From Acidobacteriota bacterium (GTDB lineage: Bacteria > Acidobacteriota > UBA6911 > RPQK01 > JAJDTT01): a DNA stretch of 64,000 nt. The stretch lies in assembly GCA_028874215.1 (NCBI GenBank), contig JAPPLF010000096.1:11022-75021 (forward strand). Direction: 5' to 3'. Shown piece by piece: positions 1-64,000 of this stretch. The translations under genes were made by a program, and so were the position numbers. The notes beneath the pieces are model-generated. The model was not told where the DNA came from, searched no databases, and worked only from the letters and a program-made list of their open reading frames with translations. Numbering within the stretch: position 1 is the first letter of the stretch; the number at the start of each line of letters is the position of its first letter.

Positions 1-110
1 GCGTGGGGGGTTGGGGGGTGGGGGTGGGCCCCCCCCCCCCTTTGCGGCGCCCGGGGGGGGGGGGGGGGGGGGGGCCCAAAAAACCCGGCCCCCCCCCCCC
101 CGCCGGGGAG
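1..110. other. Homopolymeric G/C contig edge
   Basis: The first ~110 bases are almost only long runs of G and C with short A runs. Nothing coding is credible here. Runs of this kind at the very end of a sequence usually come from poly-G sequencing or assembly error, so the true neighbour of the first gene is unknown. Confidence 0.8.
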
Positions 111-198
111 GTCGCTCCCATCCCAAATATCCTTGCAGGAAGGCCCGTACCAGGAAATGTCCCACGAATGCCGCGCTGACGCGCTGGAGAGAGACTCG

Positions 199-2250
199 AT
201 GAGGTGGCGTCACGTTGTGCTCATTCTGGCCGGTACGACAGCGGTGATCTGGCGGACCCGGTACGACCCCTTTCCCCGGCCCGGAGACAACCCCGTGCTG
301 GACCTGATCGCCTATCACGACCCCATGCTGCACGCCGTGATCGAAGCCTGGCACTACGGCGCCCCCGGCGCCGCCGGCCTGCTCGCCGGACTGGTCTCGC
401 TTTCCGTCTGGCGCGTCTGGTTCGAGCCGCAGCCCGGTGTTGGAGAAATACGAGGGTACCTGCCCGACTGGCCGATCTCCCCCGAGGACGAGGCGCCGTC
501 CGTCGTGGTGGGCGAAGTGCACCATCCGGTGGAAGCGCGGGAGACCGCCGATCCTTCGTGGCTGGTCATTCCCGAGCGGGGCCTCTATACCGGCGTCCTG
601 ATCTTCGGGGCCGTCGGGAGCGGCAAGACATCCGCCTGTATGCATCCCTTCGCGATGCAGATCCTGTCCTGGCAGGCGGACCGGACACAGCGCCGGGCCG
701 CCGGCCTGGTGCTGGAGGTCAAGGGCGATTTCTGCCACGACGTGCGCCGGATCCTCGACGAGGCCGGGCGGGGCGAGGACTACCTGGAGATCGGTCTGGA
801 GAGTCCCGTGCAGTGGAACCCGCTGGATGATCCTGCCCTGGACTCCTACTCGCTCGCCTACACGATCTCGACCCTGCTCAACCAACTCTTCGGCAAGAGC
901 AAGGAACCGTTCTGGCAACAGGCCTACACCAACCTGGTGCGCTGGATCATCGACCTGCACCGGATCCTGCCCGGACGGTGGGTCACGCTGCAAGACGTCT
1001 ACCGGTGCACCATCGACGCCGAACTGTTCGCGTCCAAGATCGGGGAAGCGGAACGCTTGGCGGCCCGGGTCTGCGAGGCGCAGGCGACCATCTCCGCCGA
1101 GGACCTGTTTGCCCACAGGGACCGGTTGACCGAGTGGGACTGGGACCTCGACCAGGAGGCGGGGCAGGCCACCTGCGCCCTGGATCCGGCGCTGAGGGAC
1201 CGCCTGGCCGAGACCGGCGTCACCGTTCAGACGGAATGGGCCAAGGACCGCCCCGGAGCCGAACTGCGCGAGCGGGTCGAGGCCATCGGCCGCTGGTATC
1301 GAAACGACTGGGTGGCGCTGGACGCCAAGGTGCGCACCACCATCGTCGAGGGCATCTCCGTGTTCCTCTCGCTGTTCGATCTGCCCGAGGTGGCCGCCAT
1401 CTTCTGCCCGCCCCCGCCCAAGGCCCGGACCCGTTCACCGGTTCCAAAGGAGAAATCGGGGGCCGAGGAAGACGGGGAAGCCGTCCCGGATGTCCCGGCC
1501 AGCCCCATTCGCCGCCGCCTGCCTCCCTTGGGCGATCTCATCGAATCGGGCAAGGTCCTGGCCCTGAACATGCCCGCCGGCGCCAATCCGGCCCTGTCGC
1601 GCGCCGTCGGGGTGCTCCTCAAGAACGCCTGGATGCAGGCGCTCCTGCGCCGGCCCGCCCAGATGGCGCGCCGTCCCGGTGCCTACTACCGGCCGGCCGT
1701 CTTCATCTGCGACGAATACCAGGCCTTCGCATCGGTCGGCGAGGACGACCCTTCCGGAGACGAAAAGTCCTTCGCCCTGAGCCGGCAGTGCCGCTGCATC
1801 CCCATCCTGGCCACCCAGTCCATCTCGTCGCTGCGCTCGGTCCTGGGGGGATCGGAGGGCTGGCGCACCCTGATCCAGACGCTTCGTACCCGGATCTTTC
1901 TCTCGCTTTCCGACGACGCCTCGGCCCGGATCGCCTCGGAACTGTGCGGAACCGTACCCCGGATGAAACCCTCCTACACGTTCACCGAGAACACCTCCCG
2001 GCCCGAAGTCTCGCTGCTCTCGGCCCGGGCCGGGGGAGGCCGGGGCAGCATCGGCGCCAGCAAGTCCTTCCGCCAGGTCCGGGAGCCCGTGTTCCAACCC
2101 CGGGACTTCTCGCTGCTCGCCAACTACCAGGCCATCTGCCTGCCGTACGACGGCGCCCAGTCCCTGCCCGCACGGCGGGTCTACCTCAAGCCCTATTACC
2201 TGCCCAAGGAGACCGGTTACTGGCGGATGCGCGAGGAGGGCCGGATATGA
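199..2250 (+). CDS. Type IV coupling protein (VirD4/TraD-like ATPase)
   Basis: A 683-residue P-loop ATPase expected to sit at the inner membrane and hand DNA to a conjugative type IV secretion channel. Two hydrophobic stretches lie near the N-terminus (about residues 5-20 and 55-75). Walker A (GAVGSGKTS) is at residues 137-145. A Walker B-like ICDEYQAF segment is near 503-510, followed by an ATQSISSL segment typical of the TraG/TraD C-terminal (TraM-recognition) domain. I chose ATG 199 because GGAGAG lies just upstream; an in-frame ATG at 133 has no such site and would put extra residues before the membrane anchor. The stop overlaps the next ATG (ATGA), so the two ATPases are translationally coupled. 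The exact subfamily cannot be fixed from sequence reading alone. Confidence 0.85.
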   Translation: MRWRHVVLILAGTTAVIWRTRYDPFPRPGDNPVLDLIAYHDPMLHAVIEAWHYGAPGAAGLLAGLVSLSVWRVWFEPQPGVGEIRGYLPDWPISPEDEAPSVVVGEVHHPVEARETADPSWLVIPERGLYTGVLIFGAVGSGKTSACMHPFAMQILSWQADRTQRRAAGLVLEVKGDFCHDVRRILDEAGRGEDYLEIGLESPVQWNPLDDPALDSYSLAYTISTLLNQLFGKSKEPFWQQAYTNLVRWIIDLHRILPGRWVTLQDVYRCTIDAELFASKIGEAERLAARVCEAQATISAEDLFAHRDRLTEWDWDLDQEAGQATCALDPALRDRLAETGVTVQTEWAKDRPGAELRERVEAIGRWYRNDWVALDAKVRTTIVEGISVFLSLFDLPEVAAIFCPPPPKARTRSPVPKEKSGAEEDGEAVPDVPASPIRRRLPPLGDLIESGKVLALNMPAGANPALSRAVGVLLKNAWMQALLRRPAQMARRPGAYYRPAVFICDEYQAFASVGEDDPSGDEKSFALSRQCRCIPILATQSISSLRSVLGGSEGWRTLIQTLRTRIFLSLSDDASARIASELCGTVPRMKPSYTFTENTSRPEVSLLSARAGGGRGSIGASKSFRQVREPVFQPRDFSLLANYQAICLPYDGAQSLPARRVYLKPYYLPKETGYWRMREEGRI

Positions 2251-3203
2251 ACCGGGCCAGCGCCATCGAGCATCTCAAGCCCTTCTTTCCCGGACTGGAG
2301 AGCATCCTGGACGACATGGAGGTCTCCGAGCTGATGATCAACGGTCCCGGAAACGTCTGGATCGAGAAGGCCGGCCGGCTCTCTCCCCACGAGGCGCCTT
2401 CCCTGGACGCTTCGACACTTCAGCGGGCGGCCATCCACATCGCTCGGCCGCTGGGACTCGATCCGGCCGTGAGTCCCATCATCGATGCGCGCCTCGCCGA
2501 CGGGTCCCGCGTCGCCATCTGCGTGCCCCCTGCCAGTCCCGAGGTGGCCATCACGGTGCGCCGTTTCGGTGGACGGGCGTTCTCCGCCCAGGATCTGGTT
2601 CGGCAGGGCGCTCTGCCCGGGAAGGTCTTCAGGTCTGCCCAGTACGTGCTGCGCAGCCGGCGAAACATCCTCGTGTCCGGGGGCACCGGCTCGGGCAAGA
2701 CCACCCTGCTCAATGCACTGGTCGAGTTGCTGCCTCGTGAGGAACGGATCGTCGCCATCGAGGACACCCTGGAGCTTCGCATCGACCGCTCCAACTGTCT
2801 CCGCTTCGAGGCGGGCCAACTGGAGGAAGACGCCGTCACGATCCGGGATCTGGTCCGGCACGCCCTGCGCCACCGTCCGGATCACATCGTCGTCGGAGAG
2901 GTGAGAGGCGGCGAGGCGGCCGATCTGCTGCAAGCCCTCAACACCGGTCACGGAGGATCGCTCTCGACCGTGCACGCCAACAACGCCACGTCGGCCCTGT
3001 CGCGCCTGGCCAGTTGCGCCATGCAGGCCGGCGGGGAGATCCCCTGGGACGTGACCTGCCGCTCCGTGGTGGACGGCATCGCCATGGTCATTCACATGAC
3101 GCGACGAGACGGCCGGCGATTCGTCGAGGAGGCCTTGTTCGTCAATGACTACGAGCCGGGCGAGAACCGCTGGCTCACCACACCGATCTGGGAGGAATCA
3201 TGA
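2247..3203 (+). CDS. trbB: VirB11/TrbB-type conjugal transfer ATPase
   Basis: A 318-residue traffic ATPase that would power a type IV secretion or conjugation channel from the cytoplasmic side. The N-terminal domain (SELMINGPGNVWIE) is the usual VirB11 start. Walker A (GGTGSGKTTLL) follows NILVS, then an Asp-box-like IEDTLELR, and a His-box region (LNTGHGGSLSTVHAN) that is diagnostic of secretion ATPases. The length is normal for TrbB. It overlaps the coupling protein stop by ATGA and the following 25-residue ORF by ATGA, forming a tight operon. The open frame extends far upstream inside the coupling gene, but the ATG at the overlap matches the family start. Confidence 0.9.
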   Translation: MNRASAIEHLKPFFPGLESILDDMEVSELMINGPGNVWIEKAGRLSPHEAPSLDASTLQRAAIHIARPLGLDPAVSPIIDARLADGSRVAICVPPASPEVAITVRRFGGRAFSAQDLVRQGALPGKVFRSAQYVLRSRRNILVSGGTGSGKTTLLNALVELLPREERIVAIEDTLELRIDRSNCLRFEAGQLEEDAVTIRDLVRHALRHRPDHIVVGEVRGGEAADLLQALNTGHGGSLSTVHANNATSALSRLASCAMQAGGEIPWDVTCRSVVDGIAMVIHMTRRDGRRFVEEALFVNDYEPGENRWLTTPIWEES

Positions 3204-3277
3204 GTGAGGAGGTCATTGTCGTGTTCTTTTACGGGGTTGCCATCGGCGCGTTGGTGACCCTCTTGGTGCGGCGGTGA
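3200..3277 (+). CDS. 25-residue single-pass membrane peptide
   Basis: A very short ORF whose ATG overlaps the TrbB stop (ATGA). The product is an acidic N-terminus (MSEE), one hydrophobic helix of about 18 residues (VIVVFFYGVAIGALVTLL) and a basic VRR tail, which fits a small inner-membrane protein with the tail in the cytoplasm. Coupling to a transfer ATPase suggests it belongs to the transfer operon. No family is recognised. The call rests on overlap and composition only. Confidence 0.45.
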   Translation: MSEEVIVVFFYGVAIGALVTLLVRR

Positions 3278-3328
3278 ACGCTCTTACTAATTATTCGGAA
3301 CTTACGAAACAAGACTGGAGGTGACGCG

Positions 3329-3517
3329 ATGACGGACAACGAGAACGTAATACGGGTGAAGACGCTGGAGGAGTTCGACCGGGAGCTCGCCCGGGACGGG
3401 GACGAGACCCTGGAAGTCCCGGCCGAGTTGGCCCGTGAATACGGCATCTTCCCGGAAGACGTGGGCAGCGAGGACCAGATCCGGCAAGCCCAGCGGGAGG
3501 CTGAAACCGATGAGTAA
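3329..3517 (+). CDS. Small acidic hypothetical protein
   Basis: A 62-residue, strongly acidic protein (many Glu/Asp) with no membrane segment. A good ribosome site (GGAGGTGA) stands 4 bases before the ATG. Its last codons overlap the start of the ArdC-like gene by 8 bases, so the two are likely co-translated. I recognise no family. The acidity and position next to an antirestriction gene would suit a DNA-mimic or accessory protein, but that is speculation. Confidence 0.6.
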   Translation: MTDNENVIRVKTLEEFDRELARDGDETLEVPAELAREYGIFPEDVGSEDQIRQAQREAETDE

Positions 3518-4592
3518 GAAGAATACGACGGCCGAGGAATATCACCGGCAATTCGCCGACCGGATCATCGATCAGATCAAGCGGGGCGTCGCGCCCTGGC
3601 AAAAGCCCTGGAAACCGGGCGAGCGCGTCCTGCCGCACAACCTCCACACCGACCGTCCCTACGCCGGCGGCAACAGCCTGCACCTGGCCGTGGTGGCCGA
3701 GGAACGCGGCTACTCGGACACGCGCTGGGGGACCTACCGGCAGATCCAGCTTCAAGGGGGCCACGTGCGAAAGGGCGAACGCGGCACCCGGATCCTCTCC
3801 TACCAAGACCACCGGCGCGTCGCCGTCAAGGACCCGCAAGGGCGTCCCGTCACCGACGAGAACAACCGGCAAGTCTACCGGTACGAACGCCTGCCCAAGC
3901 CCTGGATCAAGCGCTACACGGTGTTCAACGCCGAGCAGGCCAACCGGCTTCCGGCGCCCCCCGAACCGACCGAGAAGGCGATCTGGGACGCCCATCTTGA
4001 GGCCGACAAGGTCCTGAAGGAATGCGGCGTGGACATCCGCCACGTCGAGGGGGACCGGGCCTACTACCGGCTCAAGACCGACGACATCGTCCTGCCGAAG
4101 TGGAAGCAGTTTCCGTCGGCCAACCAGTACTACCAGACGGCGCTGCACGAGGTGGGACACGCCACCGGACACCCGGAGCGCATGAACCGCGAGTCGTTGA
4201 TCAAAGGCGTCGAGGCCGGGTTCGGCTCCCAGATCTATGCCCGGGAGGAGCTGCGCGCGGAGATCAGCGCCATGATGACGGGCGAGCGGATCGGGGTCGG
4301 TCACGATCCCAGCCGGGGAGCGGCCTACGTGGAAAGCTGGGTCGAGGTCCTGGAGAAGGACCCCCGGGAGATCCGCCGGGCGGCGGCCGACGCGCAGAAG
4401 ATCTCCGACTACATCCTGGAGCACACCCGGCAGCGTGAAGCGGAAAGAGAGCCGGAAGCCGCGAAGGACGTCGCTTCCCCGACCCCGACGGACCCTGCTC
4501 GACAACAAGACCAGGACCAGTCCTTCACGGTCGCCGTCCGGCAGGCGAGGACCGTTCCCGTTCCGTCCCGCAACATCAGCCCGAGCCGGTAA
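3510..4592 (+). CDS. ArdC-like antirestriction protein
   Basis: A 360-residue protein with the two-domain plan of ArdC. The N-terminal ssDNA-binding domain (about residues 10-130) includes a PWQKPW segment, a GGN motif and a TYRQI segment followed by KGERGTRI. The C-terminal domain is zinc-metallopeptidase-like with HEVGH at 213-217 followed by ATGHPERMNR. ArdC-type proteins protect incoming single-stranded plasmid DNA during conjugation, so the place in a transfer operon is as expected. ATG 3510 overlaps the preceding ORF by 8 bp; upstream in-frame ATGs do not give family sequence. The tail after about residue 310 is low-complexity and polar. Confidence 0.85.
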   Translation: MSKKNTTAEEYHRQFADRIIDQIKRGVAPWQKPWKPGERVLPHNLHTDRPYAGGNSLHLAVVAEERGYSDTRWGTYRQIQLQGGHVRKGERGTRILSYQDHRRVAVKDPQGRPVTDENNRQVYRYERLPKPWIKRYTVFNAEQANRLPAPPEPTEKAIWDAHLEADKVLKECGVDIRHVEGDRAYYRLKTDDIVLPKWKQFPSANQYYQTALHEVGHATGHPERMNRESLIKGVEAGFGSQIYAREELRAEISAMMTGERIGVGHDPSRGAAYVESWVEVLEKDPREIRRAAADAQKISDYILEHTRQREAEREPEAAKDVASPTPTDPARQQDQDQSFTVAVRQARTVPVPSRNISPSR

Positions 4593-4614
4593 TCGAAGCG
4601 GGAGGCGCTGAACG

Positions 4615-5499
4615 ATGCTTGAGCGGACACTCAATAGAGTCCGGGTACGAAACGCCGCGACTCGCCACCCGGCTCGTCTCAGGGACGGCCACCGCCGGGA
4701 GTATGACCCGCGCGCCCGTGGCGAGCGGGTGTCCTTTCGAGAGCGGTCCGAGCGGGCGCTGGCGGATGTCGGCGTCTACCGCAGCGTCTCCTTTCGGGAC
4801 CTGGCCGAAGCCCGCTTCGGCGGTCACCCGTTCACGGCCCGGCGAGCCGTGAATCGCTGGATCCGTGCCGGACTGATGCGCGAGCACAAGGCCAGGGGGC
4901 CGAAGGGTGGGACCTTCAAGGTGTTGACGCTGACCCGGAAAGGCGCCAAACAGGCCCGTCGGGCCGCCGTCAACCGGGGCCTTGACCCGAACCAGCGAAC
5001 CTGGTCCGGGTTGGTGAAGCGTTCCGAACTCAGCCACGACACTGAAGTCTACCGGGCCTGTGGGGTGGAGCGGCGGCGGCTGGCCGGTCAAGGGGCCACC
5101 GTCAGGCGCATCCGTATCGACTCGGAACTCAAGAGCGCCGTCGCTCGACGTAGCGAGAGGGCACGAGTGCAGGAGGGCAAAGAGGCAGCTGACTCAACGC
5201 GGCGAAGGTTTGCTGAGGAACTGGGCCTGCCCATCGATGAGCAAGGACGGGTGCTCTATCCGGATGCCCAGATCGAGTACACGGACCACCACGGGCGCAC
5301 CGGAAGGGTCAATGTCGAAGTCGCTTCCAACCAATACCGGGACAAGGCCATTCTCGCGAAGTCCGCCGCGGGGTTCGCGATCCACGCCACGGGCTCGGCC
5401 AAGGCACGGGTGCTCCGGGCGCTCAGTGGTGGGCAGGGCGAAGGAAACGACGGCACCAGAGGCCCCGCCCAGAAGGACCGGGCCGCCTTCGATCTGTAG
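4615..5499 (+). CDS. Winged-helix replication-relaxation-like protein
   Basis: A 294-residue basic protein. Residues ~45-125 look like a winged-helix domain (FRDLAEARFGG...ARRAVNRWIRAGLMREH...TLTRKGAKQARR). Residues ~140-275 look like the C-terminal nuclease-fold-like part of replication-relaxation proteins (SELSHDTEVYRAC..., a PDAQIEY segment, then VNVEVASNQYRDKAILAKS). Such proteins sit with conjugation genes in Gram-positive and Gram-negative mobile elements and are thought to act in plasmid replication or relaxation. Family assignment is by pattern and moderate. It follows the ArdC-like gene by 22 bp and precedes a small membrane protein by 6 bp. Confidence 0.6.
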   Translation: MLERTLNRVRVRNAATRHPARLRDGHRREYDPRARGERVSFRERSERALADVGVYRSVSFRDLAEARFGGHPFTARRAVNRWIRAGLMREHKARGPKGGTFKVLTLTRKGAKQARRAAVNRGLDPNQRTWSGLVKRSELSHDTEVYRACGVERRRLAGQGATVRRIRIDSELKSAVARRSERARVQEGKEAADSTRRRFAEELGLPIDEQGRVLYPDAQIEYTDHHGRTGRVNVEVASNQYRDKAILAKSAAGFAIHATGSAKARVLRALSGGQGEGNDGTRGPAQKDRAAFDL

Positions 5500-5505
5500 G
5501 AGAAG

Positions 5506-5820
5506 ATGCAAGCCTGGAGAGTCAGCGTCGGCTTGACCGTCTCCGTAACAGGGGTGGCGATTCTGCTGGTTGGTTCCCGGCTCAACTATCTCGCGCCGTA
5601 CTGGAGGGTGATCCTGGCCGAGTACGGCGGGAGCATCGCCGTGCACGTGGGACTGGCTCTGGCGGCCGTCGCCGCCATCTTCTACGGGGCGGCGCGGTCC
5701 GTCGGACTCGCCGATCTGGGTCGAAAGGTGGATCTCGTCGAGCGCTCGATCCGGCGAGGAGAGGGAGACCAAACGCTCGCTCGCGCACTCCAGCGTGATG
5801 CAAGAGGCGATTGGGAATAG
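5506..5820 (+). CDS. Two-helix membrane protein, hypothetical
   Basis: A 104-residue protein with two hydrophobic segments (about residues 6-24 and 43-63) and a charged cytoplasmic tail containing a short amphipathic helix (LADLGRKVDLVERSIRRGE). AGGAG stands 5-9 bases before the ATG. It follows the winged-helix gene by 6 bp, so it closes the transfer-type operon. I recognise no family; it may be a membrane partner of the transfer apparatus. Confidence 0.6.
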   Translation: MQAWRVSVGLTVSVTGVAILLVGSRLNYLAPYWRVILAEYGGSIAVHVGLALAAVAAIFYGAARSVGLADLGRKVDLVERSIRRGEGDQTLARALQRDARGDWE

Positions 5821-5883
5821 CAGCGCAACCGCAACTTACTCTTTCCTTTGGAGCGCGGCTCGGTTGCCACCTGCTAGGACGCG

Positions 5884-6186
5884 GTGCCGCAGAAAAAGCA
5901 CCCGACCATGATGAGAGAGTACAGGGCGGTGGTGCTAACGGATACGAATTACGGGAACGAGCGAGATCTGGCGGAAATGGAGACGCGGGGCATCGACGGG
6001 TACGTGGCACTGGGCCAGGCAGGAAAGAAGCCTACGAAGAGCGGGGATCCGAAGACCGCACCGGCAACTTGACGGAAGGCGAAGAAGCTGACGACAACGG
6101 CGGGTCGGTCTCTCTACGCGACGCGAAATTGGCGGTCGGAAGTGCCCACAATGACGAGTCAACTCCACTTAACGGGATTGTGGTGA
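5884..6186 (+). pseudogene. Decayed IS1182-like (IS5/DDE) transposase remnant
   Basis: One reading frame contains LTDTNYGNERDLAEMETRGIDGYVALGQAGKK, a pattern typical of the C-terminal part of IS1182-type DDE transposases. A TGA then occurs at 6070-6072. The same frame continues with KLTTTAGRSLYATRNWRSEVP, which also resembles the family, before a second stop at 6184. Both flanks lack the rest of the enzyme. The copy is therefore truncated at both ends and carries an internal stop. It sits between the transfer genes and the CRISPR locus, so it may mark the join where the cas module was inserted. Confidence 0.65.
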
Positions 6187-6198
6187 GTCAGAATCAAC

Positions 6199-7059
6199 CT
6201 ACGACACCTGTGTCTTATCGGAGGCCGAATGCGAAATCATCCAGATTGGAACCGACGATCCGTCGCGACGCCAGCATCGGCGCTCCGACAGCTCCTGCAA
6301 CACGTAACGCATGAGTGCTCGGCGTGTCCGAACAACGAGCACACCGCGATCAGCTATGCCGTATTCGTGCTCATAGGAAAGTCTTTCCTCCTTGGACAGT
6401 TCGGGCGACAGGAAGAGTCGTCGCTTTTCGATCATCTTCCAACTCTCGTCACCTTTGATTCCCACGTAGCGTGTCCCCACGGCCCGCCAGGCTTCGATCG
6501 CACGGGCAGGAACTAAATCGACATACCGGTCGTCCACCCGGTTGCCTAACCTGTCTCGGCCATCTTCTCGGAAACCCCGAAAATGATGCCTTCCCCGAGC
6601 ACGAACGATGGCTGACGGGGAGAAGGTGAACTCCTGGACCCCTGTTTTCGAGGCATAGATCAAATGGGCAGCTTCGCGATCAAGACAGGCAGCTAGAAGT
6701 TCACGACTCGCCCGTGTCGAAACTGTCGCCGAGATGGACAGATCGTGCGCGCCTCCGTTAGGTGAAGTACGGGAAAACGGGTTTCCGGGGAATTGATCGG
6801 CAAGCATGAGCATGGCGTAGGTGACTGCGGGATCCGTTACAACTGGACCCGGATCAAATTGTTCCGCTGGCACGAGACGTCGCTCAGCGGTTGGACGGTA
6901 ACGAGGCAAGATCCCCAAAGTGCGCCAGTCGGAAATCAGGCTGCGAGCCGTGCGCTCCGAGACGCCTAGGAATGCCGCGACCTCGGCCGCTCGCAGATGA
7001 CCACGCCAGTACAGCATGGTTTCGGCATAGCGGCGTGCAATATCGCGAACGACTGCCAC
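6199..7059 (-). CDS. WYL-domain transcriptional regulator of the cas locus
   Basis: A 286-residue protein with an N-terminal helix-turn-helix (about residues 15-50: LRAAEVAAFLGVSERTARSLISDW) and a C-terminal WYL-like region with RPVP-like and RYVGIKGDESWKMIEKRRLFLSPE segments. WYL regulators next to CRISPR-Cas genes are known repressors or ligand-sensing switches of cas expression. The gene is divergent from cas6. I place the start at GTG 7059; a TTG at 7095 would extend it by 12 residues but would place codons inside the palindrome at 7082-7094. The divergent layout suggests autoregulation together with control of cas6-cas2. Confidence 0.75.
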   Translation of the reverse strand: MAVVRDIARRYAETMLYWRGHLRAAEVAAFLGVSERTARSLISDWRTLGILPRYRPTAERRLVPAEQFDPGPVVTDPAVTYAMLMLADQFPGNPFSRTSPNGGAHDLSISATVSTRASRELLAACLDREAAHLIYASKTGVQEFTFSPSAIVRARGRHHFRGFREDGRDRLGNRVDDRYVDLVPARAIEAWRAVGTRYVGIKGDESWKMIEKRRLFLSPELSKEERLSYEHEYGIADRGVLVVRTRRALMRYVLQELSERRCWRRDGSSVPIWMISHSASDKTQVS

Positions 7060-7081
7060 AAATCCAATATTGCATCTACCC

Positions 7082-7123
7082 TGCAAATTTTGCAAGTTGA
7101 ACCTCGTTAGTGATTATTACTAA
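7082..7123. promoter_or_regulatory. Two palindromes over the cas promoter, candidate WYL operator
   Basis: The AT-rich gap between the regulator and cas6 holds TGCAAATTTTGCA (7082-7094, a perfect 6-1-6 palindrome) and TTAGTGATTATTACTAA (7107-7123, 5-bp arms). A candidate promoter overlaps both: TTGCAA at 7090-7095, an 18-bp spacer, and TTATTA at 7114-7119, pointing to cas6. The first palindrome covers the -35 and the second covers the -10. This is the arrangement expected of a repressor site. Binding itself is inference. Confidence 0.5.
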
Positions 7124-7158
7124 ACTGCGATTGTATTGGCACTTCGGGAGGAAGGTGA

Positions 7159-7887
7159 ATGCGGGTGAGACTTACGGCACCGCGAGGCGTACGTTTGAGG
7201 TTTCGCTATCTCGACAGTCTACATGGGGCACTCGTGAACGCTTGGACAGCGTGCGGGGCGCGCGGGAAGCACGTCGTCGGTCCCAATGCCGGTAACTGGT
7301 CGTTCGGAGCGGTTGGCCTGGCCACATCCCGGGGATTTCTTATGAAGTCTCTGGCGATCGGAGCGGTGGGGAAAAGGCTGGAGCCAATACTAGCTCGTCT
7401 ACTTCCCGAGACCGTTCGCAAGACATCGGCCAATGGCGATGTAGTGGACCTCTCGACCTGGGATGTTGCCGTCGAAGAACTTCCAGTCGTCGCTCGGCCC
7501 GGGGAAACGGCTATGCTCCCCGCGATCATGCTTTCGCCATTGGCTATTTCCGTGCGTGGCAAGAAAGGACGTTGGCACGATAACCTGATGAACGCCGGAA
7601 AAGACGTGGAAGAGGCCGCGAACTTTCGCCTTTCGCATCTGACCGGCCGACAGGTGCGCTTAAGGATCGAGCCTGACAGACTCTACCTGCGGGCTAATCC
7701 GAATCACTCTACCTTAGTCCGAACGCGCGCCGTCAGCGGTCATAAGCCCGCATTCGTGATCGGAATGATGTGCCCGCTGTTCATCAGCGGTCCAATAGAA
7801 GATCTGCGCGTGGCCTGGGCGCTGGGAATCGGTGAGAAGAACCGCTACGGATTCGGTTGCATCGGATACGCAGGAAAACGCGCATGA
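7159..7887 (+). CDS. cas6: Cas6 CRISPR RNA endoribonuclease
   Basis: A 242-residue RAMP-fold protein expected to cut the repeat hairpin of the precursor CRISPR RNA. The C-terminal glycine-rich loop (GIGEKNRYGFGCIGYA, about residues 223-238) is the hallmark of Cas6. The N-terminal part has the usual SLHGALVNAW helix. AGGAAGGTG lies 4 bases before the ATG, a strong start. The stop overlaps the cas10d start (ATGA). It is the first gene of a single cas6-to-cas2 transcription unit. Confidence 0.85.
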   Translation: MRVRLTAPRGVRLRFRYLDSLHGALVNAWTACGARGKHVVGPNAGNWSFGAVGLATSRGFLMKSLAIGAVGKRLEPILARLLPETVRKTSANGDVVDLSTWDVAVEELPVVARPGETAMLPAIMLSPLAISVRGKKGRWHDNLMNAGKDVEEAANFRLSHLTGRQVRLRIEPDRLYLRANPNHSTLVRTRAVSGHKPAFVIGMMCPLFISGPIEDLRVAWALGIGEKNRYGFGCIGYAGKRA

Positions 7888-10856
7888 GCATTCCGTCCCA
7901 GGATTTCGCCCATCTGACAGCCGTCGAAGTGTACGGGGCGTTCCTGGAAGAGTGCGTTATCGCGCGTGTTTCCAACGACCGCATTGGCCCTCCGCCAAAA
8001 ACCTCCGCCAAGAGAATCGATGGCCGGCCCGTTCGCTTGGTGGCAACCAGTGGCAAGGGCGGTTGGTCGAGTGATCCGGTTCTTGAAGAGCGGTGGGCGG
8101 AAAACGACAACATCAGCCTGTTGGATCACCTGCTGTCAGTGGCTCGTGGTGCACTCATGTTCTGGCTGTCAGATGCCCCTCGTCCCTGGTCGAGCGAATC
8201 GGACCTCTCTCAGATTGAGCAATTGGCGCACGCCGTCGTGTGCATCGCCTTTCTCCACGACATCGACAAGGATTTGGAGTTGCCCCGGGGAGGAGAGATC
8301 ACGGTGGCTGACGTGGCCGATCGGATGGACCGCTATGGAATCGACGACTTCCTGCTGAAACGAGAAATCCGCGTCTCACCGGCCGCGATGCTCAACTACA
8401 TCGAGGAGGTCGAGGGAACCCAGGCAGCCGGAAGCGCTGCCGCTCCAGACTATGACCTAAGGATCGCCGCAACATGTGCCTACATCGAATTGGCAGACAA
8501 GCTGGAGGGGAAATTCACCAAGCGGGGACCCGACGGTGGTGTCGACGGAGTGGTCGGGTCCTTACGCGACGCCAATCAGTGGCCCGTACTCAAAGACCGT
8601 AGCCTGAAGAAGTGGGAGAAGGTCGAATTCCATGACCATTTGCATGTTTTCCTTCTGGACCGCTTTCAGCGTGCGTTGTCCGCCAAGTGCAGGGAGGTCA
8701 CCGGCCGACTTCCCTTGATCGAGATCGTGCACGATGGAAGGTTCTTGTGCATCATTCCCCAGGAGCAGGCAGACCGGATCAAAACGCAAGCTCTCGACAC
8801 ATTTCTAGAGGATCTACCGTACGGTCTTGGCTTTTCGGTGAACAACCGCTTGGCATGCGAGTTCGTTGGTGGCGCGGCTAATTGGGATGCCTGTCGTGCT
8901 GTGATGCAGCGTACGTACGACTGGCGACGGTTCGTAAACCTGTTCGCGCTTCCTAGACAATTTGCGCAGGCCCACAGCCAGGAGATCGACGATCTTTTTC
9001 ACGTCGCGGGCATGAACACGTCGTGGAGCCCGCTCAACGAGGGCCCGAGCGCCACGGTCAAGCCGGCTCTCGAACATCCCGGAGGAGATTTTCACCGCCT
9101 GGACATGGAGCCCGCTCATGCGCTCGCCTTCTTAACGATCACGCTAAACCATGCCGACTTCAGGGGCAAAAAAGCAGCGCCCGACGCCGAGACGCGGGAA
9201 CAAGAACTCCGAGATCTCCTTGCAGTCAAAGGGAGGGAACTACCGACGGTCGTGGCGAAAGCACCTGCGAAAGACGGGCGGGCGCGCCGTATCTTGCTGG
9301 CATTGAGCACAATCGCGGAAGTGTGGCGGCTGGCAGAAGACGATCCAATCGAAGCTCAAAGACTCCTGGATTGTGTCGTGGACCGTTCAGGTCTCATCGG
9401 ACTCTGGCTGGAGGGCGCGGACGGCCGTATTGGACTCGCCGAACAGATCGAAGACGTGTCCAGCGATATTCTCGACGCGCTGTGCTCACGTTTTTCTGCG
9501 TATTTGACCGGGATTGCCGCGCAACCGTTCGACGTAGGTGCACGAAACAAGCATTGTATCCTTTGTAACGAGCCAGTCGAAACATCACGCAACGTCAAGA
9601 CTGCCTCGCGGGCGCATGGCATCAAGGCTTCGGCGTTCTCGGGTCGCGACGGCCGCAACGACCATCTGGCGTCACCGTCGGGGGATACCCACCTGTGTCC
9701 AGTCTGCTTGGCCGAGTTGCAGTTGCGCCACAAGGCACAAGAGGAATTCAAGGGTAGCGGGGATCTGCCACCACTCATTTCGTCGCCCATGAGTACCGGA
9801 CTCTTCGCGGGCCTTGCGTTCCAACAGGAAGACGCCGACGTGTCAATGGGGTTGAATGACCTCAATCGCCTAGACGTCAGGAAGGGCGTCGTCTATGAGG
9901 GACTGGATTGCCAGAGAAAGCGGATTCGATTGGCGCGTCTGGAGACACTGCCGAACAAGGATGCCGAGCTAGTGGCGCAACTTCGCATGACACTCAATGC
10001 TATTCAGCGGGTCGGTCGTCCTGTCCATATCTTCCGTGGGTCGCCGCACCGGCACCCGTCAATCTTTTATTCGGATGCACTGCCCTCATGGTTGGAGCGA
10101 ATGCTCGGGGGCGACAGCATACGAATAGAACAGCTTCCCGGTGCGCTTTCCAGCCTGAAATTGTTCGAATACCTGGCAAACAAGCCCGGTCTGGGAATCG
10201 AGTGGGCCAGACAACTTGCTGATCCTGATCCGAACGTCAGACTCGGGGCACTCTGTGTCGCTTGGGGGTTGGCGGTAGACCGGAGGGGCGTCGGTGATCA
10301 GGATCATGCTTGGTTCGTTATCGAAACAGAAACACGCGAGCGAGCCCTGGCGCTCATCAGAAACATCGGAGGTGGACCAGTGAACCTGAAAGGCAGTGAG
10401 GATCCATTGATTCGGCTGGCCTGGCTCGCGAGTCGTATCCAGAGGCGCCGCAGTGCGCGGGACTCGACCAACAAGCAGCTTCTCTGTTGGAAGACGGCAC
10501 TTGAGTTCTATCCCGGCGCAGATCGGTCGGTGAGTCAGGACAGAACGGCTCTGATCCTGGGATTGGCGGGAACGCTTGAGGAGGAGCTCGCGAGGAAGAA
10601 AGATGCGGCTGCAAAGAAGCATCGCAACGATCTTCCGCTCAGTAACGCTTGCATCGAGTTCGCAACTCACTTCGCAGACGAGGTGTGGACCAAAGTCTTT
10701 CGGTCGAAAGAACCGACATCGCAGGACCAGCGCCGGGCAGCACAAATCTACCGATTCGCCCTGCTGGAGACCTACCGAGAGCGCGGTATTCATGAGACAG
10801 GGGATGACAACCCGGATCGCGACAAGTCCAGGGTGTTGAACGGACCCACAGTATGA
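7884..10856 (+). CDS. cas10d: Cas10d (Csc3), large subunit with HD nuclease domain
   Basis: A 990-residue protein with the plan of the type I-D large subunit. An N-terminal HD domain has H82 in LLDHLLSV and the HD pair H125-D126 in FLHDIDK. A zinc-finger-like pair of CxxC motifs lies at about 558/561 and 604/607 (HCILCNE and LCPVCLA). The C-terminal ~160 residues are helical. In type I-D the target-cutting HD activity sits here and not in the Cas3 helicase, which agrees with the helicase downstream lacking an HD domain. I see no GGDD-type cyclase motif, so second-messenger synthesis is not expected. ATG 7884 overlaps the cas6 stop; an earlier in-frame ATG (7857) would lie inside cas6. Confidence 0.8.
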   Translation: MSIPSQDFAHLTAVEVYGAFLEECVIARVSNDRIGPPPKTSAKRIDGRPVRLVATSGKGGWSSDPVLEERWAENDNISLLDHLLSVARGALMFWLSDAPRPWSSESDLSQIEQLAHAVVCIAFLHDIDKDLELPRGGEITVADVADRMDRYGIDDFLLKREIRVSPAAMLNYIEEVEGTQAAGSAAAPDYDLRIAATCAYIELADKLEGKFTKRGPDGGVDGVVGSLRDANQWPVLKDRSLKKWEKVEFHDHLHVFLLDRFQRALSAKCREVTGRLPLIEIVHDGRFLCIIPQEQADRIKTQALDTFLEDLPYGLGFSVNNRLACEFVGGAANWDACRAVMQRTYDWRRFVNLFALPRQFAQAHSQEIDDLFHVAGMNTSWSPLNEGPSATVKPALEHPGGDFHRLDMEPAHALAFLTITLNHADFRGKKAAPDAETREQELRDLLAVKGRELPTVVAKAPAKDGRARRILLALSTIAEVWRLAEDDPIEAQRLLDCVVDRSGLIGLWLEGADGRIGLAEQIEDVSSDILDALCSRFSAYLTGIAAQPFDVGARNKHCILCNEPVETSRNVKTASRAHGIKASAFSGRDGRNDHLASPSGDTHLCPVCLAELQLRHKAQEEFKGSGDLPPLISSPMSTGLFAGLAFQQEDADVSMGLNDLNRLDVRKGVVYEGLDCQRKRIRLARLETLPNKDAELVAQLRMTLNAIQRVGRPVHIFRGSPHRHPSIFYSDALPSWLERMLGGDSIRIEQLPGALSSLKLFEYLANKPGLGIEWARQLADPDPNVRLGALCVAWGLAVDRRGVGDQDHAWFVIETETRERALALIRNIGGGPVNLKGSEDPLIRLAWLASRIQRRRSARDSTNKQLLCWKTALEFYPGADRSVSQDRTALILGLAGTLEEELARKKDAAAKKHRNDLPLSNACIEFATHFADEVWTKVFRSKEPTSQDQRRAAQIYRFALLETYRERGIHETGDDNPDRDKSRVLNGPTV
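10380..10856 (+). CDS. cas11d: Cas11d small subunit by internal start inside cas10d
   Basis: Type I-D systems are known to make their small subunit by internal translation initiation near the 3' end of cas10d. Here an in-frame GTG at 10380 is preceded by GGAGGTGG at 10368-10375, with the core GGAGG ending 7 bases before the codon, which is near-ideal. The product would be 158 residues, mostly helical (for example LAGTLEEELARKKDAAAK and FATHFADEVWTKVF), the right size for Cas11. It shares frame and stop with cas10d. The site is seen directly; use of the site is inferred. Confidence 0.6.
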   Translation: MNLKGSEDPLIRLAWLASRIQRRRSARDSTNKQLLCWKTALEFYPGADRSVSQDRTALILGLAGTLEEELARKKDAAAKKHRNDLPLSNACIEFATHFADEVWTKVFRSKEPTSQDQRRAAQIYRFALLETYRERGIHETGDDNPDRDKSRVLNGPTV

Positions 10857-10869
10857 CAAGGAGAGGATA

Positions 10870-11868
10870 ATGATCGACAAGTTCAAGCCGTACCTCAACG
10901 ACAGAGATCTCTTGGAGGAGGTGGTCGCAGCGAACGGCAGGAATACCTATCTGATGCCGTCGCGCCGCAATGCGGGGCACGTGGCCCTTGCTCTGGTCCG
11001 CGAGATCATAGCTCCGACCGTGTTCCGAAACGCGGAAGAGGAAATTACGGACATCGAAGATCGTGACGGCGTCCGCCGGGTGCGGGCAACCCCAAGCAAG
11101 TTCAAATTCGGCGAGCGCGGCCGGGGATTGCTCGTCCTGCGCGCATGGAACGTGGGCGGCCGACTCCCACAGAACCGCACTGCTGTCGGCATCCGGATGC
11201 CGATTCGGAATGCGTTCGACTTGAACACCTTGGTTTTCGGCGACTCCGCCATGTTGGGTACACGTGTACTACCGGTGAAGGCAACGGTGCAGTACTCGGA
11301 CGCGCTCAGCACGGTTGCGTACCGCGACGCCGTGGGGGAAAGCTTCCACCATCGCGGAGACGAGACAGGAACCCTCTGGGACGCGGAGAAGCATAGAAAT
11401 ACGGAAAACTTGTTCTCTAGGCACTTCGTGCGGCCCGGCACCTTTCTGATCCAGATTCTATCCTGCAACGGTCGGCAACTTCCTCCGATCGGGCTCGATC
11501 ACCTGCTGCTGAGCATCGGTTTAGCCGGATCCTACGGTGGTCAGACCTCGGTCACCGGCATCAACGTGCGTACCCATATCGCCGGAATATTCGCTGCGCG
11601 TCTAGAAGCACCAATTTCTTCGCCTTACGAGTTGCTCCGGCATTTGCCGCCGAAGTCCAACTCGGTGGAAACCCTAACAGCTGCTGTTGAGAACGTGATG
11701 TCGCAACACTACCGAGTCCACTCCGCTTCGGATGAAGCGTGCGCTTACCAACGACAGTTGATTGACGCGTTCGAGCGCGACGAGCCTAACCTACGGTCCC
11801 GCTACGAAGCTGCAGCCCCGAGGATCGCCGATCTATTCGAGCAGTACTTTGACCCGAAAAAGGCGTAA
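10870..11868 (+). CDS. csc2: Csc2 (Cas7-type backbone subunit, type I-D)
   Basis: A 332-residue protein at the position of csc2. It would form the helical backbone that coats the CRISPR RNA spacer. The LVFGDSAMLG segment (about 118-127) matches the place of the Csc2 GD-rich signature, and the C-terminal half (LLLSIGLAGSYGGQTSVTG, then VRTHIAGIF) matches the closing part of the family. The sequence is divergent from the cyanobacterial Csc2 I know, so the call leans on order and size as well. AAGGAGAGG stands before ATG 10870, 13 bp after cas10d. Confidence 0.7.
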   Translation: MIDKFKPYLNDRDLLEEVVAANGRNTYLMPSRRNAGHVALALVREIIAPTVFRNAEEEITDIEDRDGVRRVRATPSKFKFGERGRGLLVLRAWNVGGRLPQNRTAVGIRMPIRNAFDLNTLVFGDSAMLGTRVLPVKATVQYSDALSTVAYRDAVGESFHHRGDETGTLWDAEKHRNTENLFSRHFVRPGTFLIQILSCNGRQLPPIGLDHLLLSIGLAGSYGGQTSVTGINVRTHIAGIFAARLEAPISSPYELLRHLPPKSNSVETLTAAVENVMSQHYRVHSASDEACAYQRQLIDAFERDEPNLRSRYEAAAPRIADLFEQYFDPKKA

Positions 11869-11871
11869 ACA

Positions 11872-12531
11872 ATGCCTGGAGCTATATTCCCGTTTCGACT
11901 GACCGCACTGTCTCCCTGGGCATGGCACGGGCTCGCCGTACCCTCCGGAACTTCGACTCTCAATGACATAGTGACCGACACGGCTATGGCGTTCGGCACG
12001 GCCACCGCACTTGGCATGGCTTCCCGATCGCCGTGTTTGCCCTCAGCACCCGACTACCGTGGGCACTTGGCCGCCTTGCCGTTCAAAACGACACTGTTTC
12101 TGGGGTATGGGAACCGGCTCAATCGGCCGCTGGCCCGCCGCCTCAACCTTGACGCCGAATGCGGCATGCCAAAGAGCGTCGACACGGCGCGCAAGAGTGG
12201 CAATATCAAGGACTACTACCACATCCAGGAAGTCGCGGCGGGTTCAGTCTTTCACGGCTGTTTTCTGCATGAGGATCCTCTCAGGATCGTGCAAGAAGCA
12301 TACGGGAAACGGGCCGACCGGCTCGTCATCCGTCTCGGGCTCGGCCGAAACGGTGCCGGCCTTCTCGAACGCTGTCCCAAAGGCCATGATATCTGCCTCA
12401 ACCTGCATACGGCGAGGCTATTCGATTTGGATGTCGACCTTGGCGCCGGGCCGTACCGTCTGCATAACATCCAACCCAGCCAACCCCTGGAACCGGAGAT
12501 AGCATTGCAGGTTACGGGTGGCTGGTCATAG
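11872..12531 (+). CDS. csc1: Csc1 (Cas5-type subunit, type I-D)
   Basis: A 219-residue RAMP-like protein placed 3 bp after csc2. It would cap the 5' handle of the CRISPR RNA next to Cas10d. Recognition is mainly by place, length and a glycine-containing basic loop (RLVIRLGLGRNGAG, about 143-156). The sequence is weakly similar to typical Csc1 by eye. A divergent Cas5 of another class I subtype is the alternative. Confidence 0.6.
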   Translation: MPGAIFPFRLTALSPWAWHGLAVPSGTSTLNDIVTDTAMAFGTATALGMASRSPCLPSAPDYRGHLAALPFKTTLFLGYGNRLNRPLARRLNLDAECGMPKSVDTARKSGNIKDYYHIQEVAAGSVFHGCFLHEDPLRIVQEAYGKRADRLVIRLGLGRNGAGLLERCPKGHDICLNLHTARLFDLDVDLGAGPYRLHNIQPSQPLEPEIALQVTGGWS

Positions 12532-12540
12532 ATCAAGTCG

Positions 12541-14589
12541 ATGATCATCAGATCACACTCTGTACCGATACTGCCCAGCGGGCTGTCGCCGATGCAGGAG
12601 CGCCTCCTGCGGTCCGAGAAGCATGTTCGACTTGTGTCGGCGCCGACCGGCTCTGGAAAGACCTACGCATTTTTGCGAGCCGTCCTCGACCTGGAGACCC
12701 ATGTATTGTTCATCGTTCCGACCAAACGACTGCTTCAGAACTTGATCAAGGACGCCCGCGACCAAGCTCGGAAGCACCTTGCCGAGCGCGGCTTGGATAC
12801 CCTTCAGATTGACTCCTGGCTCGACGATCGAATCATCGAATGGTCTGGCAACCAAACGAGAGACGGGCGTGAGAGGCTCGCTACAACGCGGGTGCGCCAG
12901 ATCCTGGACGGCGCGCATTTGGGTGGACGGGTCATCTTTGCCATACCCGAGGTGGTGGTCAAGATGATCTCCGGAATCCGGGTAACTGGGGCGGGAGCGA
13001 TCAATCCGTTTCTCTACCTGCGCCGCTTCGACCACATCGTCTTCGACGAGTTCCATACAATCGATGATCGATCATTTGGCTTGGCCTGCCTGCTATCGCT
13101 GCTGGCTGTCTCGGAACGTCAGGGAAAGGTGTCGCTCCTGTCGGCCACGCCTATCGACGTCACAAAGATATTCGAACAAGTCGGTGTAGGACCGCATGAT
13201 TGCGAGACGATCAGCGAGAGGCTCGCCGACGGACATCCGCCCGGGCATCGACCCATCCATGGCGACGTTTCCATCACCTTGCGCGAGTGTTCCCTGCTCG
13301 ATTCGGTCCCACCGCACCTCGACGCCGTCTGCGCGTCAATCGCCGACGGTCACACCGTCATCGTGATCTATGACTCGCTGGCACGACTCAAGCTTGAGGA
13401 ACCTGAATTGCGGAGGACACTGAATGCCGCCGGCATTCCGGACTCCAAGATCCTCGCGATCAACTCGATCGACGACTCGGAACGGAAACCGGGCGAACCG
13501 CGCCGTGGACGAAAATACGAAGATCCACACGATTACGACGTGCTCGTGTGTACTTCTTCAGTTGAAGTTGGCGTCACTTTCCGATGCACGCTCATGTTCA
13601 CGGAACCCGGACACGGGCTCGCCAGTTTCGTGCAGCGTATTGGGCGTGTCTCGCGCGGCTCCGAAGGCGGAAGAGTCGTCGTTTCGTTGTATCGACAGCG
13701 ACGCAATCGCAAAACGTGGACTCGGCGGGTTGCGGATGTCCTCGAGCATCACGACGATCTCGATGTCCGCGTATTCATCGATGAGATCCTCCGCGACGTG
13801 CGGAGTCGTCTTGAGCCCACGCGGAAGGAAGTTGAAGCCGACTTCTCGAAGGTAGGCGCGTCGGTACCATTCTACCGCCGTGCTTCCTGGCGAGGAGCCT
13901 TCTGGGCAGCCCTGTTCGTAGCTGCAATCCGGCGGACGAAGATGACCGTACAGAAGGAAGCGAGAAATCGACTTTGGAAAATCGCTCCCGAGATCGTGAA
14001 GTTTGTCGAGGCAAAGATCGGGGAAATACTGTCGGTCGGTGTAGTGAACCACAACCTGAGGCGGCAGTCCCAGCCGCACAAAAGATGGGTGAAAGCGCTT
14101 CTCGCAAGCGCTCTCACCTACCGTGAAATCGGTGCTACGATCATAGTCGTGGACCCGAACGGCACGCGCCACACGGTTACAGAATCTTTCTTGCGAAGAG
14201 CCACGGACATCCTTAACCGTCACATCGCGACCGAAACGGATGGCGAACGGATCATCCACCTCATGTCGCGACCTCTCGATGAGGAAATCAGAGCGTTCCC
14301 GGGGAAACTGCATGCACAGCGGTTGACTCTGTATGTCCCTTCGCCGATCGATGAAGGTAGCTTTTCAATATCGATCCGTGAACTGGAAAAGGGTAGCGAA
14401 CAACTCAACTTGCGTTTAGTCGGCGAGTGGCGTCACCGGTTCGGTCGATTCATCCCAGGACCGGGAGAAAGTCCCCGAGATCCTCGAAAAAAGGTGATGG
14501 CAGCGGCCACCGCACTGGTCGAGAAACTCGGCAGGCCACCCCTGGATGAAGACTACGAGGATTCTTCACAAAGCGCGCTTTTTGCGTGA
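12541..14589 (+). CDS. cas3: Cas3' DNA helicase without HD domain
   Basis: A 682-residue superfamily 2 helicase. Walker A APTGSGKT is at 34-41, motif II is DEFH at 169-172 (Phe in place of the more usual Ala), motif III is SATP at 201-204, and motif VI QRIGRVSRG is near 364-372. There is no HD nuclease domain at either end, as expected for type I-D, where cutting is done by Cas10d. It would unwind target DNA recruited by the Csc complex. It follows csc1 by 9 bp and its 3' end overlaps cas4 by 44 bp. Confidence 0.85.
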   Translation: MIIRSHSVPILPSGLSPMQERLLRSEKHVRLVSAPTGSGKTYAFLRAVLDLETHVLFIVPTKRLLQNLIKDARDQARKHLAERGLDTLQIDSWLDDRIIEWSGNQTRDGRERLATTRVRQILDGAHLGGRVIFAIPEVVVKMISGIRVTGAGAINPFLYLRRFDHIVFDEFHTIDDRSFGLACLLSLLAVSERQGKVSLLSATPIDVTKIFEQVGVGPHDCETISERLADGHPPGHRPIHGDVSITLRECSLLDSVPPHLDAVCASIADGHTVIVIYDSLARLKLEEPELRRTLNAAGIPDSKILAINSIDDSERKPGEPRRGRKYEDPHDYDVLVCTSSVEVGVTFRCTLMFTEPGHGLASFVQRIGRVSRGSEGGRVVVSLYRQRRNRKTWTRRVADVLEHHDDLDVRVFIDEILRDVRSRLEPTRKEVEADFSKVGASVPFYRRASWRGAFWAALFVAAIRRTKMTVQKEARNRLWKIAPEIVKFVEAKIGEILSVGVVNHNLRRQSQPHKRWVKALLASALTYREIGATIIVVDPNGTRHTVTESFLRRATDILNRHIATETDGERIIHLMSRPLDEEIRAFPGKLHAQRLTLYVPSPIDEGSFSISIRELEKGSEQLNLRLVGEWRHRFGRFIPGPGESPRDPRKKVMAAATALVEKLGRPPLDEDYEDSSQSALFA

Positions 14590-15088
14590 ATTGGCTGAAC
14601 AGCACGGGCTCCACGGGCTCTATTTCCAACACGTCGCGTTGTGTCGGCGGCGCGCGTGGCTTCATCTGATGGGCGCGACCCACGCCGTCTATCACGACCG
14701 AGTCCGCAGAGGACTTGCCCTTCACCACACGGAAAAGCGACCCAGCAAGGTGCCAAAGGGTCTCGGCATCGTGCCCGATGCAATTGATTTCGAGCGACGG
14801 ATCGTGATCGAGAGAAAAGGCGGTGCCGGGGCGCGTCATGCAGTCTCGCGACAAGCTCTTTTCTATGCGGCATTCATGACGGGCGCCACCGGAGACCTGT
14901 GGCAAGCTGAAGTCCATATTTACGGGTCTCAGAAAAAGACGACCTACGAGTTGACCGAGAATGTAATTGGCCAGCTCATTCGTGACGCGCAGGATGCCCC
15001 TGCCCTGATGGATGGCCCTCCGCCCGCGGCACACGCCATCCCTCTGTGTGAAGCGTGTAGCTGCAATCTGATTTGCTGGGATGAGTAG
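14546..15088 (+). CDS. cas4: Cas4 adaptation nuclease
   Basis: A 180-residue RecB-like PD-(D/E)xK nuclease with an iron-sulfur cluster, which trims prespacers and helps choose PAM sites. The catalytic residues D78, E89 and K91 are visible in VPDAIDFERRIVIERKGG. The four cluster cysteines fit C33 (ALCRRRAW) and the C-terminal group C168, C171, C173 and C177. The start lies inside cas3 (44-bp overlap) and the stop overlaps the cas1 start by 8 bp, so translation of the adaptation genes is coupled to the helicase. Confidence 0.88.
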   Translation: MKTTRILHKARFLRELAEQHGLHGLYFQHVALCRRRAWLHLMGATHAVYHDRVRRGLALHHTEKRPSKVPKGLGIVPDAIDFERRIVIERKGGAGARHAVSRQALFYAAFMTGATGDLWQAEVHIYGSQKKTTYELTENVIGQLIRDAQDAPALMDGPPPAAHAIPLCEACSCNLICWDE

Positions 15089-16061
15089 CAATATGGATGT
15101 CGTCATAATCCCACGCGATGCGCGCCTGAACCGACACGAAAACGCACTCGTCGTGACCTCTGACTCCAGACGCAAGACCATTCCGCTGAACGGCATCAAG
15201 CACATCGTGTGCATGGGCAACGGTTCCATTACTATTCCCTTGCTCAAGGATATGGGGCGTCGGGGAATCCGATTTACGGTTCTCGACGCAGGCGGGCGCT
15301 TTCTCGGGGCATTCGAGCCGGAGGAGGAAACACCGTCCGGGAGGGTACGCGTGGGCCAAGCTCAATTGTTCCTGGACGAGATTGCCCGTTTGACGATTGC
15401 TCGGGCAATCGTGGGATCGCAAATAAAATCGATGCGCGGATTGTTGCAGCGTTACCGCCGCAACGGCACAACAGGTCTCGACCTGTCATTGGAAGGTTTG
15501 CAGAGCGCAATCGGTATTTCCGATGGAGCGACTAGCATTGAGATTCTGATGGGTGCTGAAGGGCATGCACGAGCGTTCCTGCACGACGCATTTGGGCGAA
15601 TCTCTCCAGACGCGAAGCTGGCACGCCGCGTCCGGCGACCGCCCCCCGATCCGGTCAATTGCCTCATGTCTTTCTTCAATATGTTGCTCTATTCCGCGTG
15701 CGCGAACGAACTTGCAAAGACGCATCTTGACCGAAGCGTCTCGTTTCTCCATTCACCAGGGACAGGGCGTCGTTCGCTGTCGATCGACATGGCGGAAACT
15801 TTCAGGCCAATTCTCTCGGATGCACTTCTGCTGTCGATTTTTCGCCGCCGTCAAATTGACGAATCCTGGTTGAAACGCGCTCCTGGAGTGTGCCTACTCA
15901 GTGAGAAGGGAAGGATCAAAGCGACCGAACGTTTCTGGTCACGCATCGAGGAACGACATGGAAATCTGACCCTTCGCCAATTGATTCACCGGCAATGTCT
16001 TTCGCTAGAGCGCGAAGCGCTAGGCATCGGGCAGTTCAGACCATTCATGTGGAGAGGGTGA
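15081..16061 (+). CDS. cas1: Cas1 integrase
   Basis: A 326-residue Cas1 that would insert new spacers with Cas2. The family segments are visible: the beta-rich N-terminus (NALVVTSDSRRKTIPLNGIKHIV), a catalytic Glu region (GAEGHARAFLHDAF), and the His and Asp of the active site in SFLHSPGTGRRSLSIDMAE. The ATG at 15081 overlaps cas4; a second ATG 12 bp later is also possible. The stop is 4 bp before cas2. Confidence 0.92.
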   Translation: MSSNMDVVIIPRDARLNRHENALVVTSDSRRKTIPLNGIKHIVCMGNGSITIPLLKDMGRRGIRFTVLDAGGRFLGAFEPEEETPSGRVRVGQAQLFLDEIARLTIARAIVGSQIKSMRGLLQRYRRNGTTGLDLSLEGLQSAIGISDGATSIEILMGAEGHARAFLHDAFGRISPDAKLARRVRRPPPDPVNCLMSFFNMLLYSACANELAKTHLDRSVSFLHSPGTGRRSLSIDMAETFRPILSDALLLSIFRRRQIDESWLKRAPGVCLLSEKGRIKATERFWSRIEERHGNLTLRQLIHRQCLSLEREALGIGQFRPFMWRG

Positions 16062-16065
16062 TCCT

Positions 16066-16365
16066 GTGTTCGTGATAATCACCTACGATGTCCCCGCCAA
16101 AAGAACGGGGATTTATAGAAAGCTCCTCAGAGAATTTCTGACACACGAACAGGCATCCGTGTTTATGGGTGACCTGCCTGAGTCTGAGATTCTCAGAATG
16201 GTGGCCAAGATCTCTGAGAAGATAGGCCCTGATGACCGTGTGCTGAAGCTCGTTTGTCGAAATCGGCACAACGTCGAAGTGTGCCGACTCAGCAAAGAAG
16301 CCCTGGGAGGTCAGATGCGCGAGGAGAGGGACAACTGGCATGGTAATAACTGGGCACTTGTCTAA
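16066..16365 (+). CDS. cas2: Cas2
   Basis: A 99-residue Cas2 with the standard start (FVIITYDVPAKRTGIYRKLLREF) where the Asp after Tyr is the conserved metal residue. It would form the central dimer of the Cas1-Cas2 integration complex. It uses GTG as start codon, 4 bp after cas1. It is the last gene before the CRISPR array. Confidence 0.92.
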   Translation: MFVIITYDVPAKRTGIYRKLLREFLTHEQASVFMGDLPESEILRMVAKISEKIGPDDRVLKLVCRNRHNVEVCRLSKEALGGQMREERDNWHGNNWALV

Positions 16366-16497
16366 AATCCCGAACGTTTGCGCCTGAGGATGAAACTGGC
16401 ACCGGTCCAGTGTCCAAGCGCAAATTTTTGCCCAACGGCCAGCATTTCATGTTTAGTTTATAGATCAGCGTGTACGAGAGTCCTTAGAGAATAAGGG
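16366..16497 (+). promoter_or_regulatory. Candidate CRISPR leader
   Basis: The 132 bp between cas2 and the first repeat are less GC-rich than the surroundings, with several T-rich stretches (AAATTTTTG, TTTAGTTTATAG). A TATAGA at 16459-16464 could be a -10 but I find no good -35. A near-palindrome ACTGGCACCGGTCCAGT is centred at about 16404. Leader role is inferred from place, AT content and the perfect first repeat. Confidence 0.45.
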
Positions 16498-17424
16498 GTT
16501 CCTGATCCCCATGAGGGGTAATGAGCATTGATCGTGTACCCCTTTCGGAGCGACTACTAGAAGTTCCTGATCCCCATGAGGGGTAATGAGAACCGGTCCA
16601 GTTCGAGCAGCCGGTCCAGCTCTTCCTGTTCCTGATCCCCATGAGGGGTAATGAGCTGTAGTCCTGGTACGAGACCGGCGTCTGCCCGGTGTTCCTGATC
16701 CCCATGAGGGGTAATGAAACCTTGCCGACCATCGCCCTGTACGCGATCAACAAGGTTCCTGATCCCCATGAGGGGTAATGAGTTCTTTTTGCGGGTTCTT
16801 CTTACAACGGGCAGTTGGGTTCCTGATCCCCATGAGGGGTAATGAGTTCCTCGCCTCCGCTCTGCTCTGGCAGATGCACAAGGGTTCCTGATCCCCATGA
16901 GGGGTAATGAGGTTTGTACTGTCTGCTCCTTCATGCGTTCCTCCTCGGAGTTCCTGATCCCCATGAGGGGTAATGAGTTCGGCGCCCTGGACGGCGCTAT
17001 AGCGTTGCTTATTCGGGTTCCTGATCCCCATGAGGGGTAATGAGATGTGGGCAAGAGTAATCAGAATCGCCCCCAACATAGTTCCTGATCCCCATGAGGG
17101 GTAATGAGTTTATTCTTACAAGACGCCATGTTCTCAAAATCTGACCGTTCCTGATCCCCATGAGGGGTAATGAGCTCCGTGTGGTCGCCCTTCAGCCGTG
17201 CGTTGATCGCGTTCCTGATCCCCATGAGGGGTAATGAGGTGACCGCCGCCTGGATGAAGCTGGACACCGGTTGAGGTTCCTGATCCCCATGAGGGGTAAT
17301 GAGTTCTGCCTGGTCGCCATGATCGTCGCCGAGAACCGCGTTCCTGATCCCCATGAGGGGTAATGAGGTGACTGCCGCGAGGCGGCGACGAGCAGGTTCC
17401 GTGGTTCCTGATCCCCATGAGGGG
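16498..17424. CRISPR. CRISPR array, 15 repeats and 14 spacers
   Basis: A 28-nt repeat starting GTTCCTGA, with a CCCC-ATGA-GGGG hairpin core and ending TAATGAG. Copies start at 16498, 16563, 16628, 16691, 16755, 16819, 16884, 16950, 17017, 17081, 17147, 17211, 17276, 17340 and 17404. Fourteen copies are full length; the one at 16691 ends in A, not G, and the last keeps only the first 21 bases. Spacers are 35-39 nt and all differ. The repeat has only a short stem, as usual for Cas6-processed arrays. Direction is uncertain: see the separate observation. Confidence 0.97.
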
Positions 17425-17456
17425 CAGTCAGTCTTCTCAGACTGACTGCCCCTCAT
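17417..17456 (+). terminator. Perfect 17-bp hairpin at the array end
   Basis: Bases 17417-17433 and 17440-17456 form an exact inverted repeat with a 6-nt loop (TTCTCA). The left arm begins inside the truncated last repeat (ATGAGGGG) and continues into new sequence (CAGTCAGTC). No good U-tract follows (TCTATCC), so it is either an imperfect intrinsic terminator for the array, or a barrier between the array and the convergent higBA genes. Confidence 0.6.
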
Positions 17457-17487
17457 TCTATCCGTAATTGCCAAGGCGAGGATACCC

Positions 17488-17817
17488 TCACCTCGGACCG
17501 TCTACCATCGGCGGCCGAGCGATGTCTACCGATTGTGGCTCGTAGCGCTTGACATCGATCTCATCCTCTCGTGCTTGCGCCTGGGCGACATCATATGCCG
17601 CCTGTAGCCGTACCCAGGTCTCCGTCGTTGAGCCAAAAGCCTTCGCAAGTCGGACCGCCATGTCGGCTGAAATACGGGCATGGCAATTCACCAGATTCGA
17701 AAGTGCCTGGCGACTGACGCCGAGGATCCTTGCGCCTTCGGTGACGTTGAGGCCAAGCGACTCTAGACAGGAAACACGCACGACCTTGCCAGGATGCGGC
17801 GGGTTCTTCATAGGCAT
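17488..17817 (-). CDS. higA: HigA-type antitoxin
   Basis: A 109-residue XRE-family antitoxin. NPPHPGKVVR at the start and the helix-turn-helix NVTEGARILGVSRQALSNLVN (about residues 24-44), followed by RISADMAVRLAKAFGSTTETWVRLQAAYD, are the standard VapI/HigA pattern. It should bind and neutralise the RelE-like toxin encoded 17 bp upstream and repress their shared promoter. The toxin-first order is the normal one for higBA. It stabilises the mobile element against loss (inference). Confidence 0.9.
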   Translation of the reverse strand: MPMKNPPHPGKVVRVSCLESLGLNVTEGARILGVSRQALSNLVNCHARISADMAVRLAKAFGSTTETWVRLQAAYDVAQAQAREDEIDVKRYEPQSVDIARPPMVDGPR

Positions 17818-17834
17818 ATCGACTTCCCCTTCAT

Positions 17835-18113
17835 TTAATGATAGTCGATCAATTCGACATCGTAGACATCCTCGCCTTCAAAACGGAAAATGATTCGCCA
17901 GTTGGCTTTCACGGTCACGGACCAATAGCCTCTCAGCTTGCCTTTGAGGGCATGCAGCCGGTATTGCCGAAGTCGCATCGCTTCAGGAGACCTGGCGACA
18001 TCAAGCTGGGCGAGCATGACTTCCACCCGATCATGCAGATCGGGACGGATGAGGCTGCGGTTTCCGCGTTCGTAGAAACGCTTGAGCCCACGATGTCGGA
18101 AGCCTCGTATCAT
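17835..18113 (-). CDS. higB: HigB-type mRNA interferase toxin
   Basis: A 92-residue RelE/ParE-superfamily toxin that is expected to cut mRNA on the ribosome. The start IRGFRHRGLKRFYERG and the ending WSVTVKANWRIIFRFEGEDVYDVELIDYH are typical of full-length HigB. It lies immediately upstream of the antitoxin on the same strand. Its ATG overlaps the stop of a 72-residue ORF (ATGA). Confidence 0.9.
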   Translation of the reverse strand: MIRGFRHRGLKRFYERGNRSLIRPDLHDRVEVMLAQLDVARSPEAMRLRQYRLHALKGKLRGYWSVTVKANWRIIFRFEGEDVYDVELIDYH

Positions 18114-18328
18114 TTAGAGAATGTAGAGTGTCTAGCGACACTTGTCCAATAGATGCTGGTGCCTCTTTCTGCGAACCATCTAATCATTTGATGTGCCGGG
18201 CTCTTTGTGAACTTTTTTGAGTTTCCGACCGTGATGTGGCCAAACGGCGGTGAGGTAACGATTGCTTCCGGATCGCCACTACAAAAAAGGCGGCGCACCT
18301 CATTGAGAGTTACGTGTTTATCAGTCAT
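18110..18328 (-). CDS. Possible small ORF coupled to higB
   Basis: A 72-residue ORF whose TGA overlaps the higB ATG. The product has no recognisable domain and its ATG lacks a clear ribosome site. The DNA is less GC-rich than its neighbours, so an open frame is less trivial here. It may be a genuine leader gene or only the transcribed 5' region of higBA. The remaining bases up to 18443 show no gene. Confidence 0.3.
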   Translation of the reverse strand: MTDKHVTLNEVRRLFCSGDPEAIVTSPPFGHITVGNSKKFTKSPAHQMIRWFAERGTSIYWTSVARHSTFSK

Positions 18329-18443
18329 CTAACGAGTTGCCCAACCATCCGTGGCACAATTATCCGATGGGGCTGCTCCATGACACTGCCGCCAGGAATT
18401 TGGTAGGCTCCTCCTAACCCAAAATAGCCGGAACCGAAAACAG

Positions 18444-19106
18444 TCACAGTTCCCTGGCCATCCACTTGACTTCGCCGATCACCTCGGCCTCGCCCCATGG
18501 CTCAGGCTCCCAAGCCGGGTGATCGCTGACCAGTAGCCAGTTGCCTGAATCGTCCTGCCCGGCTCGCTTGACCACCAAGCCATCGCTCTTGCGAACCACG
18601 AAGATGTGCCCGTTCAGATGTCGTTTTCGGCTGTGGTCGACAAGGATCACGCAGTTTTCCGGCAATGTCGGCTCCATCGATTCACCCGTAACGCTGATGA
18701 CGCTGCATCGGTCGGCGACAAGACCTTGCCGAGACAACCATTCGTGCCGAAAGTAGGCGTAGGCCTTCACGTCTTCGTCCAGATCCAAAGCTCCACTGCC
18801 GGCTGCCGTCCAAAGCCGTCGCACCGGTACGGGCCGGGCGCCGGGGAGTTGGCGGACCTCCGCCGTAATTCCCTTGATCGAGAGTTCTGCCGACGGCGTG
18901 GGGTCATCCGTCAGGCCGACCAGATAGTCGAGGGAGACGCCCAGCTTACGCGCGGCCTTGACGGCCCCATCCAGTAGCAGCGCCGAGTGTCCCGATTCCA
19001 CATGAGAAATCATCGTCTGGTCGTAACGATCACCCAGCGCAACCGCGAGATCCACCTGCCGTAGACCGGCCCGATTGCGAGCCGCCGCCAATCGTTTTCC
19101 CAGCAT
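18444..19106 (-). CDS. Self-cleaving phage-type repressor (XRE HTH + S24 peptidase)
   Basis: A 220-residue CI/LexA-like repressor. An N-terminal XRE helix-turn-helix (about residues 5-60) is followed by a linker with an Ala-Gly bond at 102-103 (WTAAGSGALD), a catalytic Ser143 in TGESMEPTL and Lys180 in GLVVKR. The Ser-Lys spacing of 37 equals that of LexA. RecA-stimulated cleavage after DNA damage would lift repression of the integrase side. I take ATG 19106; a TTG at 19115 is possible. No strong ribosome site is seen, so the message may be leaderless. Confidence 0.88.
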   Translation of the reverse strand: MLGKRLAAARNRAGLRQVDLAVALGDRYDQTMISHVESGHSALLLDGAVKAARKLGVSLDYLVGLTDDPTPSAELSIKGITAEVRQLPGARPVPVRRLWTAAGSGALDLDEDVKAYAYFRHEWLSRQGLVADRCSVISVTGESMEPTLPENCVILVDHSRKRHLNGHIFVVRKSDGLVVKRAGQDDSGNWLLVSDHPAWEPEPWGEAEVIGEVKWMAREL

Positions 19107-19136
19107 GGCGGTCAATCTAACAGATTAAGATTTTTC

Positions 19137-19183
19137 TTGACGGATGAAACCAACTCATTTATTGTCTATCTATGAAACGAGTT
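19137..19183 (+). promoter_or_regulatory. Rightward promoter with inverted-repeat operator
   Basis: TTGACG (19137-19142), a 17-bp spacer and TATTGT (19160-19165) form a good sigma-70-like promoter pointing to the excisionase and integrase. AACTCATTT (19152-19160) and AAACGAGTT (19175-19183) are an inverted repeat matching at 8 of 9 positions and touching the -10. It faces away from the divergent S24 repressor, so it is the natural operator candidate for it. Confidence 0.55.
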
Positions 19184-19184
19184 C

Positions 19185-19358
19185 ATGTCGTTCTCCGGCT
19201 CCGGGCTCGTATCGCCGCTCTGAGCGTTCCTCAACGAATGCCGGGAACTCTCCTCCGACTTCGAGAAGCGGATCACGGAGGCTGTGGATCTTCTGGAGGA
19301 AGCCGAAAGGGCGGCACGGAAAGCCCGCGATCGGGTGCTGGAAGGACACGGGGCGTGA
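19185..19358 (+). pseudogene. Small helical ORF broken by an in-frame TGA
   Basis: From ATG 19185 the frame reads MSFSGSGLVSPL, then TGA at 19221-19223, then a convincing charged helix (FEKRITEAVDLLEEAERAARKARDR) to a stop at 19356-19358. The second half looks like real coding sequence without its own start codon. It may be a decayed gene or a sequencing error. No family is recognised. Confidence 0.25.
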
Positions 19359-19498
19359 TGGCTGCCTTGGACGAACGCTGTGCCTGCGGTGAATTCGCGA
19401 AACTAATGCCCCGTCCTGATCCGCTTCGTCGCAGCCCTAAACAAGCGTGGGTCGGTCCGCCACCGAAGGTACGCCTTGGGGATGAAGTATCTCGATGA
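19358..19498 (+). CDS. Possible 46-residue ORF, unknown
   Basis: An ATG overlapping the preceding stop (TGATG) opens a 46-residue frame rich in Pro and Arg with two Cys (CAC). It resembles no family I know. The overlap is the only support. Bases 19499-19620 show no gene. Confidence 0.2.
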   Translation: MAALDERCACGEFAKLMPRPDPLRRSPKQAWVGPPPKVRLGDEVSR

Positions 19499-19620
19499 GA
19501 CTCCGGAGCATTTACGAGGATCCAAAACGACCCATGCTCAGGTCGGCGACTTCCGGGATCTGAGTTCGCTTTGTGGCGGAGGCCAAGACCACGACGCTCT
19601 CGCGTGAAGGAACAGGCGTC

Positions 19621-19905
19621 ATGATGATCGGCAAGCCGGTCGCACTGATCCAGGTGCCCAACCGGAGGCTCTTCAGTGTTGCGGCCGCTGCCCAGTACCT
19701 GGGGAAGGCCATCGGCACGGTTCGCAAACTGGCCGATCTGAACATCATCAAAGCCAGAACCGAACTGGACACCGCCGGACGGCGCCGTCGCGTCTTCGCC
19801 CTGGAGGATTTGAACGCCTACGTCGATTCTCTGGAGCCGTGGTACGATTCGCCGCATGGCGAAGAGCCCGGATCCAGAAAGGAGGAGAGAGATGGGCATC
19901 TATAA
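19621..19905 (+). CDS. Excisionase-like helix-turn-helix protein
   Basis: A 94-residue protein with an MerR/excisionase-type winged helix (residues ~14-66: RLFSVAAAAQYLGKAIGTVRKLADLNIIKA...FALEDLNAYVDSL). Such small proteins set the direction of integrase action or act as regulators. AAGGAA lies about 9 bases before ATG 19621; a GTG at 19573 would add 16 residues. It overlaps the integrase start by 14 bp, which supports a xis-int unit. Confidence 0.7.
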   Translation: MMIGKPVALIQVPNRRLFSVAAAAQYLGKAIGTVRKLADLNIIKARTELDTAGRRRRVFALEDLNAYVDSLEPWYDSPHGEEPGSRKEERDGHL

Positions 19906-20980
19906 GGCAAAGGATCGCCGTGGACGACAACGATACGTCGTCAGCAAGTATTGGCCGAACGGATCCGGCCGGCTCAGAATGTATGCTCCCAACTACCGGA
20001 GTGCGAAAGCCCTTCACACTCGTGTGGAGGCCAGCATCCTGGACGGCACCTGGGAGCAGCTCAAGCAGGAACTGTCCGGCGGCAAGCGGGAAGTTTGGAC
20101 GGTGCGTCGCTTCTACGAGCGTTTTCGCGAGGAGTATTGCAAACCTCGTCTGCGCTCCTGGCGGCGCTACGAACTCTCGTTCAAGAGCCTCAACACCGCG
20201 CTTGGACACATTCCCCTGAAGGAGTTTCAACGCAAGGACCTCCACCGTTACGTCGCCAAGCGGAAGCGGCAGGTCAAGCCAGCCACGGTGAACCGTGACA
20301 TCGCCGCCATCAGCAAGCTGTTTTCCTACGCGCTGGAGTGCGGGGAAATCGACACGCATCCACTCGTTCGGTTCCCCAAGCTGAAGGAGCCCAAGAAGGT
20401 CTTCCGACCCTTGACGGTCGAACAGTTCCGGGACTTGGTTGACGCGGTGGACAACCCGTACATGCAAGCCATGATCGCGGTGATCGGCGAGACGGGGATT
20501 CGGAAAGGAGAAGCTCTATCGCTCACGTGGAGCCGGGTGGATTTGCGCCGTGGATTACTGTGGGTGGAACTCACCAAGGACAACGAGCCGAGGGAGATTC
20601 CGCTGTCGAAGTACGCCACCAGATACTTGGCCGGACTAGTACGCTACCTGCACACTCCTTACGTCTTTGTCAATGCCCGGACCGGAACAAGATGGGCGAA
20701 TCCGACCAAACCGCTACGGCGTGCTGCCGACCGGGTCGGACTGAAGTTGGGTTTTCACGATCTGAGGCGATTCCGCTGTAGCCAGTGGCTGATGCACGGG
20801 GTGGACGTGAGAACGGTGCAGCAATTGATGGGGCACTCGGACATCAGCACAACGATGCGCTACGCAGGATATGTCAGTTCGCATGCGCTTCAGAGCATTC
20901 GAGAAGCACAGGCCGCCGAAGATTCACAAAGACAACAGGCAACAAACAGGCAACGGTTAGGAAGTCGGACGGATGGCTAG
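19892..20980 (+). CDS. int: Tyrosine recombinase (integrase)
   Basis: A 362-residue phage-type integrase. An Arm-like N-terminus (KAKDRRGRQRYVVSKYW) and a SAM-like core-binding domain (~60-150) precede the catalytic domain with R204 (TGIRKGEAL), H289 and R292 (HDLRRF), H315 (GHSD) and nucleophile Y324 (MRYAGY). All five key residues are present, so it should be active. AGGAGGAGAG stands before ATG 19892. The stop lies 37 bp before a tRNA-Arg gene, the usual kind of target, and marks the right end of the mobile element. Confidence 0.93.
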   Translation: MGIYKAKDRRGRQRYVVSKYWPNGSGRLRMYAPNYRSAKALHTRVEASILDGTWEQLKQELSGGKREVWTVRRFYERFREEYCKPRLRSWRRYELSFKSLNTALGHIPLKEFQRKDLHRYVAKRKRQVKPATVNRDIAAISKLFSYALECGEIDTHPLVRFPKLKEPKKVFRPLTVEQFRDLVDAVDNPYMQAMIAVIGETGIRKGEALSLTWSRVDLRRGLLWVELTKDNEPREIPLSKYATRYLAGLVRYLHTPYVFVNARTGTRWANPTKPLRRAADRVGLKLGFHDLRRFRCSQWLMHGVDVRTVQQLMGHSDISTTMRYAGYVSSHALQSIREAQAAEDSQRQQATNRQRLGSRTDG

Positions 20981-21017
20981 AGGGAAAATTCGGGTAAACT
21001 ATTGAAAAGTAAAGGAT

Positions 21018-21091
21018 GCGCCCGTAGCTCAGCTGGACAGAGCAACGGACTTCTAATCCGTGGGTCGGGGGTTCGAATCCCTCCGGGCGCG
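21018..21091 (+). tRNA. tRNA-Arg (TCT)
   Basis: A full cloverleaf can be drawn: acceptor arm GCGCCCG/CGGGCGC, D stem GCTC/GAGC, anticodon stem ACGGA/TCCGT with loop CTTCTAA (anticodon TCT, reads AGA), T stem GGGGG/CCCTC with loop TTCGAAT, and discriminator G. CCA is not encoded. Its 5' end faces the integrase. It is the candidate attachment site. Confidence 0.95.
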
Positions 21092-21172
21092 CATTCCCCG
21101 CCGGGAGCACGGCGGAAAGAAAGCCGGCGTTCCCCTCAGGAGCTGCCCCACCGGCCCGGTAGAAAAAGGAAT

Positions 21173-21251
21173 GGAGCGGCGATTTCCAATCGCCGAACTC
21201 CTCACTGACAAATTTGGCGACGAAGACCGGGCGATTGGAAATCGCCCCTCC
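21173..21251. repeat. Nested inverted repeat (REP/MITE-like)
   Basis: Arms of 22 bp at 21173-21194 and 21230-21251 match at 21 of 22 positions in inverted orientation. Each arm also folds by itself (GGCGATT, 3-nt loop, AATCGCC). The loop between them is 35 bp. The form suggests a REP- or MITE-type element or a bidirectional terminator between the tRNA and the convergent porin gene. Confidence 0.7.
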
Positions 21252-21258
21252 TAACTTC

Positions 21259-22659
21259 TCAGAAGTTGTATCCCATGGCGACGTTGAACTGGTCCAGACC
21301 AGTCTTGGACCGGTTCCGGTTCCACTGATAGTCGGCCTTGACCACGATGTTGGAAATCGGCTTGAGCTCCAGGCCCAGGGTATGAAAGGACCGGTCGCGC
21401 GCGGGGTTGCGAAGGTAGCCGGCCGGCACCCGAGCCTGGGTGTCGAGAGTCTCGGCCCGGTAGTAGGGCATCAGCCTCACGTCTTCCCGGACCCGGGAAA
21501 GCAGGTTGTAGCCGAATTGGAGATAGCCTCCCTGTTGAGTCTCGCCCACCGAGTTCTTCCCGGTGAAACCGAGGGCCTGATTCAGTTCGGCCACGTCGTC
21601 CAGGGAGGCCCGGGCATAAAGGCCCCTCAGGTCGAAGCCCTCCATCTGGATCTGAGCGTGGAGCTCCCCGATCCGGGTCCCCACATCCAGGTCCTGTCCG
21701 TGGAAGGTCAGCCCCTGTCCGGACCCTCCGTTATAGAAGGATCCGCCGAAGAAGACTCCCGGAGTGGGGTTCACGTCGACTCGCGTGACCACGGCCATGT
21801 GAGAGGACTTCGCCTTGTACCCCTTTTGCCGGCCGCCACGCAGGCCGTCGGAGCTGAACTTCGATCCCAGCAGGCCGTTCACCACGTAGACCCGGTAGTC
21901 GAACATTCCCGCGGATCCCACCACGCCGAACCCGTTCTCCCGCCAGGTGCTGGGCATGATCCGGCGTTCCGTCTCCGGTCGATTGGCGCCGATGAAGACC
22001 GTGGGTTCATGAAGCTCGTTGACCAGGCCCATGGGGACCAGGAGCAATCCTCCGCGAAGGGTCAAATGGTCGTTCACCAGGAAGTCCAGATAAGCGAACT
22101 CGACCGAAGTGGAACCTCCAAGGCTGGTGGATCCGTGCTCGATCTCGATCTCCGAATTGAAGACGAACCGGTCGTTGAACCGATAGCCGGCGTAAAGGAT
22201 CCACCGCAGGAAATCGAACTGGGTGGTCTTGGAAACGGAATCTCCTGACTCGTTACTTCCGCTGTAGTTGTTGTAGAGCATCTCGCCGTAGCCGGCGATG
22301 GAGACGCCCTGCCGCTTCCGGTAAACGCTGGCGGCCGCCGGGCCGAGTCCTTTGCTTCGAGCCTGGTCATCCGTGACCTCAAGCTCCGGCTCGCCGCTCC
22401 GGAGCAGTTCCACTTCGGTGGCGAGGATGTCCAACTGGCGGCGGATTTCCGCCAGTTCGCCAGGCTGGGACGCCGGCTGGGGCTGATGATCTTGGTCCCT
22501 CTCGAGCTTTTCCAGCCTCCGTTCGAGCTCCTCGAGCTTGGCCTTGAGTTCGTCCTTCCCGGCCTTCATGAGAGTCGGCCAAAGAACCATCAAAGCGACG
22601 CCGGCCACGAAAACCCTGCACCATCGTTGGCGCGTCCTTGATCTTGTCTTCCGCTGCAT
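21259..22659 (-). CDS. Outer-membrane porin with N-terminal coiled coil
   Basis: A 466-residue exported protein. A signal peptide (RWCRVFVAGVALMVLWP) is followed by a coiled coil (KDELKAKLEELERRLEKLERD) and a second heptad segment, then about 330 residues of alternating beta-strand pattern ending in GYNF, the C-terminal Phe expected for beta-barrel insertion. It resembles phosphate-selective (OprP-like) porins with an S-layer-type anchor. I chose ATG 22659 because AGGGAG lies 7 bases before it; ATG 22680 is weaker. Substrate cannot be told. Confidence 0.7.
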   Translation of the reverse strand: MQRKTRSRTRQRWCRVFVAGVALMVLWPTLMKAGKDELKAKLEELERRLEKLERDQDHQPQPASQPGELAEIRRQLDILATEVELLRSGEPELEVTDDQARSKGLGPAAASVYRKRQGVSIAGYGEMLYNNYSGSNESGDSVSKTTQFDFLRWILYAGYRFNDRFVFNSEIEIEHGSTSLGGSTSVEFAYLDFLVNDHLTLRGGLLLVPMGLVNELHEPTVFIGANRPETERRIMPSTWRENGFGVVGSAGMFDYRVYVVNGLLGSKFSSDGLRGGRQKGYKAKSSHMAVVTRVDVNPTPGVFFGGSFYNGGSGQGLTFHGQDLDVGTRIGELHAQIQMEGFDLRGLYARASLDDVAELNQALGFTGKNSVGETQQGGYLQFGYNLLSRVREDVRLMPYYRAETLDTQARVPAGYLRNPARDRSFHTLGLELKPISNIVVKADYQWNRNRSKTGLDQFNVAMGYNF

Positions 22660-22929
22660 GCGAATCTCCCTGTGTTCCATAGGTGGAACTCAATCACTTC
22701 CGGTTGTCGCTCTTGATGTCGGGAAGCTATAGTGAGGATTGGTCTTTGTTCGAAGGCCGCTATATCGAATTGGGGTGCACCGATGCCACCGGTGTACCCC
22801 ACCCCCTCAGTTCATTCCCCCCGGTTTTTCCAACATTCAACGCCTCATGGCTTCGTGCCGCGAGCATCTTATTGAAAATGGAATTCAACATCAACCCAGG
22901 TCGCCATTTTATCTCGGAAAGGTCGAACC

Positions 22930-24570
22930 ATGAACAGGCTGCTTGTGATCGCACTGCTGTTGATCCCCGTCTCTGAAGCGGAGGCCGGAGAGGAGGTCAA
23001 AACCTCTCCCTTCACCGAACCCCAGAAACGGGCCAAGCGAATACGGGTCAACAACGGGGCATGGAATCCCATCGTCGACGTGACCGACGTGTTTCCGGGA
23101 AACCGGGCGATGGACCGCCAGGGCGTTTTCAGGCTCTTCGATGGAGCCATTGGGGTCAAGCTCCGAGTCGAACGGGCGGAGAGCTCCGAACCCCTCCTGG
23201 AGGCGACGGCCGATTGGGAGCAGGGAGAATTCATCGGCCCCTTGTTCATCTGGAGGGCCGGCGGGCTTCTCCACATGATCTACGAATGCTCCCGGGCCAA
23301 CGCCACCGCCTACGCCACCAGCACCGATGGCTACAACTGGACGCGTCCGGAAATGGGCCAGGTCGAATTCGACGGGTCGTCGGCCAACAACCTCCTTCGA
23401 AACGGCATCCGGGGCGCCACGGGTGTCTTCATCGACCCCCAGGCGCCGGCGGCGGAACGCTTCAAGGCCATGGGGGGCGACATGGCCTGGTACGACCCGG
23501 CGACGCTGCAGCCCCTGGAAGGCGAGGAGGCCATGCGCCGTTGGAACCGGGAGACCTATGAGGAGGATTACAAGGGACCCCGAGCCGAGATCTGGGGGCG
23601 CACCCTGGGGTGGATCTCGGCGGACGGCCGGGACTGGAAACCGCTGGAGAAGGCCCTGGGCATGCGTCCCGTCAACGGCGGCATCTCCGCCCACTACGAC
23701 GAGGCCAACGGCGAGTACATCGCCTACCAGCAGATCATGGGCAACACGGCCGAGCTGATGCCGGGGATCGGGACCGCCCGCATCGAGGAGGAGACCCAAC
23801 GCCGCGTCATCGGGTTCTCCCGCACCAAGGACTTCAGAACCTGGCCCGCCCCCAAGCTGATTCTGGCTCCCGATGCCCTGGACGACCTGGACATCTCCTT
23901 TTACGGAGCCAACTACTTCCCCTATCCGGGGCGCACCGATCTCCACGTCATGGTCATTCCCGTCTACCACCAGCAAAACGACCACGTGGACACCCAGATC
24001 GCCTTCAGCCGCGACGGCCTCTTCTGGATCCGGCCCGAGCGGCGGCCCATCCACACGGTAGGCCCGCCGGGCAGCGGGGACGATTGCCAGGTGCACACCT
24101 GGCGCAACGGCATGCTGGAGCTGCCCGACGGCCGCTGGGCCGTGCCCTACACGGGAATGTCCAGCCTCCACAACGTCTACGGACACGACCATCTCTTCCC
24201 CCAGGGCCGGCCCATTCAGATCCGTTACATGCTGTGGCAACCGCATCGCTTCATCGGGATCGAGGCGGAGAGCGAAGGCCGGTTCACGATTCCCACCATC
24301 TACCGGCACGGCAACGAACTGCGGTTGAACTACCGCTGCGCTCCGGGCGGCTGGATCAGCGTGGAACTGATGACCAGGAGCCCCTCCATGAATCAGGCCG
24401 ATCTGCCCCCCATCGAGGGCTTCACCTTCGCCGAGTCCGACCGGTTGACGGGCGACGAGTCCGACCGGGTCGTGACCTGGAAGGGCAAGAGCGATCTCTC
24501 CGGGATCGGGGAGACGGCGGCATTCCGCATCCGGATGTTCCAGGCCAAGCTCTTCGCCTACAAGTTCTGA
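22930..24570 (+). CDS. Secreted glycosidase-like beta-propeller protein
   Basis: A 546-residue exported protein (signal MNRLLVIALLLIPVSEAEA). The body has repeated segments of the kind found in five-bladed propeller glycoside hydrolases (GH32/43/117-like), such as YATSTDGYNWTRPEMG, GWISADGRDWKPLEKAL and AFSRDGLFWIRPER. The C-terminal 60 residues end in FRIRMFQAKLFAYKF and match the end of the gene at 38762, so the two are paralogs. The family is recognised in outline only; the sugar substrate is unknown. Confidence 0.6.
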   Translation: MNRLLVIALLLIPVSEAEAGEEVKTSPFTEPQKRAKRIRVNNGAWNPIVDVTDVFPGNRAMDRQGVFRLFDGAIGVKLRVERAESSEPLLEATADWEQGEFIGPLFIWRAGGLLHMIYECSRANATAYATSTDGYNWTRPEMGQVEFDGSSANNLLRNGIRGATGVFIDPQAPAAERFKAMGGDMAWYDPATLQPLEGEEAMRRWNRETYEEDYKGPRAEIWGRTLGWISADGRDWKPLEKALGMRPVNGGISAHYDEANGEYIAYQQIMGNTAELMPGIGTARIEEETQRRVIGFSRTKDFRTWPAPKLILAPDALDDLDISFYGANYFPYPGRTDLHVMVIPVYHQQNDHVDTQIAFSRDGLFWIRPERRPIHTVGPPGSGDDCQVHTWRNGMLELPDGRWAVPYTGMSSLHNVYGHDHLFPQGRPIQIRYMLWQPHRFIGIEAESEGRFTIPTIYRHGNELRLNYRCAPGGWISVELMTRSPSMNQADLPPIEGFTFAESDRLTGDESDRVVTWKGKSDLSGIGETAAFRIRMFQAKLFAYKF

Positions 24571-24673
24571 TGCGCTTCTCCGGCGTGCGGACGCGGCCGA
24601 ACGCCGTGACGCCTCGTGCCGCGGGCTGTTATGATGCAAGTGTTCCGATCCAACGACTTCGGAGTTCAAAACC

Positions 24674-25984
24674 ATGAAATATCTGCCTTCCCTGGTGCTG
24701 ATTCTCTCCACCGCTGTCCCCCTCCACTCCGGCAACTGGCCTCACTTCCGGGGTCCGAGCTACAACGGATCGACGCCTGAGCAGGCCCTGCCCACTCAGT
24801 GGTCGCCGACCGAGAACATCGCTTGGCGCGCCGCCCTGCCCGGACCCAGCGCGGCCACGCCCGCCGTCTGGGAGGATCACGTCTTCGTTTCCAGCACGGA
24901 CCCGAATGCCGATTCGCTGAAAGCCCTCTGCTTTGACCGGACCAGCGGCAAGCTGCTCTGGCAACGGGAAGTCTCCACGGGAATCAGCCGGGACACCCGG
25001 AGCGATTACGCGTCGCCGTCGCCCGCCACCGACGGCAACGTGGTCGTCTTCTTCTATGGCAACGGAGAAATGGCGGCGTTCGACTTTTCGGGGCATCAGC
25101 TCTGGCGCCGGCACATCGGGCATGACTACGGCGAATTCGCGTTCTTCTGGACCTTCTCCTCCAGCCCCCTGATCTTCGACGGGAAGCTCTACCTCCAGGT
25201 ACTGCAGCGCGACGTCCCCATCGAGGGACGCGGCTTGAAGGACCGCAAGAACCGGTCTTACATCCTGGCCATGAAACCGGAGACCGGCGAGACCTTGTGG
25301 CGCAGCTTCCGCCCCAGCCAGGCGGTGGCCGAATCCCGCGAGGCCTTCACCACCCCGGTCCCCTTCGTTCACAACGGGCGGCGCGAGCTGCTGGTGGTGG
25401 GAGGCGACGACCTCAGCGGCCACGACCTGGAGACCGGAAAGGAGCTGTGGCGCTGGGGAACCTGGAATCCCACGCGCATCCGGCACTGGCGCCTGGTTCC
25501 CTCCCCCGTGGCCAACGAGGACGTGATCCTGGCCTGCGCCCCCAAGCGGGACCCCATCTACGCCATCAAGACGGGCGGGGTCGGACGGCTGGACGACAGC
25601 TCCATCGCCTGGGTCAGCAAGGACGTCCGGGCGGTGACCTCAGACGTGCCCACTCCCGCCTACTACGACGGAGACTTCTTCGTCCTGAGCGACGTGCGGA
25701 AGTCCCTCTCGCGAGTCGAACCCAAGACGGGCAAGGTGAAGTGGACGATTCAGACGCCGGGACGCAGCAAGTACGAGGCTTCGCCCCTGGCCGGCGACGG
25801 CAAGCTCTACCTGATCAATTTCGACGGGGACGTGGTGATCGTGGACGCTGCGGACGGTGAAATCCTCAACAACATCGCCATGGGCGACGCGGAAGAAGCC
25901 CCGGTCCGCTCCACCGTGATCGCAGCCCAGGGGCAACTGTTCGTCCGGACCAACAACACCCTGTTCTGCATCGGCAGGAACTGA
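24674..25984 (+). CDS. Secreted PQQ-like beta-propeller protein
   Basis: A 436-residue exported protein. A signal peptide is followed by NWPHFRGPSYNG, the usual opening of outer-surface PQQ-like propellers, and blades such as FDRTSGKLLWQRE, MKPETGETLWRS, HDLETGKELWRWG and VEPKTGKVKWTIQTPG. These bind no cofactor for certain: the family includes both enzymes and scaffold proteins. It follows the glycosidase-like gene by 103 bp on the same strand. Confidence 0.85.
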   Translation: MKYLPSLVLILSTAVPLHSGNWPHFRGPSYNGSTPEQALPTQWSPTENIAWRAALPGPSAATPAVWEDHVFVSSTDPNADSLKALCFDRTSGKLLWQREVSTGISRDTRSDYASPSPATDGNVVVFFYGNGEMAAFDFSGHQLWRRHIGHDYGEFAFFWTFSSSPLIFDGKLYLQVLQRDVPIEGRGLKDRKNRSYILAMKPETGETLWRSFRPSQAVAESREAFTTPVPFVHNGRRELLVVGGDDLSGHDLETGKELWRWGTWNPTRIRHWRLVPSPVANEDVILACAPKRDPIYAIKTGGVGRLDDSSIAWVSKDVRAVTSDVPTPAYYDGDFFVLSDVRKSLSRVEPKTGKVKWTIQTPGRSKYEASPLAGDGKLYLINFDGDVVIVDAADGEILNNIAMGDAEEAPVRSTVIAAQGQLFVRTNNTLFCIGRN

Positions 25985-25999
25985 TCGGACTCCGGCCGA

Positions 26000-27097
26000 T
26001 TACTGGAGTTTCCCCCGGCCCACCAGCGGCCAGACCGTCTCCACGCGACCGCTGCGGATTCCGTACAGGACATCGTGCAGGAACACCGTCGAGTCCGAGT
26101 ATCCGGGGATGATCTCGATCTTGTCCCCCACCCGGGGCGATTCGCCGGGCTCGGCCAACCGGATGATTCCGTGCTCCGCTGACATCACGAACTCCTTGGC
26201 ATCGATCCCTCCCAGGACCTCGGGATCCGCGTCGACCCGGCCCATGGTCTTGAATCCCGCGTCGCAGATGATGCGGGAGGGGTGGGGCCGGCTGGTCACG
26301 GTGGACAGGATCGTCAGTGCGAACTCGTGTTCCACGCCGAACTGGCGGCGGTAGGAGATGTCGCAGTAGATGCCGCCACCGGCCTCGATCTCCGTGACGC
26401 CGGGAACGAAAGCGCTGATCCAGTAGGTCCCGGTGCCGCCGCAACTGACGATCTCCACCGGAATCCCCGAATCCCGGATGGCCTGGGCCGTGCCCGTCAG
26501 CTTCCCCAACGCCTCCTCGATCATCCGTTTCTTCTTGCCCATGTCCGGTTCGAACAGCGCATGGGCCTCCCAGGTCTGCAATCCGGCGAAGCGGACGTGC
26601 CGCAACCGGGCGATCCGGCGGGCCAGGGAGATGGTGGGTTCTCCCGGCAGGACTCCGGCGCGCTGCATTCCCACGTCCACCTCGATCAGGACCCGGGGAC
26701 GAACGCCCCTGGCTGCGGCGGCGCGGTCGATCTCCCGGACGTTTTCGAATTGGTCCACACAGACCATCACGTCGGCCCGGCGGCAGACGTCGACCAGACG
26801 GTCGATCTTCGTCGGACCCGCGATCTGGTTGGCCACCAGGATGTCGCGGATGCCGGCGTCGGCCATGACCTCCGCCTCCCCCAGCTTGGCGCAGGTGATG
26901 CCATGAGCCCCCGCTTCGAGGCACAGTTTCGCCAGGGCCGGCGTCTTCATGGCCTTGGTATGGGGCCGCCAGCCCACCTTGGCGTCGCGAATGATGGTCC
27001 CCGTCATGCGGCCGATGTTGCGCTGAAGTACATCCAGATCCACCATCAGGGCCGGCGTGTCCAGCGCCTCCCGGGGTTGTCCCACCAAACTATTCAC
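26000..27097 (-). CDS. D-threonine aldolase-like PLP enzyme
   Basis: A 365-residue fold-type III PLP enzyme of the DSD1/D-threonine aldolase family. The alanine-racemase-like N-terminal barrel starts LDTPALMVDLDVLQRNI; the PLP lysine lies in the RPHTKAMK segment (44-51); a C-terminal metal site is suggested by SAEHGIIRL...PGYSDSTVFLHD. It would cleave D-threonine or similar beta-hydroxy-D-amino acids to glycine and an aldehyde. It is convergent with the PQQ-like gene, 15 bp apart. Confidence 0.85.
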   Translation of the reverse strand: MNSLVGQPREALDTPALMVDLDVLQRNIGRMTGTIIRDAKVGWRPHTKAMKTPALAKLCLEAGAHGITCAKLGEAEVMADAGIRDILVANQIAGPTKIDRLVDVCRRADVMVCVDQFENVREIDRAAAARGVRPRVLIEVDVGMQRAGVLPGEPTISLARRIARLRHVRFAGLQTWEAHALFEPDMGKKKRMIEEALGKLTGTAQAIRDSGIPVEIVSCGGTGTYWISAFVPGVTEIEAGGGIYCDISYRRQFGVEHEFALTILSTVTSRPHPSRIICDAGFKTMGRVDADPEVLGGIDAKEFVMSAEHGIIRLAEPGESPRVGDKIEIIPGYSDSTVFLHDVLYGIRSGRVETVWPLVGRGKLQ

Positions 27098-27278
27098 GGG
27101 AAATTCCTCCTGCCTGAATTCCGCTTCGTCGGCCGCGGCAGCGAAAAGAGTCGCGTCAATCCCATCAGTTTACTACGGCGCAGTCCTGCGGCGGGCAGTT
27201 GGACAAGATTCATCGTGCGCGGCTTGGCATCCTGGCCCGGATGGACAGTCTCCGGACCGGAGAAGTAGAATTCCGGCC

Positions 27279-28358
27279 ATGTCACGCCTGACTTTCATCG
27301 TTGCAATTATTCTGGCCCTCGGGACCATGCTCCCGGGCCAATCCGAAACCCGGCGTTACCTCTACATGAGCACACCGGACGGAGCTCAGGTGCAAGGCCG
27401 CTCCGGCACCGGAATCCTCATCTTCGATATCGACAACGGCCACAAGTTTGTCCGGAGGATCCACGTCCCCATCTTCCAGGAAGGGCTTCGAGGATTCACC
27501 GGAAGCCTGGTCAACCACGCCGTCTATTACTCCACGACCAACCATCGCTTGGGCGCTTTCGACCTGGAGACGGAGAAGATCGTGTGGGAGAACACCTTCG
27601 CGCCGGGATGTTGCGACCGTTCCTCCATCACCCTGGACGGCAAGAAGATCTACGCTCCCACCGGATTCTGGTACACGGAGGAAGACGCCGGCTTCGTGGT
27701 GATCAATGCCCGAAACGGGGAATTCATCAAGCGGATCCCCGTGGGCCCCAACGCCCACAACAGCATCGTGGGCCTGGACGGACGGCACGTCTTCCTGGGA
27801 ACCCGGACCATGCTGACCATGTTCGACATTCGGGACGACAGCATCGTCCGCCAGATCCCCGACGTGGGCGAGTACATGATCTTTCCGTACACCGTCACCC
27901 GCGACCACAGCCTGGCCTTCGTCTGCCTGGGGAAGCACGTCGGGTTCGACGTGGTCGATCTGAAACAGGGCAAGCTCCTGCACCGGGTCTTCGCCGGCAA
28001 GGAGAAGATTCGCCATCGGACCCACGGCGCCGGTCTGACACCGGACCACAAGGAACTGTGGATCAGCGACCAGGCGGGCCGGAAGCTCTTCTACTTCGAC
28101 GCCACCCAGATGCCGCCCCGGGAGATGGGTCACGTGAATCTCTCCATGGGAGGCCACGGCTGGGTCACCTTCAGCCTGGACGGCAAATACGCCTATTCCC
28201 ACGCCCCCGACATCTTCGACGCCAGAACCAAGAAACGTGTGGGAGTCTTCAGGGACGAAAACGGCCGCCCCTTCGCCAGCTCCAAGTTCATCGAGGTGCA
28301 CTTCCGGGACGGCAAGGTCGTCACCATGGGGAGCGAGTTCGGACTCGGCCGCCGTTAG
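27279..28358 (+). CDS. Secreted YVTN/YncE-like beta-propeller protein
   Basis: A 359-residue exported protein (signal RLTFIVAIILALGTMLPGQS). Propeller blades of the YncE type are visible: VVINARNGEFIKRIPVGPNAHNS, MFDIRDDSIVRQIPDVG, DVVDLKQGKLLHRVFAG and TFSLDGKYAYSHAPD. Function unknown; related proteins bind ligands at the envelope. Start ATG 27279 begins the signal peptide; the open frame upstream is not coding. The next gene follows by 26 bp and may be co-transcribed. Confidence 0.75.
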   Translation: MSRLTFIVAIILALGTMLPGQSETRRYLYMSTPDGAQVQGRSGTGILIFDIDNGHKFVRRIHVPIFQEGLRGFTGSLVNHAVYYSTTNHRLGAFDLETEKIVWENTFAPGCCDRSSITLDGKKIYAPTGFWYTEEDAGFVVINARNGEFIKRIPVGPNAHNSIVGLDGRHVFLGTRTMLTMFDIRDDSIVRQIPDVGEYMIFPYTVTRDHSLAFVCLGKHVGFDVVDLKQGKLLHRVFAGKEKIRHRTHGAGLTPDHKELWISDQAGRKLFYFDATQMPPREMGHVNLSMGGHGWVTFSLDGKYAYSHAPDIFDARTKKRVGVFRDENGRPFASSKFIEVHFRDGKVVTMGSEFGLGRR

Positions 28359-28384
28359 TCCGCATTTTCCACCGGAGGTTCAGC

Positions 28385-29548
28385 ATGAAACGACACTTCC
28401 GTGCCCGCACGCTCACCCGCCGCGGGATGGTGGGCTCGTCCCTCCTGGGGCTGGCCGGGATCGGAACGGCGAAGGCGCCAGCCTTTGGAGCACCGGCGCC
28501 GGCATCGGCCGAAAGCGGCGATACCGGCCACCTCGTCCACATGGACCGGGTGGAGCGCTTCGTCGCCATCGACAACAAGTGCGCCTGGCCCAACCTGACC
28601 CTCATGCCCGACGATTCCATCGTCGCCACCATCTTCGGGAGTCCCTGCCACGGCTTCTGCGACGGAGCCGCCGAGTGCTGGAGAAGCGTTGACGGAGGCC
28701 GCATGTGGAGCTTCGTGAGCGTCCCGGCCCCCAACGAACCGGGGACCAACCGGAAGGACCTGGCGGCCGGCCTCACGCCAAAGGGCTCCTTCGTGGTCCT
28801 CTGCAGCGGTTCCAAGGTGGCGCCTCCCGATCCGGTCACCAAGATGAGGCCCGTCCTGCAATCGGTGGTCTGCCGGTCCACCGACGGCCTCAGGACCTGG
28901 ACCTGCCGGAGCAGCCTGGAACTGCCCCCCGGCGCGGATCACGTCATTCCCTTCGGCGACATCGTCGCCCTGCCCGACGGCCGCCTGGCCGTTACGGGCT
29001 ACACGGGCGACCACATCCGGCACAATACGGCCTGGATCTTCTACAGCGACGACGACGGGCGCACCTGGGGCAACCCCCGCCCCATCGGCGTGGACGACTT
29101 CAACGAGTCGACCCTGCTCGTCACCGGCGGAACCCGGCTCCTGGCGGCCACCCGGACCCACCGGAACAGTCATACCCACATCTCGGTCTCGGAAGATGCC
29201 GGACAGACCTGGAAGCATCTGGGCCCCGCATCCCTTCCGGGGCAGATGCCGGCCAACCTCATCCGATTGCAGGACGGGGGGATCCTGCTCACCTATGGTT
29301 CCCGGCTGCGGGGAATGTTGGGGGTCTTCGCCCGGATCAGCCGCGACGAGGGCCTGACCTGGCGCGCGCCGCGAGTCCTCTTCAACACGACGGTGCGCCG
29401 GGCGAACACGCGGCCGGGGGGCGTCGACGGCGGCTACCCCTCCAGCGTGCAACTGAAGGACGGCACCATCGTCACCGCCTACTACTGCCAGCAGATCCCC
29501 ATGCACCAGCGCTACCACATGGGTGTCGTCCGGTGGCGGGTCTCCTGA
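28385..29548 (+). CDS. Tat-exported sialidase-like (BNR/Asp-box) protein
   Basis: A 387-residue protein with a twin-arginine signal (LTRRGMVGSSLLGLAG). Five Asp-box motifs are seen in order: SVDGGRMW, STDGLRTW, SDDDGRTW, SEDAGQTW and SRDEGLTW. This is the six-bladed sialidase/neuraminidase fold. I do not see a clear FRIP motif, so a role on another sugar or a non-catalytic role is possible. GGAGGTT lies before ATG 28385. Confidence 0.8.
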   Translation: MKRHFRARTLTRRGMVGSSLLGLAGIGTAKAPAFGAPAPASAESGDTGHLVHMDRVERFVAIDNKCAWPNLTLMPDDSIVATIFGSPCHGFCDGAAECWRSVDGGRMWSFVSVPAPNEPGTNRKDLAAGLTPKGSFVVLCSGSKVAPPDPVTKMRPVLQSVVCRSTDGLRTWTCRSSLELPPGADHVIPFGDIVALPDGRLAVTGYTGDHIRHNTAWIFYSDDDGRTWGNPRPIGVDDFNESTLLVTGGTRLLAATRTHRNSHTHISVSEDAGQTWKHLGPASLPGQMPANLIRLQDGGILLTYGSRLRGMLGVFARISRDEGLTWRAPRVLFNTTVRRANTRPGGVDGGYPSSVQLKDGTIVTAYYCQQIPMHQRYHMGVVRWRVS

Positions 29549-29581
29549 ACTGCCGTTGAAGAAGCCGGGGCGGGGGCCGCC

Positions 29582-30724
29582 TTACGCCGGCGCCGGCCTT
29601 CCGGAGCGGTCGCCGAATCGGTGGGTGGCCGCCTGCTCCTGGATCATTCGGACGGCGTAGCCTGCCGCCGCAACGTTGAGCTTGTCCATGGCCGGGGCCG
29701 GCAGAGTCAACTGGGTCCCCTTGAGGTTTTCCTCGACGTGCTCCGGTTTTTCCGCGCCGGAGAGAACGCTGGCCACCTCGGAATGGGCGGCCACCCAGGC
29801 AACGCAGACCTGGGGCCGCGTGACCCCCAGCTCCCCTGCCACCTCGTCCAGGACCGTCACCACGTCCATGAGAGCGGATCCGTCAGGGACCTCCCGTCCC
29901 GGCACAAGGCTGCCCCCTCCCAAGGGGCTGAAGGCCATGAGTCCCAGGTTTCCGCGCCGAATCAAGGGGAACAGCCCGTCGACCATGAGGCTTCTGCGAT
30001 CTCCGGCCACGATGGTGAAATAGTCCTGCAGCCCCGCCAAGGGAGCCGTGCCGGGTTGATTCCCCGATTCCAAGAGTTCCTCCACCTGCCTTGGCAGGTG
30101 ATTGGAAACCCCCCAATAGCGGATCTTGCCCGACTCGACCAGGGCGGTCATGGCGGCGGCGATCTCTTCCATATGAGCCCGCGTCGGAGCATCCCGGCCC
30201 GGCTTCTCGTCATGAAAGGAGGGAGTCTTCCGGTCTGCGGCGTGGAGGAAATAGAGATCGATGTAGTCGGTTCCCAGGCGCTTGAGACTGCCTTCCACCC
30301 GGGTTCTCAGGATCGGCTCGGTGACGGCGATCCTCTCACCATCGACGCGCGGATTGGCCTTGGTGGAGATCACCACCTCGTGCCGGCGGCCCGCAATTCC
30401 GTGGCCCAGGGCGATCTCCGACTCGCCCGACCCATAGGCCTCGGCCGTATCGAAGAAGTTGATCCCCACGTCGATGCAGTGGCTCAAGAAATCGTGGGCC
30501 TCTTTGCTGTCCCCCCGTCGGGAGAGATGGCTCCGGAACGCGGTTCCCTGGCACAGCCGGGAGACCCACAGGTCGGTGTGTCCGAACCTCACCAGGTGGG
30601 AGGGACGTTCCGGACCGGCGTCCGGCGGCGGCGCGCACCCGGCCTTGGATAGGCCCAGGGCGGCCGTTCCGGCGGCGGCTCCCAGAGTCTTGAGAAAGTT
30701 CCTGCGATCCGTGTCAGCGACCAT
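29582..30724 (-). CDS. Tat-exported aldo/keto reductase
   Basis: A 380-residue protein with a Tat signal (DRRNFLKTLGAAAGTAALGLS) ahead of a complete AKR barrel. The catalytic tetrad is present: Asp and Tyr in FFDTAEAYGSGES, Lys in VVISTKAN and His in LYFLHAAD. The NADPH-binding part (SGAEKPEHVEENL) is near the C-terminus. Export of an NADPH enzyme with its cofactor fits the Tat route. Start ATG 30724 has GGAG upstream; ATG 30769 would put 15 residues before the signal. The DUF1501 gene stops 41 bp upstream. Confidence 0.85.
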   Translation of the reverse strand: MVADTDRRNFLKTLGAAAGTAALGLSKAGCAPPPDAGPERPSHLVRFGHTDLWVSRLCQGTAFRSHLSRRGDSKEAHDFLSHCIDVGINFFDTAEAYGSGESEIALGHGIAGRRHEVVISTKANPRVDGERIAVTEPILRTRVEGSLKRLGTDYIDLYFLHAADRKTPSFHDEKPGRDAPTRAHMEEIAAAMTALVESGKIRYWGVSNHLPRQVEELLESGNQPGTAPLAGLQDYFTIVAGDRRSLMVDGLFPLIRRGNLGLMAFSPLGGGSLVPGREVPDGSALMDVVTVLDEVAGELGVTRPQVCVAWVAAHSEVASVLSGAEKPEHVEENLKGTQLTLPAPAMDKLNVAAAGYAVRMIQEQAATHRFGDRSGRPAPA

Positions 30725-30765
30725 TGTCAACTCCGTGGGAAAACCGCGGCGGCCGCCGCGGGCGC

Positions 30766-32208
30766 TCAAGCGATGATGTCGTGGACCACCTTCCCGTGCA
30801 CGTCGGTCAGGCGGAAATCCCGGCCCGAATAGCGGTAGGTGAGCCGTTCGTGGTCGATGCCCATGAGGTGGAGGATGGTGGCGTGCAGGTCATGGACGTG
30901 CACCCGGTTCTCCACCGCCGTGAGCCCGAACTGGTCGGTGGCGCCGTAGCTGAAGCCTCCCTTGACGCCGCCGCCGGCCATCCAGACGGTGAAGCCGTAG
31001 TGGTCGTGGTCCCTTCCTTTTTGCCCCTCCGACGTGGGCGCCCGGCCGAACTCTCCGCCCCAGATCACCAGTGTCTCGTCCAGCATGCCCCGCTGTTTCA
31101 GATCTTTGATCAGGGCCGCGATCCCCCGGTCGCAGGCATCGGCCAGCTTCTTGTGACCACCGGCGATGTCGCTGTGCCCCGTATCCCACGCGATGTCGTA
31201 GTGGTCGATGGAGTGGGAGATCTGAACCATCCGCACTCCCCGCTCCACCAGGCGCCGGGCCAGCAGGCAGCCCTTGGCATACTCGGTGTCGCCGTAGAGT
31301 TCCCGAGTGGCCTTGCTCTCCTGGGAGAGGTCGAACGCCTCCGGGGCGGCAAACTGCATCCGAAAGGCCATCTCCATGGCCTGGATGCTGCTCTCCAGGT
31401 TCTGGTCCCGTTGCTGCCGCTCCAGGTCGAGCCGGTTGAGGCGGGTCAGGAGATCGACCTGCTGGCGCTGCTCGGTCCGGGGCAGCCAGTTGTTCTTGAG
31501 GTCCCTCAAGATGCGGTCCGGCTTCATCTCGTGCAGGTTCACGTAGGTTCCGGCATACGCCCCGGGGAGGAAGGAGTTCCCCCAGTTCGCCAGCTTTCCG
31601 CGCGGCTGGCCCCGGGGGCTCATGGCCACGAACCCGGGAAGATCCTGGTTGTCGGAACCCAGTCCGTAGACCAGCCAGGAACCCATGCTGGGCCGGCTGG
31701 GCTGCAGGTGGCCCAGATTCATCATCAGGATGGCCCCGGCGTGCTCCGGTATGTTCGTGTGCATGGAGTGAATGAAGCAGATGTCGTCGACGCACTCGCC
31801 CACGCGCGGGAAAATGTCGCTGACCCACTTGCCGCACTCGCCATACCGCTTGAATCCGAAAGGCGACGGAAAGAGCCCGTTCTTGGTGTTCCGAAGGGAT
31901 TTCCGGTCCACGATGGCGGGACGCTGTCCCTGGTACTTCCGGATCTCCGGCTTGTAGTCGAAGGTGTCCACCTGGGAGGGCCCGCCCGGCATGAAGAGCT
32001 GGATCACGTGCTTGGCCCGGGGAGCGAAATGGGGCGCCCTGGGCGCCAGCGGCGAACCCGTTGCCGAGAGCGGCGCTCCCGAATCCCCGGTCCCCAGAAC
32101 ACGCTCGTCAGCCAGGACGCCCGCCAGACCCAGGACGCCGAATCCCGCACCCAGCCGGTGCAGCATGTCGCGGCGGTCCAACGGCGGAGGGTGCGGCGGG
32201 TGAAACAT
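30766..32208 (-). CDS. DUF1501 protein (Tat-exported, sulfatase-like fold)
   Basis: A 480-residue protein of the DUF1501 family, which has an alkaline-phosphatase/sulfatase-like fold. A Tat-like signal (LDRRDMLHRLGAGFG) is followed by HVIQLFMPGGPSQVDTFDYKPE, and later GGEFGRAPTSEGQKGRDHDHYG and RVHVHDLHATILHLMGIDH, the conserved metal-site-like segments. Such genes always sit with PSD1 (cytochrome-DUF1549-DUF1553) genes; here the partner is upstream at 32365-34725. The biochemical role of the pair is not established. Confidence 0.88.
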   Translation of the reverse strand: MFHPPHPPPLDRRDMLHRLGAGFGVLGLAGVLADERVLGTGDSGAPLSATGSPLAPRAPHFAPRAKHVIQLFMPGGPSQVDTFDYKPEIRKYQGQRPAIVDRKSLRNTKNGLFPSPFGFKRYGECGKWVSDIFPRVGECVDDICFIHSMHTNIPEHAGAILMMNLGHLQPSRPSMGSWLVYGLGSDNQDLPGFVAMSPRGQPRGKLANWGNSFLPGAYAGTYVNLHEMKPDRILRDLKNNWLPRTEQRQQVDLLTRLNRLDLERQQRDQNLESSIQAMEMAFRMQFAAPEAFDLSQESKATRELYGDTEYAKGCLLARRLVERGVRMVQISHSIDHYDIAWDTGHSDIAGGHKKLADACDRGIAALIKDLKQRGMLDETLVIWGGEFGRAPTSEGQKGRDHDHYGFTVWMAGGGVKGGFSYGATDQFGLTAVENRVHVHDLHATILHLMGIDHERLTYRYSGRDFRLTDVHGKVVHDIIA

Positions 32209-32364
32209 GGCTTCAATCTCCTGAAAACTTTGAGTTTATTGTCTCACGATCTCGCTGACATCGGAAGGGGCGTCGTAACCACGCAGCCACGGCCTGAATC
32301 AACTGCAACGAAGTAAGAACGTTTCAAAAGGAGAGATTGTCGCTGAAGGACACTCGGCGAGAGG

Positions 32365-34725
32365 CTACCGCACGTACATGAACTCGTTGGAGCTCATGAG
32401 GACCTGGCCGTAGCGCTCCCAGGGAGTCAGTTCGGAACCGGACGGGGAATCGGATTGCAAGAACCGGAGGCCCATGAGGGTTTCCTCCTCGGTCGGGAAC
32501 CGGCTGAACAGGAGCCGGTAGGCACGGCCGATTCTCTCCGAGTCATCGGCGGACTCGCTCTCGAGCCTTTTGGAGAGCGCCTTGGCCCGATCCACCATGA
32601 AGGGGCTGTTCATCAGGAAAAGAAACTGTTGCGGGACGATGCTGGCGCTCCGCTCAGGAACGGTGGCCCTCATGATGGGGAAATCGAAGAGCCGCAGGAA
32701 CTGGTCGGAACCGGACTGGTCGCCGTTGCGGCTGACCTTGGCGTAGAGCGTGCGCCGATTGCTGCCGGTGATGTCGTCCACCGGCGGGCCGCCCATCTCC
32801 AGGTCCAACTCCCGGGTCACGGCCAGCAGGGAATCCCGCCACGATTCCACGTCCATTCTGCGGGGGTTCATGCGCCAGAGCAGCTCGTTGTCGCTGTCGA
32901 CGGCGAAGGCCCGGGCATCGAACCGGCTGCTCATCTGATAGGAGGCCGAGGTCATGATCAGCCGGTGCAGCGACTTGATCGACCAATTCGACTCCATGAA
33001 GCTGGCAGCCAGCCAGTCCAGCATCTTCCCATGGGTCGGATTCCGGCCCAGCGTCCCGAAGTTGCCGGGCGACCGGACCAGCGCCTTGCCGAAATGATGC
33101 ATCCAGACCCGATTGACCATCACCCGCGCCGTCAGCGGATTGGACGAACTGGCCACGGCCTCGGCCAGCTCGACCCGCCCGCTCCCCTGGTTGAACCGGG
33201 GTGTGCCGGTCCCGGACAGGACCTTCAGGAAACGCCGCGGCGCCATATCCCCCGGTGTTCGCAGGTTGCCCCGAACCGCCAGAGGCATGTCCTGATTCCC
33301 CGCCTCGGCCAGAACCTGGAGGAAATCGTACTTGGCCGGCGCCTCCTCCTTGAGCTTCTCGACCTCCGCCTTCAACTGCTTGATCAGCTCTTTCTCTTCG
33401 GGCGACAGCTCCCTCATCTCCTCCCGGGCCAGAGCCCCGAGGTCCCCCTGTTTTTTCTGCAGCGCCTTGATCTTCTCCTGGTGGGCCTCATAGGCATCGA
33501 CCACCCCCTCCGGGACCAGGGGCAGCTCACTGGTCACGGTGTTGTCGAAGATGCCGGCCAGGGAGTAGTAGTCCTGCTGGGGAATGGGATCGAACTTGTG
33601 GTCGTGACAGCGGGCGCAGGAAACCGTGACCGCCATGAAGCCGCGAGTCAGAGTGTCGATCCGGTCGTCCAGGGTCTCGCCCCGGGCTTGGGCCACGCTG
33701 TCGGGGTCGCCGCCGTCGGACGTATAGTACGGTCCCAGGGCGAAGAATCCGGTGGCCACGGCATCCCCGGTTTCCCCTACCAGGTCGCCGCTGATCTGGA
33801 GCTTGACGAAACGGTCGTAGGGCAGGTCGTGGTTGAAGGCGGAGACGACCCAGTCCCGGTAGCGCCAGGCTTGGGTCAGTTCCCGGTTCCGCCGATCCAG
33901 GAATCCGCCGAACCCGTCGCTGTACCGCGCCACGTCCAGCCAATGGCGGGCCCAACGTTCGCCGTAGCGGACGGAGCCCAGAAGCTCGGTGATCTTCTGA
34001 TCGACGGCTCCTCGCCGGTCCCGGCCAAACGCGCTCACGAATTCAGCCACCTCGTCCGGCGTGGGCGGCAGACCGACCAGATCCAGGTGCATCCTTCGGA
34101 CCAGGGTGCGGGAGTCCGCCGCCGGAGCCGGCTCCAGTCCCGCCGATTCCAGTTTCGCCAGCACGAAGGAGTCGATGGGATTCCGAATCCAGGACTCCGC
34201 CGGCATCTTGGGAGGCGCCGGCTTTCGGACCGGTTCCCAGGCCCAGTGGCCGGCGCGGATCTTTTCCCAGTCCGGCTCATCCCCTTCGGCCACCGGCGGG
34301 GATGCGGCCGCCTGTGCCTCGGGCCAGGGCGCGCCCAGCCGGACCCACTCCACCAGGTCGGCGACTTCCCGCTCCTTGAGCCTGCCTCCGGGCGGCATCT
34401 GAATCGGCTCCCCCCGCACCGCTTGGATCAGCAGACTCTCGTCGGGCCGGTGCGGAACGATGGCGGGTCCGCGATTGCCGCCCTTCAAGAGTTCCGCACG
34501 CCCGTCGACCTTCAGATTTCCCTGGGGTTGTTCGATGGCGTCTCCGTGGCAGGCGAAGCAGTGCTTCGCCAGGAGGGGGCGCACCCGGCGCTCGAAAAAC
34601 TCGATCCGGGCCGATTCTTCGGTCTGGGCGGCCAGTTGATCACCCCAGCCGAACCACCAGGTCGAGAGGACGGAACAGACCAACAGGGACCGGATCCGGG
34701 AATGGCTCTCCATGACCGGGGACAT
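32365..34725 (-). CDS. PSD1 protein (cytochrome-like + DUF1549 + DUF1553)
   Basis: A 786-residue exported protein. A signal region (residues ~10-34) leads to a planctomycete-type cytochrome c domain with heme site CFACH at 56-60. DUF1549 follows (NPIDSFVLAKLESAGLEPAP..., CARCHDHKFDPI near 370) and DUF1553 ends the protein (NPLTARVMVNRVWMHHFG to SSNEFMYVR). ATG 34725 places CFACH at the same residue number as in the second PSD1 of the window, which supports it; ATG 34713 is the alternative. Its function with DUF1501 is unknown; roles in extracellular polymer breakdown are suspected. Confidence 0.88.
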   Translation of the reverse strand: MSPVMESHSRIRSLLVCSVLSTWWFGWGDQLAAQTEESARIEFFERRVRPLLAKHCFACHGDAIEQPQGNLKVDGRAELLKGGNRGPAIVPHRPDESLLIQAVRGEPIQMPPGGRLKEREVADLVEWVRLGAPWPEAQAAASPPVAEGDEPDWEKIRAGHWAWEPVRKPAPPKMPAESWIRNPIDSFVLAKLESAGLEPAPAADSRTLVRRMHLDLVGLPPTPDEVAEFVSAFGRDRRGAVDQKITELLGSVRYGERWARHWLDVARYSDGFGGFLDRRNRELTQAWRYRDWVVSAFNHDLPYDRFVKLQISGDLVGETGDAVATGFFALGPYYTSDGGDPDSVAQARGETLDDRIDTLTRGFMAVTVSCARCHDHKFDPIPQQDYYSLAGIFDNTVTSELPLVPEGVVDAYEAHQEKIKALQKKQGDLGALAREEMRELSPEEKELIKQLKAEVEKLKEEAPAKYDFLQVLAEAGNQDMPLAVRGNLRTPGDMAPRRFLKVLSGTGTPRFNQGSGRVELAEAVASSSNPLTARVMVNRVWMHHFGKALVRSPGNFGTLGRNPTHGKMLDWLAASFMESNWSIKSLHRLIMTSASYQMSSRFDARAFAVDSDNELLWRMNPRRMDVESWRDSLLAVTRELDLEMGGPPVDDITGSNRRTLYAKVSRNGDQSGSDQFLRLFDFPIMRATVPERSASIVPQQFLFLMNSPFMVDRAKALSKRLESESADDSERIGRAYRLLFSRFPTEEETLMGLRFLQSDSPSGSELTPWERYGQVLMSSNEFMYVR

Positions 34726-34756
34726 TTTACCATTCGCCGGCTTCGATGTGCCTATG

Positions 34757-37700
34757 CTAAAACTCGTAGCGCAGGCCGAACTGCATCACCCGCGGTGGAA
34801 TCATCACCGAAGAGTAGTTCCCGAAGCTCCCCGGAAAAGTGAAGGAGAGAGTCTCCCAGACGTCGGCGTTGAACCGGACGCTGTTGGTCAGGTTGAAGGC
34901 CTCGGCCCGAAACTGAATGCTTTGACCCTCGAACGGCAGGGGAAAACGCTTTCCGATGGCCATGTCGATGGAGAATATTCCATCGCCGCGCAGATTGTTG
35001 CGCTGCCCGACTTCGCCGGGCAGGACCTGTCTGAAAGACGCCAGGGCCGCCGCCGGATCGCTGAATACATTGGGTCCGCTGCCCCCTCCGATCAGCCTCG
35101 CGTTCTTGGTGTTCGTCTGCTCCGGTAGCGCTCCGTCGACTTCCGCGAAGTGCTGATAGCAATAACAGGTCGGCCACGCCAAGCCGTTCAGCACGCTCAG
35201 CGGCAGGCCCGACGTCAGGCGCATCAGGCCGCTGACCTGCCAGCCGCCGAGCACAGCCTGTCCCGCCGGCCCCAGGTCGGGAAGCAGGGCCTTCCCTTGG
35301 CCGATGGGCAACTCGGCCACCCAGTTGGCGTTCCATTGGTGGCGCATGTCGAAGTCGGAAACGGCCCGCTGCGACTCCCGGTCCCAGGAGTTGATGACGC
35401 TGAACGCAGACCAGTAGGTGTCTCCCGGAATCTGACCGAACCGTTCACCGACGCCGCGGCGCGCGCCGACGGAGACCAGGTCCATGGACTTGGACAAGGT
35501 GTAGTTCAGGTGGAATTGGAACCCGCTGGAGAAGGCTTTGCGCAGCGACACCTGCATCGAGTGGTAGGTCGAGGTCCCGAAAGACCGGAGCGCGTCGAAG
35601 GCCCAGAACTGGGGATTCATGAACGCGCCCGCCCCCAGATCGCTGCAGAACGGGGCGCAGGCGTAGTCAATGTAGTACATGGCCGTTCCGGTGTCGGGAC
35701 TGCTGGCCCGGATGACGTCGTAGACGGCTTGAGTCGCGGATACGTCCGCGGTAGCCGCGCCGGAATAGAGGTTTTCAAAGAACGGAATTGCCGGCACGGA
35801 CTCGGTCGGCGTTCCGCGCCGGACCATGAGTTCCAGATCCTGGAGCGCATCCAGCAGATACGCGCCGGACACCGGGTCCTTGAAGTTGACGTACTGGGCC
35901 GAGGCAGTGTCGTTGACCAGCAGTCTGCGGCCCAACCGGCCCACATAGCCGACCTCGAGCAGAAATCCTCCGTCGAACTCGCGGGCCAGAGAAAAGGTGG
36001 GGTTGATGGTGTAGGGGGGCCGCACGCTGGAGTCGACTCCCTGGCTCCATCCGAGTCCGGTCGGGTTCGGCGTGCCGGGCCCTCCCGGCGGCGGAGGCAG
36101 AATCCCTGCCGCAGGGGGAGTGGAAAGACCGGTGAAGCGAGGCGAACCCGCCACCGTGGCGATCTGGTTGGTCACCTTGCTGGTGAGGCCGAACGCGTTC
36201 CGGTCCAGCATCTGCATGATGCCCATCCCGAAGCTGCTGTAGAAGATGCCCGCCCCGGCCCGGATCGATGTCCGGCCCAGGCCGCCGAACAGCTTGCCCA
36301 GAAAACCGTCGGCAAAGTCCGGGGAGTAGGCCACGGCAAGCCGGGGGGAGAAATTCTTGTAGTGGGTGGTCCACAGCGGGCCGCCTCGCGGGTCGTCCGC
36401 CGGCACGAAGCCGATGGCCCCGGCGTCGCGGGTGGGCCGGCCGTTGGCCGCCAGGTCCAGACGGCGCGCAATGTACTCGTCGAGACCCGGGGTGATGCTC
36501 ACCTGCAGTCCATTCACTTCCCGCACCGGCGGCATCATCGACCAACGCAGGCCGGCCGTGACCGTCAAGCCGGGTTTTACGCGCCAGATGTCCTGCGCAT
36601 AGAGTTCAAACTGCTCCGCTCCGAAAGTCCGGCTGACGGGCTCTCCGAAGGGCAACGGATTGCCTTGCAGGTCGTAGTTGTAATTTGCGTCGAAGAAGTT
36701 GAGGACCCCGAGAGCGGTCGCCATGGTCTCCCGGTAGACACCGGGGTTGGCGGGGGCCGCGGGAAGCGGCGTGTCGAATACGGCGGGGCCGTCGGCGAAC
36801 GCCCAGGCAGCCTGTTTCGCGAAGTGAAAGCTGTTGCCGTAGCTCTCACGTTGGTTCCGGACCGAGAACAGCACCCCGCCGAACTGGAGGGTGTGCGAAC
36901 CGCGGATCACCGAGAAGTCCGCCCCGGCGGTCTGCGTCGGCAAGTAGCTGTCCCGGGGTGTCGTCGACCCCTCGATATCGTCGATGATGCTGTCTCCGAT
37001 ACTTGCCCGGGATGCCGACTGGACTCCCGAAAAGTTCAACTTCTGGCCAGTGAAGCCATAGCGGAAGGTGCCGATGACGTTGGGTCCGAAGGAACCGTCG
37101 TACCCGACCGCAAACCCGCGGCTGGTGTCCGCCGTCTCCGTGTTCGGAGGCTGGCCGGGAAACTGGGGCAGACTGGTGATCCGGTCGTTCTGATAGTTGA
37201 AGCGCAGGAACATGCGGTGTGACCCGGTTCCATCCGCGTTCCAATCCAGCTTCGAGATGAGCGTGTTCCAGACCAGGGGTGTCGAGGCCGTGAACCGGTA
37301 CCCGGCCGTGTTGAGACCATCTCCGACGGTGGTGTCGTTAGGCTCGGGAAAGGACCTGAAATAGTCGAGCGTGGCCGAATTGGGACCGGTCCCCAGCGGA
37401 TCGATCCTGGTGCGGATGAACTCCGGGCTGAGGGTCTGGACCTCCCCGCCGACGGTCTTGTACCGGACGATTCCGTTACGCATGGAGGCCGTCGGCACCC
37501 GCCGCACCGCGCTGCCCTCGCTGGCGTCCCGGCGGCCTTCGTAATTGAGGAAGTAGAAGAATCGATCCTTTTTGATGGGCCCTCCGACAGAGGCGCCGAA
37601 GACGTTCCGAATGAGCTTCGGACGATCGACGCCGGCCCGGTTGTTGAAGAAATCGTTCGCCGCCGTGACCGTGTTCCGGTGGTATTCATAGAGCGACCCG

Positions 37701-38470
37701 TGGATGTCGTTGGTCCCGCTCTTGGTCACCAGCGACACTTGCGCTCCTGACGAGCGGCCCTGGTCGGCGTTCGCCGTGGTCGTCACCACCCGGAATTCCT
37801 GGATCGAATCCAACGTGTTGCGAAGGACGCTGGTAAAGGGCAGGCGGCCGTTCTGGTCGTTTACGTCGACCCCGTCAAGCGTGACGTTCGACTGGTCGCT
37901 CTGAGCTCCGTTGACGGTTCCGTTCCGGATGTCTCCCGACAATTGGGCGTCCAGCGGGTCCGCGGTCAGGAACGTGACCCCGGCTTGCAGCGAAAGCAGC
38001 CCGGCCGGATTTCGCGCATTGAGCGGCAACTGTCCGATCGGCTTGGTTCCGAACGCATTCCCGACCGACGCATCGGTGGTGTTGAGTTGTCTGGCCGCGG
38101 CGGAGACCGTGACGGACTCGGTGAGCGCCTCGACGGCGAAATTCACGGGAATCTCGAGGTTGGTGTTGACGAGCAACATGATGTCTTCAACGGTCACCGG
38201 ATTGAAGCCCGGCTGTATCGCCGACAGCGTGTAGGAGCCGGGAGGGAGCTGCGGAAAGACGTAAAGTCCCTCATCGGTGGAGATGACCGTTCGCTGGAGC
38301 CCGTTGGCCTCGTTCACGATCGAAATCTCGACGCCGGGAAGCACGCCGCCGGTCTCGTCGGTGACGACTCCGCTCAGACTGCTCGATTGAGCGTGGGAAT
38401 AGGGCATGGCGAGGAGGATCGCCACCACTAGGGCCGGGAAGAGTAAGTAGACGGATACCGATTTCATCAT
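34757..38470 (-). CDS. Oar-type TonB-dependent receptor
   Basis: A 1237-residue outer-membrane protein. A signal peptide (VSVYLLFPALVVAILLAMPYSHA) is followed by a carboxypeptidase-regulatory-like domain (SSLSGVVTDETGGVLPGVEISI, ~30-110), a plug (~115-230, with GNAFGTKPIGQLPLNARN and TKSGTNDIHGSLYEY) and a very long beta barrel ending FGLRYEF. The size and plan are those of the Oar family, strongly expanded in Acidobacteriota. ATG 38470 has AGGGAG 7 bases upstream; an open frame to 38584 adds non-signal residues. The ligand is unknown. It precedes the PSD1 gene by 31 bp and is probably co-transcribed with the 34725-29582 genes. Confidence 0.9.
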   Translation of the reverse strand: MMKSVSVYLLFPALVVAILLAMPYSHAQSSSLSGVVTDETGGVLPGVEISIVNEANGLQRTVISTDEGLYVFPQLPPGSYTLSAIQPGFNPVTVEDIMLLVNTNLEIPVNFAVEALTESVTVSAAARQLNTTDASVGNAFGTKPIGQLPLNARNPAGLLSLQAGVTFLTADPLDAQLSGDIRNGTVNGAQSDQSNVTLDGVDVNDQNGRLPFTSVLRNTLDSIQEFRVVTTTANADQGRSSGAQVSLVTKSGTNDIHGSLYEYHRNTVTAANDFFNNRAGVDRPKLIRNVFGASVGGPIKKDRFFYFLNYEGRRDASEGSAVRRVPTASMRNGIVRYKTVGGEVQTLSPEFIRTRIDPLGTGPNSATLDYFRSFPEPNDTTVGDGLNTAGYRFTASTPLVWNTLISKLDWNADGTGSHRMFLRFNYQNDRITSLPQFPGQPPNTETADTSRGFAVGYDGSFGPNVIGTFRYGFTGQKLNFSGVQSASRASIGDSIIDDIEGSTTPRDSYLPTQTAGADFSVIRGSHTLQFGGVLFSVRNQRESYGNSFHFAKQAAWAFADGPAVFDTPLPAAPANPGVYRETMATALGVLNFFDANYNYDLQGNPLPFGEPVSRTFGAEQFELYAQDIWRVKPGLTVTAGLRWSMMPPVREVNGLQVSITPGLDEYIARRLDLAANGRPTRDAGAIGFVPADDPRGGPLWTTHYKNFSPRLAVAYSPDFADGFLGKLFGGLGRTSIRAGAGIFYSSFGMGIMQMLDRNAFGLTSKVTNQIATVAGSPRFTGLSTPPAAGILPPPPGGPGTPNPTGLGWSQGVDSSVRPPYTINPTFSLAREFDGGFLLEVGYVGRLGRRLLVNDTASAQYVNFKDPVSGAYLLDALQDLELMVRRGTPTESVPAIPFFENLYSGAATADVSATQAVYDVIRASSPDTGTAMYYIDYACAPFCSDLGAGAFMNPQFWAFDALRSFGTSTYHSMQVSLRKAFSSGFQFHLNYTLSKSMDLVSVGARRGVGERFGQIPGDTYWSAFSVINSWDRESQRAVSDFDMRHQWNANWVAELPIGQGKALLPDLGPAGQAVLGGWQVSGLMRLTSGLPLSVLNGLAWPTCYCYQHFAEVDGALPEQTNTKNARLIGGGSGPNVFSDPAAALASFRQVLPGEVGQRNNLRGDGIFSIDMAIGKRFPLPFEGQSIQFRAEAFNLTNSVRFNADVWETLSFTFPGSFGNYSSVMIPPRVMQFGLRYEF

Positions 38471-38761
38471 GTGGAATCTCCCTGGGCAATCTGAGGAAGG
38501 GATCTTGAACCCCCGCGGAACTGCCGGCCCCTCAGTTGATTCGAATTGTGAAATGCGCGACATGAATTGTGACTCGATGTACACACAAGGATATCAGACC
38601 TTCTCCGACGCCACACCTCACGACGACCCTGGCCACGCGGGTCGGCTCGACGCAGGTGAGAGTCCGCTCCTCATCGCGGCTTTGCAATAGGGGACACGCT
38701 GTACGATGATGAAATCCGCTGGCCGTCGTGACCCTTTCGACTTGGTAACCGAGGACGACCG
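38471..38761. other. Divergent intergenic region
   Basis: These 291 bp separate the Oar-type receptor (leftward) from the glycosidase-like gene (rightward). No gene is supported. It must hold both promoters, but I find no convincing -35/-10 pair or repeat. Confidence 0.4.
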
Positions 38762-40282
38762 TTGTCCCTGAGACTGGTGAGATCCTATCCCAAGCTGCTC
38801 CTCTTGATATTGGCGGGCGCCGGCCTCCGCGCCGCACCCGAGACCATCGACGTGGGTTCCCGCAAGCAACTGTTCGTGGATGAACGTTTCATCGAATCGA
38901 GTCACGGAGTCCGGCTCACCATGAACCCTCCCTGGCAGGATCGGAGAATCCTCCTGAAGCCGGACCAGACCTGGGAAGGCCCCGGCCGGGGCGGCTCCAT
39001 CGGCCTCTACTCCAGCGTGCTCAGGGAAAACGGAAAGACTCGCCTCTGGTACGACCAGCGCCAATACGGCGAAGACCGCTTTCCGGACGTGTTGAGAGTC
39101 TGCTACGCCGAGTCCGAAGACGGATTGTCGTTCGTCAAACCACGGCTGGGACTTCACGATTCGGGCGGGTCCCGCCAGAACAATATCGTGATCCCCGGCA
39201 AGGTCGGTGGCTCGTCCGTCTGGATCGATCCCTACGCTCCGCCGGAACACCGGTACAAGACGCAAGCCAAGGTCTACCCGTCCGCCGAACTCCATCTTCA
39301 CACCTCGCCGGACGGCATTCGATGGAAGCTGTTTGCCAAGTTGGATCCGGGTCCAGGCGGCTGGGACACCCAGAGCATCATCTTCTGGGATCCGCCGTCG
39401 TCGCGTTACCTTCTGTTCACCCGGTACTGGACCCAGTTCGACGACCGGAACCGGAATTTTCGTTCGGTCCGCCGGCTGGAATCCCCGGATCTCCTCCATT
39501 GGACCAATCAGAGCATCGTGGTGGGGCCCGACGCTGTCGACCGGGCGACCCATGCCACGCCCACGGGCCAGCCGCCGGTGGACTACTACGGCGCCGACGT
39601 CTTCCGGTACGAAGAAGCGGATCAGGTCTACGTCATGCTGGCTCAAGCCTTCTGGCACTGGAAACCGAGGCCTCCCGTGTCCGGACTGGGTCCCAGCGCC
39701 ATGGACGTGCGCCTATTGGTGAGCCGGGACGGGAAACAATTCCGGAGGGTCGGCAACAGGGAGGCATTCCTTCGGATGGGTCCGCCTGGAGGCTTTGACT
39801 CGGCCCGGGTCTGGGCCCTGCCCCACCCCGTCCGCATGGGCGACGAATTGTGGATCTATTACAACGGGTCCAACCGGGACCATGACTCCCAGTTGGATTC
39901 CGAGTCTTCCAGTCACCGGACCGGCATCAGCCGCGCAGTACTCCGGTTGGACGGCTTCGTTTCGGTCGACGCGCCGTACGAAGGCGGCCAATTCACGACG
40001 CCTCCGATCCGCTTCGGTGGATCTCAACTGGAACTGAACCTGGACACGGGAGGCGGAGGCGAAGCCCGGGTGGAGGTCCTGGATCAAACGGGGCAGCCCG
40101 TACCAGGATTCTCGCGGGACGAGGCTCTGCCCTTGAATGGGAACTCGGTCCGCCTTCCCGTACGCTGGAAGGGGGAGCCGGACTTGAAGAAGCTGGCGGG
40201 GGAATCGGTTCGGCTCCGGTTCCACCTCCAGGACTGCAAGCTCTATGCTTTTCAGTTCAAGGAGATGGACGGACCGAATTGA
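38762..40282 (+). CDS. Secreted glycosidase-like protein, paralog of 22930-24570
   Basis: A 506-residue exported protein (hydrophobic SYPKLLLLILAGAGLRA). DVGSRKQLFVDERFIE opens the mature part, a motif repeated across this family of sponge- and soil-associated acidobacterial and planctomycete proteins. Blade-like segments include YAESEDGLSFVKPRL, HTSPDGIRWKLFAKL and LVSRDGKQFRRVG. The ending RLRFHLQDCKLYAFQFKEMD matches that of its paralog. The start is TTG 38762 with GAGGA about 10 bases upstream; a GTG at 38777 is possible. Substrate unknown. Confidence 0.6.
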   Translation: MSLRLVRSYPKLLLLILAGAGLRAAPETIDVGSRKQLFVDERFIESSHGVRLTMNPPWQDRRILLKPDQTWEGPGRGGSIGLYSSVLRENGKTRLWYDQRQYGEDRFPDVLRVCYAESEDGLSFVKPRLGLHDSGGSRQNNIVIPGKVGGSSVWIDPYAPPEHRYKTQAKVYPSAELHLHTSPDGIRWKLFAKLDPGPGGWDTQSIIFWDPPSSRYLLFTRYWTQFDDRNRNFRSVRRLESPDLLHWTNQSIVVGPDAVDRATHATPTGQPPVDYYGADVFRYEEADQVYVMLAQAFWHWKPRPPVSGLGPSAMDVRLLVSRDGKQFRRVGNREAFLRMGPPGGFDSARVWALPHPVRMGDELWIYYNGSNRDHDSQLDSESSSHRTGISRAVLRLDGFVSVDAPYEGGQFTTPPIRFGGSQLELNLDTGGGGEARVEVLDQTGQPVPGFSRDEALPLNGNSVRLPVRWKGEPDLKKLAGESVRLRFHLQDCKLYAFQFKEMDGPN

Positions 40283-40485
40283 TGTTCAGGGGTGACACCG
40301 ATGCCGTTGGGCCGGCCCTGCAAGCGCTCTCCGACTTTCGGCGCGTCCCGAAGAAGCAGATCGTCTCGAACCTGGACGAAGCACGGCGGGTGGCCGCGGA
40401 TTCCGTCCATCATTGACACGGGCGCATCGAACCGGGATGCAGTATTCTTTCGCCCGTTCGATTTCCGTCCCGGACCTGACGCTTC

Positions 40486-42123
40486 ATGACGAACCGGCGG
40501 CGCCAGAAGATCTACGGCCTGCAACGTTTCAGAGGGGATCTCTCCGGCGGATTCACCTCCGCAGTGGTGACGCTGCCGGTCGCCCTGGCATTGGGCGTGG
40601 CGTCGGGCCTGGGAGCGGCCGCCGGCGTGTACGGCGCAATCGCCGTCGGCTTTTTCGCGGCCTTGTTCGGCGGTACGCGGGCTCAACTGTCCGCGCCCAC
40701 GGGTCCCACCACCGTTGCCCTGGCGGTCATCCTCGCCAGCCTTTCCGCCAACCTCACGGAAGCCTTGACCGTCATTGTTCTGGCCAGCCTGCTGCAAGTG
40801 CTCATGGGCGTCTCCGGAATCGGGCGATTCGTGGCCTACACGCCCTATGTGGTGGTCTCCGGATTCATGTCCGGCGTCGGCATCATCATGATCCTGATTC
40901 AGGTGTTGCCGTTCCTCGGCGCGCCGGCCGTACCGGGCGGGCCGCTGGATGCGATTCACGCGTTGCCCGAGGCGGTGGCAAATATCAACACCAGCGCTTT
41001 CGCCGCCGGTGTCCTGACTCTTGCGCTCGTATCGCTCTGGCCTCGTCGCCTGGCGAGAGTGATGCCCGCTCCCCTGGCGGCCCTGATCGCCGGCACTCTC
41101 GCAGGCGTTCTGTGGCTGAGCGAGGCTCCCGTCGTCGGGGACGTGCCGGCGGGACTGCCCGATCTGCATCTGGAATTGCCGTCCGCCGGTTTTCTGGCGC
41201 GGGCCCTGCAGCCGGCCATCATCCTGGCCCTGCTCGGCGCCGTGCACAGCCTCCTCACTTCGCTGGTTGCCGACTCACTCACCGGCGGACGTCATAACCC
41301 GAATCGGGAACTGGTGGGCCAGGGCATCGGCAACGTGGCTTCGGGACTCATCGGGGGCCTGCCCGGGGCCGGGACCACCATCGGGACGGCCGTCAACATC
41401 CGGGCCGGCGGCCGGACCCGGGCCTCGGGGGCTTTTTCCGCCATCGTCCTGCTGATGTTTCTGCTGGGCCTCGGCCAATTCGTCGAGCCGATTCCCCGCG
41501 CCGCGCTGGCCGGCCTCCTGATCAAGGTCGGCTGGGACATCATCGACTGGCACCTCCTGGCCCGGCTCCACCGCATCCGGCGCGAACACCTGGTGGTCAT
41601 GATGATCACCTTGGGCCTGACGGTGTTGGTCGATCTCGTCACCGGAATCGCCATCGGACTGATCGCCGCCGCAATGGCCCACGCACGGCAGTTGGAACGC
41701 CTTGAGATGGACAGTGTCGTTTCCGTGCCGCTGCTGGACCAGGCGTTCTTCTCCAATCGACAGGACGAGTCCGGCGGCGACGTCCACCTGGCGCGCGTGG
41801 GTCTGTTGGCGCTCAGGGGAAGTTTCACCGTCGCCTCCTCCAACCGATTGGCCCGCGCCATCAGCGCCGACATCAGGGATCACGAGGTGGTCATTTTCGA
41901 CTTCTCTCGAGCCACCTACCTCGATGACAGCGCGGCCATGTTGATCAAGAAGCTCATGGACATCGCCCGGGAAGAGCGGACCGAGTTCGTGGTGATGGGG
42001 CTTTCCGGCCCGGTTGCCGAAACTCTTCATGCCCTGGCCGTTTTGCGGCAGGTTCCCGCAAGCCAGTTCGTCGCGACACTGGACGAGGCGCGGCAGGCGG
42101 CCAAAGATCTTCTCGGCGGTTGA
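40486..42123 (+). CDS. SulP-family anion transporter
   Basis: A 545-residue inner-membrane protein with about 10-12 transmembrane helices and a C-terminal STAS domain (~430-545, with VVIFDFSRATYLDDSAAMLIKKL). The signature LSAPTGPTTVALAV (~67-80) and the GLPGAGTTIGTAVNIRAGGRT segment (~292-312) are typical of SulP proteins that carry sulfate, bicarbonate or other anions with protons or sodium. The substrate cannot be told. It has its own upstream gap of 203 bp, in which I see nothing. Confidence 0.9.
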   Translation: MTNRRRQKIYGLQRFRGDLSGGFTSAVVTLPVALALGVASGLGAAAGVYGAIAVGFFAALFGGTRAQLSAPTGPTTVALAVILASLSANLTEALTVIVLASLLQVLMGVSGIGRFVAYTPYVVVSGFMSGVGIIMILIQVLPFLGAPAVPGGPLDAIHALPEAVANINTSAFAAGVLTLALVSLWPRRLARVMPAPLAALIAGTLAGVLWLSEAPVVGDVPAGLPDLHLELPSAGFLARALQPAIILALLGAVHSLLTSLVADSLTGGRHNPNRELVGQGIGNVASGLIGGLPGAGTTIGTAVNIRAGGRTRASGAFSAIVLLMFLLGLGQFVEPIPRAALAGLLIKVGWDIIDWHLLARLHRIRREHLVVMMITLGLTVLVDLVTGIAIGLIAAAMAHARQLERLEMDSVVSVPLLDQAFFSNRQDESGGDVHLARVGLLALRGSFTVASSNRLARAISADIRDHEVVIFDFSRATYLDDSAAMLIKKLMDIAREERTEFVVMGLSGPVAETLHALAVLRQVPASQFVATLDEARQAAKDLLGG

Positions 42124-42156
42124 AACGGGCCGGCCGGCCGTGGCCATCCGGCGCTC

Positions 42157-42582
42157 TCAGAGAGGCCAATCGCGGAGGAGCCGCTCCGTCTCCTCCGAAT
42201 GGGTGGTTTCGTCGCGCACCATGTCTTCGAGCTGGACCACCAATCCCTTGTCACCCAGTTCTTCGGCCTGCCGGGCCCGCTCCGTGTAGTCGCGCGTCGC
42301 CTGCCGCTCGGCCGCCAGGACCTGCTCGACCATCTGCCTGTTGGTGGCAGCCGCCGGGACCGGGCGGGGCACCGTGGTCGGCTCGCCGCCCAAGGCCACG
42401 ATCTTGTTGGCCAGGTACTGGGCATGCAGCTGCTCGTCGGCCACTTCACCGAGAAAAAACTGAGACAACTGAGGCCTGTAGGGACCCGTCGTCTTGGCGG
42501 CGTAGGTCAGGTATTGAATGATCGCACCCAACTCTCCGGCCAAGTCTTCATTCAGATTCTCGATCATCTCCTGCTTGGTCAT
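42157..42582 (-). CDS. Ferritin-like (bacterioferritin-type) protein
   Basis: A 141-residue four-helix protein with Glu and ExxH residues at ferritin positions: LAGELGAIIQYLTY, GEVADEQLHAQYL, VLAAERQATRDYTERAR and VRDETTHSEETERLL. It would oxidise and hold iron, or act as a small diiron protein. It is shorter than classical bacterioferritin (about 158 residues), lacking the last helix. It is convergent with the SulP gene. Confidence 0.75.
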   Translation of the reverse strand: MTKQEMIENLNEDLAGELGAIIQYLTYAAKTTGPYRPQLSQFFLGEVADEQLHAQYLANKIVALGGEPTTVPRPVPAAATNRQMVEQVLAAERQATRDYTERARQAEELGDKGLVVQLEDMVRDETTHSEETERLLRDWPL

Positions 42583-42831
42583 GTCCCGCTCCCTTCCTGC
42601 CTCACAGACCAGTCGTCGCTCCTCTATTCATGATACATCCGCGGTCGCCATGCTTGAGGCGACGGCGATGACTTCCCCCCTTTCCGCTTCGGTCTCCCGG
42701 GCCGGACGGCCTCCCTCTTCGCAGCACAGGTTCGCGGAACAAGGTACAGTTCTTCAGATGCCGTTCGACGGGACGGTTATTTCAGGCGGGAGCCGGACCT
42801 CTGGTCATCCCGCGGTTTGAAGGGTCTTGAA

Positions 42832-43614
42832 ATGAATGAGAATCCAGGATCGGTTCCCATGGTCGTCGATCTCGAAGGGCGAACAGCGGTGGTCACCGGC
42901 GGCGGCACCGGCATCGGACGCGCCGTGTCCATCGGTCTCGCCCGTTGCGGAGCGTCGGTGGTGGTGAACTACAGCCGAAGCGCCCGGGAAGCCGCCGAGA
43001 CGGTGGAGAAGATCGAGGAAGCGGGAGGACGGGCACTCGCCGTGCGGGCGGATGTGACCGACGAGCAACAGGTGGCGGATCTCATGACGGCCGCCGTGAA
43101 CGCATTCAGCGGCCTGGACATCCTGGTGGCCAACGCCGGAGCCCCCGGTCAAGGCGGCCTGACCAGCGAGCTGACCGGGGAGCAGTGGGAGCATGATCTG
43201 GCCACCAACTGCCGGAGCGCCTTCTTCTGCGTCAAGCACGCCATGGCTCATCTGCCCGGCGGGCGGGGCCGCATCATCCTCACCGGCTCCATGAGCGCCC
43301 GCACGGGCGCCACGGCAGGCGCGCTGACCTACGTGGCCTCCAAAGCCGCCCTCGAAGGCATGACCCGCAACTGGGCCCAGGAATTCGGGCCCCGCGGCAT
43401 CACCGTCAACACCGTCGCACCCGGCATCATCCGCACCCGCCTCCAGGCCCGGGCATCGGAGGAACGTTATCGATACCTGATCGGGCGGATTCCCCTGGGA
43501 CGCGACGGACTGCCCGAGGACTGTGTCGGCGCCTATCTGTTGCTGGCCGGGGACGACGGGGCGTTCATCACCGGCCAGGTCATCGAGGTGGGCGGCGGAA
43601 TGCTGGCGTCCTGA
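42832..43614 (+). CDS. Short-chain dehydrogenase/reductase
   Basis: A 260-residue classical SDR. The NAD(P) motif TGGGTGIG follows RTAVV; NAG is present (LVANAGAPG); the catalytic Ser (LTGSMSART) and YxxxK (YVASK) are intact; the C-terminus IEVGGGMLAS is typical of FabG-like enzymes. The Asn-Tyr-Ser-Arg after beta-2 (VVNYSRS) suggests NADPH use. The substrate is unknown. ATG 42832 has AAGGG upstream; a TTG at 42817 is less likely. Confidence 0.9.
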   Translation: MNENPGSVPMVVDLEGRTAVVTGGGTGIGRAVSIGLARCGASVVVNYSRSAREAAETVEKIEEAGGRALAVRADVTDEQQVADLMTAAVNAFSGLDILVANAGAPGQGGLTSELTGEQWEHDLATNCRSAFFCVKHAMAHLPGGRGRIILTGSMSARTGATAGALTYVASKAALEGMTRNWAQEFGPRGITVNTVAPGIIRTRLQARASEERYRYLIGRIPLGRDGLPEDCVGAYLLLAGDDGAFITGQVIEVGGGMLAS

Positions 43615-43671
43615 ACGGCCCTCGTCCACTCGCGTCCCTGCCCCGCCGAGACTCGCGCTTGCGGCGGCACC

Positions 43672-44742
43672 TTACCGGCGGGAGCGAATCAGCAGGTAGA
43701 GGAACGTGGGGCCGCCCAGCAGGGCGGTCAGAACGCCCACCGGCAACTCCACTCCTCCCATGAGCCTGGACCGGACGATGCAGTCGCAGACGAGCAGGAA
43801 CCCGCCCCCCACCAGGAGCGAAGCCGCCATCACCAGCCGCTGATCGGTTCCCACCAGGCGGCGGACCATGTGCGGCACGATCAGCCCCACGAATCCGATA
43901 GGCCCCACCGCCGAGACGATTCCGGCCACGGCCAGGGAGCCGAACACGAAGACCAGAAGCCGGACCCGGCGGACCGGCACGCCGCGACCCGCCGCGTAGT
44001 CATCGCCCAGAGCCAAGGGGTTGAGCCGGTGCGACAACCAGACGATCACGGCCACTCCCGGCAGAACAAAGGGGAGAATGCTCCAGAGATCGCTCCAGGT
44101 GTAAAGCGAGTTCAGACTCCCCATGAGCCAGTGGTCCAACACCTGCAGGTCATAAGGGTTCTCGGCCTGGTGACGCATCAGCAGGATGAGAGCGCCGCAG
44201 ATCAGGTTCACCGTGACCCCGGCCAGCAGCAGGGTCGCCATGCTGAGGCGTCCGGCCAGTCTCGCGATGCCGTAGATCAGGAGGATGTCCAGGACCGCCG
44301 CCAGGTAGGCGGCCACCTGGATCGGCGAGAAGGGGCCCCAGGTGAGTCCCGACCCGAATCCGATGATGACGCAGAAGGCGCCGACGGCCGCCGCCGTCGA
44401 GACCCCCAGAGTCGACGGCGCTACCAGGGGATTGCGCAGGATCGCCTGCAGCGCCGCTCCGATCACTGCCAGTCCGGCGCCGGCAACGACCCCCATCCAG
44501 GACCGAAGAATGCGATTGGAGACGATGCTGCGCAGGACCTGATTCTGATCCCTTTCGGGCAGTTCCTCCGGCAAAGGGGACGTGAAACCGTGCCGGGAGA
44601 TCAATTTCAGCCCCGACAGCGCGTCGACCTCTTCGGCTCCGAAGAACGGCGAGATGGCCAGAGCCGTGAACAAAAAGAGGAAGCACAACCCCACGGTTCC
44701 CAAGACCTGGCCCGTTCGACCCCCGGAGCCGTTCCTGGTCAT
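43672..44742 (-). CDS. btuC: BtuC-type ABC transporter permease
   Basis: A 356-residue FecCD/BtuC permease with about 9-10 transmembrane helices and the family segments GVVAGAGLAVIGAALQAILRNPLVAPSTLGVS and PIGFVGLIVPHMVRRLVG. The family carries vitamin B12 or iron siderophores. The cobalamin riboswitch and BtuF proteins upstream make B12 or another corrinoid the likely load. Its ATG overlaps the ATPase stop (ATGA). Confidence 0.85.
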   Translation of the reverse strand: MTRNGSGGRTGQVLGTVGLCFLFLFTALAISPFFGAEEVDALSGLKLISRHGFTSPLPEELPERDQNQVLRSIVSNRILRSWMGVVAGAGLAVIGAALQAILRNPLVAPSTLGVSTAAAVGAFCVIIGFGSGLTWGPFSPIQVAAYLAAVLDILLIYGIARLAGRLSMATLLLAGVTVNLICGALILLMRHQAENPYDLQVLDHWLMGSLNSLYTWSDLWSILPFVLPGVAVIVWLSHRLNPLALGDDYAAGRGVPVRRVRLLVFVFGSLAVAGIVSAVGPIGFVGLIVPHMVRRLVGTDQRLVMAASLLVGGGFLLVCDCIVRSRLMGGVELPVGVLTALLGGPTFLYLLIRSRR

Positions 44743-45602
44743 TTCCGGATACCGCCGGGCTTGTCGGACCGGGAACCGGGCAGGACCACGGGAAGTCCGC
44801 TTCCGGCATCCCGCATGACCTCGACGTCGCTTCCGTAGGATTCCTCTATCAAGTCCTGGGTCAACACTTGCCGGGGCCGGCCCCGAGCGCGGATCCTCCG
44901 GTCCGAGAGCAGGTAGATCACGTCGGCGAAACGGGAGGCCAGATTCAGGTCGTGGGTGATGCAGAGAATGCCCCGGCCGGCACGGGCCAAGCGCCGGAGC
45001 CTCTGTGAGAACGTCGCCAGATGGTGGACGTCCAGCCCCTTCCCCGGTTCGTCCAGCAACAACAGCGAACTCTGCTGGGCCAGGACCCCCGCCAGGAGAA
45101 CCGCCTGCTGCTCCCCGCCGCTGAGCGATTCGAACACCCGATTCCTCAGCTGCGCCACTCCCATTCGCTCCAGCGACTCCCCCACGATCTCCCGGTCCTG
45201 CTCACCAGGGAGAGTCCACCATCGCTGGTGGGGAAAGCGGCCCAGTAGGACCACCTCCTGCACAGTGTAACCCTCGGGAGGAAGGACTTCCTGGGGCAGA
45301 TAGGCGACCGTCCGGGCCCGGGCCAGAAGTGACAGGCCGGCCAGGTCTTGCGAGCGTGTTCCAGGCCCCGCCTGGAGTTGGACGGTCCCCTGCGCCGGCT
45401 CCAGCAGACCGGCCAGGATCTTCATCAGAGTGCTTTTGCCGGCGCCGTTGGGACCGATGAGCATGGTGAGCGAACCCGGCTCGACCGAGAGTTGCACGTC
45501 CTCCAGCAACGGCTCCTGCCCGGCGTAACGAAACGCCACTCCCTGCGCCGTCAGTGAAAAAGAAGCGTCCAGTTTCCCCTCCTCTTCTGCTCTCCTACTC
45601 AT
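44739..45602 (-). CDS. btuD: BtuD-type ABC transporter ATPase
   Basis: A 287-residue ABC ATPase: Walker A GPNGAGKST at 50-58, Q-loop in VAYLPQEV, signature LSGGEQQ and Walker B LLLLDEPGKGLD, then the switch His in ITHDLN. It energises the B12-type permease encoded next. ATG 45602 overlaps the stop of the binding-protein gene (ATGA). The upstream open frame to 45851 lies inside that gene and is not real. Confidence 0.9.
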   Translation of the reverse strand: MSRRAEEEGKLDASFSLTAQGVAFRYAGQEPLLEDVQLSVEPGSLTMLIGPNGAGKSTLMKILAGLLEPAQGTVQLQAGPGTRSQDLAGLSLLARARTVAYLPQEVLPPEGYTVQEVVLLGRFPHQRWWTLPGEQDREIVGESLERMGVAQLRNRVFESLSGGEQQAVLLAGVLAQQSSLLLLDEPGKGLDVHHLATFSQRLRRLARAGRGILCITHDLNLASRFADVIYLLSDRRIRARGRPRQVLTQDLIEESYGSDVEVMRDAGSGLPVVLPGSRSDKPGGIRK

Positions 45603-46495
45603 TCCTCGCCGCCGTGGATGGCCCGGGCGATGAGCCGGGCCGCCTGGGGAAGGCGTGGACCCGAACGCATGAGAAAACTGCCGTTCAGCACCCGGACCCG
45701 TCCGTCGCGGACCGCCGGCAGCGTGGGGTGCATCCGCCATTCCGCCAGGAACCGGTTCTTCACCTCCTCCGGAAGATGGTCCCGTGAGTCCAGCACCAGG
45801 ATGACCTGAGGACGGCGCACCAGAACCGTCTCCAGGCTCACCATGGGCCACGGTTTCTCCAAGTCGGCGGTGATGGAGCGCGAGCCCGCCAGTTCCACCA
45901 ACCCGGTCAGGAAGGATCCCTTCCCCGCGGAGAACACCTGGTGGCTCTTGCTGCCCATCGCCACCAGGACGTCGAGACGGGGACGTCCGGAATAAAGTTG
46001 CCGGATTTCGTCCAACTCCCGCTTCAGGCGCGTGGCCACGGGCTCGCCGGCCCGGGGATTTCTCAGCGCATCGCCCAACCGGACCGGCGCTCGGAGCACG
46101 TCCCCGACCGATGTCGATTCCAGGGCCAGGAACCGGATTCCCTGCCGGCGAGCGATGCGCTCCAGCTTGAACCCCTTCCCCAGCGCCACGATCAGGTCGG
46201 GCCGGAGCGCCAGGATCTTCTCCACGTTCGGTTCGACCGCGGTCCCGACTACAGGCAAACGGCGTGCCTCGGCAGGGTGGTCGCAGTGGGGCGACACCCC
46301 GACGATCCGGTCCTGCAGACCCATGGCAAACAGGAACTCCACGATGCTGGGGCCGTAGGCGATGACTCGCCGGACGTCAGATTCCGGTGCCGAAGCGGGA
46401 GACGCGCTGTTCGGACGAGGTGCCTGCTCTTCCCGGCATCCTGCCAACAGCAATACGGGCAGGAGGATCCGCAGGGCTCGCCGGGCTCGATTCAT
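45599..46495 (-). CDS. btuF: BtuF-like substrate-binding lipoprotein
   Basis: A 298-residue periplasmic binding protein. The lipobox LLLAGC gives a membrane-anchored lipoprotein. The mature part has VIAYGPSIVEFLFAMGLQDRIVGVSPHCDHP and EKILALRPDLIVAL, both typical of BtuF/FepB. It would capture the corrinoid and deliver it to BtuC. I use ATG 46495 (GAGAAG upstream); GTG 46501 adds two residues. It is coupled to the ATPase gene by ATGA. Confidence 0.85.
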   Translation of the reverse strand: MNRARRALRILLPVLLLAGCREEQAPRPNSASPASAPESDVRRVIAYGPSIVEFLFAMGLQDRIVGVSPHCDHPAEARRLPVVGTAVEPNVEKILALRPDLIVALGKGFKLERIARRQGIRFLALESTSVGDVLRAPVRLGDALRNPRAGEPVATRLKRELDEIRQLYSGRPRLDVLVAMGSKSHQVFSAGKGSFLTGLVELAGSRSITADLEKPWPMVSLETVLVRRPQVILVLDSRDHLPEEVKNRFLAEWRMHPTLPAVRDGRVRVLNGSFLMRSGPRLPQAARLIARAIHGGEE

Positions 46496-46580
46496 CTGCA
46501 CTTCTCAAGTCCATCCGCTGACGGCTCTCCGCCCGCATTCCTCCAAGCGATTCACAGGATCGCCGGGCGAATGCCGATTC

Positions 46581-47504
46581 TTAACCTTCCCAGCGTTTCC
46601 ACCCGGTCCCGCGGTGCCCGAAATCGAAGAGTCCGGGATGCAGGATCTCCGCCAGGATCTCGGCGGACTCCACGACTCGCGGTCCAGGCCGGTTGAAATA
46701 CTGATTCCCGTCCGTCACGAACACGCGTCCGTTCCGGACCGCGGCCAGTTCCGGCCATCCCGGATGGGTCGCCAGCGGGGGCATTTCGCGGCAGGTGCGC
46801 TCGATATCGAAGCCGCACGGCAAGAGGGCGATCACGTCGGGATCGGCAGCCGCAAGCTGGTCGAAGTCGAAATAGCCGGAGTGTTTCCCCGGCTCACCGA
46901 AGAGGTTCCGGCCGCCGGCGCATTCGACGAGCTCGGGCATCCAGTTGGCCGCGGTCATGAGAGGATCGATCCACTCGATGCACGCAATGGAAGGACGGGT
47001 CCGCACCGGCTCCGTCCGTGCGCGAATCCCCTGGAGCCGATCCTTGAGGCCGGTCACGAGATCGTCGCCGCGTCCCGGGTCTCCAAGCGCCGCCGCCACC
47101 TTGCGGACGTCCTCCCAAACGTCGCACAGGGCCATGGGTTCCAGGGAAACGATCGCAGGCTGCGAAGTCACGAGTTCGCACACCGCCTCCTCGACATCCC
47201 GCAGACTGACGGCGCAGACCTCGCACTGCGTCTGCGTGACAATGACCGTCGGCGCCAGGCGATTCAGAAGGTCGGGATCGACGCGGTAGACGGACAGGCC
47301 GTCGGAGACGATGGTCCGGACCTGATCGTCGATGGTCCGGCTGACGGCCTCCAATTCCACCTTCGAACTCGAGCAGGTCGGAAGCCGGGACACGAAGGCG
47401 GGATAGTCGCATTCGTGGGAACGGCCGACCAGCTCGCGCTCGAAGCCGAGTGCGCACACGATCTCCGTTGCGCTGGCGATGAGGGTGATGATCCGATGAG
47501 ACAT
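46581..47504 (-). CDS. Second BtuF-like cobalamin-binding protein, no signal peptide
   Basis: A 307-residue protein of the same binding fold (IITLIASATEIVCALGFERELVGRSHECDYP..., LLNRLAPTVIVTQTQCEVC, DPDVIALLPCGFDIERT). The lack of any signal peptide or lipobox means it should stay in the cytoplasm. Family members of this kind (often called cobalamin-binding protein) recur next to BtuC/D genes. It may handle the corrinoid after uptake, or be a regulator. It lies 79 bp upstream of the lipoprotein gene. Confidence 0.8.
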   Translation of the reverse strand: MSHRIITLIASATEIVCALGFERELVGRSHECDYPAFVSRLPTCSSSKVELEAVSRTIDDQVRTIVSDGLSVYRVDPDLLNRLAPTVIVTQTQCEVCAVSLRDVEEAVCELVTSQPAIVSLEPMALCDVWEDVRKVAAALGDPGRGDDLVTGLKDRLQGIRARTEPVRTRPSIACIEWIDPLMTAANWMPELVECAGGRNLFGEPGKHSGYFDFDQLAAADPDVIALLPCGFDIERTCREMPPLATHPGWPELAAVRNGRVFVTDGNQYFNRPGPRVVESAEILAEILHPGLFDFGHRGTGWKRWEG

Positions 47505-47608
47505 TACGACCCGTTATGAGCCGCCGAACCGGTATGCCTGAGCCGGCACCGGCTGTTTCAGGGACACGCCGCTGAACAGCAGCGCCAGCATCGGGGAGCG
47601 CCGAGGTT

Positions 47609-48385
47609 TCATTCCTCTCCTCCTGGGTTGGGGGACGGTGGAGCCGATCGCCGGGGCGGCGACGCGGCCAGCAGGTCGCAGAAAACGAAGGAGTCCCGTT
47701 GGACGACTTCGCCCGTAGACACGCGCACGGACCGGCGGAAGACCGGTCCGTCGTACACGAAAGTGTGGAATTCTCCGTTCTCGCCGCACGGGTCGACGCC
47801 CGGCGGAAGGTCGGACAGCAGGGCCTCATCGAAGCGGCGGCCGGCAAAGGTCGAATCCAGGACCTTCAAATTCACGCAGACCAGGACGGCCTTGAACCCA
47901 CCCTGGATGAACCGGCGCGCCAACTTCCCGGTGTCCTGCTTCCAGAGCGGAAAGAAGCATTCCAGCTTCGAGGCGGCCAACTGCTCTTCCCGGTAGGTCC
48001 GCAGGTCTTCCAGGAAAATGTCGCCAAAGGCCACGCGCCGAATTCCGGCGGCCGCCAGCCGCGCGAACGCCGCCCCCATCTCCCGCTCGTAGACGGCGTT
48101 GGTGCAAACTCGGGGCACCGGGACCTCCGTCATTGGAATCCCGATGGCGTCCGCCTGTTCCCGCAGCAGCTCACGGCGAACGCCGTGCATGCTGACCCGG
48201 TCGTACTCGGCGTTGACCGTGGTCAAAAGGGTCTCGACCACATACGTCTGCGCGCGGCGAATCTCCCACAGGGCGAGGGAACTGTCCTTTCCCCCGCTGA
48301 AGCACATGGCGATGGACTCGCCGGCACCGTTTAGCGGCAGGGTGTCTTCCTCCCCCGGTTTTTGTTGCGGTTCCGCGCCGTTCAT
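47609..48385 (-). CDS. Dph6-like PP-loop ATP pyrophosphatase
   Basis: A 258-residue member of the diphthine-ammonia-ligase-like (DUF71) family. The PP-loop CFSGGKDSSL is at 28-37, and AFGDIFLEDLRTYREEQ plus ECFFPLWKQDT are the family's conserved segments. Bacteria lack diphthamide, so the true role differs. Its place as the first gene behind a cobalamin riboswitch and before B12 transport genes points to a corrinoid-related job such as amidation of a precursor (inference). ATG 48385 is chosen; ATG 48478 would lie 8 bp from the riboswitch and encode a non-conserved leader. Confidence 0.8.
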   Translation of the reverse strand: MNGAEPQQKPGEEDTLPLNGAGESIAMCFSGGKDSSLALWEIRRAQTYVVETLLTTVNAEYDRVSMHGVRRELLREQADAIGIPMTEVPVPRVCTNAVYEREMGAAFARLAAAGIRRVAFGDIFLEDLRTYREEQLAASKLECFFPLWKQDTGKLARRFIQGGFKAVLVCVNLKVLDSTFAGRRFDEALLSDLPPGVDPCGENGEFHTFVYDGPVFRRSVRVSTGEVVQRDSFVFCDLLAASPPRRSAPPSPNPGGEE

Positions 48386-48485
48386 GGTCCCTCGGCCACG
48401 ACCCGGGGTTTCGATGAGGAAGAGGAAAGCCAGGCCGGCCGGCGCGACCCTGATCCTTCCCTCGAAGGCACAGGTCAATGGATAT

Positions 48486-48659
48486 GGTGCCGGCAGGTCT
48501 TCGGACTCACGGGCATTCGGCTCTCGCCGCTCCTACAGGCCGTCGCTTCCCAACTCCCCGGAGCCAGTGCTAAGACGGCGGTCGTTCCCGTTTACCGCTG
48601 CGGGGCAGCCCCGGACTCTCACCGGGTTCCCTCTCGCCGCTCCGGATGGCCGGAGCACC
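48486..48659 (-). promoter_or_regulatory. Cobalamin riboswitch
   Basis: Read on the minus strand, this RNA has the class hallmarks: a P1 stem (GGTGC-U-CCGGC with GCCGGCACC), GGGAACCCGGTGAGAGTCC, GGGGCTGCCCCGCAGCGGTAA, a GCACTGG segment, a GGGAAG...GCGACGG arm, GTGAGTCCGAAGACCTGCC as B12 box (48490-48510). It stands about 100 bp before the Dph6-like gene. B12 binding should switch off the uptake operon downstream. Confidence 0.93.
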
Positions 48660-48775
48660 GACGCGGGATCAACGTAGCCGAGGCGACGGGCCGGGTCAAG
48701 TCCGCCGACATCCCTGAGTGGAGCCGCACCGGCCCGTTACCCCCAAGGCGGCCGGCTGCGATAGAATGCCGCTTC

Positions 48776-50122
48776 GTGCTCGGCTTGCGAGTCCTCTGCT
48801 CGGCCTACCTGCTGCTCTCCTTTCCAGGCGTTGCTGCCGGGAGTGCGGAATCCGGCGATTCCGGCGCCGGGAAAGAAACCCCAGGCACCAAGTCCGCTTC
48901 CCCCCAGGACACCCGGGCCGGCCGCTGGAAGCAGAAACGGATCGAGAAGCGATCCCGCGTCACTCCGCCTCGTGCCGGCGGACTCGAAAAGGCTCTTCTC
49001 TGGGTGGAAAAGAGAGGATTCGGTACGCTTGGCGGTACCGGTTCACCGGGACTCAAGCCGGTGGTGGGCGTCCTGGGGCCCCGGTCCGCCGTCGCCTTCG
49101 GCGCACGGTACTGGCAGCCGAAGTTGAGGCGCAGCCGGCTCGGCGCGGCCCTGACGGGCGGCTATTCCATCCGCGGCTACCAACTGGTTGACCTGCAGTT
49201 CGGCCGGCTCCCGAACATCGGCCCCGGTTTCGAACTCGACCCGGAAGACCACGGGTTCCGCCAGCGAGCCGAGCCAGGTCGAACGACGGAACGGCTCAGC
49301 GTCTTCGGCCAGATCCGGTACCGCAACTTTCCCAGGCTGAACTACTTCGGACCCGGCGCCGACTCCAGGGAGGGAGACCGCAGCGATTACCGCCTCGAGG
49401 AGGTTTTCTATGGGAAGACCGTCCGGTACCGGGTGGGCGCGTGGTTGCTGGGAGAGTCGGAAGTGGGAGTGCTACAGGTGAACACCGGTCCCGGAACCGA
49501 CCCCGGCGCCGTTCCCGTCGCAAGTGTCTTCGACGATGCCACGACCCCCGGCCTCGCCCGCCAACCCGGTTTCCTTCGGACCCGCGCCACTCTCTCCCTG
49601 GACTTTCGGGACCGGCCGGAAAACACCCACTCGGGGAGCGTCGTTGACCTGTCCTGGTCCCGCCACGCCCAATTGGGCGGGGCCGACTACCATTTTTCGG
49701 GCTTCGCTATGCAGGGGCGTCAATACCTGTCGTTGGGATCCCGCCAGCGGGTGCTGGCCCTGCGTTTCCTGACCTCGACGACTCAACCCGAGAGCGGAAG
49801 CCGGGTGCCCTTCTACTATCAGCCCACGTTGGGGGGGCCGCATGTGCTGAGATCCTTCAGGGATCAGCGTTTCCGGGACCGGAATCTCATCTACTTCTCG
49901 GCCGAGTACCGCTGGGAGGCGGCGCCCGCTCTGGAACTGGCCCTCTTCTACGACGCGGGCAAGGTGTTTCGGGACCGATCGGACTTCAATCTGACGGGCC
50001 TCCGGAAAAACGTGGGGTTCGGGTTTCGATTCAAGAGCCGGGACCGCGTCCTCTTCCGGGTGGACCTGGCAAGGGGCCGGGAAGGTGCACGGGTCCGGGT
50101 CAGTGTCGGGCCGGCGTTCTAG
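48776..50122 (+). CDS. Omp85/BamA-like outer-membrane barrel protein
   Basis: A 448-residue exported protein. A signal region (LGLRVLCSAYLLLSFPGVAAGS) is followed by about 110 basic and low-complexity residues and then an Omp85-type (surface antigen D15) barrel, with GPRSAVAFGARYW, RYRNFPRLNYFGPGADS, YYQPTLGGPHVLRSFRDQRFRDRN and the C-terminal RVSVGPAF. POTRA repeats are absent or too short to see. The start is not firm: GTG 48776 gives a good signal peptide; the longer open frame crosses the riboswitch. It precedes the kinase-like gene by 14 bp, so both are probably one unit. Confidence 0.7.
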   Translation: MLGLRVLCSAYLLLSFPGVAAGSAESGDSGAGKETPGTKSASPQDTRAGRWKQKRIEKRSRVTPPRAGGLEKALLWVEKRGFGTLGGTGSPGLKPVVGVLGPRSAVAFGARYWQPKLRRSRLGAALTGGYSIRGYQLVDLQFGRLPNIGPGFELDPEDHGFRQRAEPGRTTERLSVFGQIRYRNFPRLNYFGPGADSREGDRSDYRLEEVFYGKTVRYRVGAWLLGESEVGVLQVNTGPGTDPGAVPVASVFDDATTPGLARQPGFLRTRATLSLDFRDRPENTHSGSVVDLSWSRHAQLGGADYHFSGFAMQGRQYLSLGSRQRVLALRFLTSTTQPESGSRVPFYYQPTLGGPHVLRSFRDQRFRDRNLIYFSAEYRWEAAPALELALFYDAGKVFRDRSDFNLTGLRKNVGFGFRFKSRDRVLFRVDLARGREGARVRVSVGPAF

Positions 50123-50136
50123 CGGGAGGTGCGGAG

Positions 50137-51789
50137 TTGCCACGCCCACGGGTCACGCATTTGGTTCTGCTTCTGGGCTGCCTGACGGCCAACCTCCCCC
50201 CGATCCACGGGCAGCGGTTTCTTCCGGACGATCCGATCCGGGCCGATGCCGACGATCTTCCCATTCCCATGCCCGAGCCGCGCTCCCTGAGCCGTATCGC
50301 GGACCTGCTGGAGAATTCGTTCTCCAACCGTCCCGCCAAGGGGGAGGCCGTCCTCCCGGCGCAGAACGTGAACACGCTGGGAGAGGTTCCCGATTCCAGT
50401 TGGTTTCACAATCGGCTGGGAAGCCGGCCCATGAGTCCGGCCGAGTTGGCGCGAGGACCCAACCGGCAGCCGCCCGACGTCTCGAAGCCCTGGCGGATCG
50501 TCTCCGCAAAAACGGAGGGAATCACTCCCGGTTTCACCATCCGAGACAGCCGGGGAGAAACCTATTTCATCAAGTTCGACCCCCTGGAACACCCTCAACT
50601 GGCCACCTCGGCTGAGGCCATCAGCACTCGGTTCTTCCACGCCTTCGGCTATCACGTTCCGGAAAACCACCTGGTCCGGATCCTGCCCGCGAATCTGCAG
50701 GTGATGTCCGAGTCCACGCTGCGAGAGGGACGGGGCAAGAAACGGGCCATGGCGCAGGCGGATGTGGATCGGATCCTTCGCCTGGTTCCCAGACTGCCGG
50801 ACGGAAAAATCCAGGCGCTGGCGAGCCGGCTTCTGCCGGGCCGTCCCCTGGGCCCGTTCGAGTACTTCGGAACCCGGAGCGACGACGCAAACGACATCTT
50901 CCGGCACGAGAATCGGAGAGAGTTGCGAGCGTTGAGGATCTTCGCGGCCTGGTTGAACCACGACGACTCCCGAAGCATCAACACGCTGGACATGTACCTT
51001 CCCCGGGACGATCAGGGGTATGTGAAACACCACCTGCTGGATTTCGGCTCCTGCCTGGGAAGCGGCAGCATCGAAAAACAGAGCCGCCGCGCCGGCAACG
51101 AGTACCTGGTGGAGTGGCCTCCCATCTTCAAGGCGGGACTGACTCTGGGCCTCTGGGACCGGCCCTGGAGACATGTGAAGTACCCGGAGCATCCCGCCGT
51201 CGGCCGTTTCGAAGCGGATTACTTCCAGCCTCAGGATTGGAAACCGGAGTATCCCAACCCGGCCTTCGAACGCATGCTCCCGGAGGACGCCTTTTGGGCC
51301 GTCCGCATCCTGATGCGGCTGAACGAGGAATCGATTCGGGCCGTCGTGCGGACGGGGAAACTGGTCGACGACGAGTCGGAGGAGTACCTGGTCCGGACGC
51401 TCCTGGAGCGGCGCCGGAAAATCGTTCGGCGCTACCTGGCCGGGATCAATCCTCTGGATGAATTCCGGGTCCGGAATCGAGACGGCGCCCCGGTCCTGGA
51501 GTTCTCGGATCTGTCCCGAAGGGAGGCCCCGGCCCCGAGCCCGACCTACCTCTACGAATGGTCCGAATTCGACAACGGGACCCGGCAGAGCAAGTCCCTC
51601 GGCCCGGCCGGGTCGTCCGCCGGTTCTCCCATCCCGCTGCCCCCGGCCAGACCGGAATTCCTGAAGGTCCGCATTCGACCCGTTACCGACCCGGCGAACG
51701 GCGGGTCCCACCCGGTCTGTGTCTATCTCCGGACCCAGCCCGGGCTGGCGGTGGTGGGCATCGACCGCGGGAAGAGCGCCGAGCGATAG
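50137..51789 (+). CDS. Exported protein-kinase-like protein
   Basis: A 550-residue protein with signal peptide (VTHLVLLLGCLTANLPPIHG). The middle carries kinase-like motifs in correct order: GFTIRDSRGETYFIK with Lys147, HDDSRSIN (H275, D277, N282, the HxDxxxxN catalytic-loop spacing) and DFG at 302-304. HipA-, CotH- and Fam20C-type kinases share this fold. A periplasmic or surface location would be unusual for a bacterial kinase. The start is TTG 50137 with GGGAGGTG upstream. The tail (~450-550) is Pro-rich. Its partner is the Omp85-like protein just upstream. Confidence 0.6.
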   Translation: MPRPRVTHLVLLLGCLTANLPPIHGQRFLPDDPIRADADDLPIPMPEPRSLSRIADLLENSFSNRPAKGEAVLPAQNVNTLGEVPDSSWFHNRLGSRPMSPAELARGPNRQPPDVSKPWRIVSAKTEGITPGFTIRDSRGETYFIKFDPLEHPQLATSAEAISTRFFHAFGYHVPENHLVRILPANLQVMSESTLREGRGKKRAMAQADVDRILRLVPRLPDGKIQALASRLLPGRPLGPFEYFGTRSDDANDIFRHENRRELRALRIFAAWLNHDDSRSINTLDMYLPRDDQGYVKHHLLDFGSCLGSGSIEKQSRRAGNEYLVEWPPIFKAGLTLGLWDRPWRHVKYPEHPAVGRFEADYFQPQDWKPEYPNPAFERMLPEDAFWAVRILMRLNEESIRAVVRTGKLVDDESEEYLVRTLLERRRKIVRRYLAGINPLDEFRVRNRDGAPVLEFSDLSRREAPAPSPTYLYEWSEFDNGTRQSKSLGPAGSSAGSPIPLPPARPEFLKVRIRPVTDPANGGSHPVCVYLRTQPGLAVVGIDRGKSAER

Positions 51790-51870
51790 CAAGGCGCTCG
51801 GCGCCCACCGGAATTCGCCGCAATGGGGATGCCCATGGCGGAAGTCGCCGCAGGAACCTATACTGGTTCC

Positions 51871-53244
51871 ATGAACCGCCGTGAGCTGCTGTCGATGATG
51901 GGCGCCGGCTTCGGCACGGTGGGGTTGTCCGGTTCCCTGGGCGCCGCCTCCCGGAGCATGCCCGCCTCGGCGGGAACCCCGCACTTCCCGGCCCGCGCCA
52001 AGCACGTGATCTTTCTCTTCCTCAACGGCGGCCTCTCACAGGTGGACAGCTTCGACCCCAAACCGGAACTGGACCGGCACGACGGAAAACCCATGCCGGG
52101 CCCCAAGATCCGGACCGACAGCGCGACCGGAAATCTGATGAAGTCCCCGTTCCGATTCCGGCCTCGGGGTGAGAGCGGCATCCTGGTGTCGGAGATCTTC
52201 CCCCGGATCGGGGGACTCATCGACGACTTCTGCGTGATCCGGTCCATGTATTCGGACAATGGCAATCACGTGCCGTCCCTGTACCTCATGAACTCCGGCC
52301 ACCAGTTGGCCGGGCACCCCTCCATGGGCTCGTGGATCACCTACGGACTGGGCTCCGAGAACCGGAATCTGCCCGCTTTCGTGGTTCTCTGCCCCGGGTA
52401 TCCGGTGGGTGGCCCCCAGCTCTGGTCCTCGGCTTTCCTGCCCAACTCATATCAGGGCACTTACGTCCCAAACAACGAGATCGACCCGGAGAAATTGGTC
52501 CGCAACGTCCGCAATTCCGCCTTTACCCCGAACCAGCAGCGGCGCCAACTGGCCCTTCTGGACCGGCTCGATCGGCGCTACCTGGACCGGGTCGGACACC
52601 AACCGCAACTGGAATCGGGAATCCAGGCCATGGAGGTGGCTTTCCGGATGCAGATGGAGGCGCCGTTGGCGCTGGACGTCACCCGGGAGGAACAGTCGAC
52701 TCGCTCCAGGTATGGCGACACCGACTTCGCCCGCGGCTGCCTGATGGCGCTTCGCCTCGTCGAACACGGGGTGCGCATGGTCCAGATCTTCTACGGCAAG
52801 TCCCAACCCTGGGACAGCCATGACGACATCCTGGACCACCGGATCCTGGCGGCGGACGCTGACCGGGCCATCGCCGCCCTGATTCAGGACCTGAAGGCGC
52901 GGGGCCTGTTCGAAGAGACGCTCCTCATCGTGGGCAGCGAGTTCGGCCGAACTCCAATGATTCAGAACAGCGGACTAGTGAAGTACGGCTACGGCCGCGA
53001 CCACAACGTCCACGGCTACACCACGCTCCTGGCCGGCGCCGGCGTCCGGGGAGGCATGACGTACGGCGCCACCGACGACTTCGGCTTCAAGGCGGTGGAA
53101 GACCGGGTCCATCCCCACGACCTGCACGCCACCGTCCTGCACCTCCTGGGGTTGGACCACACGAAGCTCACCTATCGCTACGGAGGGCGGGACTTCCGCC
53201 TGACCGACGTGGGGGGCCGGGTGGTCGAGGAGATACTGAGCTAA
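51871..53244 (+). CDS. DUF1501 protein without adjacent PSD1 partner
   Basis: A 457-residue DUF1501 protein with Tat-like signal (MNRRELLSMMGAGFG), HVIFLFLNGGLSQVDSFDPKPE, SEFGRTPMIQ...YGRDHNVHGY and VHPHDLHATVLHLLGLDH. It is shorter than its relatives here. No PSD1 gene lies next to it, unlike the two others in this window; the kinase-like gene precedes it by 81 bp. ATG 51871 begins the Tat signal; ATG 51823 would add 16 residues and lacks a better ribosome site. Confidence 0.85.
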   Translation: MNRRELLSMMGAGFGTVGLSGSLGAASRSMPASAGTPHFPARAKHVIFLFLNGGLSQVDSFDPKPELDRHDGKPMPGPKIRTDSATGNLMKSPFRFRPRGESGILVSEIFPRIGGLIDDFCVIRSMYSDNGNHVPSLYLMNSGHQLAGHPSMGSWITYGLGSENRNLPAFVVLCPGYPVGGPQLWSSAFLPNSYQGTYVPNNEIDPEKLVRNVRNSAFTPNQQRRQLALLDRLDRRYLDRVGHQPQLESGIQAMEVAFRMQMEAPLALDVTREEQSTRSRYGDTDFARGCLMALRLVEHGVRMVQIFYGKSQPWDSHDDILDHRILAADADRAIAALIQDLKARGLFEETLLIVGSEFGRTPMIQNSGLVKYGYGRDHNVHGYTTLLAGAGVRGGMTYGATDDFGFKAVEDRVHPHDLHATVLHLLGLDHTKLTYRYGGRDFRLTDVGGRVVEEILS

Positions 53245-53354
53245 CCCGACCTGCTTGCAGAAATGTATGGGGGGAGAGGCATTCCGGCGACCCCGGCCAC
53301 CGGTCATAGACCGGAAGCCAGGGAACGCCCCGAATCACGCTTCGCCGTCGAAAC

Positions 53355-53696
53355 CTACCAGCGGCCTCGACCGCGGTTTCCGTAACCGCCGCCGCCGCCG
53401 CCACCGCCGCCGCCGTATCCGCCGCGGCCGCCGTATCCGCCGGACCGTCGCTCACGAGGCCTCGCCTCGTTGACCGTCAGGGTCCTGCCGCCCAACTGAC
53501 TGCCGTTCAAGGCGCTGATGGCCTTCGCGGCGTCCGCCTCGTCCATCTCGACGAAACCGAATCCACGGGACTGTCCGGTCATTCTGTCAGTGATGACGCG
53601 GGCCGACTGCACCGGACCGAACTCTGAAAACACTTCCTCCAACTGGTCGTCGTCGACCGCATAGGGCAGGCCGCCGACATAGATGTTCTTCCTCAT
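53355..53696 (-). CDS. RRM RNA-binding protein with glycine-rich tail
   Basis: A 113-residue protein with one RNA recognition motif: RNP2 IYVGGLPY at the start and RNP1 RGFGFVEM near residues 44-51. The last 35 residues are Gly-, Tyr- and Arg-rich (RGG-like). Such bacterial proteins bind RNA and are often induced by cold. The tail-coding DNA is a (GCC/CCG) repeat and may vary in length. It has a long 5' gap, allowing a regulated leader. Confidence 0.92.
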   Translation of the reverse strand: MRKNIYVGGLPYAVDDDQLEEVFSEFGPVQSARVITDRMTGQSRGFGFVEMDEADAAKAISALNGSQLGGRTLTVNEARPRERRSGGYGGRGGYGGGGGGGGGGYGNRGRGRW

Positions 53697-54096
53697 TTTC
53701 TCCTCCTAAATGCATGAAATGTAGCCATCCACCCTGAGGCGCCAACTGCAAATGGAGAGGAGCCGGGCCCGATTCTCTTTGGTTCCACGATCCGATCGGT
53801 GATTCCTTAGGGAGTCTTTCGCAGGGATGAAACTAGCTCGGGCTCTCAACAACAACTTGCGACGCTATCCGTGGAGCCCTCTGTTGAACAAGACGGCGAG
53901 AGTATATTGCTTCTTTCGATTCGTGTCAAAAGAAGCGGGCGCCAGACTGCCCCCATTTTTCTGGTGGTTCGGTTGTAGGGGACCCCTTGTGTGGGTACCC
54001 TCCAACGTGCCCGCATCGATCGACGGTCCTGGGAGGGCGACCACAAGGTTCGACCGCCTTGGAGGCTCCTTGTCTTCAGGACCGCCGGACCCGAGA
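53697..54096. other. Divergent intergenic region, no gene seen
   Basis: These 400 bp lie between the RRM gene (leftward) and the MetE-like gene (rightward). An open frame runs from 53827 into the MetE-like gene, but its residues look non-coding (Trp/Phe/Arg-rich, no family match). The promoters and perhaps a cold-shock leader for the RRM gene should be here. I see no clear riboswitch. Confidence 0.4.
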
Positions 54097-55170
54097 ATGA
54101 ACCGCATGAAGGGCTCTCTGCTGACCCAACTCGTGGGAAGCTACAGCAAGCCCCGCTGGCTTATTCGTCACCACCGGGTCACGACCCCCTACGGCGATGA
54201 AACGTTTTGGAGACCGGAGCCGGAAGTGCTCGAAGACGCCCAGGATGACGCGACCCGCCTCGCCATCGCCGATCAGGAACGCGCCGGTCTGGATGTGATC
54301 ACCGACGGGGAAGAGCGGCGGCATCGTTTCGATTCCTATTTCCTTCGTTTTCGCGGACTCGATACAACCCGGCTGGGCCAGTGGTCCATGGATGACCGGG
54401 ACATGAGCTTCATTCAACTCGATCCGGCATTGAAAGGCCGTCTGGGCCAAGCCTATGCTCCCCGGGTCGTGGACAAGCTGGGCTGGCCGGGCCCGGCCGC
54501 CCTCGAAGATCTCCGTTTTCTGAAACGGCATGCCTCGCGTCCCGTGAAGATGACCGTCATCGGTCCCCTGACGGCCGCCGCCCGCCTGGTCAACGAGTTC
54601 TACGCGGACGAGGAGGCGCTGGGCATGGACCTCGCTTCCGTCATCAACCGGGAACTGCGCGCCTTGGATGAAGAGGGCGCCGACGTCCTGCAGTTGGACG
54701 AACCCGATTTCCACTTCCGGGCCGACCAGGCCTGCCGCTGGGGAACCCGGGCCCTGGACGTGGCCCTGGAGGGAATCCGTTGCACCACCGCCGTCCACAT
54801 CTGCTACGGCTACGCTCTGATCGGGAAGAAGCAGGTGAATCCACGCTACACGCAGGCACTGGAGGCGATTGCCGGTTCCCGCGCTCAACAGATCAGCCTG
54901 GAATATGAACAGCCCGGTCACGAGCCGGACCTCTTGCGTCACTGCGGAGACAAGGAGGTCATCCTGGGACTGCTCAATCTGGGTTCGCGGCAGGTGGAGA
55001 CACCGGAACACATCGCCCGGCGCCTCCGGGATGCGCTGGAAGTCGTCCCGGCGGAAAGGCTGCGCGTAGCGCCGGACTGCGGCATGTGGTTCCTGCCGCG
55101 CGACGTGGCCTACGCCAAGCTGGAAGCGCTGGTGGCCGGGACCGCCATGGTGCGCGAGTCTCTGCCCTGA
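54097..55170 (+). CDS. MetE C-terminal-like methyltransferase
   Basis: A 357-residue protein matching only the C-terminal catalytic half of cobalamin-independent methionine synthase. The zinc ligands are visible: His and Cys in VHICYGY, Glu in ISLEYEQPG and Cys in VAPDCGMWFLPR. VGSYSKPRWL is the usual opening. Stand-alone versions of this domain often act on substrates other than methyl-tetrahydrofolate polyglutamate, including uptake of methyl groups from other donors. It precedes the isomerase-like gene by 22 bp, so they likely act together. ATG 54097 or 54106. Confidence 0.85.
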   Translation: MNRMKGSLLTQLVGSYSKPRWLIRHHRVTTPYGDETFWRPEPEVLEDAQDDATRLAIADQERAGLDVITDGEERRHRFDSYFLRFRGLDTTRLGQWSMDDRDMSFIQLDPALKGRLGQAYAPRVVDKLGWPGPAALEDLRFLKRHASRPVKMTVIGPLTAAARLVNEFYADEEALGMDLASVINRELRALDEEGADVLQLDEPDFHFRADQACRWGTRALDVALEGIRCTTAVHICYGYALIGKKQVNPRYTQALEAIAGSRAQQISLEYEQPGHEPDLLRHCGDKEVILGLLNLGSRQVETPEHIARRLRDALEVVPAERLRVAPDCGMWFLPRDVAYAKLEALVAGTAMVRESLP

Positions 55171-55192
55171 CCCAAAACGGACAGGAGTCGAC

Positions 55193-56098
55193 ATGGAGCG
55201 GTCCGAGCCATCTTCCCTTCTGGCCCGGGCGCGGTCCCGGACGCCGGGACTGACCGTCGCCGGGACCATGCCCGTAAGCGGTTCCACCTGGTCCTTCGTC
55301 GGCGCCACCCTGCCTGAGGCGGTTCGGATTTATCGTGCATTGGGGATCGGGGCCGCAGATCTGATCGCCGTGCCGGGCAATCCCGATACGCCCATGTTGG
55401 CGAGCGAGCAGATCCTCCGCCGGCCCCGAAAACTGGCACGGGAGATCATGGACCTGGGCGCTCCCGTCTCCAACCTCAACTACAACTTCGCCGCCAACTT
55501 TCACGAACGGGCCATCAACCACAAAGACGCGGGCGTCAGGAAACGGAATCGGAAAGACTACCGGTCCGTGATCGAGTTTTGCAGGGCCTGCCGGATTCCT
55601 TCCGTCACGGTGCTCCCGGGAATCGCGCAGGAAGGATGGACGCGGGAGAAGGCCCTGGCGCTCACGGCGGAAGAGCTGCATCACATGTCCGCCATGTCCC
55701 GGAAAGAAGGAATCACCACCACGTTCGAGGCCCATGTCGGGTCGATTCTGGAGTCGCCCCTGGACACGCTGACCTTCGTGCAGACCAATCCGGAATTGAA
55801 GTTGACCCTGGACTACGGCCACTTCATCTGTCTCGGCTACGCTCAGGAGGAGGTGGACCCCCTCGTCCCCTACACGGCCCACGTCCATCTCAGGCAGGCC
55901 GCCCCTGAAAAACTTCAGGCTCGATGGGACGAGGGAACGTTGGACTTCACCGGAATCATCGGCAAGCTCGCCTCGGCGACCTACACGGGATTCCTGTCCC
56001 TGGAATACGAGCACCTGGAGGGGTGGATGGACCTGGACAAGGCGGACGTCTTCACCGAAACGGTGAAGATGCGCAATCTGCTGCGGTCCCTGGCCTGA
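55193..56098 (+). CDS. Sugar-phosphate isomerase/epimerase-like TIM barrel
   Basis: A 301-residue xylose-isomerase-like barrel. Metal-ligand segments typical of the family are seen: TTTFEAHVGS (Glu), LTLDYGHFICLG (Asp and His), HVHLRQA (His) and LSLEYEH (Glu near the end). The substrate cannot be told. It shares an operon with the MetE-like gene and faces the convergent DUF1501 gene 44 bp away. Confidence 0.85.
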   Translation: MERSEPSSLLARARSRTPGLTVAGTMPVSGSTWSFVGATLPEAVRIYRALGIGAADLIAVPGNPDTPMLASEQILRRPRKLAREIMDLGAPVSNLNYNFAANFHERAINHKDAGVRKRNRKDYRSVIEFCRACRIPSVTVLPGIAQEGWTREKALALTAEELHHMSAMSRKEGITTTFEAHVGSILESPLDTLTFVQTNPELKLTLDYGHFICLGYAQEEVDPLVPYTAHVHLRQAAPEKLQARWDEGTLDFTGIIGKLASATYTGFLSLEYEHLEGWMDLDKADVFTETVKMRNLLRSLA

Positions 56099-56142
56099 TT
56101 TCCCGCGGACGACGACCGGGCCCTAAATCAGACGACCGGTCC

Positions 56143-57576
56143 CTAAATCAGAAGTTCCTTGAGGATCTCGCCGTGCACGTCGGTGAGACTCATGTCCCGC
56201 CCGCCGAACCGGAAGGTCAGCTTGTCGTGATCCAGTCCGAGCTGATGGAGAATCGTGGCGTGGACGGAGTGGATCGACGTGGGCTTCTCGACGACCGAGT
56301 TTCCGAATTCGTCCGTCGTCCCGTAGGTGAAACCTGGTTTGAAGCCGCCGCCGGCCAGGAAGATCGAGTACCCGTTCACGTGATGGTCCCTTCCCATCCC
56401 CTCTTTGATCTTGGGGGTATGGGGGGTCCGGCCCATTTCGCCGCCCCAGAGCACGATGGTGGAGTCGAGCAGCCCCCGTTGCTTCAAATCCTGGATCAGC
56501 GCTCCGACGCCCTGATCGGTGATCATGGCGTTTTCCTCGTGGTACTTCTTCAGATTGCTGTGCTGGTCCCAGGGAGAGTTGTTGGCATGGGTCAGGGGAC
56601 AGGCGACCTCCACGAAGCGCACGCCTCTTTCCACCAGCCGCCGGGCACGGAGACACTGCAGGCCGTAGAACTTCTTGTACTCGTTGGTGCTGTCGAGCCC
56701 GTACATCGTGCGCGTGGCCTCGGACTCGCCGCTCACGTCGGCCAGTTCCGGCATCGCCGTCTGCAGGTGGAACGCCGTTTCATAGTTCTTGATCACCGCC
56801 TCGATGGCGCTGTCGCCGGTCTTGGCCGCGAATCGGAGGCTCTGTTCCCGGAGCAGGTCGAGCTTGCGCCGCTGCACGGCCGGGTGATCCGCCGGCATGA
56901 TGTTTTCCATCACCGGGTTTCGCGCCCGCAGCACGTTGGGCGCATGCGAAGCGGGCAGGAAAGAATTGCTGAAGTTCTCCCAACCGCCGTTTGGAACTCT
57001 CAGTCCGTTGTCCAGCAGGACGTAGTTCGGCAGGTTGTCCCGCTCGCTGCCGAGCCCATAGGAGACCCACGATCCGAAGCTGGGAGACCGGCCCGTGAGG
57101 CGTCCCGTGTGCATCAGCAGATTCTGCTGGCCGTGGAGGGGAACCTCACCGACCATGGAGCGGACCAGGCAGATCTCGTCCACCACCTTGGTGATATGGG
57201 GAAACAGATCGCTGACCCAGATTCCGCTCTTGCCGCGCCGCTGGAACTCCCAGGGGGTCCCCAACCAGACCCGGTCGGCCGTCGATTGCGATTTTTCCGA
57301 GACCGCCGATTTCCCGATCTCCTCGCCCTGCCGTTGATTCAGCATGGGTTTGTAGTCGAACAGGTCGATGTGGCTCGGTCCTCCGTCCATGAAGCAGAAG
57401 ATGACGTTCTTCGCTTTGGCGGGGAAATGGGTCTTGCCGTCGATCAACGGCGCCGCCAAGCCGTATTCTTCGGCCAACAGCGCCGACAGGGCCAGAGCCC
57501 CGAAGCCGGTGGAGGTCTTGCGCAGCAATTCACGGCGGCTGATGGGTGAGTATTCGTTCCATCCTTTAGCGTACAT
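56143..57576 (-). CDS. DUF1501 protein, partner of downstream-numbered PSD1
   Basis: A 477-residue DUF1501 protein. A Tat-like signal (SRRELLRKTSTGFGALALSALL) is followed by NVIFCFMDGGPSHIDLFDYKP, then GGEMGRTPHTPKIKEGMGRDHH and SIHSVHATILHQLGLDH. ATG 57576 lies inside the last codons of the PSD1 gene, an 11-bp overlap in a different frame, so translation is coupled. The open frame to 57699 is not used. Confidence 0.9.
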   Translation of the reverse strand: MYAKGWNEYSPISRRELLRKTSTGFGALALSALLAEEYGLAAPLIDGKTHFPAKAKNVIFCFMDGGPSHIDLFDYKPMLNQRQGEEIGKSAVSEKSQSTADRVWLGTPWEFQRRGKSGIWVSDLFPHITKVVDEICLVRSMVGEVPLHGQQNLLMHTGRLTGRSPSFGSWVSYGLGSERDNLPNYVLLDNGLRVPNGGWENFSNSFLPASHAPNVLRARNPVMENIMPADHPAVQRRKLDLLREQSLRFAAKTGDSAIEAVIKNYETAFHLQTAMPELADVSGESEATRTMYGLDSTNEYKKFYGLQCLRARRLVERGVRFVEVACPLTHANNSPWDQHSNLKKYHEENAMITDQGVGALIQDLKQRGLLDSTIVLWGGEMGRTPHTPKIKEGMGRDHHVNGYSIFLAGGGFKPGFTYGTTDEFGNSVVEKPTSIHSVHATILHQLGLDHDKLTFRFGGRDMSLTDVHGEILKELLI

Positions 57577-60500
57577 AGATGAACTCCGTCGTATTGAAGA
57601 TGGCGTGGGCCGTGTCCTTCCAGACCGCCACCGACTGCAGGAGGTCCTCCGAGGACGGCCTGCCGTCAGAGTGGCTCTGGTGAAGAGCATTGAAATCATG
57701 GACCGCCTGGGTCCACGTCGTCAACTCGCCCGCCTCCGGCTCCCGTCCCAGGGCATGCCGGAACATGTCGGTCAGCCGCTGCTCAAGCGAGCCGTGCGAT
57801 TCGGCGATTAACCGGCGGGCCCAGAATTCGGCCTGCCCGGCAACGAAGGGATCGTTGAGCATGGTCAGGGCCTGATTGGGCACATTCGTGACGTCACGCC
57901 GGCCGGTGGGCATCTTGGGAATGGGCTTGTTGAACGTCTCCAGGAACTTGTACGGCTCCATGATCGTGTTTCTGAGGTAAATGGAGCGCCGTCCGTTCCC
58001 GTCCAAAGGCCCCGAGAAATAGGTTTGATCCGCCTTGACCACCTTGCTCTTGGGCCGGTAGGGATCCACGAATCCACCCAGGAGTTCAGGATCGAGACGT
58101 CCGGAGACGGCGAGCATGGCGTCCCGAATGGACTCGGCGTCCAGGCGGCGGAGCGGATAATGGTGCAACATCCGATTGACGGGGTCCACCTCATGGGCCC
58201 GGGCGCTGGCCTGATTCGATTGCTGAAACGTCTCCGTCATCACCAGCATCCTGACCAGCCTCTTCACCGACCAGCCTTCCTGGACGAAGCGGTCGGCGAG
58301 ATAGTCCAACAACTCGGGATGAGAGGGCCGGTCGCCGAGATGACCGAAGTCATCCGGGGTTCGGACGATTCCGGAACCGAAGACCCAGTGCCAGACCCGA
58401 TTCACGAAGACGCGGGCCGTGAGTGGGTTCTCGGAACTGGCGATCAACTGGGCCAGTTCCAGGCGCCCGCTGCCCTTGGAGTCTGAACCGTTGGACTGGC
58501 CCGACAGCACCCGGATATGCCCGCGCGGCACCCGCTGGCCGTAATCCGTGTAGACGCCTCGCACGTTGAGGCGGTAGTCGCGGCCGGGATCCAGGTCGGC
58601 CATGCTCAGGACCGTCACCGGGTCGACCAGCTTCTCCTCGACCTCGCGGTAGGAGGCGACCAAGTCCCAGATCTCTTTGCGGGCAAGCATGTTGCCGGGC
58701 AGCAGTTGGTTCGGCAACAGTCCGGCTTCCAGCAACCCATTGATCAGGAGGACGTCCTCTTCGTCCGCGCGACCTTCGGCCCAGTCTTCCACCGACGCCG
58801 CAATCCACTCTCCGTAGCGGGCGGCGAGTTGTGGCAGATCGACCGGCGCATCACCGCTGAACAAGGGCGTGAAACGGCCCAGCTCGTCGGCGGGCGGTTC
58901 CTTCTTGTCGTGCAGGAACACCCGGGTCACGCCGAACCAGCTCCGGGCGTCCCGGGCCTCGGCTGCCGAGATGTCGGGGCCGAGTCCCACTCTCGGCGGG
59001 AAGTTGGGGTTCGACGCCTTGGTCGCCAACTCGATGTAGATCCGAGTCTCCGCGGACTCGTCGGAGTTCGGCGAACGATTGGTCTTGTGATCCGCCATGG
59101 TCGAATGGCGGACCCAGTGGGGACGATGGTCCTCCAGATAGGTCTGCCGCTCCGTCCGGAAGGAATTGTCCACGATCAGCCGGTGAGCGCTGTAGTCGCC
59201 GCCGATCACCCCCATGCTGACGTAGGACCGGCCGGAATGATTCAGAAACGGTGTCCGGACTGCCCCATTGAGCCGGGGCGAGAGCGCGTGGGTGAACATT
59301 CCGGCGGGCAGGAGCATTCCCACCGCCCCGGAACCCTTGAGCGCCACCGTGAAATCGCCGTCTTCGACCCAACCGTGGCGCACTCCGACTCCATCCACCG
59401 ACCATCCCTCGGGAAGGTCTCTGCGGCTGAAGTCGGCGGCGAGGGTAAAGTCCCTGGCGTTGTTCTCGATTCGTTCCCGGCGAGCCTGCGAATACTCCCC
59501 GGCGAGACTCCGCCAGGCCAATTCCAGTTGCTCACCCTCGAGCAGGGATTCCTGGATTTCCAACCAGGGAAAGAGAGGACCGGACATGGTGTCCCGTGCA
59601 GCCGTTTCGGCCGCTTCTTCCTCGTCCTGTTTTGTGGTCTGCCCTTCGAAGGGCCTGGGACCGATCGCCTTCTCCCACGCGGAGAGGCGAGCCCGATCCA
59701 GATCCTGCGCCGCTTGTGCCGGATCCATCCGGCCCTCGACGACGGCCTGCGCCGCCAGCAGGTACCGGGGGATCTGCCGCGCCGCCTCCAGCCACCAGTC
59801 CGCCAGCGGGCCGCGGAGTTTCGTCTTCAAACCCGCCAACTCCTCCAAAACGTTCTCGTTGCGTTCCGGGAGGTCCAGCGTGTGGGTCACCCAGCGCGAA
59901 CTCATGAAGACGCCGCCCAGAGCGTAGTAGTCCTGCTGGGCGATGGCGTCATATTTGTGATCGTGGCAGCGGGCGCAGGCGACCGTGGTCGCCTGAAACG
60001 CCTTCGAGAAGGTGTCGACCTTGTTGTCGAGCATCTCCTGGTGGATGCCGTTGAACATCAGGCTGTCGCCGTGACGATTCTCACCCATCTGGAACCAGGT
60101 GGGACCGACCATGGACTCGTTGATCTGCCTGGCGGCATCGATTCGCGGTTCCGAGAGGAGATCACCCGCAATGTGTTCGCGGACAAGCTGGTCGAAGGGG
60201 ATGTCCTCATTGAAGGCGCGGATCAGGTAGTTGCGATAACGCCACGAACCCTTGATCTCGGCATCCGTTTCATAGCCGTAGGTGTCGCTGTAACGGACCA
60301 CGTCCATCCAGTGCCGCGCCCACTCCTCTCCAAAATGGGACGAGTCCAACAGGCGGTCCACTTCCTGGGCGTACGCAGCGTCGAAGTCGGGATTCCGGAG
60401 GAAGGCGGCGACTTCCCCGGGCTTCGGGGGCAGTCCGGTCAGCAGATAGCTTACCCGCCTCAACAGGGTGCGCCGATCGGCGCGCGGAGCCGGGGTCAGG

Positions 60501-61099
60501 CCGTTTGCTTCCAACTTGGCGAGGAGAAAGCGATCGACGGGCTCTTCCGACCACTCCTTCCGTTGGACTTGCGGAACCGGTGGTTGCGAGACCGGCTGGA
60601 GGGACCACCACCGGCTGCGGTCCTGGTAGACCTGCTCCCAATCGGCATGAGCCTCGTCCGCCGAAACCGCTCCCGGCCCGCCGGCGTCTCTCGGAGCGGC
60701 CGCCCCCAGGCGCACCCATCTTTCGAAGACGTCGATCAGATCAGCGGACAGTTTTTCGCCGCCCAGGGGCATGGGCAGGCCTGGCCCCTGGTGACGGATG
60801 GCTCGAATCAGAAGGCTCGCGTCGGGATCACCCGGGGAAATGGCCGGCCCCGACTTGCCGCCCTGCTCCCAGCCGCCGGGAGAATCGAGCCGCAGTTCTC
60901 CCTGCGCCAAGTCGGCACTGTGGCAGACGTAGCAGTTGTCGGCCAGTGCCGGACGGATGTTCCGCTCGAAAAACTCCCGGGCTTCCGGACTGATGTCCAC
61001 CTTGCCCGGGGCGCCCGCCTGGGCAACGCCCAAAAGGCAGAACAGCAGACCCGGCAAGACCACCGCCGCCAACCGCCTTCCGGAGACGGAACATGACAC
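57566..61099 (-). CDS. Large PSD1 protein (cytochrome-like + DUF1549 + DUF1553)
   Basis: A 1177-residue exported protein. A signal region (RRLAAVVLPGLLFCLLGVAQA) leads to a heme site CYVCH at 56-60, DUF1549 (EPVDRFLLAKLEANGLTPAP; CARCHDHKYDAIAQQDYYALGG near 395-415), an inserted ~350-residue middle part with concanavalin-like beta pattern (FTLAADFSRRDLPEGWSV...), and DUF1553 (NPLTARVFVNRVWHWVFG to TTEFIYVR). I place the start at GTG 61099 because the heme site then falls at the same residue number as in the other PSD1. ATG 61216 adds 39 residues of no signal character. Confidence 0.88.
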   Translation of the reverse strand: MSCSVSGRRLAAVVLPGLLFCLLGVAQAGAPGKVDISPEAREFFERNIRPALADNCYVCHSADLAQGELRLDSPGGWEQGGKSGPAISPGDPDASLLIRAIRHQGPGLPMPLGGEKLSADLIDVFERWVRLGAAAPRDAGGPGAVSADEAHADWEQVYQDRSRWWSLQPVSQPPVPQVQRKEWSEEPVDRFLLAKLEANGLTPAPRADRRTLLRRVSYLLTGLPPKPGEVAAFLRNPDFDAAYAQEVDRLLDSSHFGEEWARHWMDVVRYSDTYGYETDAEIKGSWRYRNYLIRAFNEDIPFDQLVREHIAGDLLSEPRIDAARQINESMVGPTWFQMGENRHGDSLMFNGIHQEMLDNKVDTFSKAFQATTVACARCHDHKYDAIAQQDYYALGGVFMSSRWVTHTLDLPERNENVLEELAGLKTKLRGPLADWWLEAARQIPRYLLAAQAVVEGRMDPAQAAQDLDRARLSAWEKAIGPRPFEGQTTKQDEEEAAETAARDTMSGPLFPWLEIQESLLEGEQLELAWRSLAGEYSQARRERIENNARDFTLAADFSRRDLPEGWSVDGVGVRHGWVEDGDFTVALKGSGAVGMLLPAGMFTHALSPRLNGAVRTPFLNHSGRSYVSMGVIGGDYSAHRLIVDNSFRTERQTYLEDHRPHWVRHSTMADHKTNRSPNSDESAETRIYIELATKASNPNFPPRVGLGPDISAAEARDARSWFGVTRVFLHDKKEPPADELGRFTPLFSGDAPVDLPQLAARYGEWIAASVEDWAEGRADEEDVLLINGLLEAGLLPNQLLPGNMLARKEIWDLVASYREVEEKLVDPVTVLSMADLDPGRDYRLNVRGVYTDYGQRVPRGHIRVLSGQSNGSDSKGSGRLELAQLIASSENPLTARVFVNRVWHWVFGSGIVRTPDDFGHLGDRPSHPELLDYLADRFVQEGWSVKRLVRMLVMTETFQQSNQASARAHEVDPVNRMLHHYPLRRLDAESIRDAMLAVSGRLDPELLGGFVDPYRPKSKVVKADQTYFSGPLDGNGRRSIYLRNTIMEPYKFLETFNKPIPKMPTGRRDVTNVPNQALTMLNDPFVAGQAEFWARRLIAESHGSLEQRLTDMFRHALGREPEAGELTTWTQAVHDFNALHQSHSDGRPSSEDLLQSVAVWKDTAHAIFNTTEFIYVR

Positions 61100-61371
61100 T
61101 GTCCTTACTGAACGATTGGCGTGTGTAAGGGAAGAATTAACCCAGCTTTTGCGGGGACGCCGATGTTTTACCTGACCACGGCACACGGTATTTTGAAACC
61201 CGGACACACCGGACATTGGCTTAGGACATATGGCAATTACCTTACGCCATACCCTTCACACCTGTCAATCGTCGCGGCGCCTGGCGGAAGGGCTCGTTTA
61301 CCCGCCTTTACTCCGTGGTTCGCTCCGACCTATCATGCCTTGGCTCGCCGGCCGATTCCGGAGTCGATGAC

Positions 61372-62172
61372 ATGTTGGACAACCGGTCGAACCCGCGCCG
61401 TGTTCTGGTCACCGGCGGGGCAAATGGTTTCGGACTCGCGACCGCCCGCGCGTTGTTGGACCGCGGCCACCAGGTGGGCATCGGCGACGTCGACTCCCGG
61501 AAACTCGAGCGCGCTTCGCGGACCCTGAACCATCCCCATCTGCTTCCGATCGGGCTCGACGTTACGTCGAGACAGTCTGCCAGAGCCGCAGTGGAGGCTT
61601 GCCGGACAAGTTTTGGAGGTCTCGATGCGCTCATCAACTCGGCAGGGGTCATCCACATGACCCCCCTGGACGAGATCACGGAGAAAGAATGGAATCACGT
61701 CATCGACGTGGACCTGAAGGGGACCTTTCTCTGCAGCCAGGCCGCCGCCCCGCTGCTGCGCCGGAGCGGACGCGGACGCATCGTCAACATCGGTTCGGAT
61801 GCCGCCAGAATCGGTTGCCCACAGATCGTTCCCTACTGTGCAGCCAAGTCCGGCGTGGTGGGATTGACGAAATCCCTGGCGGCCGAGCTCGCCGCCGATG
61901 GTGTGACCGTCAACTGTGTGAGTCCGGTCGGGGTCTCCACCACCGGGATGGGTCGATCCGTTCTTCAGAGGAAAATCGAGCTCAGCGGACAGGCTCCGGA
62001 AGACATCCTGGCTGCAACCGCGGCGGAGATCCCGTTGCAGCGCAATCCGACCACGGCAGACATCGTCCATGCGATCCTGTTCTTTCTGTCCGAGGAATCA
62101 GCCTTTCTGACCGGAGTCGTCCTGGACGTGGACGGCGGAATGCTGAGCATTCTCCCAGTCAGAGGAACCTGA
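61372..62172 (+). CDS. Short-chain dehydrogenase/reductase
   Basis: A 266-residue SDR: NAD(P) motif TGGANGFG, acidic Asp after beta-2 (GIGDVDSRK, suggesting NAD), NSAG, catalytic Ser (NIGSDAAR) and YCAAK for YxxxK. LDVDGGMLSILP ends the fold. The substrate is unknown. ATG 61372 has GGAG about 10 bases before it. It precedes the ceramidase-like gene by 70 bp on the same strand. Confidence 0.9.
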   Translation: MLDNRSNPRRVLVTGGANGFGLATARALLDRGHQVGIGDVDSRKLERASRTLNHPHLLPIGLDVTSRQSARAAVEACRTSFGGLDALINSAGVIHMTPLDEITEKEWNHVIDVDLKGTFLCSQAAAPLLRRSGRGRIVNIGSDAARIGCPQIVPYCAAKSGVVGLTKSLAAELAADGVTVNCVSPVGVSTTGMGRSVLQRKIELSGQAPEDILAATAAEIPLQRNPTTADIVHAILFFLSEESAFLTGVVLDVDGGMLSILPVRGT

Positions 62173-62242
62173 ACGGGGTATCGGTCTTGCATCGATCCAT
62201 CGCATCGTGGATTGAAGTCCGAGATACGAGGAGGGAAACAAT

Positions 62243-63688
62243 ATGAGCGACCTGCATCTTACGGCAGGGGTTGCGCGCATCGACATCACGCCGCCCGTGG
62301 GCTTCCGGATGGAGGGCGCCATGCGCCGGGTGGATCCTTCGGTGGGGGTCGAAACGCCGCTCCTGGCCACCGCGCTGGTACTGGCCGACGAGCGAACCAA
62401 GGTCGTCGTCATCGATTGCGACCTGATCGGATTCGACATGCCGTTGGCCGCGGAGATCCGCAAGGCCATTGCCGACCGCGTGGGGATATCTCCCGGCTGC
62501 GTGGCGCTGGGTTGCACCCACACCCACAATGGTCCCTGTACCGCACGCCGGATCCTGGGTGGCGTCCATCACGTCGCCGGCGACCCGGCAGAGATTCGGG
62601 CCCTCGACGCCTATGTCGAGGACTTGGTGAACCGCCTCGCCGGATTGGCGGCTCTTGCGGACAGCGACCGCCAACCCGCGCGTGCGGCGGCGGGAAGCGG
62701 CCACGCCCCGGTGGCCGTGAACCGGGAGGAACGGGCGCCCGAGGATGGCCTCGTCGTGGTCGGCCGGAATCCCGACGGGACCACCGACCATAGCGTCGAC
62801 GTGCTGCGGGTGGATGATCTGGACGGCAACCCCATCGCCGTGGTGGCCAGCTATGCCGCCCACCCGGTGGTCATGGGCTTCGAGACTTACCTGCTGAGCC
62901 AGGATTTTCCCGGCGTCGTCCGCCGGGTCGTGGAACAGGCGACCGGAGCCACCTGCCTCTACCTCACCGGAGCCGCAGGAAACCAGGCGTGCTATTCGTT
63001 TCTGCAGAGCGACTGGGGCGAGAAGGAACGCACCGGCGGAATTGTCGGCGCCGCCGCGCTGCAAGCCTTCTACGGCATCGAGACGCGGCCCCACGAGGAA
63101 ATCCGGGAACGCGGCCTCTCGCTCTCCCGGATCGCCCTCTACCACAAGGAGTTCAGGGACGGCCCCACCCACAAGGTTCTGAAAGCCGCCAGCCGTCAGG
63201 TTGACCTTCCCCTGCAGCCTCTACCCTCCCTGGACCAGGCGGAAGCCCAATACGCCGAAGCCGCCGCCAATGTGCGAAAGCTGGTGGAGAGCGGCGCCGA
63301 TACGACCGAGGTCTGTCCCGCGCAACTCGTTGAGGTCTGGGCCAGAGGCGTCCTGGATAAAGCCAAGGCGGGCGTTGGGGAAGACTCGTTGTCGTTCGAC
63401 ATCGTGGCCTTCCGGCTGGACGATTTCGTATTGGTGGCGCAGCCGGGAGAGCCCTTCGTGGAGATCGGGTTGGGGGTCAAGAAACGATCCAAGGCGAAGC
63501 ACACCATGTTCGGAGGGTATTGCAACGGGGTTCTGGCATACATGCCCACGGCCGAGACGGTGGCCCAGGGCGGCATGTCGGTGGAGGCGGCGGTCAGAAC
63601 CTACGATATTCCCGCGCCTCCCGTGGCGGAAACGGTGGATCTCCTCGTCGCGGAGTATGGAGAGCTTCTGACTGAGGTCGGCTTCTGA
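62243..63688 (+). CDS. Neutral-ceramidase-like hydrolase
   Basis: A 481-residue protein resembling the N-terminal domain of neutral/alkaline ceramidase. It opens AGVARIDITPPVG, the family hallmark, and has the zinc-type HTHNGP segment (~94-99) and ASYAAHPVVMG. It lacks a signal peptide and lacks the C-terminal Ig-like domain of true ceramidases, so it is probably a cytoplasmic amidase or hydrolase of unknown substrate. GAGGAGGG lies just before the ATG. Confidence 0.8.
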   Translation: MSDLHLTAGVARIDITPPVGFRMEGAMRRVDPSVGVETPLLATALVLADERTKVVVIDCDLIGFDMPLAAEIRKAIADRVGISPGCVALGCTHTHNGPCTARRILGGVHHVAGDPAEIRALDAYVEDLVNRLAGLAALADSDRQPARAAAGSGHAPVAVNREERAPEDGLVVVGRNPDGTTDHSVDVLRVDDLDGNPIAVVASYAAHPVVMGFETYLLSQDFPGVVRRVVEQATGATCLYLTGAAGNQACYSFLQSDWGEKERTGGIVGAAALQAFYGIETRPHEEIRERGLSLSRIALYHKEFRDGPTHKVLKAASRQVDLPLQPLPSLDQAEAQYAEAAANVRKLVESGADTTEVCPAQLVEVWARGVLDKAKAGVGEDSLSFDIVAFRLDDFVLVAQPGEPFVEIGLGVKKRSKAKHTMFGGYCNGVLAYMPTAETVAQGGMSVEAAVRTYDIPAPPVAETVDLLVAEYGELLTEVGF

Positions 63689-63816
63689 GAGCAGGATTGA
63701 CGTCAACTTCAAGACCGGTCCGTCCCCGGTGGGAGGCGGGACAGGAGGGGGGACTTTCCTGTCCCCCTCTTCATCGGCGATCCATCACCGGCGGCCTGTG
63801 GATTCTCTCCTGCTTC

Positions 63817-64000
63817 ATGACCGCGAGCCTCGTTTTCTCCCAGTCCGGACTCGACCAACATATCCTGGAGAAGTTCCGGCAGGGCCGTTTTCAGGAGGCC
63901 TCGGTGTTGGCCCGCCAAGCCGTCGAACAGGAAGGCTCGAATGCCGTCTACCAGGAACTCTACGGCATGGTGCTGGCTGCCTTGGGAAAGAACGAAGAGG
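63817..64000 (+). CDS. TPR-like exported protein, cut by window edge
   Basis: The frame from ATG 63817 gives a hydrophobic start (MTASLVFSQS, with LWILSCF just upstream in frame) and then a TPR-like helix pair (LDQHILEKFRQGRFQEASVLARQAVEQEGSNAVYQELYGMVLAALGKNEE). It continues past the window. An upstream start would lengthen the signal peptide. The 128 bp before it show no gene. Confidence 0.5.
   Translation, partial: MTASLVFSQSGLDQHILEKFRQGRFQEASVLARQAVEQEGSNAVYQELYGMVLAALGKNEE

Follow-up and report, generated by a model that had tools for sequence, protein, structure and literature searches.

The window analyzed here, a 64,000-nt stretch of contig JAPPLF010000096.1 from an Acidobacteriota bacterium, carries a cas operon and a CRISPR array (Table 1). 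A Cas10d large subunit occurs together with a separate Cas3' helicase, Csc2 (Cas7d) and Csc1 (Cas5d), the combination that marks type I-D membership, and judged by its gene content the locus is a complete type I-D CRISPR-Cas system. The N terminus of Cas10d also holds the HD (Cas3''-type) motif of type I-D, with H134-D135 and D137-K138 (numbered from TTG 7857) invariant in a four-sequence alignment. Cas10d was recognized by the PADLOC Cas10_Id models only, with no match in Pfam or NCBIfam.

Table 1. Features of the type I-D locus, in window coordinates.
Feature	Position	Strand	Basis
Divergent regulator-like gene, winged-helix N terminus	6199..7095	-	upstream of cas6
cas6d	7159..7887	+	PADLOC Cas6d, E 1.5e-68; Pfam Cas_Cas6_C
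cas10d, large subunit, 990 aa from ATG 7884	7884..10856	+	PADLOC Cas10_Id PDLC01534, E 7.9e-222
Internal Shine-Dalgarno sequence, GGAGGTGG	10368..10375	+	read directly; anti-SD pairing -10.8 kcal/mol
Internal start codon GTG of putative cas11d (Val833 of Cas10d)	10380..10382	+	ATG/GTG at or near the site in 36/36 homologues
Putative cas11d, 158-aa small subunit, in frame with the cas10d 3' end	10380..10856	+	AlphaFold2, Foldseek
cas7d / csc2	10870..11868	+	Pfam Csc2 PF18320, E 1.3e-10
cas5d / csc1	11872..12531	+	PADLOC Cas5d, E 3.4e-55
cas3' helicase	12541..14589	+	PADLOC Cas3d, E 2.1e-115
cas4	14546..15088	+	Pfam Cas_Cas4
cas1	15081..16061	+	Pfam Cas_Cas1, E 1.9e-68
cas2	16066..16365	+	Pfam CRISPR_Cas2
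CRISPR array, 15 copies of 28-nt repeat GTTCCTGATCCCCATGAGGGGTAATGAG, period 63-67, last copy degenerate	16498..17431	.	

The regulator-like gene had no WYL match in Pfam; related loci carry an annotated WYL-domain regulator in the same place. Right where the array ends (17404-17456), a long perfect inverted repeat, GGGGCAGTCAGTCT-TCTC-AGACTGACTGCCCC, has as one of its arms the degenerate last repeat copy, which reads GGGGCAGTCAG where GGGGTAATGAG would be expected. No stand-alone cas11 or other small-subunit gene is present among the assigned operon genes, and the related Thiothrix, Paracoccus and Roseomonas loci have no extra cas gene annotated; cas11d is not listed in the related plasmid annotations examined.

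Mechanical calling extends the large open reading frame from TTG 7857 to 10856 (999 aa), and its natural start, ATG 7884, shares bases with the stop codon of cas6. An earlier note, made from this sequence alone, had proposed that a small-subunit gene lies hidden inside cas10d, and its reading of the site proved exact to the base: GGAGGTGG is separated by ACCA (10376-10379) from an in-frame GTG, with 7 nt between GGAGG and GTG, and the frame from GTG 10380 to TGA 10854-10856 spans 158 codons and ends at the cas10d stop. Counted from ATG 7884, this GTG is cas10d codon 833. A GTG start is usually weaker than ATG.

We then considered how strong the site appears within the window. By anti-SD pairing energy, GTG 10380 ranks second of the 46 in-frame ATG, GTG and TTG codons inside cas10d, exceeded solely by GTG 8304 (-11.0 kcal/mol), and equally strong start-type triplets at usable spacing make up 0.8% of those on the window's plus strand (18/2300). 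A synonymous-codon test on the window sequence alone was not significant (p=0.29), and local RNA structure around the site showed nothing unusual (z=0.66), pointing neither way. By SD strength (-5.4 kcal/mol), the experimentally established internal start of Synechocystis cas10d itself comes no higher than 11th among 49 in-frame codons, so rank inside one gene is an unreliable test, whether for or against a site. The single-sequence argument of the earlier note is therefore insufficient alone, and the comparative test carries the conclusion. Pairing energies assume the standard anti-SD because the host's 16S 3' end was not found: no SSU rRNA was matched in the host genome, and the one GGNTCACCTCCTT match is at most a candidate for rRNA.

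The comparison covered 36 intact Cas10d homologues, counting the window's own, from 19 lineages below 60% identity. In all 36, ATG or GTG either occupies the position of the window's GTG or lies about two codons away, accompanied by an SD-like sequence, and the conserved start codon stands directly before the Cas11-like domain with variable residues adjoining it upstream. The earlier note had proposed conservation of the SD and start as a check, and homologues that lack the site but draw a small subunit from elsewhere as evidence against it; the pair was kept in 36/36, and no homologue of the latter kind was found. Pairing of the 17 nt upstream of the start with the anti-SD averaged -8.5 kcal/mol at the site versus -2.6 kcal/mol at 1783 other internal in-frame ATG, GTG and TTG codons of the same genes (Mann-Whitney p~1e-21), a comparison slightly biased toward the site by choosing the best-pairing nearby start in each sequence. 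With one representative for each of the 19 clusters the values were -8.3 versus -2.5 (p~4e-12); these p-values assume independent sequences, which holds only roughly even after clustering. Taken across the homologues, this evidence places the internal site far beyond chance. Within the window clade, GTG occupies the Val833 position in 5/5 sequences, where it accounts for only 25-36% of those genes' valine codons, and GGAGGTGA is present in 3/4 close homologues. One locus, L007, has an additional ATG two codons upstream of the site with its own AGAGGAG, by which the function would be kept there instead. Between lineages, the SD core shifts among all three codon phases and overlies different amino acids.

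A column control, free of the bias from choosing starts, scored every alignment column with a start-type codon in at least half of the 36 sequences. Column 145, the start of cas10d itself, had such codons in 33/36 sequences with a mean of -8.51, and column 1159, the internal site, had them in 33/36 with a mean of -8.28, whereas the next-best column reached 22 sequences and -5.0. Only these two columns combined start codons in at least 30 of the 36 sequences with a strong SD, and by this measure the internal site is indistinguishable from a real gene start. Sequences of the window clade have the start aligned two columns before the others, in column 1157. When upstream codons were redrawn synonymously according to each gene's own codon usage, the observed mean of -8.51 compared with an expected -5.30 (p<0.5 in 30/36 sequences, Fisher p=3e-4), and random control codons showed no excess. 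This result indicates that the SD is carried partly by the amino acids (Gly-Gly, Glu-rich) and partly by codon choice, and that synonymous codon choice across the family, as estimated by resampling, favours a Shine-Dalgarno sequence at this place.

The product was modelled with AlphaFold2 from 33 homologues, two plasmid-collection rows being left out. As the earlier note had predicted, the 158-aa protein is helical: the model is all-helical (mean pLDDT 89.8, pTM 0.81), with a first predicted helix at residues 9-20 and a low-confidence tail past about residue 138, and it supports a domain boundary that coincides with the internal start. The structural comparison of residues 833-990 with Cas11d, which the note had also proposed, returned Cas11d of the Synechocystis type I-D Cascade as the first-ranked Foldseek match in the PDB (7sba_J, probability 1.00, TM 0.64/0.69, E-value 2e-3), followed by the corresponding domain within Cas10d (7sbb_I and 7sba_I) and, weakly, by archaeal Cas10d and Csm small subunits. 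A profile search with the Cas11d alignment against PDB sequences gave no match, and hhalign against the single Synechocystis Cas11d sequence gave a probability of 2% (E 0.024). Homology to Synechocystis Cas11d thus rests on fold, position and operon context, because sequence similarity is below detection by profile comparison.

That Cas11d arises by internal translation has been established since 2020, in agreement with the earlier note. A review and a cryo-EM study describe, for type I-D, translation of Cas11d from a start codon within cas10d and in its frame; the internal start is apparently widely conserved across Cas10d lineages, and the minor filament consists of two Cas11d copies and the Cas10d C terminus (PMC10212523, PMC9123187). 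The window agrees with this picture on all points open to computation. The closest known counterpart, Cas11d of Synechocystis sp. PCC 6803 (PDB 7SBA/7SBB), corresponds to residues 830-975 of its Cas10d and begins at an ATG at pSYSA 11018 preceded by AAGGAA. It shares with the window product an in-frame internal start near the cas10d 3' end (residue 830 versus 833), the same fold by Foldseek, the same operon type and a similar size (146 versus 158 aa). The window differs in having a GTG rather than an ATG start, in its stronger SD (-10.8 versus -5.4 kcal/mol) and in gene order, with cas6 first and cas3' after csc1. Cas11b and Cas11c likewise arise from in-frame starts within the large-subunit genes cas8b (type I-B) and cas8c (type I-C) (PMC11899642, PMC10212523), but the large subunit there is Cas8, whereas in the window a Cas10-like protein fused to an HD domain takes that role. 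The next group of fold matches includes Csm2, the type III-A small subunit, which matched weakly (E 0.7-1). Csm2 is encoded by its own gene.

Considering these data together, it is very probable that the last sixth of cas10d is equipped with a ribosome-binding site and a start codon of its own. A putative in-frame start with a ribosome-binding site opens a frame that runs to the cas10d stop, and its product is predicted to adopt the helical Cas11 fold. We are highly confident that cas10d contains a second gene at its 3' end, from which a free 158-aa Cas11d would be made from GTG 10380 beside the 990-aa Cas10d. The hidden cas11d first proposed for this sequence thus finds support in conservation in 36/36 homologues, an SD equal to that of the cas10d start, synonymous bias, the modelled domain boundary and the fold. 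In the cell, ribosomes initiating at the cas10d start would produce the large subunit, and we infer that ribosomes would also initiate independently at GTG 10380 via GGAGGTGG to produce free Cas11d. As in Synechocystis, these copies would pack in a stack onto the Cas11-like domain at the C terminus of Cas10d and form with it the belly (minor filament) of the type I-D Cascade, which may support R-loop formation on double-stranded DNA targets. The mechanism is already known for type I-D; sequence comparison here bears it out in a divergent branch that general protein-family libraries miss.

It could instead be that GGAGGTGG merely encodes linker glycines and GTG an ordinary valine, the Cas11-like domain existing only as the C-terminal domain of Cas10d. 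The modest standing of the site within the window, second among 46 in-frame codons, with 0.8% of start-type triplets equally strong and a non-significant window-only synonymous test, is compatible with such a linker. Among homologues, however, the linker residues vary while the SD and start codon are kept, and the SD matches in strength that of cas10d's own start and carries a family-wide synonymous bias, so we regard a mere linker as very unlikely. A free small subunit might also begin at another in-frame codon, upstream or at TTG 10407 (149 aa), which has moderate SD pairing (-6.5 kcal/mol, spacing 4). TTG 10407 was rejected as the cas11d start: its column is not a start-codon column among homologues, and it would begin at residue 10, already inside the first predicted helix. 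Use of any such alternative start seems less probable still.

We give the least credence, close to none, to the small subunit arising without internal initiation on the cas10d message, whether cut from Cas10d by proteolysis or translated from a separate mRNA made at an internal promoter. A promoter would leave the same start codon in service, but positions 9800-10900 have no sigma-70-type match, and an internal promoter for cas11d was rejected on that ground. Proteolysis would make a conserved SD and start codon needless, and the Synechocystis homologue is reported as internally translated, which speaks against both routes.

Under internal initiation at GTG 10380, two starts of different strength would share one message, the internal SD of the window pairing at -10.8 kcal/mol and that of cas10d's own start at -4.3 kcal/mol. 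Their relative strength could conceivably set the ratio of Cas10d to Cas11d in Cascade, a tentative idea that we consider rather doubtful. Such tuning would be lineage-specific, since the family means of the two sites are about equal; the stronger internal SD of the window would suit an excess of the small subunit. Rebuilding such a system in other hosts, above all eukaryotes, would need the small subunit as a separate gene, and the column test, with a gene's own start as positive control, could be applied simply to other families to uncover hidden internal genes.

Finally, we examined the distribution of this Cas10d branch. It occurs on plasmids of Thiothrix, Paracoccus and Roseomonas, where Cas10d is annotated as a hypothetical protein, and at 37 loci in genome contigs, ranging over Gammaproteobacteria, Alphaproteobacteria, Desulfobacterota and MAGs labelled as several other phyla. 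Cas10d is 67-70% identical to that of the window over its full length at 4 of the 37 loci and about 30% identical at the others. The viral contigs and phage records scanned contained no Cas10d of this branch. Loci L005, L006, L007 and L012, from MAGs labelled Vicinamibacterales, Truepera, Entotheonella and Binatia (different phyla), keep the operon order of window positions 6199-16365 with about 64-83% protein identity. Conservation of the operon across MAG phyla, while a search of 100 relatives of the host found this Cas10d in none, suggests its horizontal transfer.

A quick search within the window found no second copy of the end of a tRNA-Arg (TCT) gene (21018-21092), which lies directly after a tyrosine-type phage integrase gene (19856-20980). 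The segments 3435-4592 and 17488-21092 also hold an S24-type repressor, a HigB-like toxin with an HTH partner and, across the cas locus, an ArdC-like antirestriction gene, and the cas locus may lie on an integrated mobile element.
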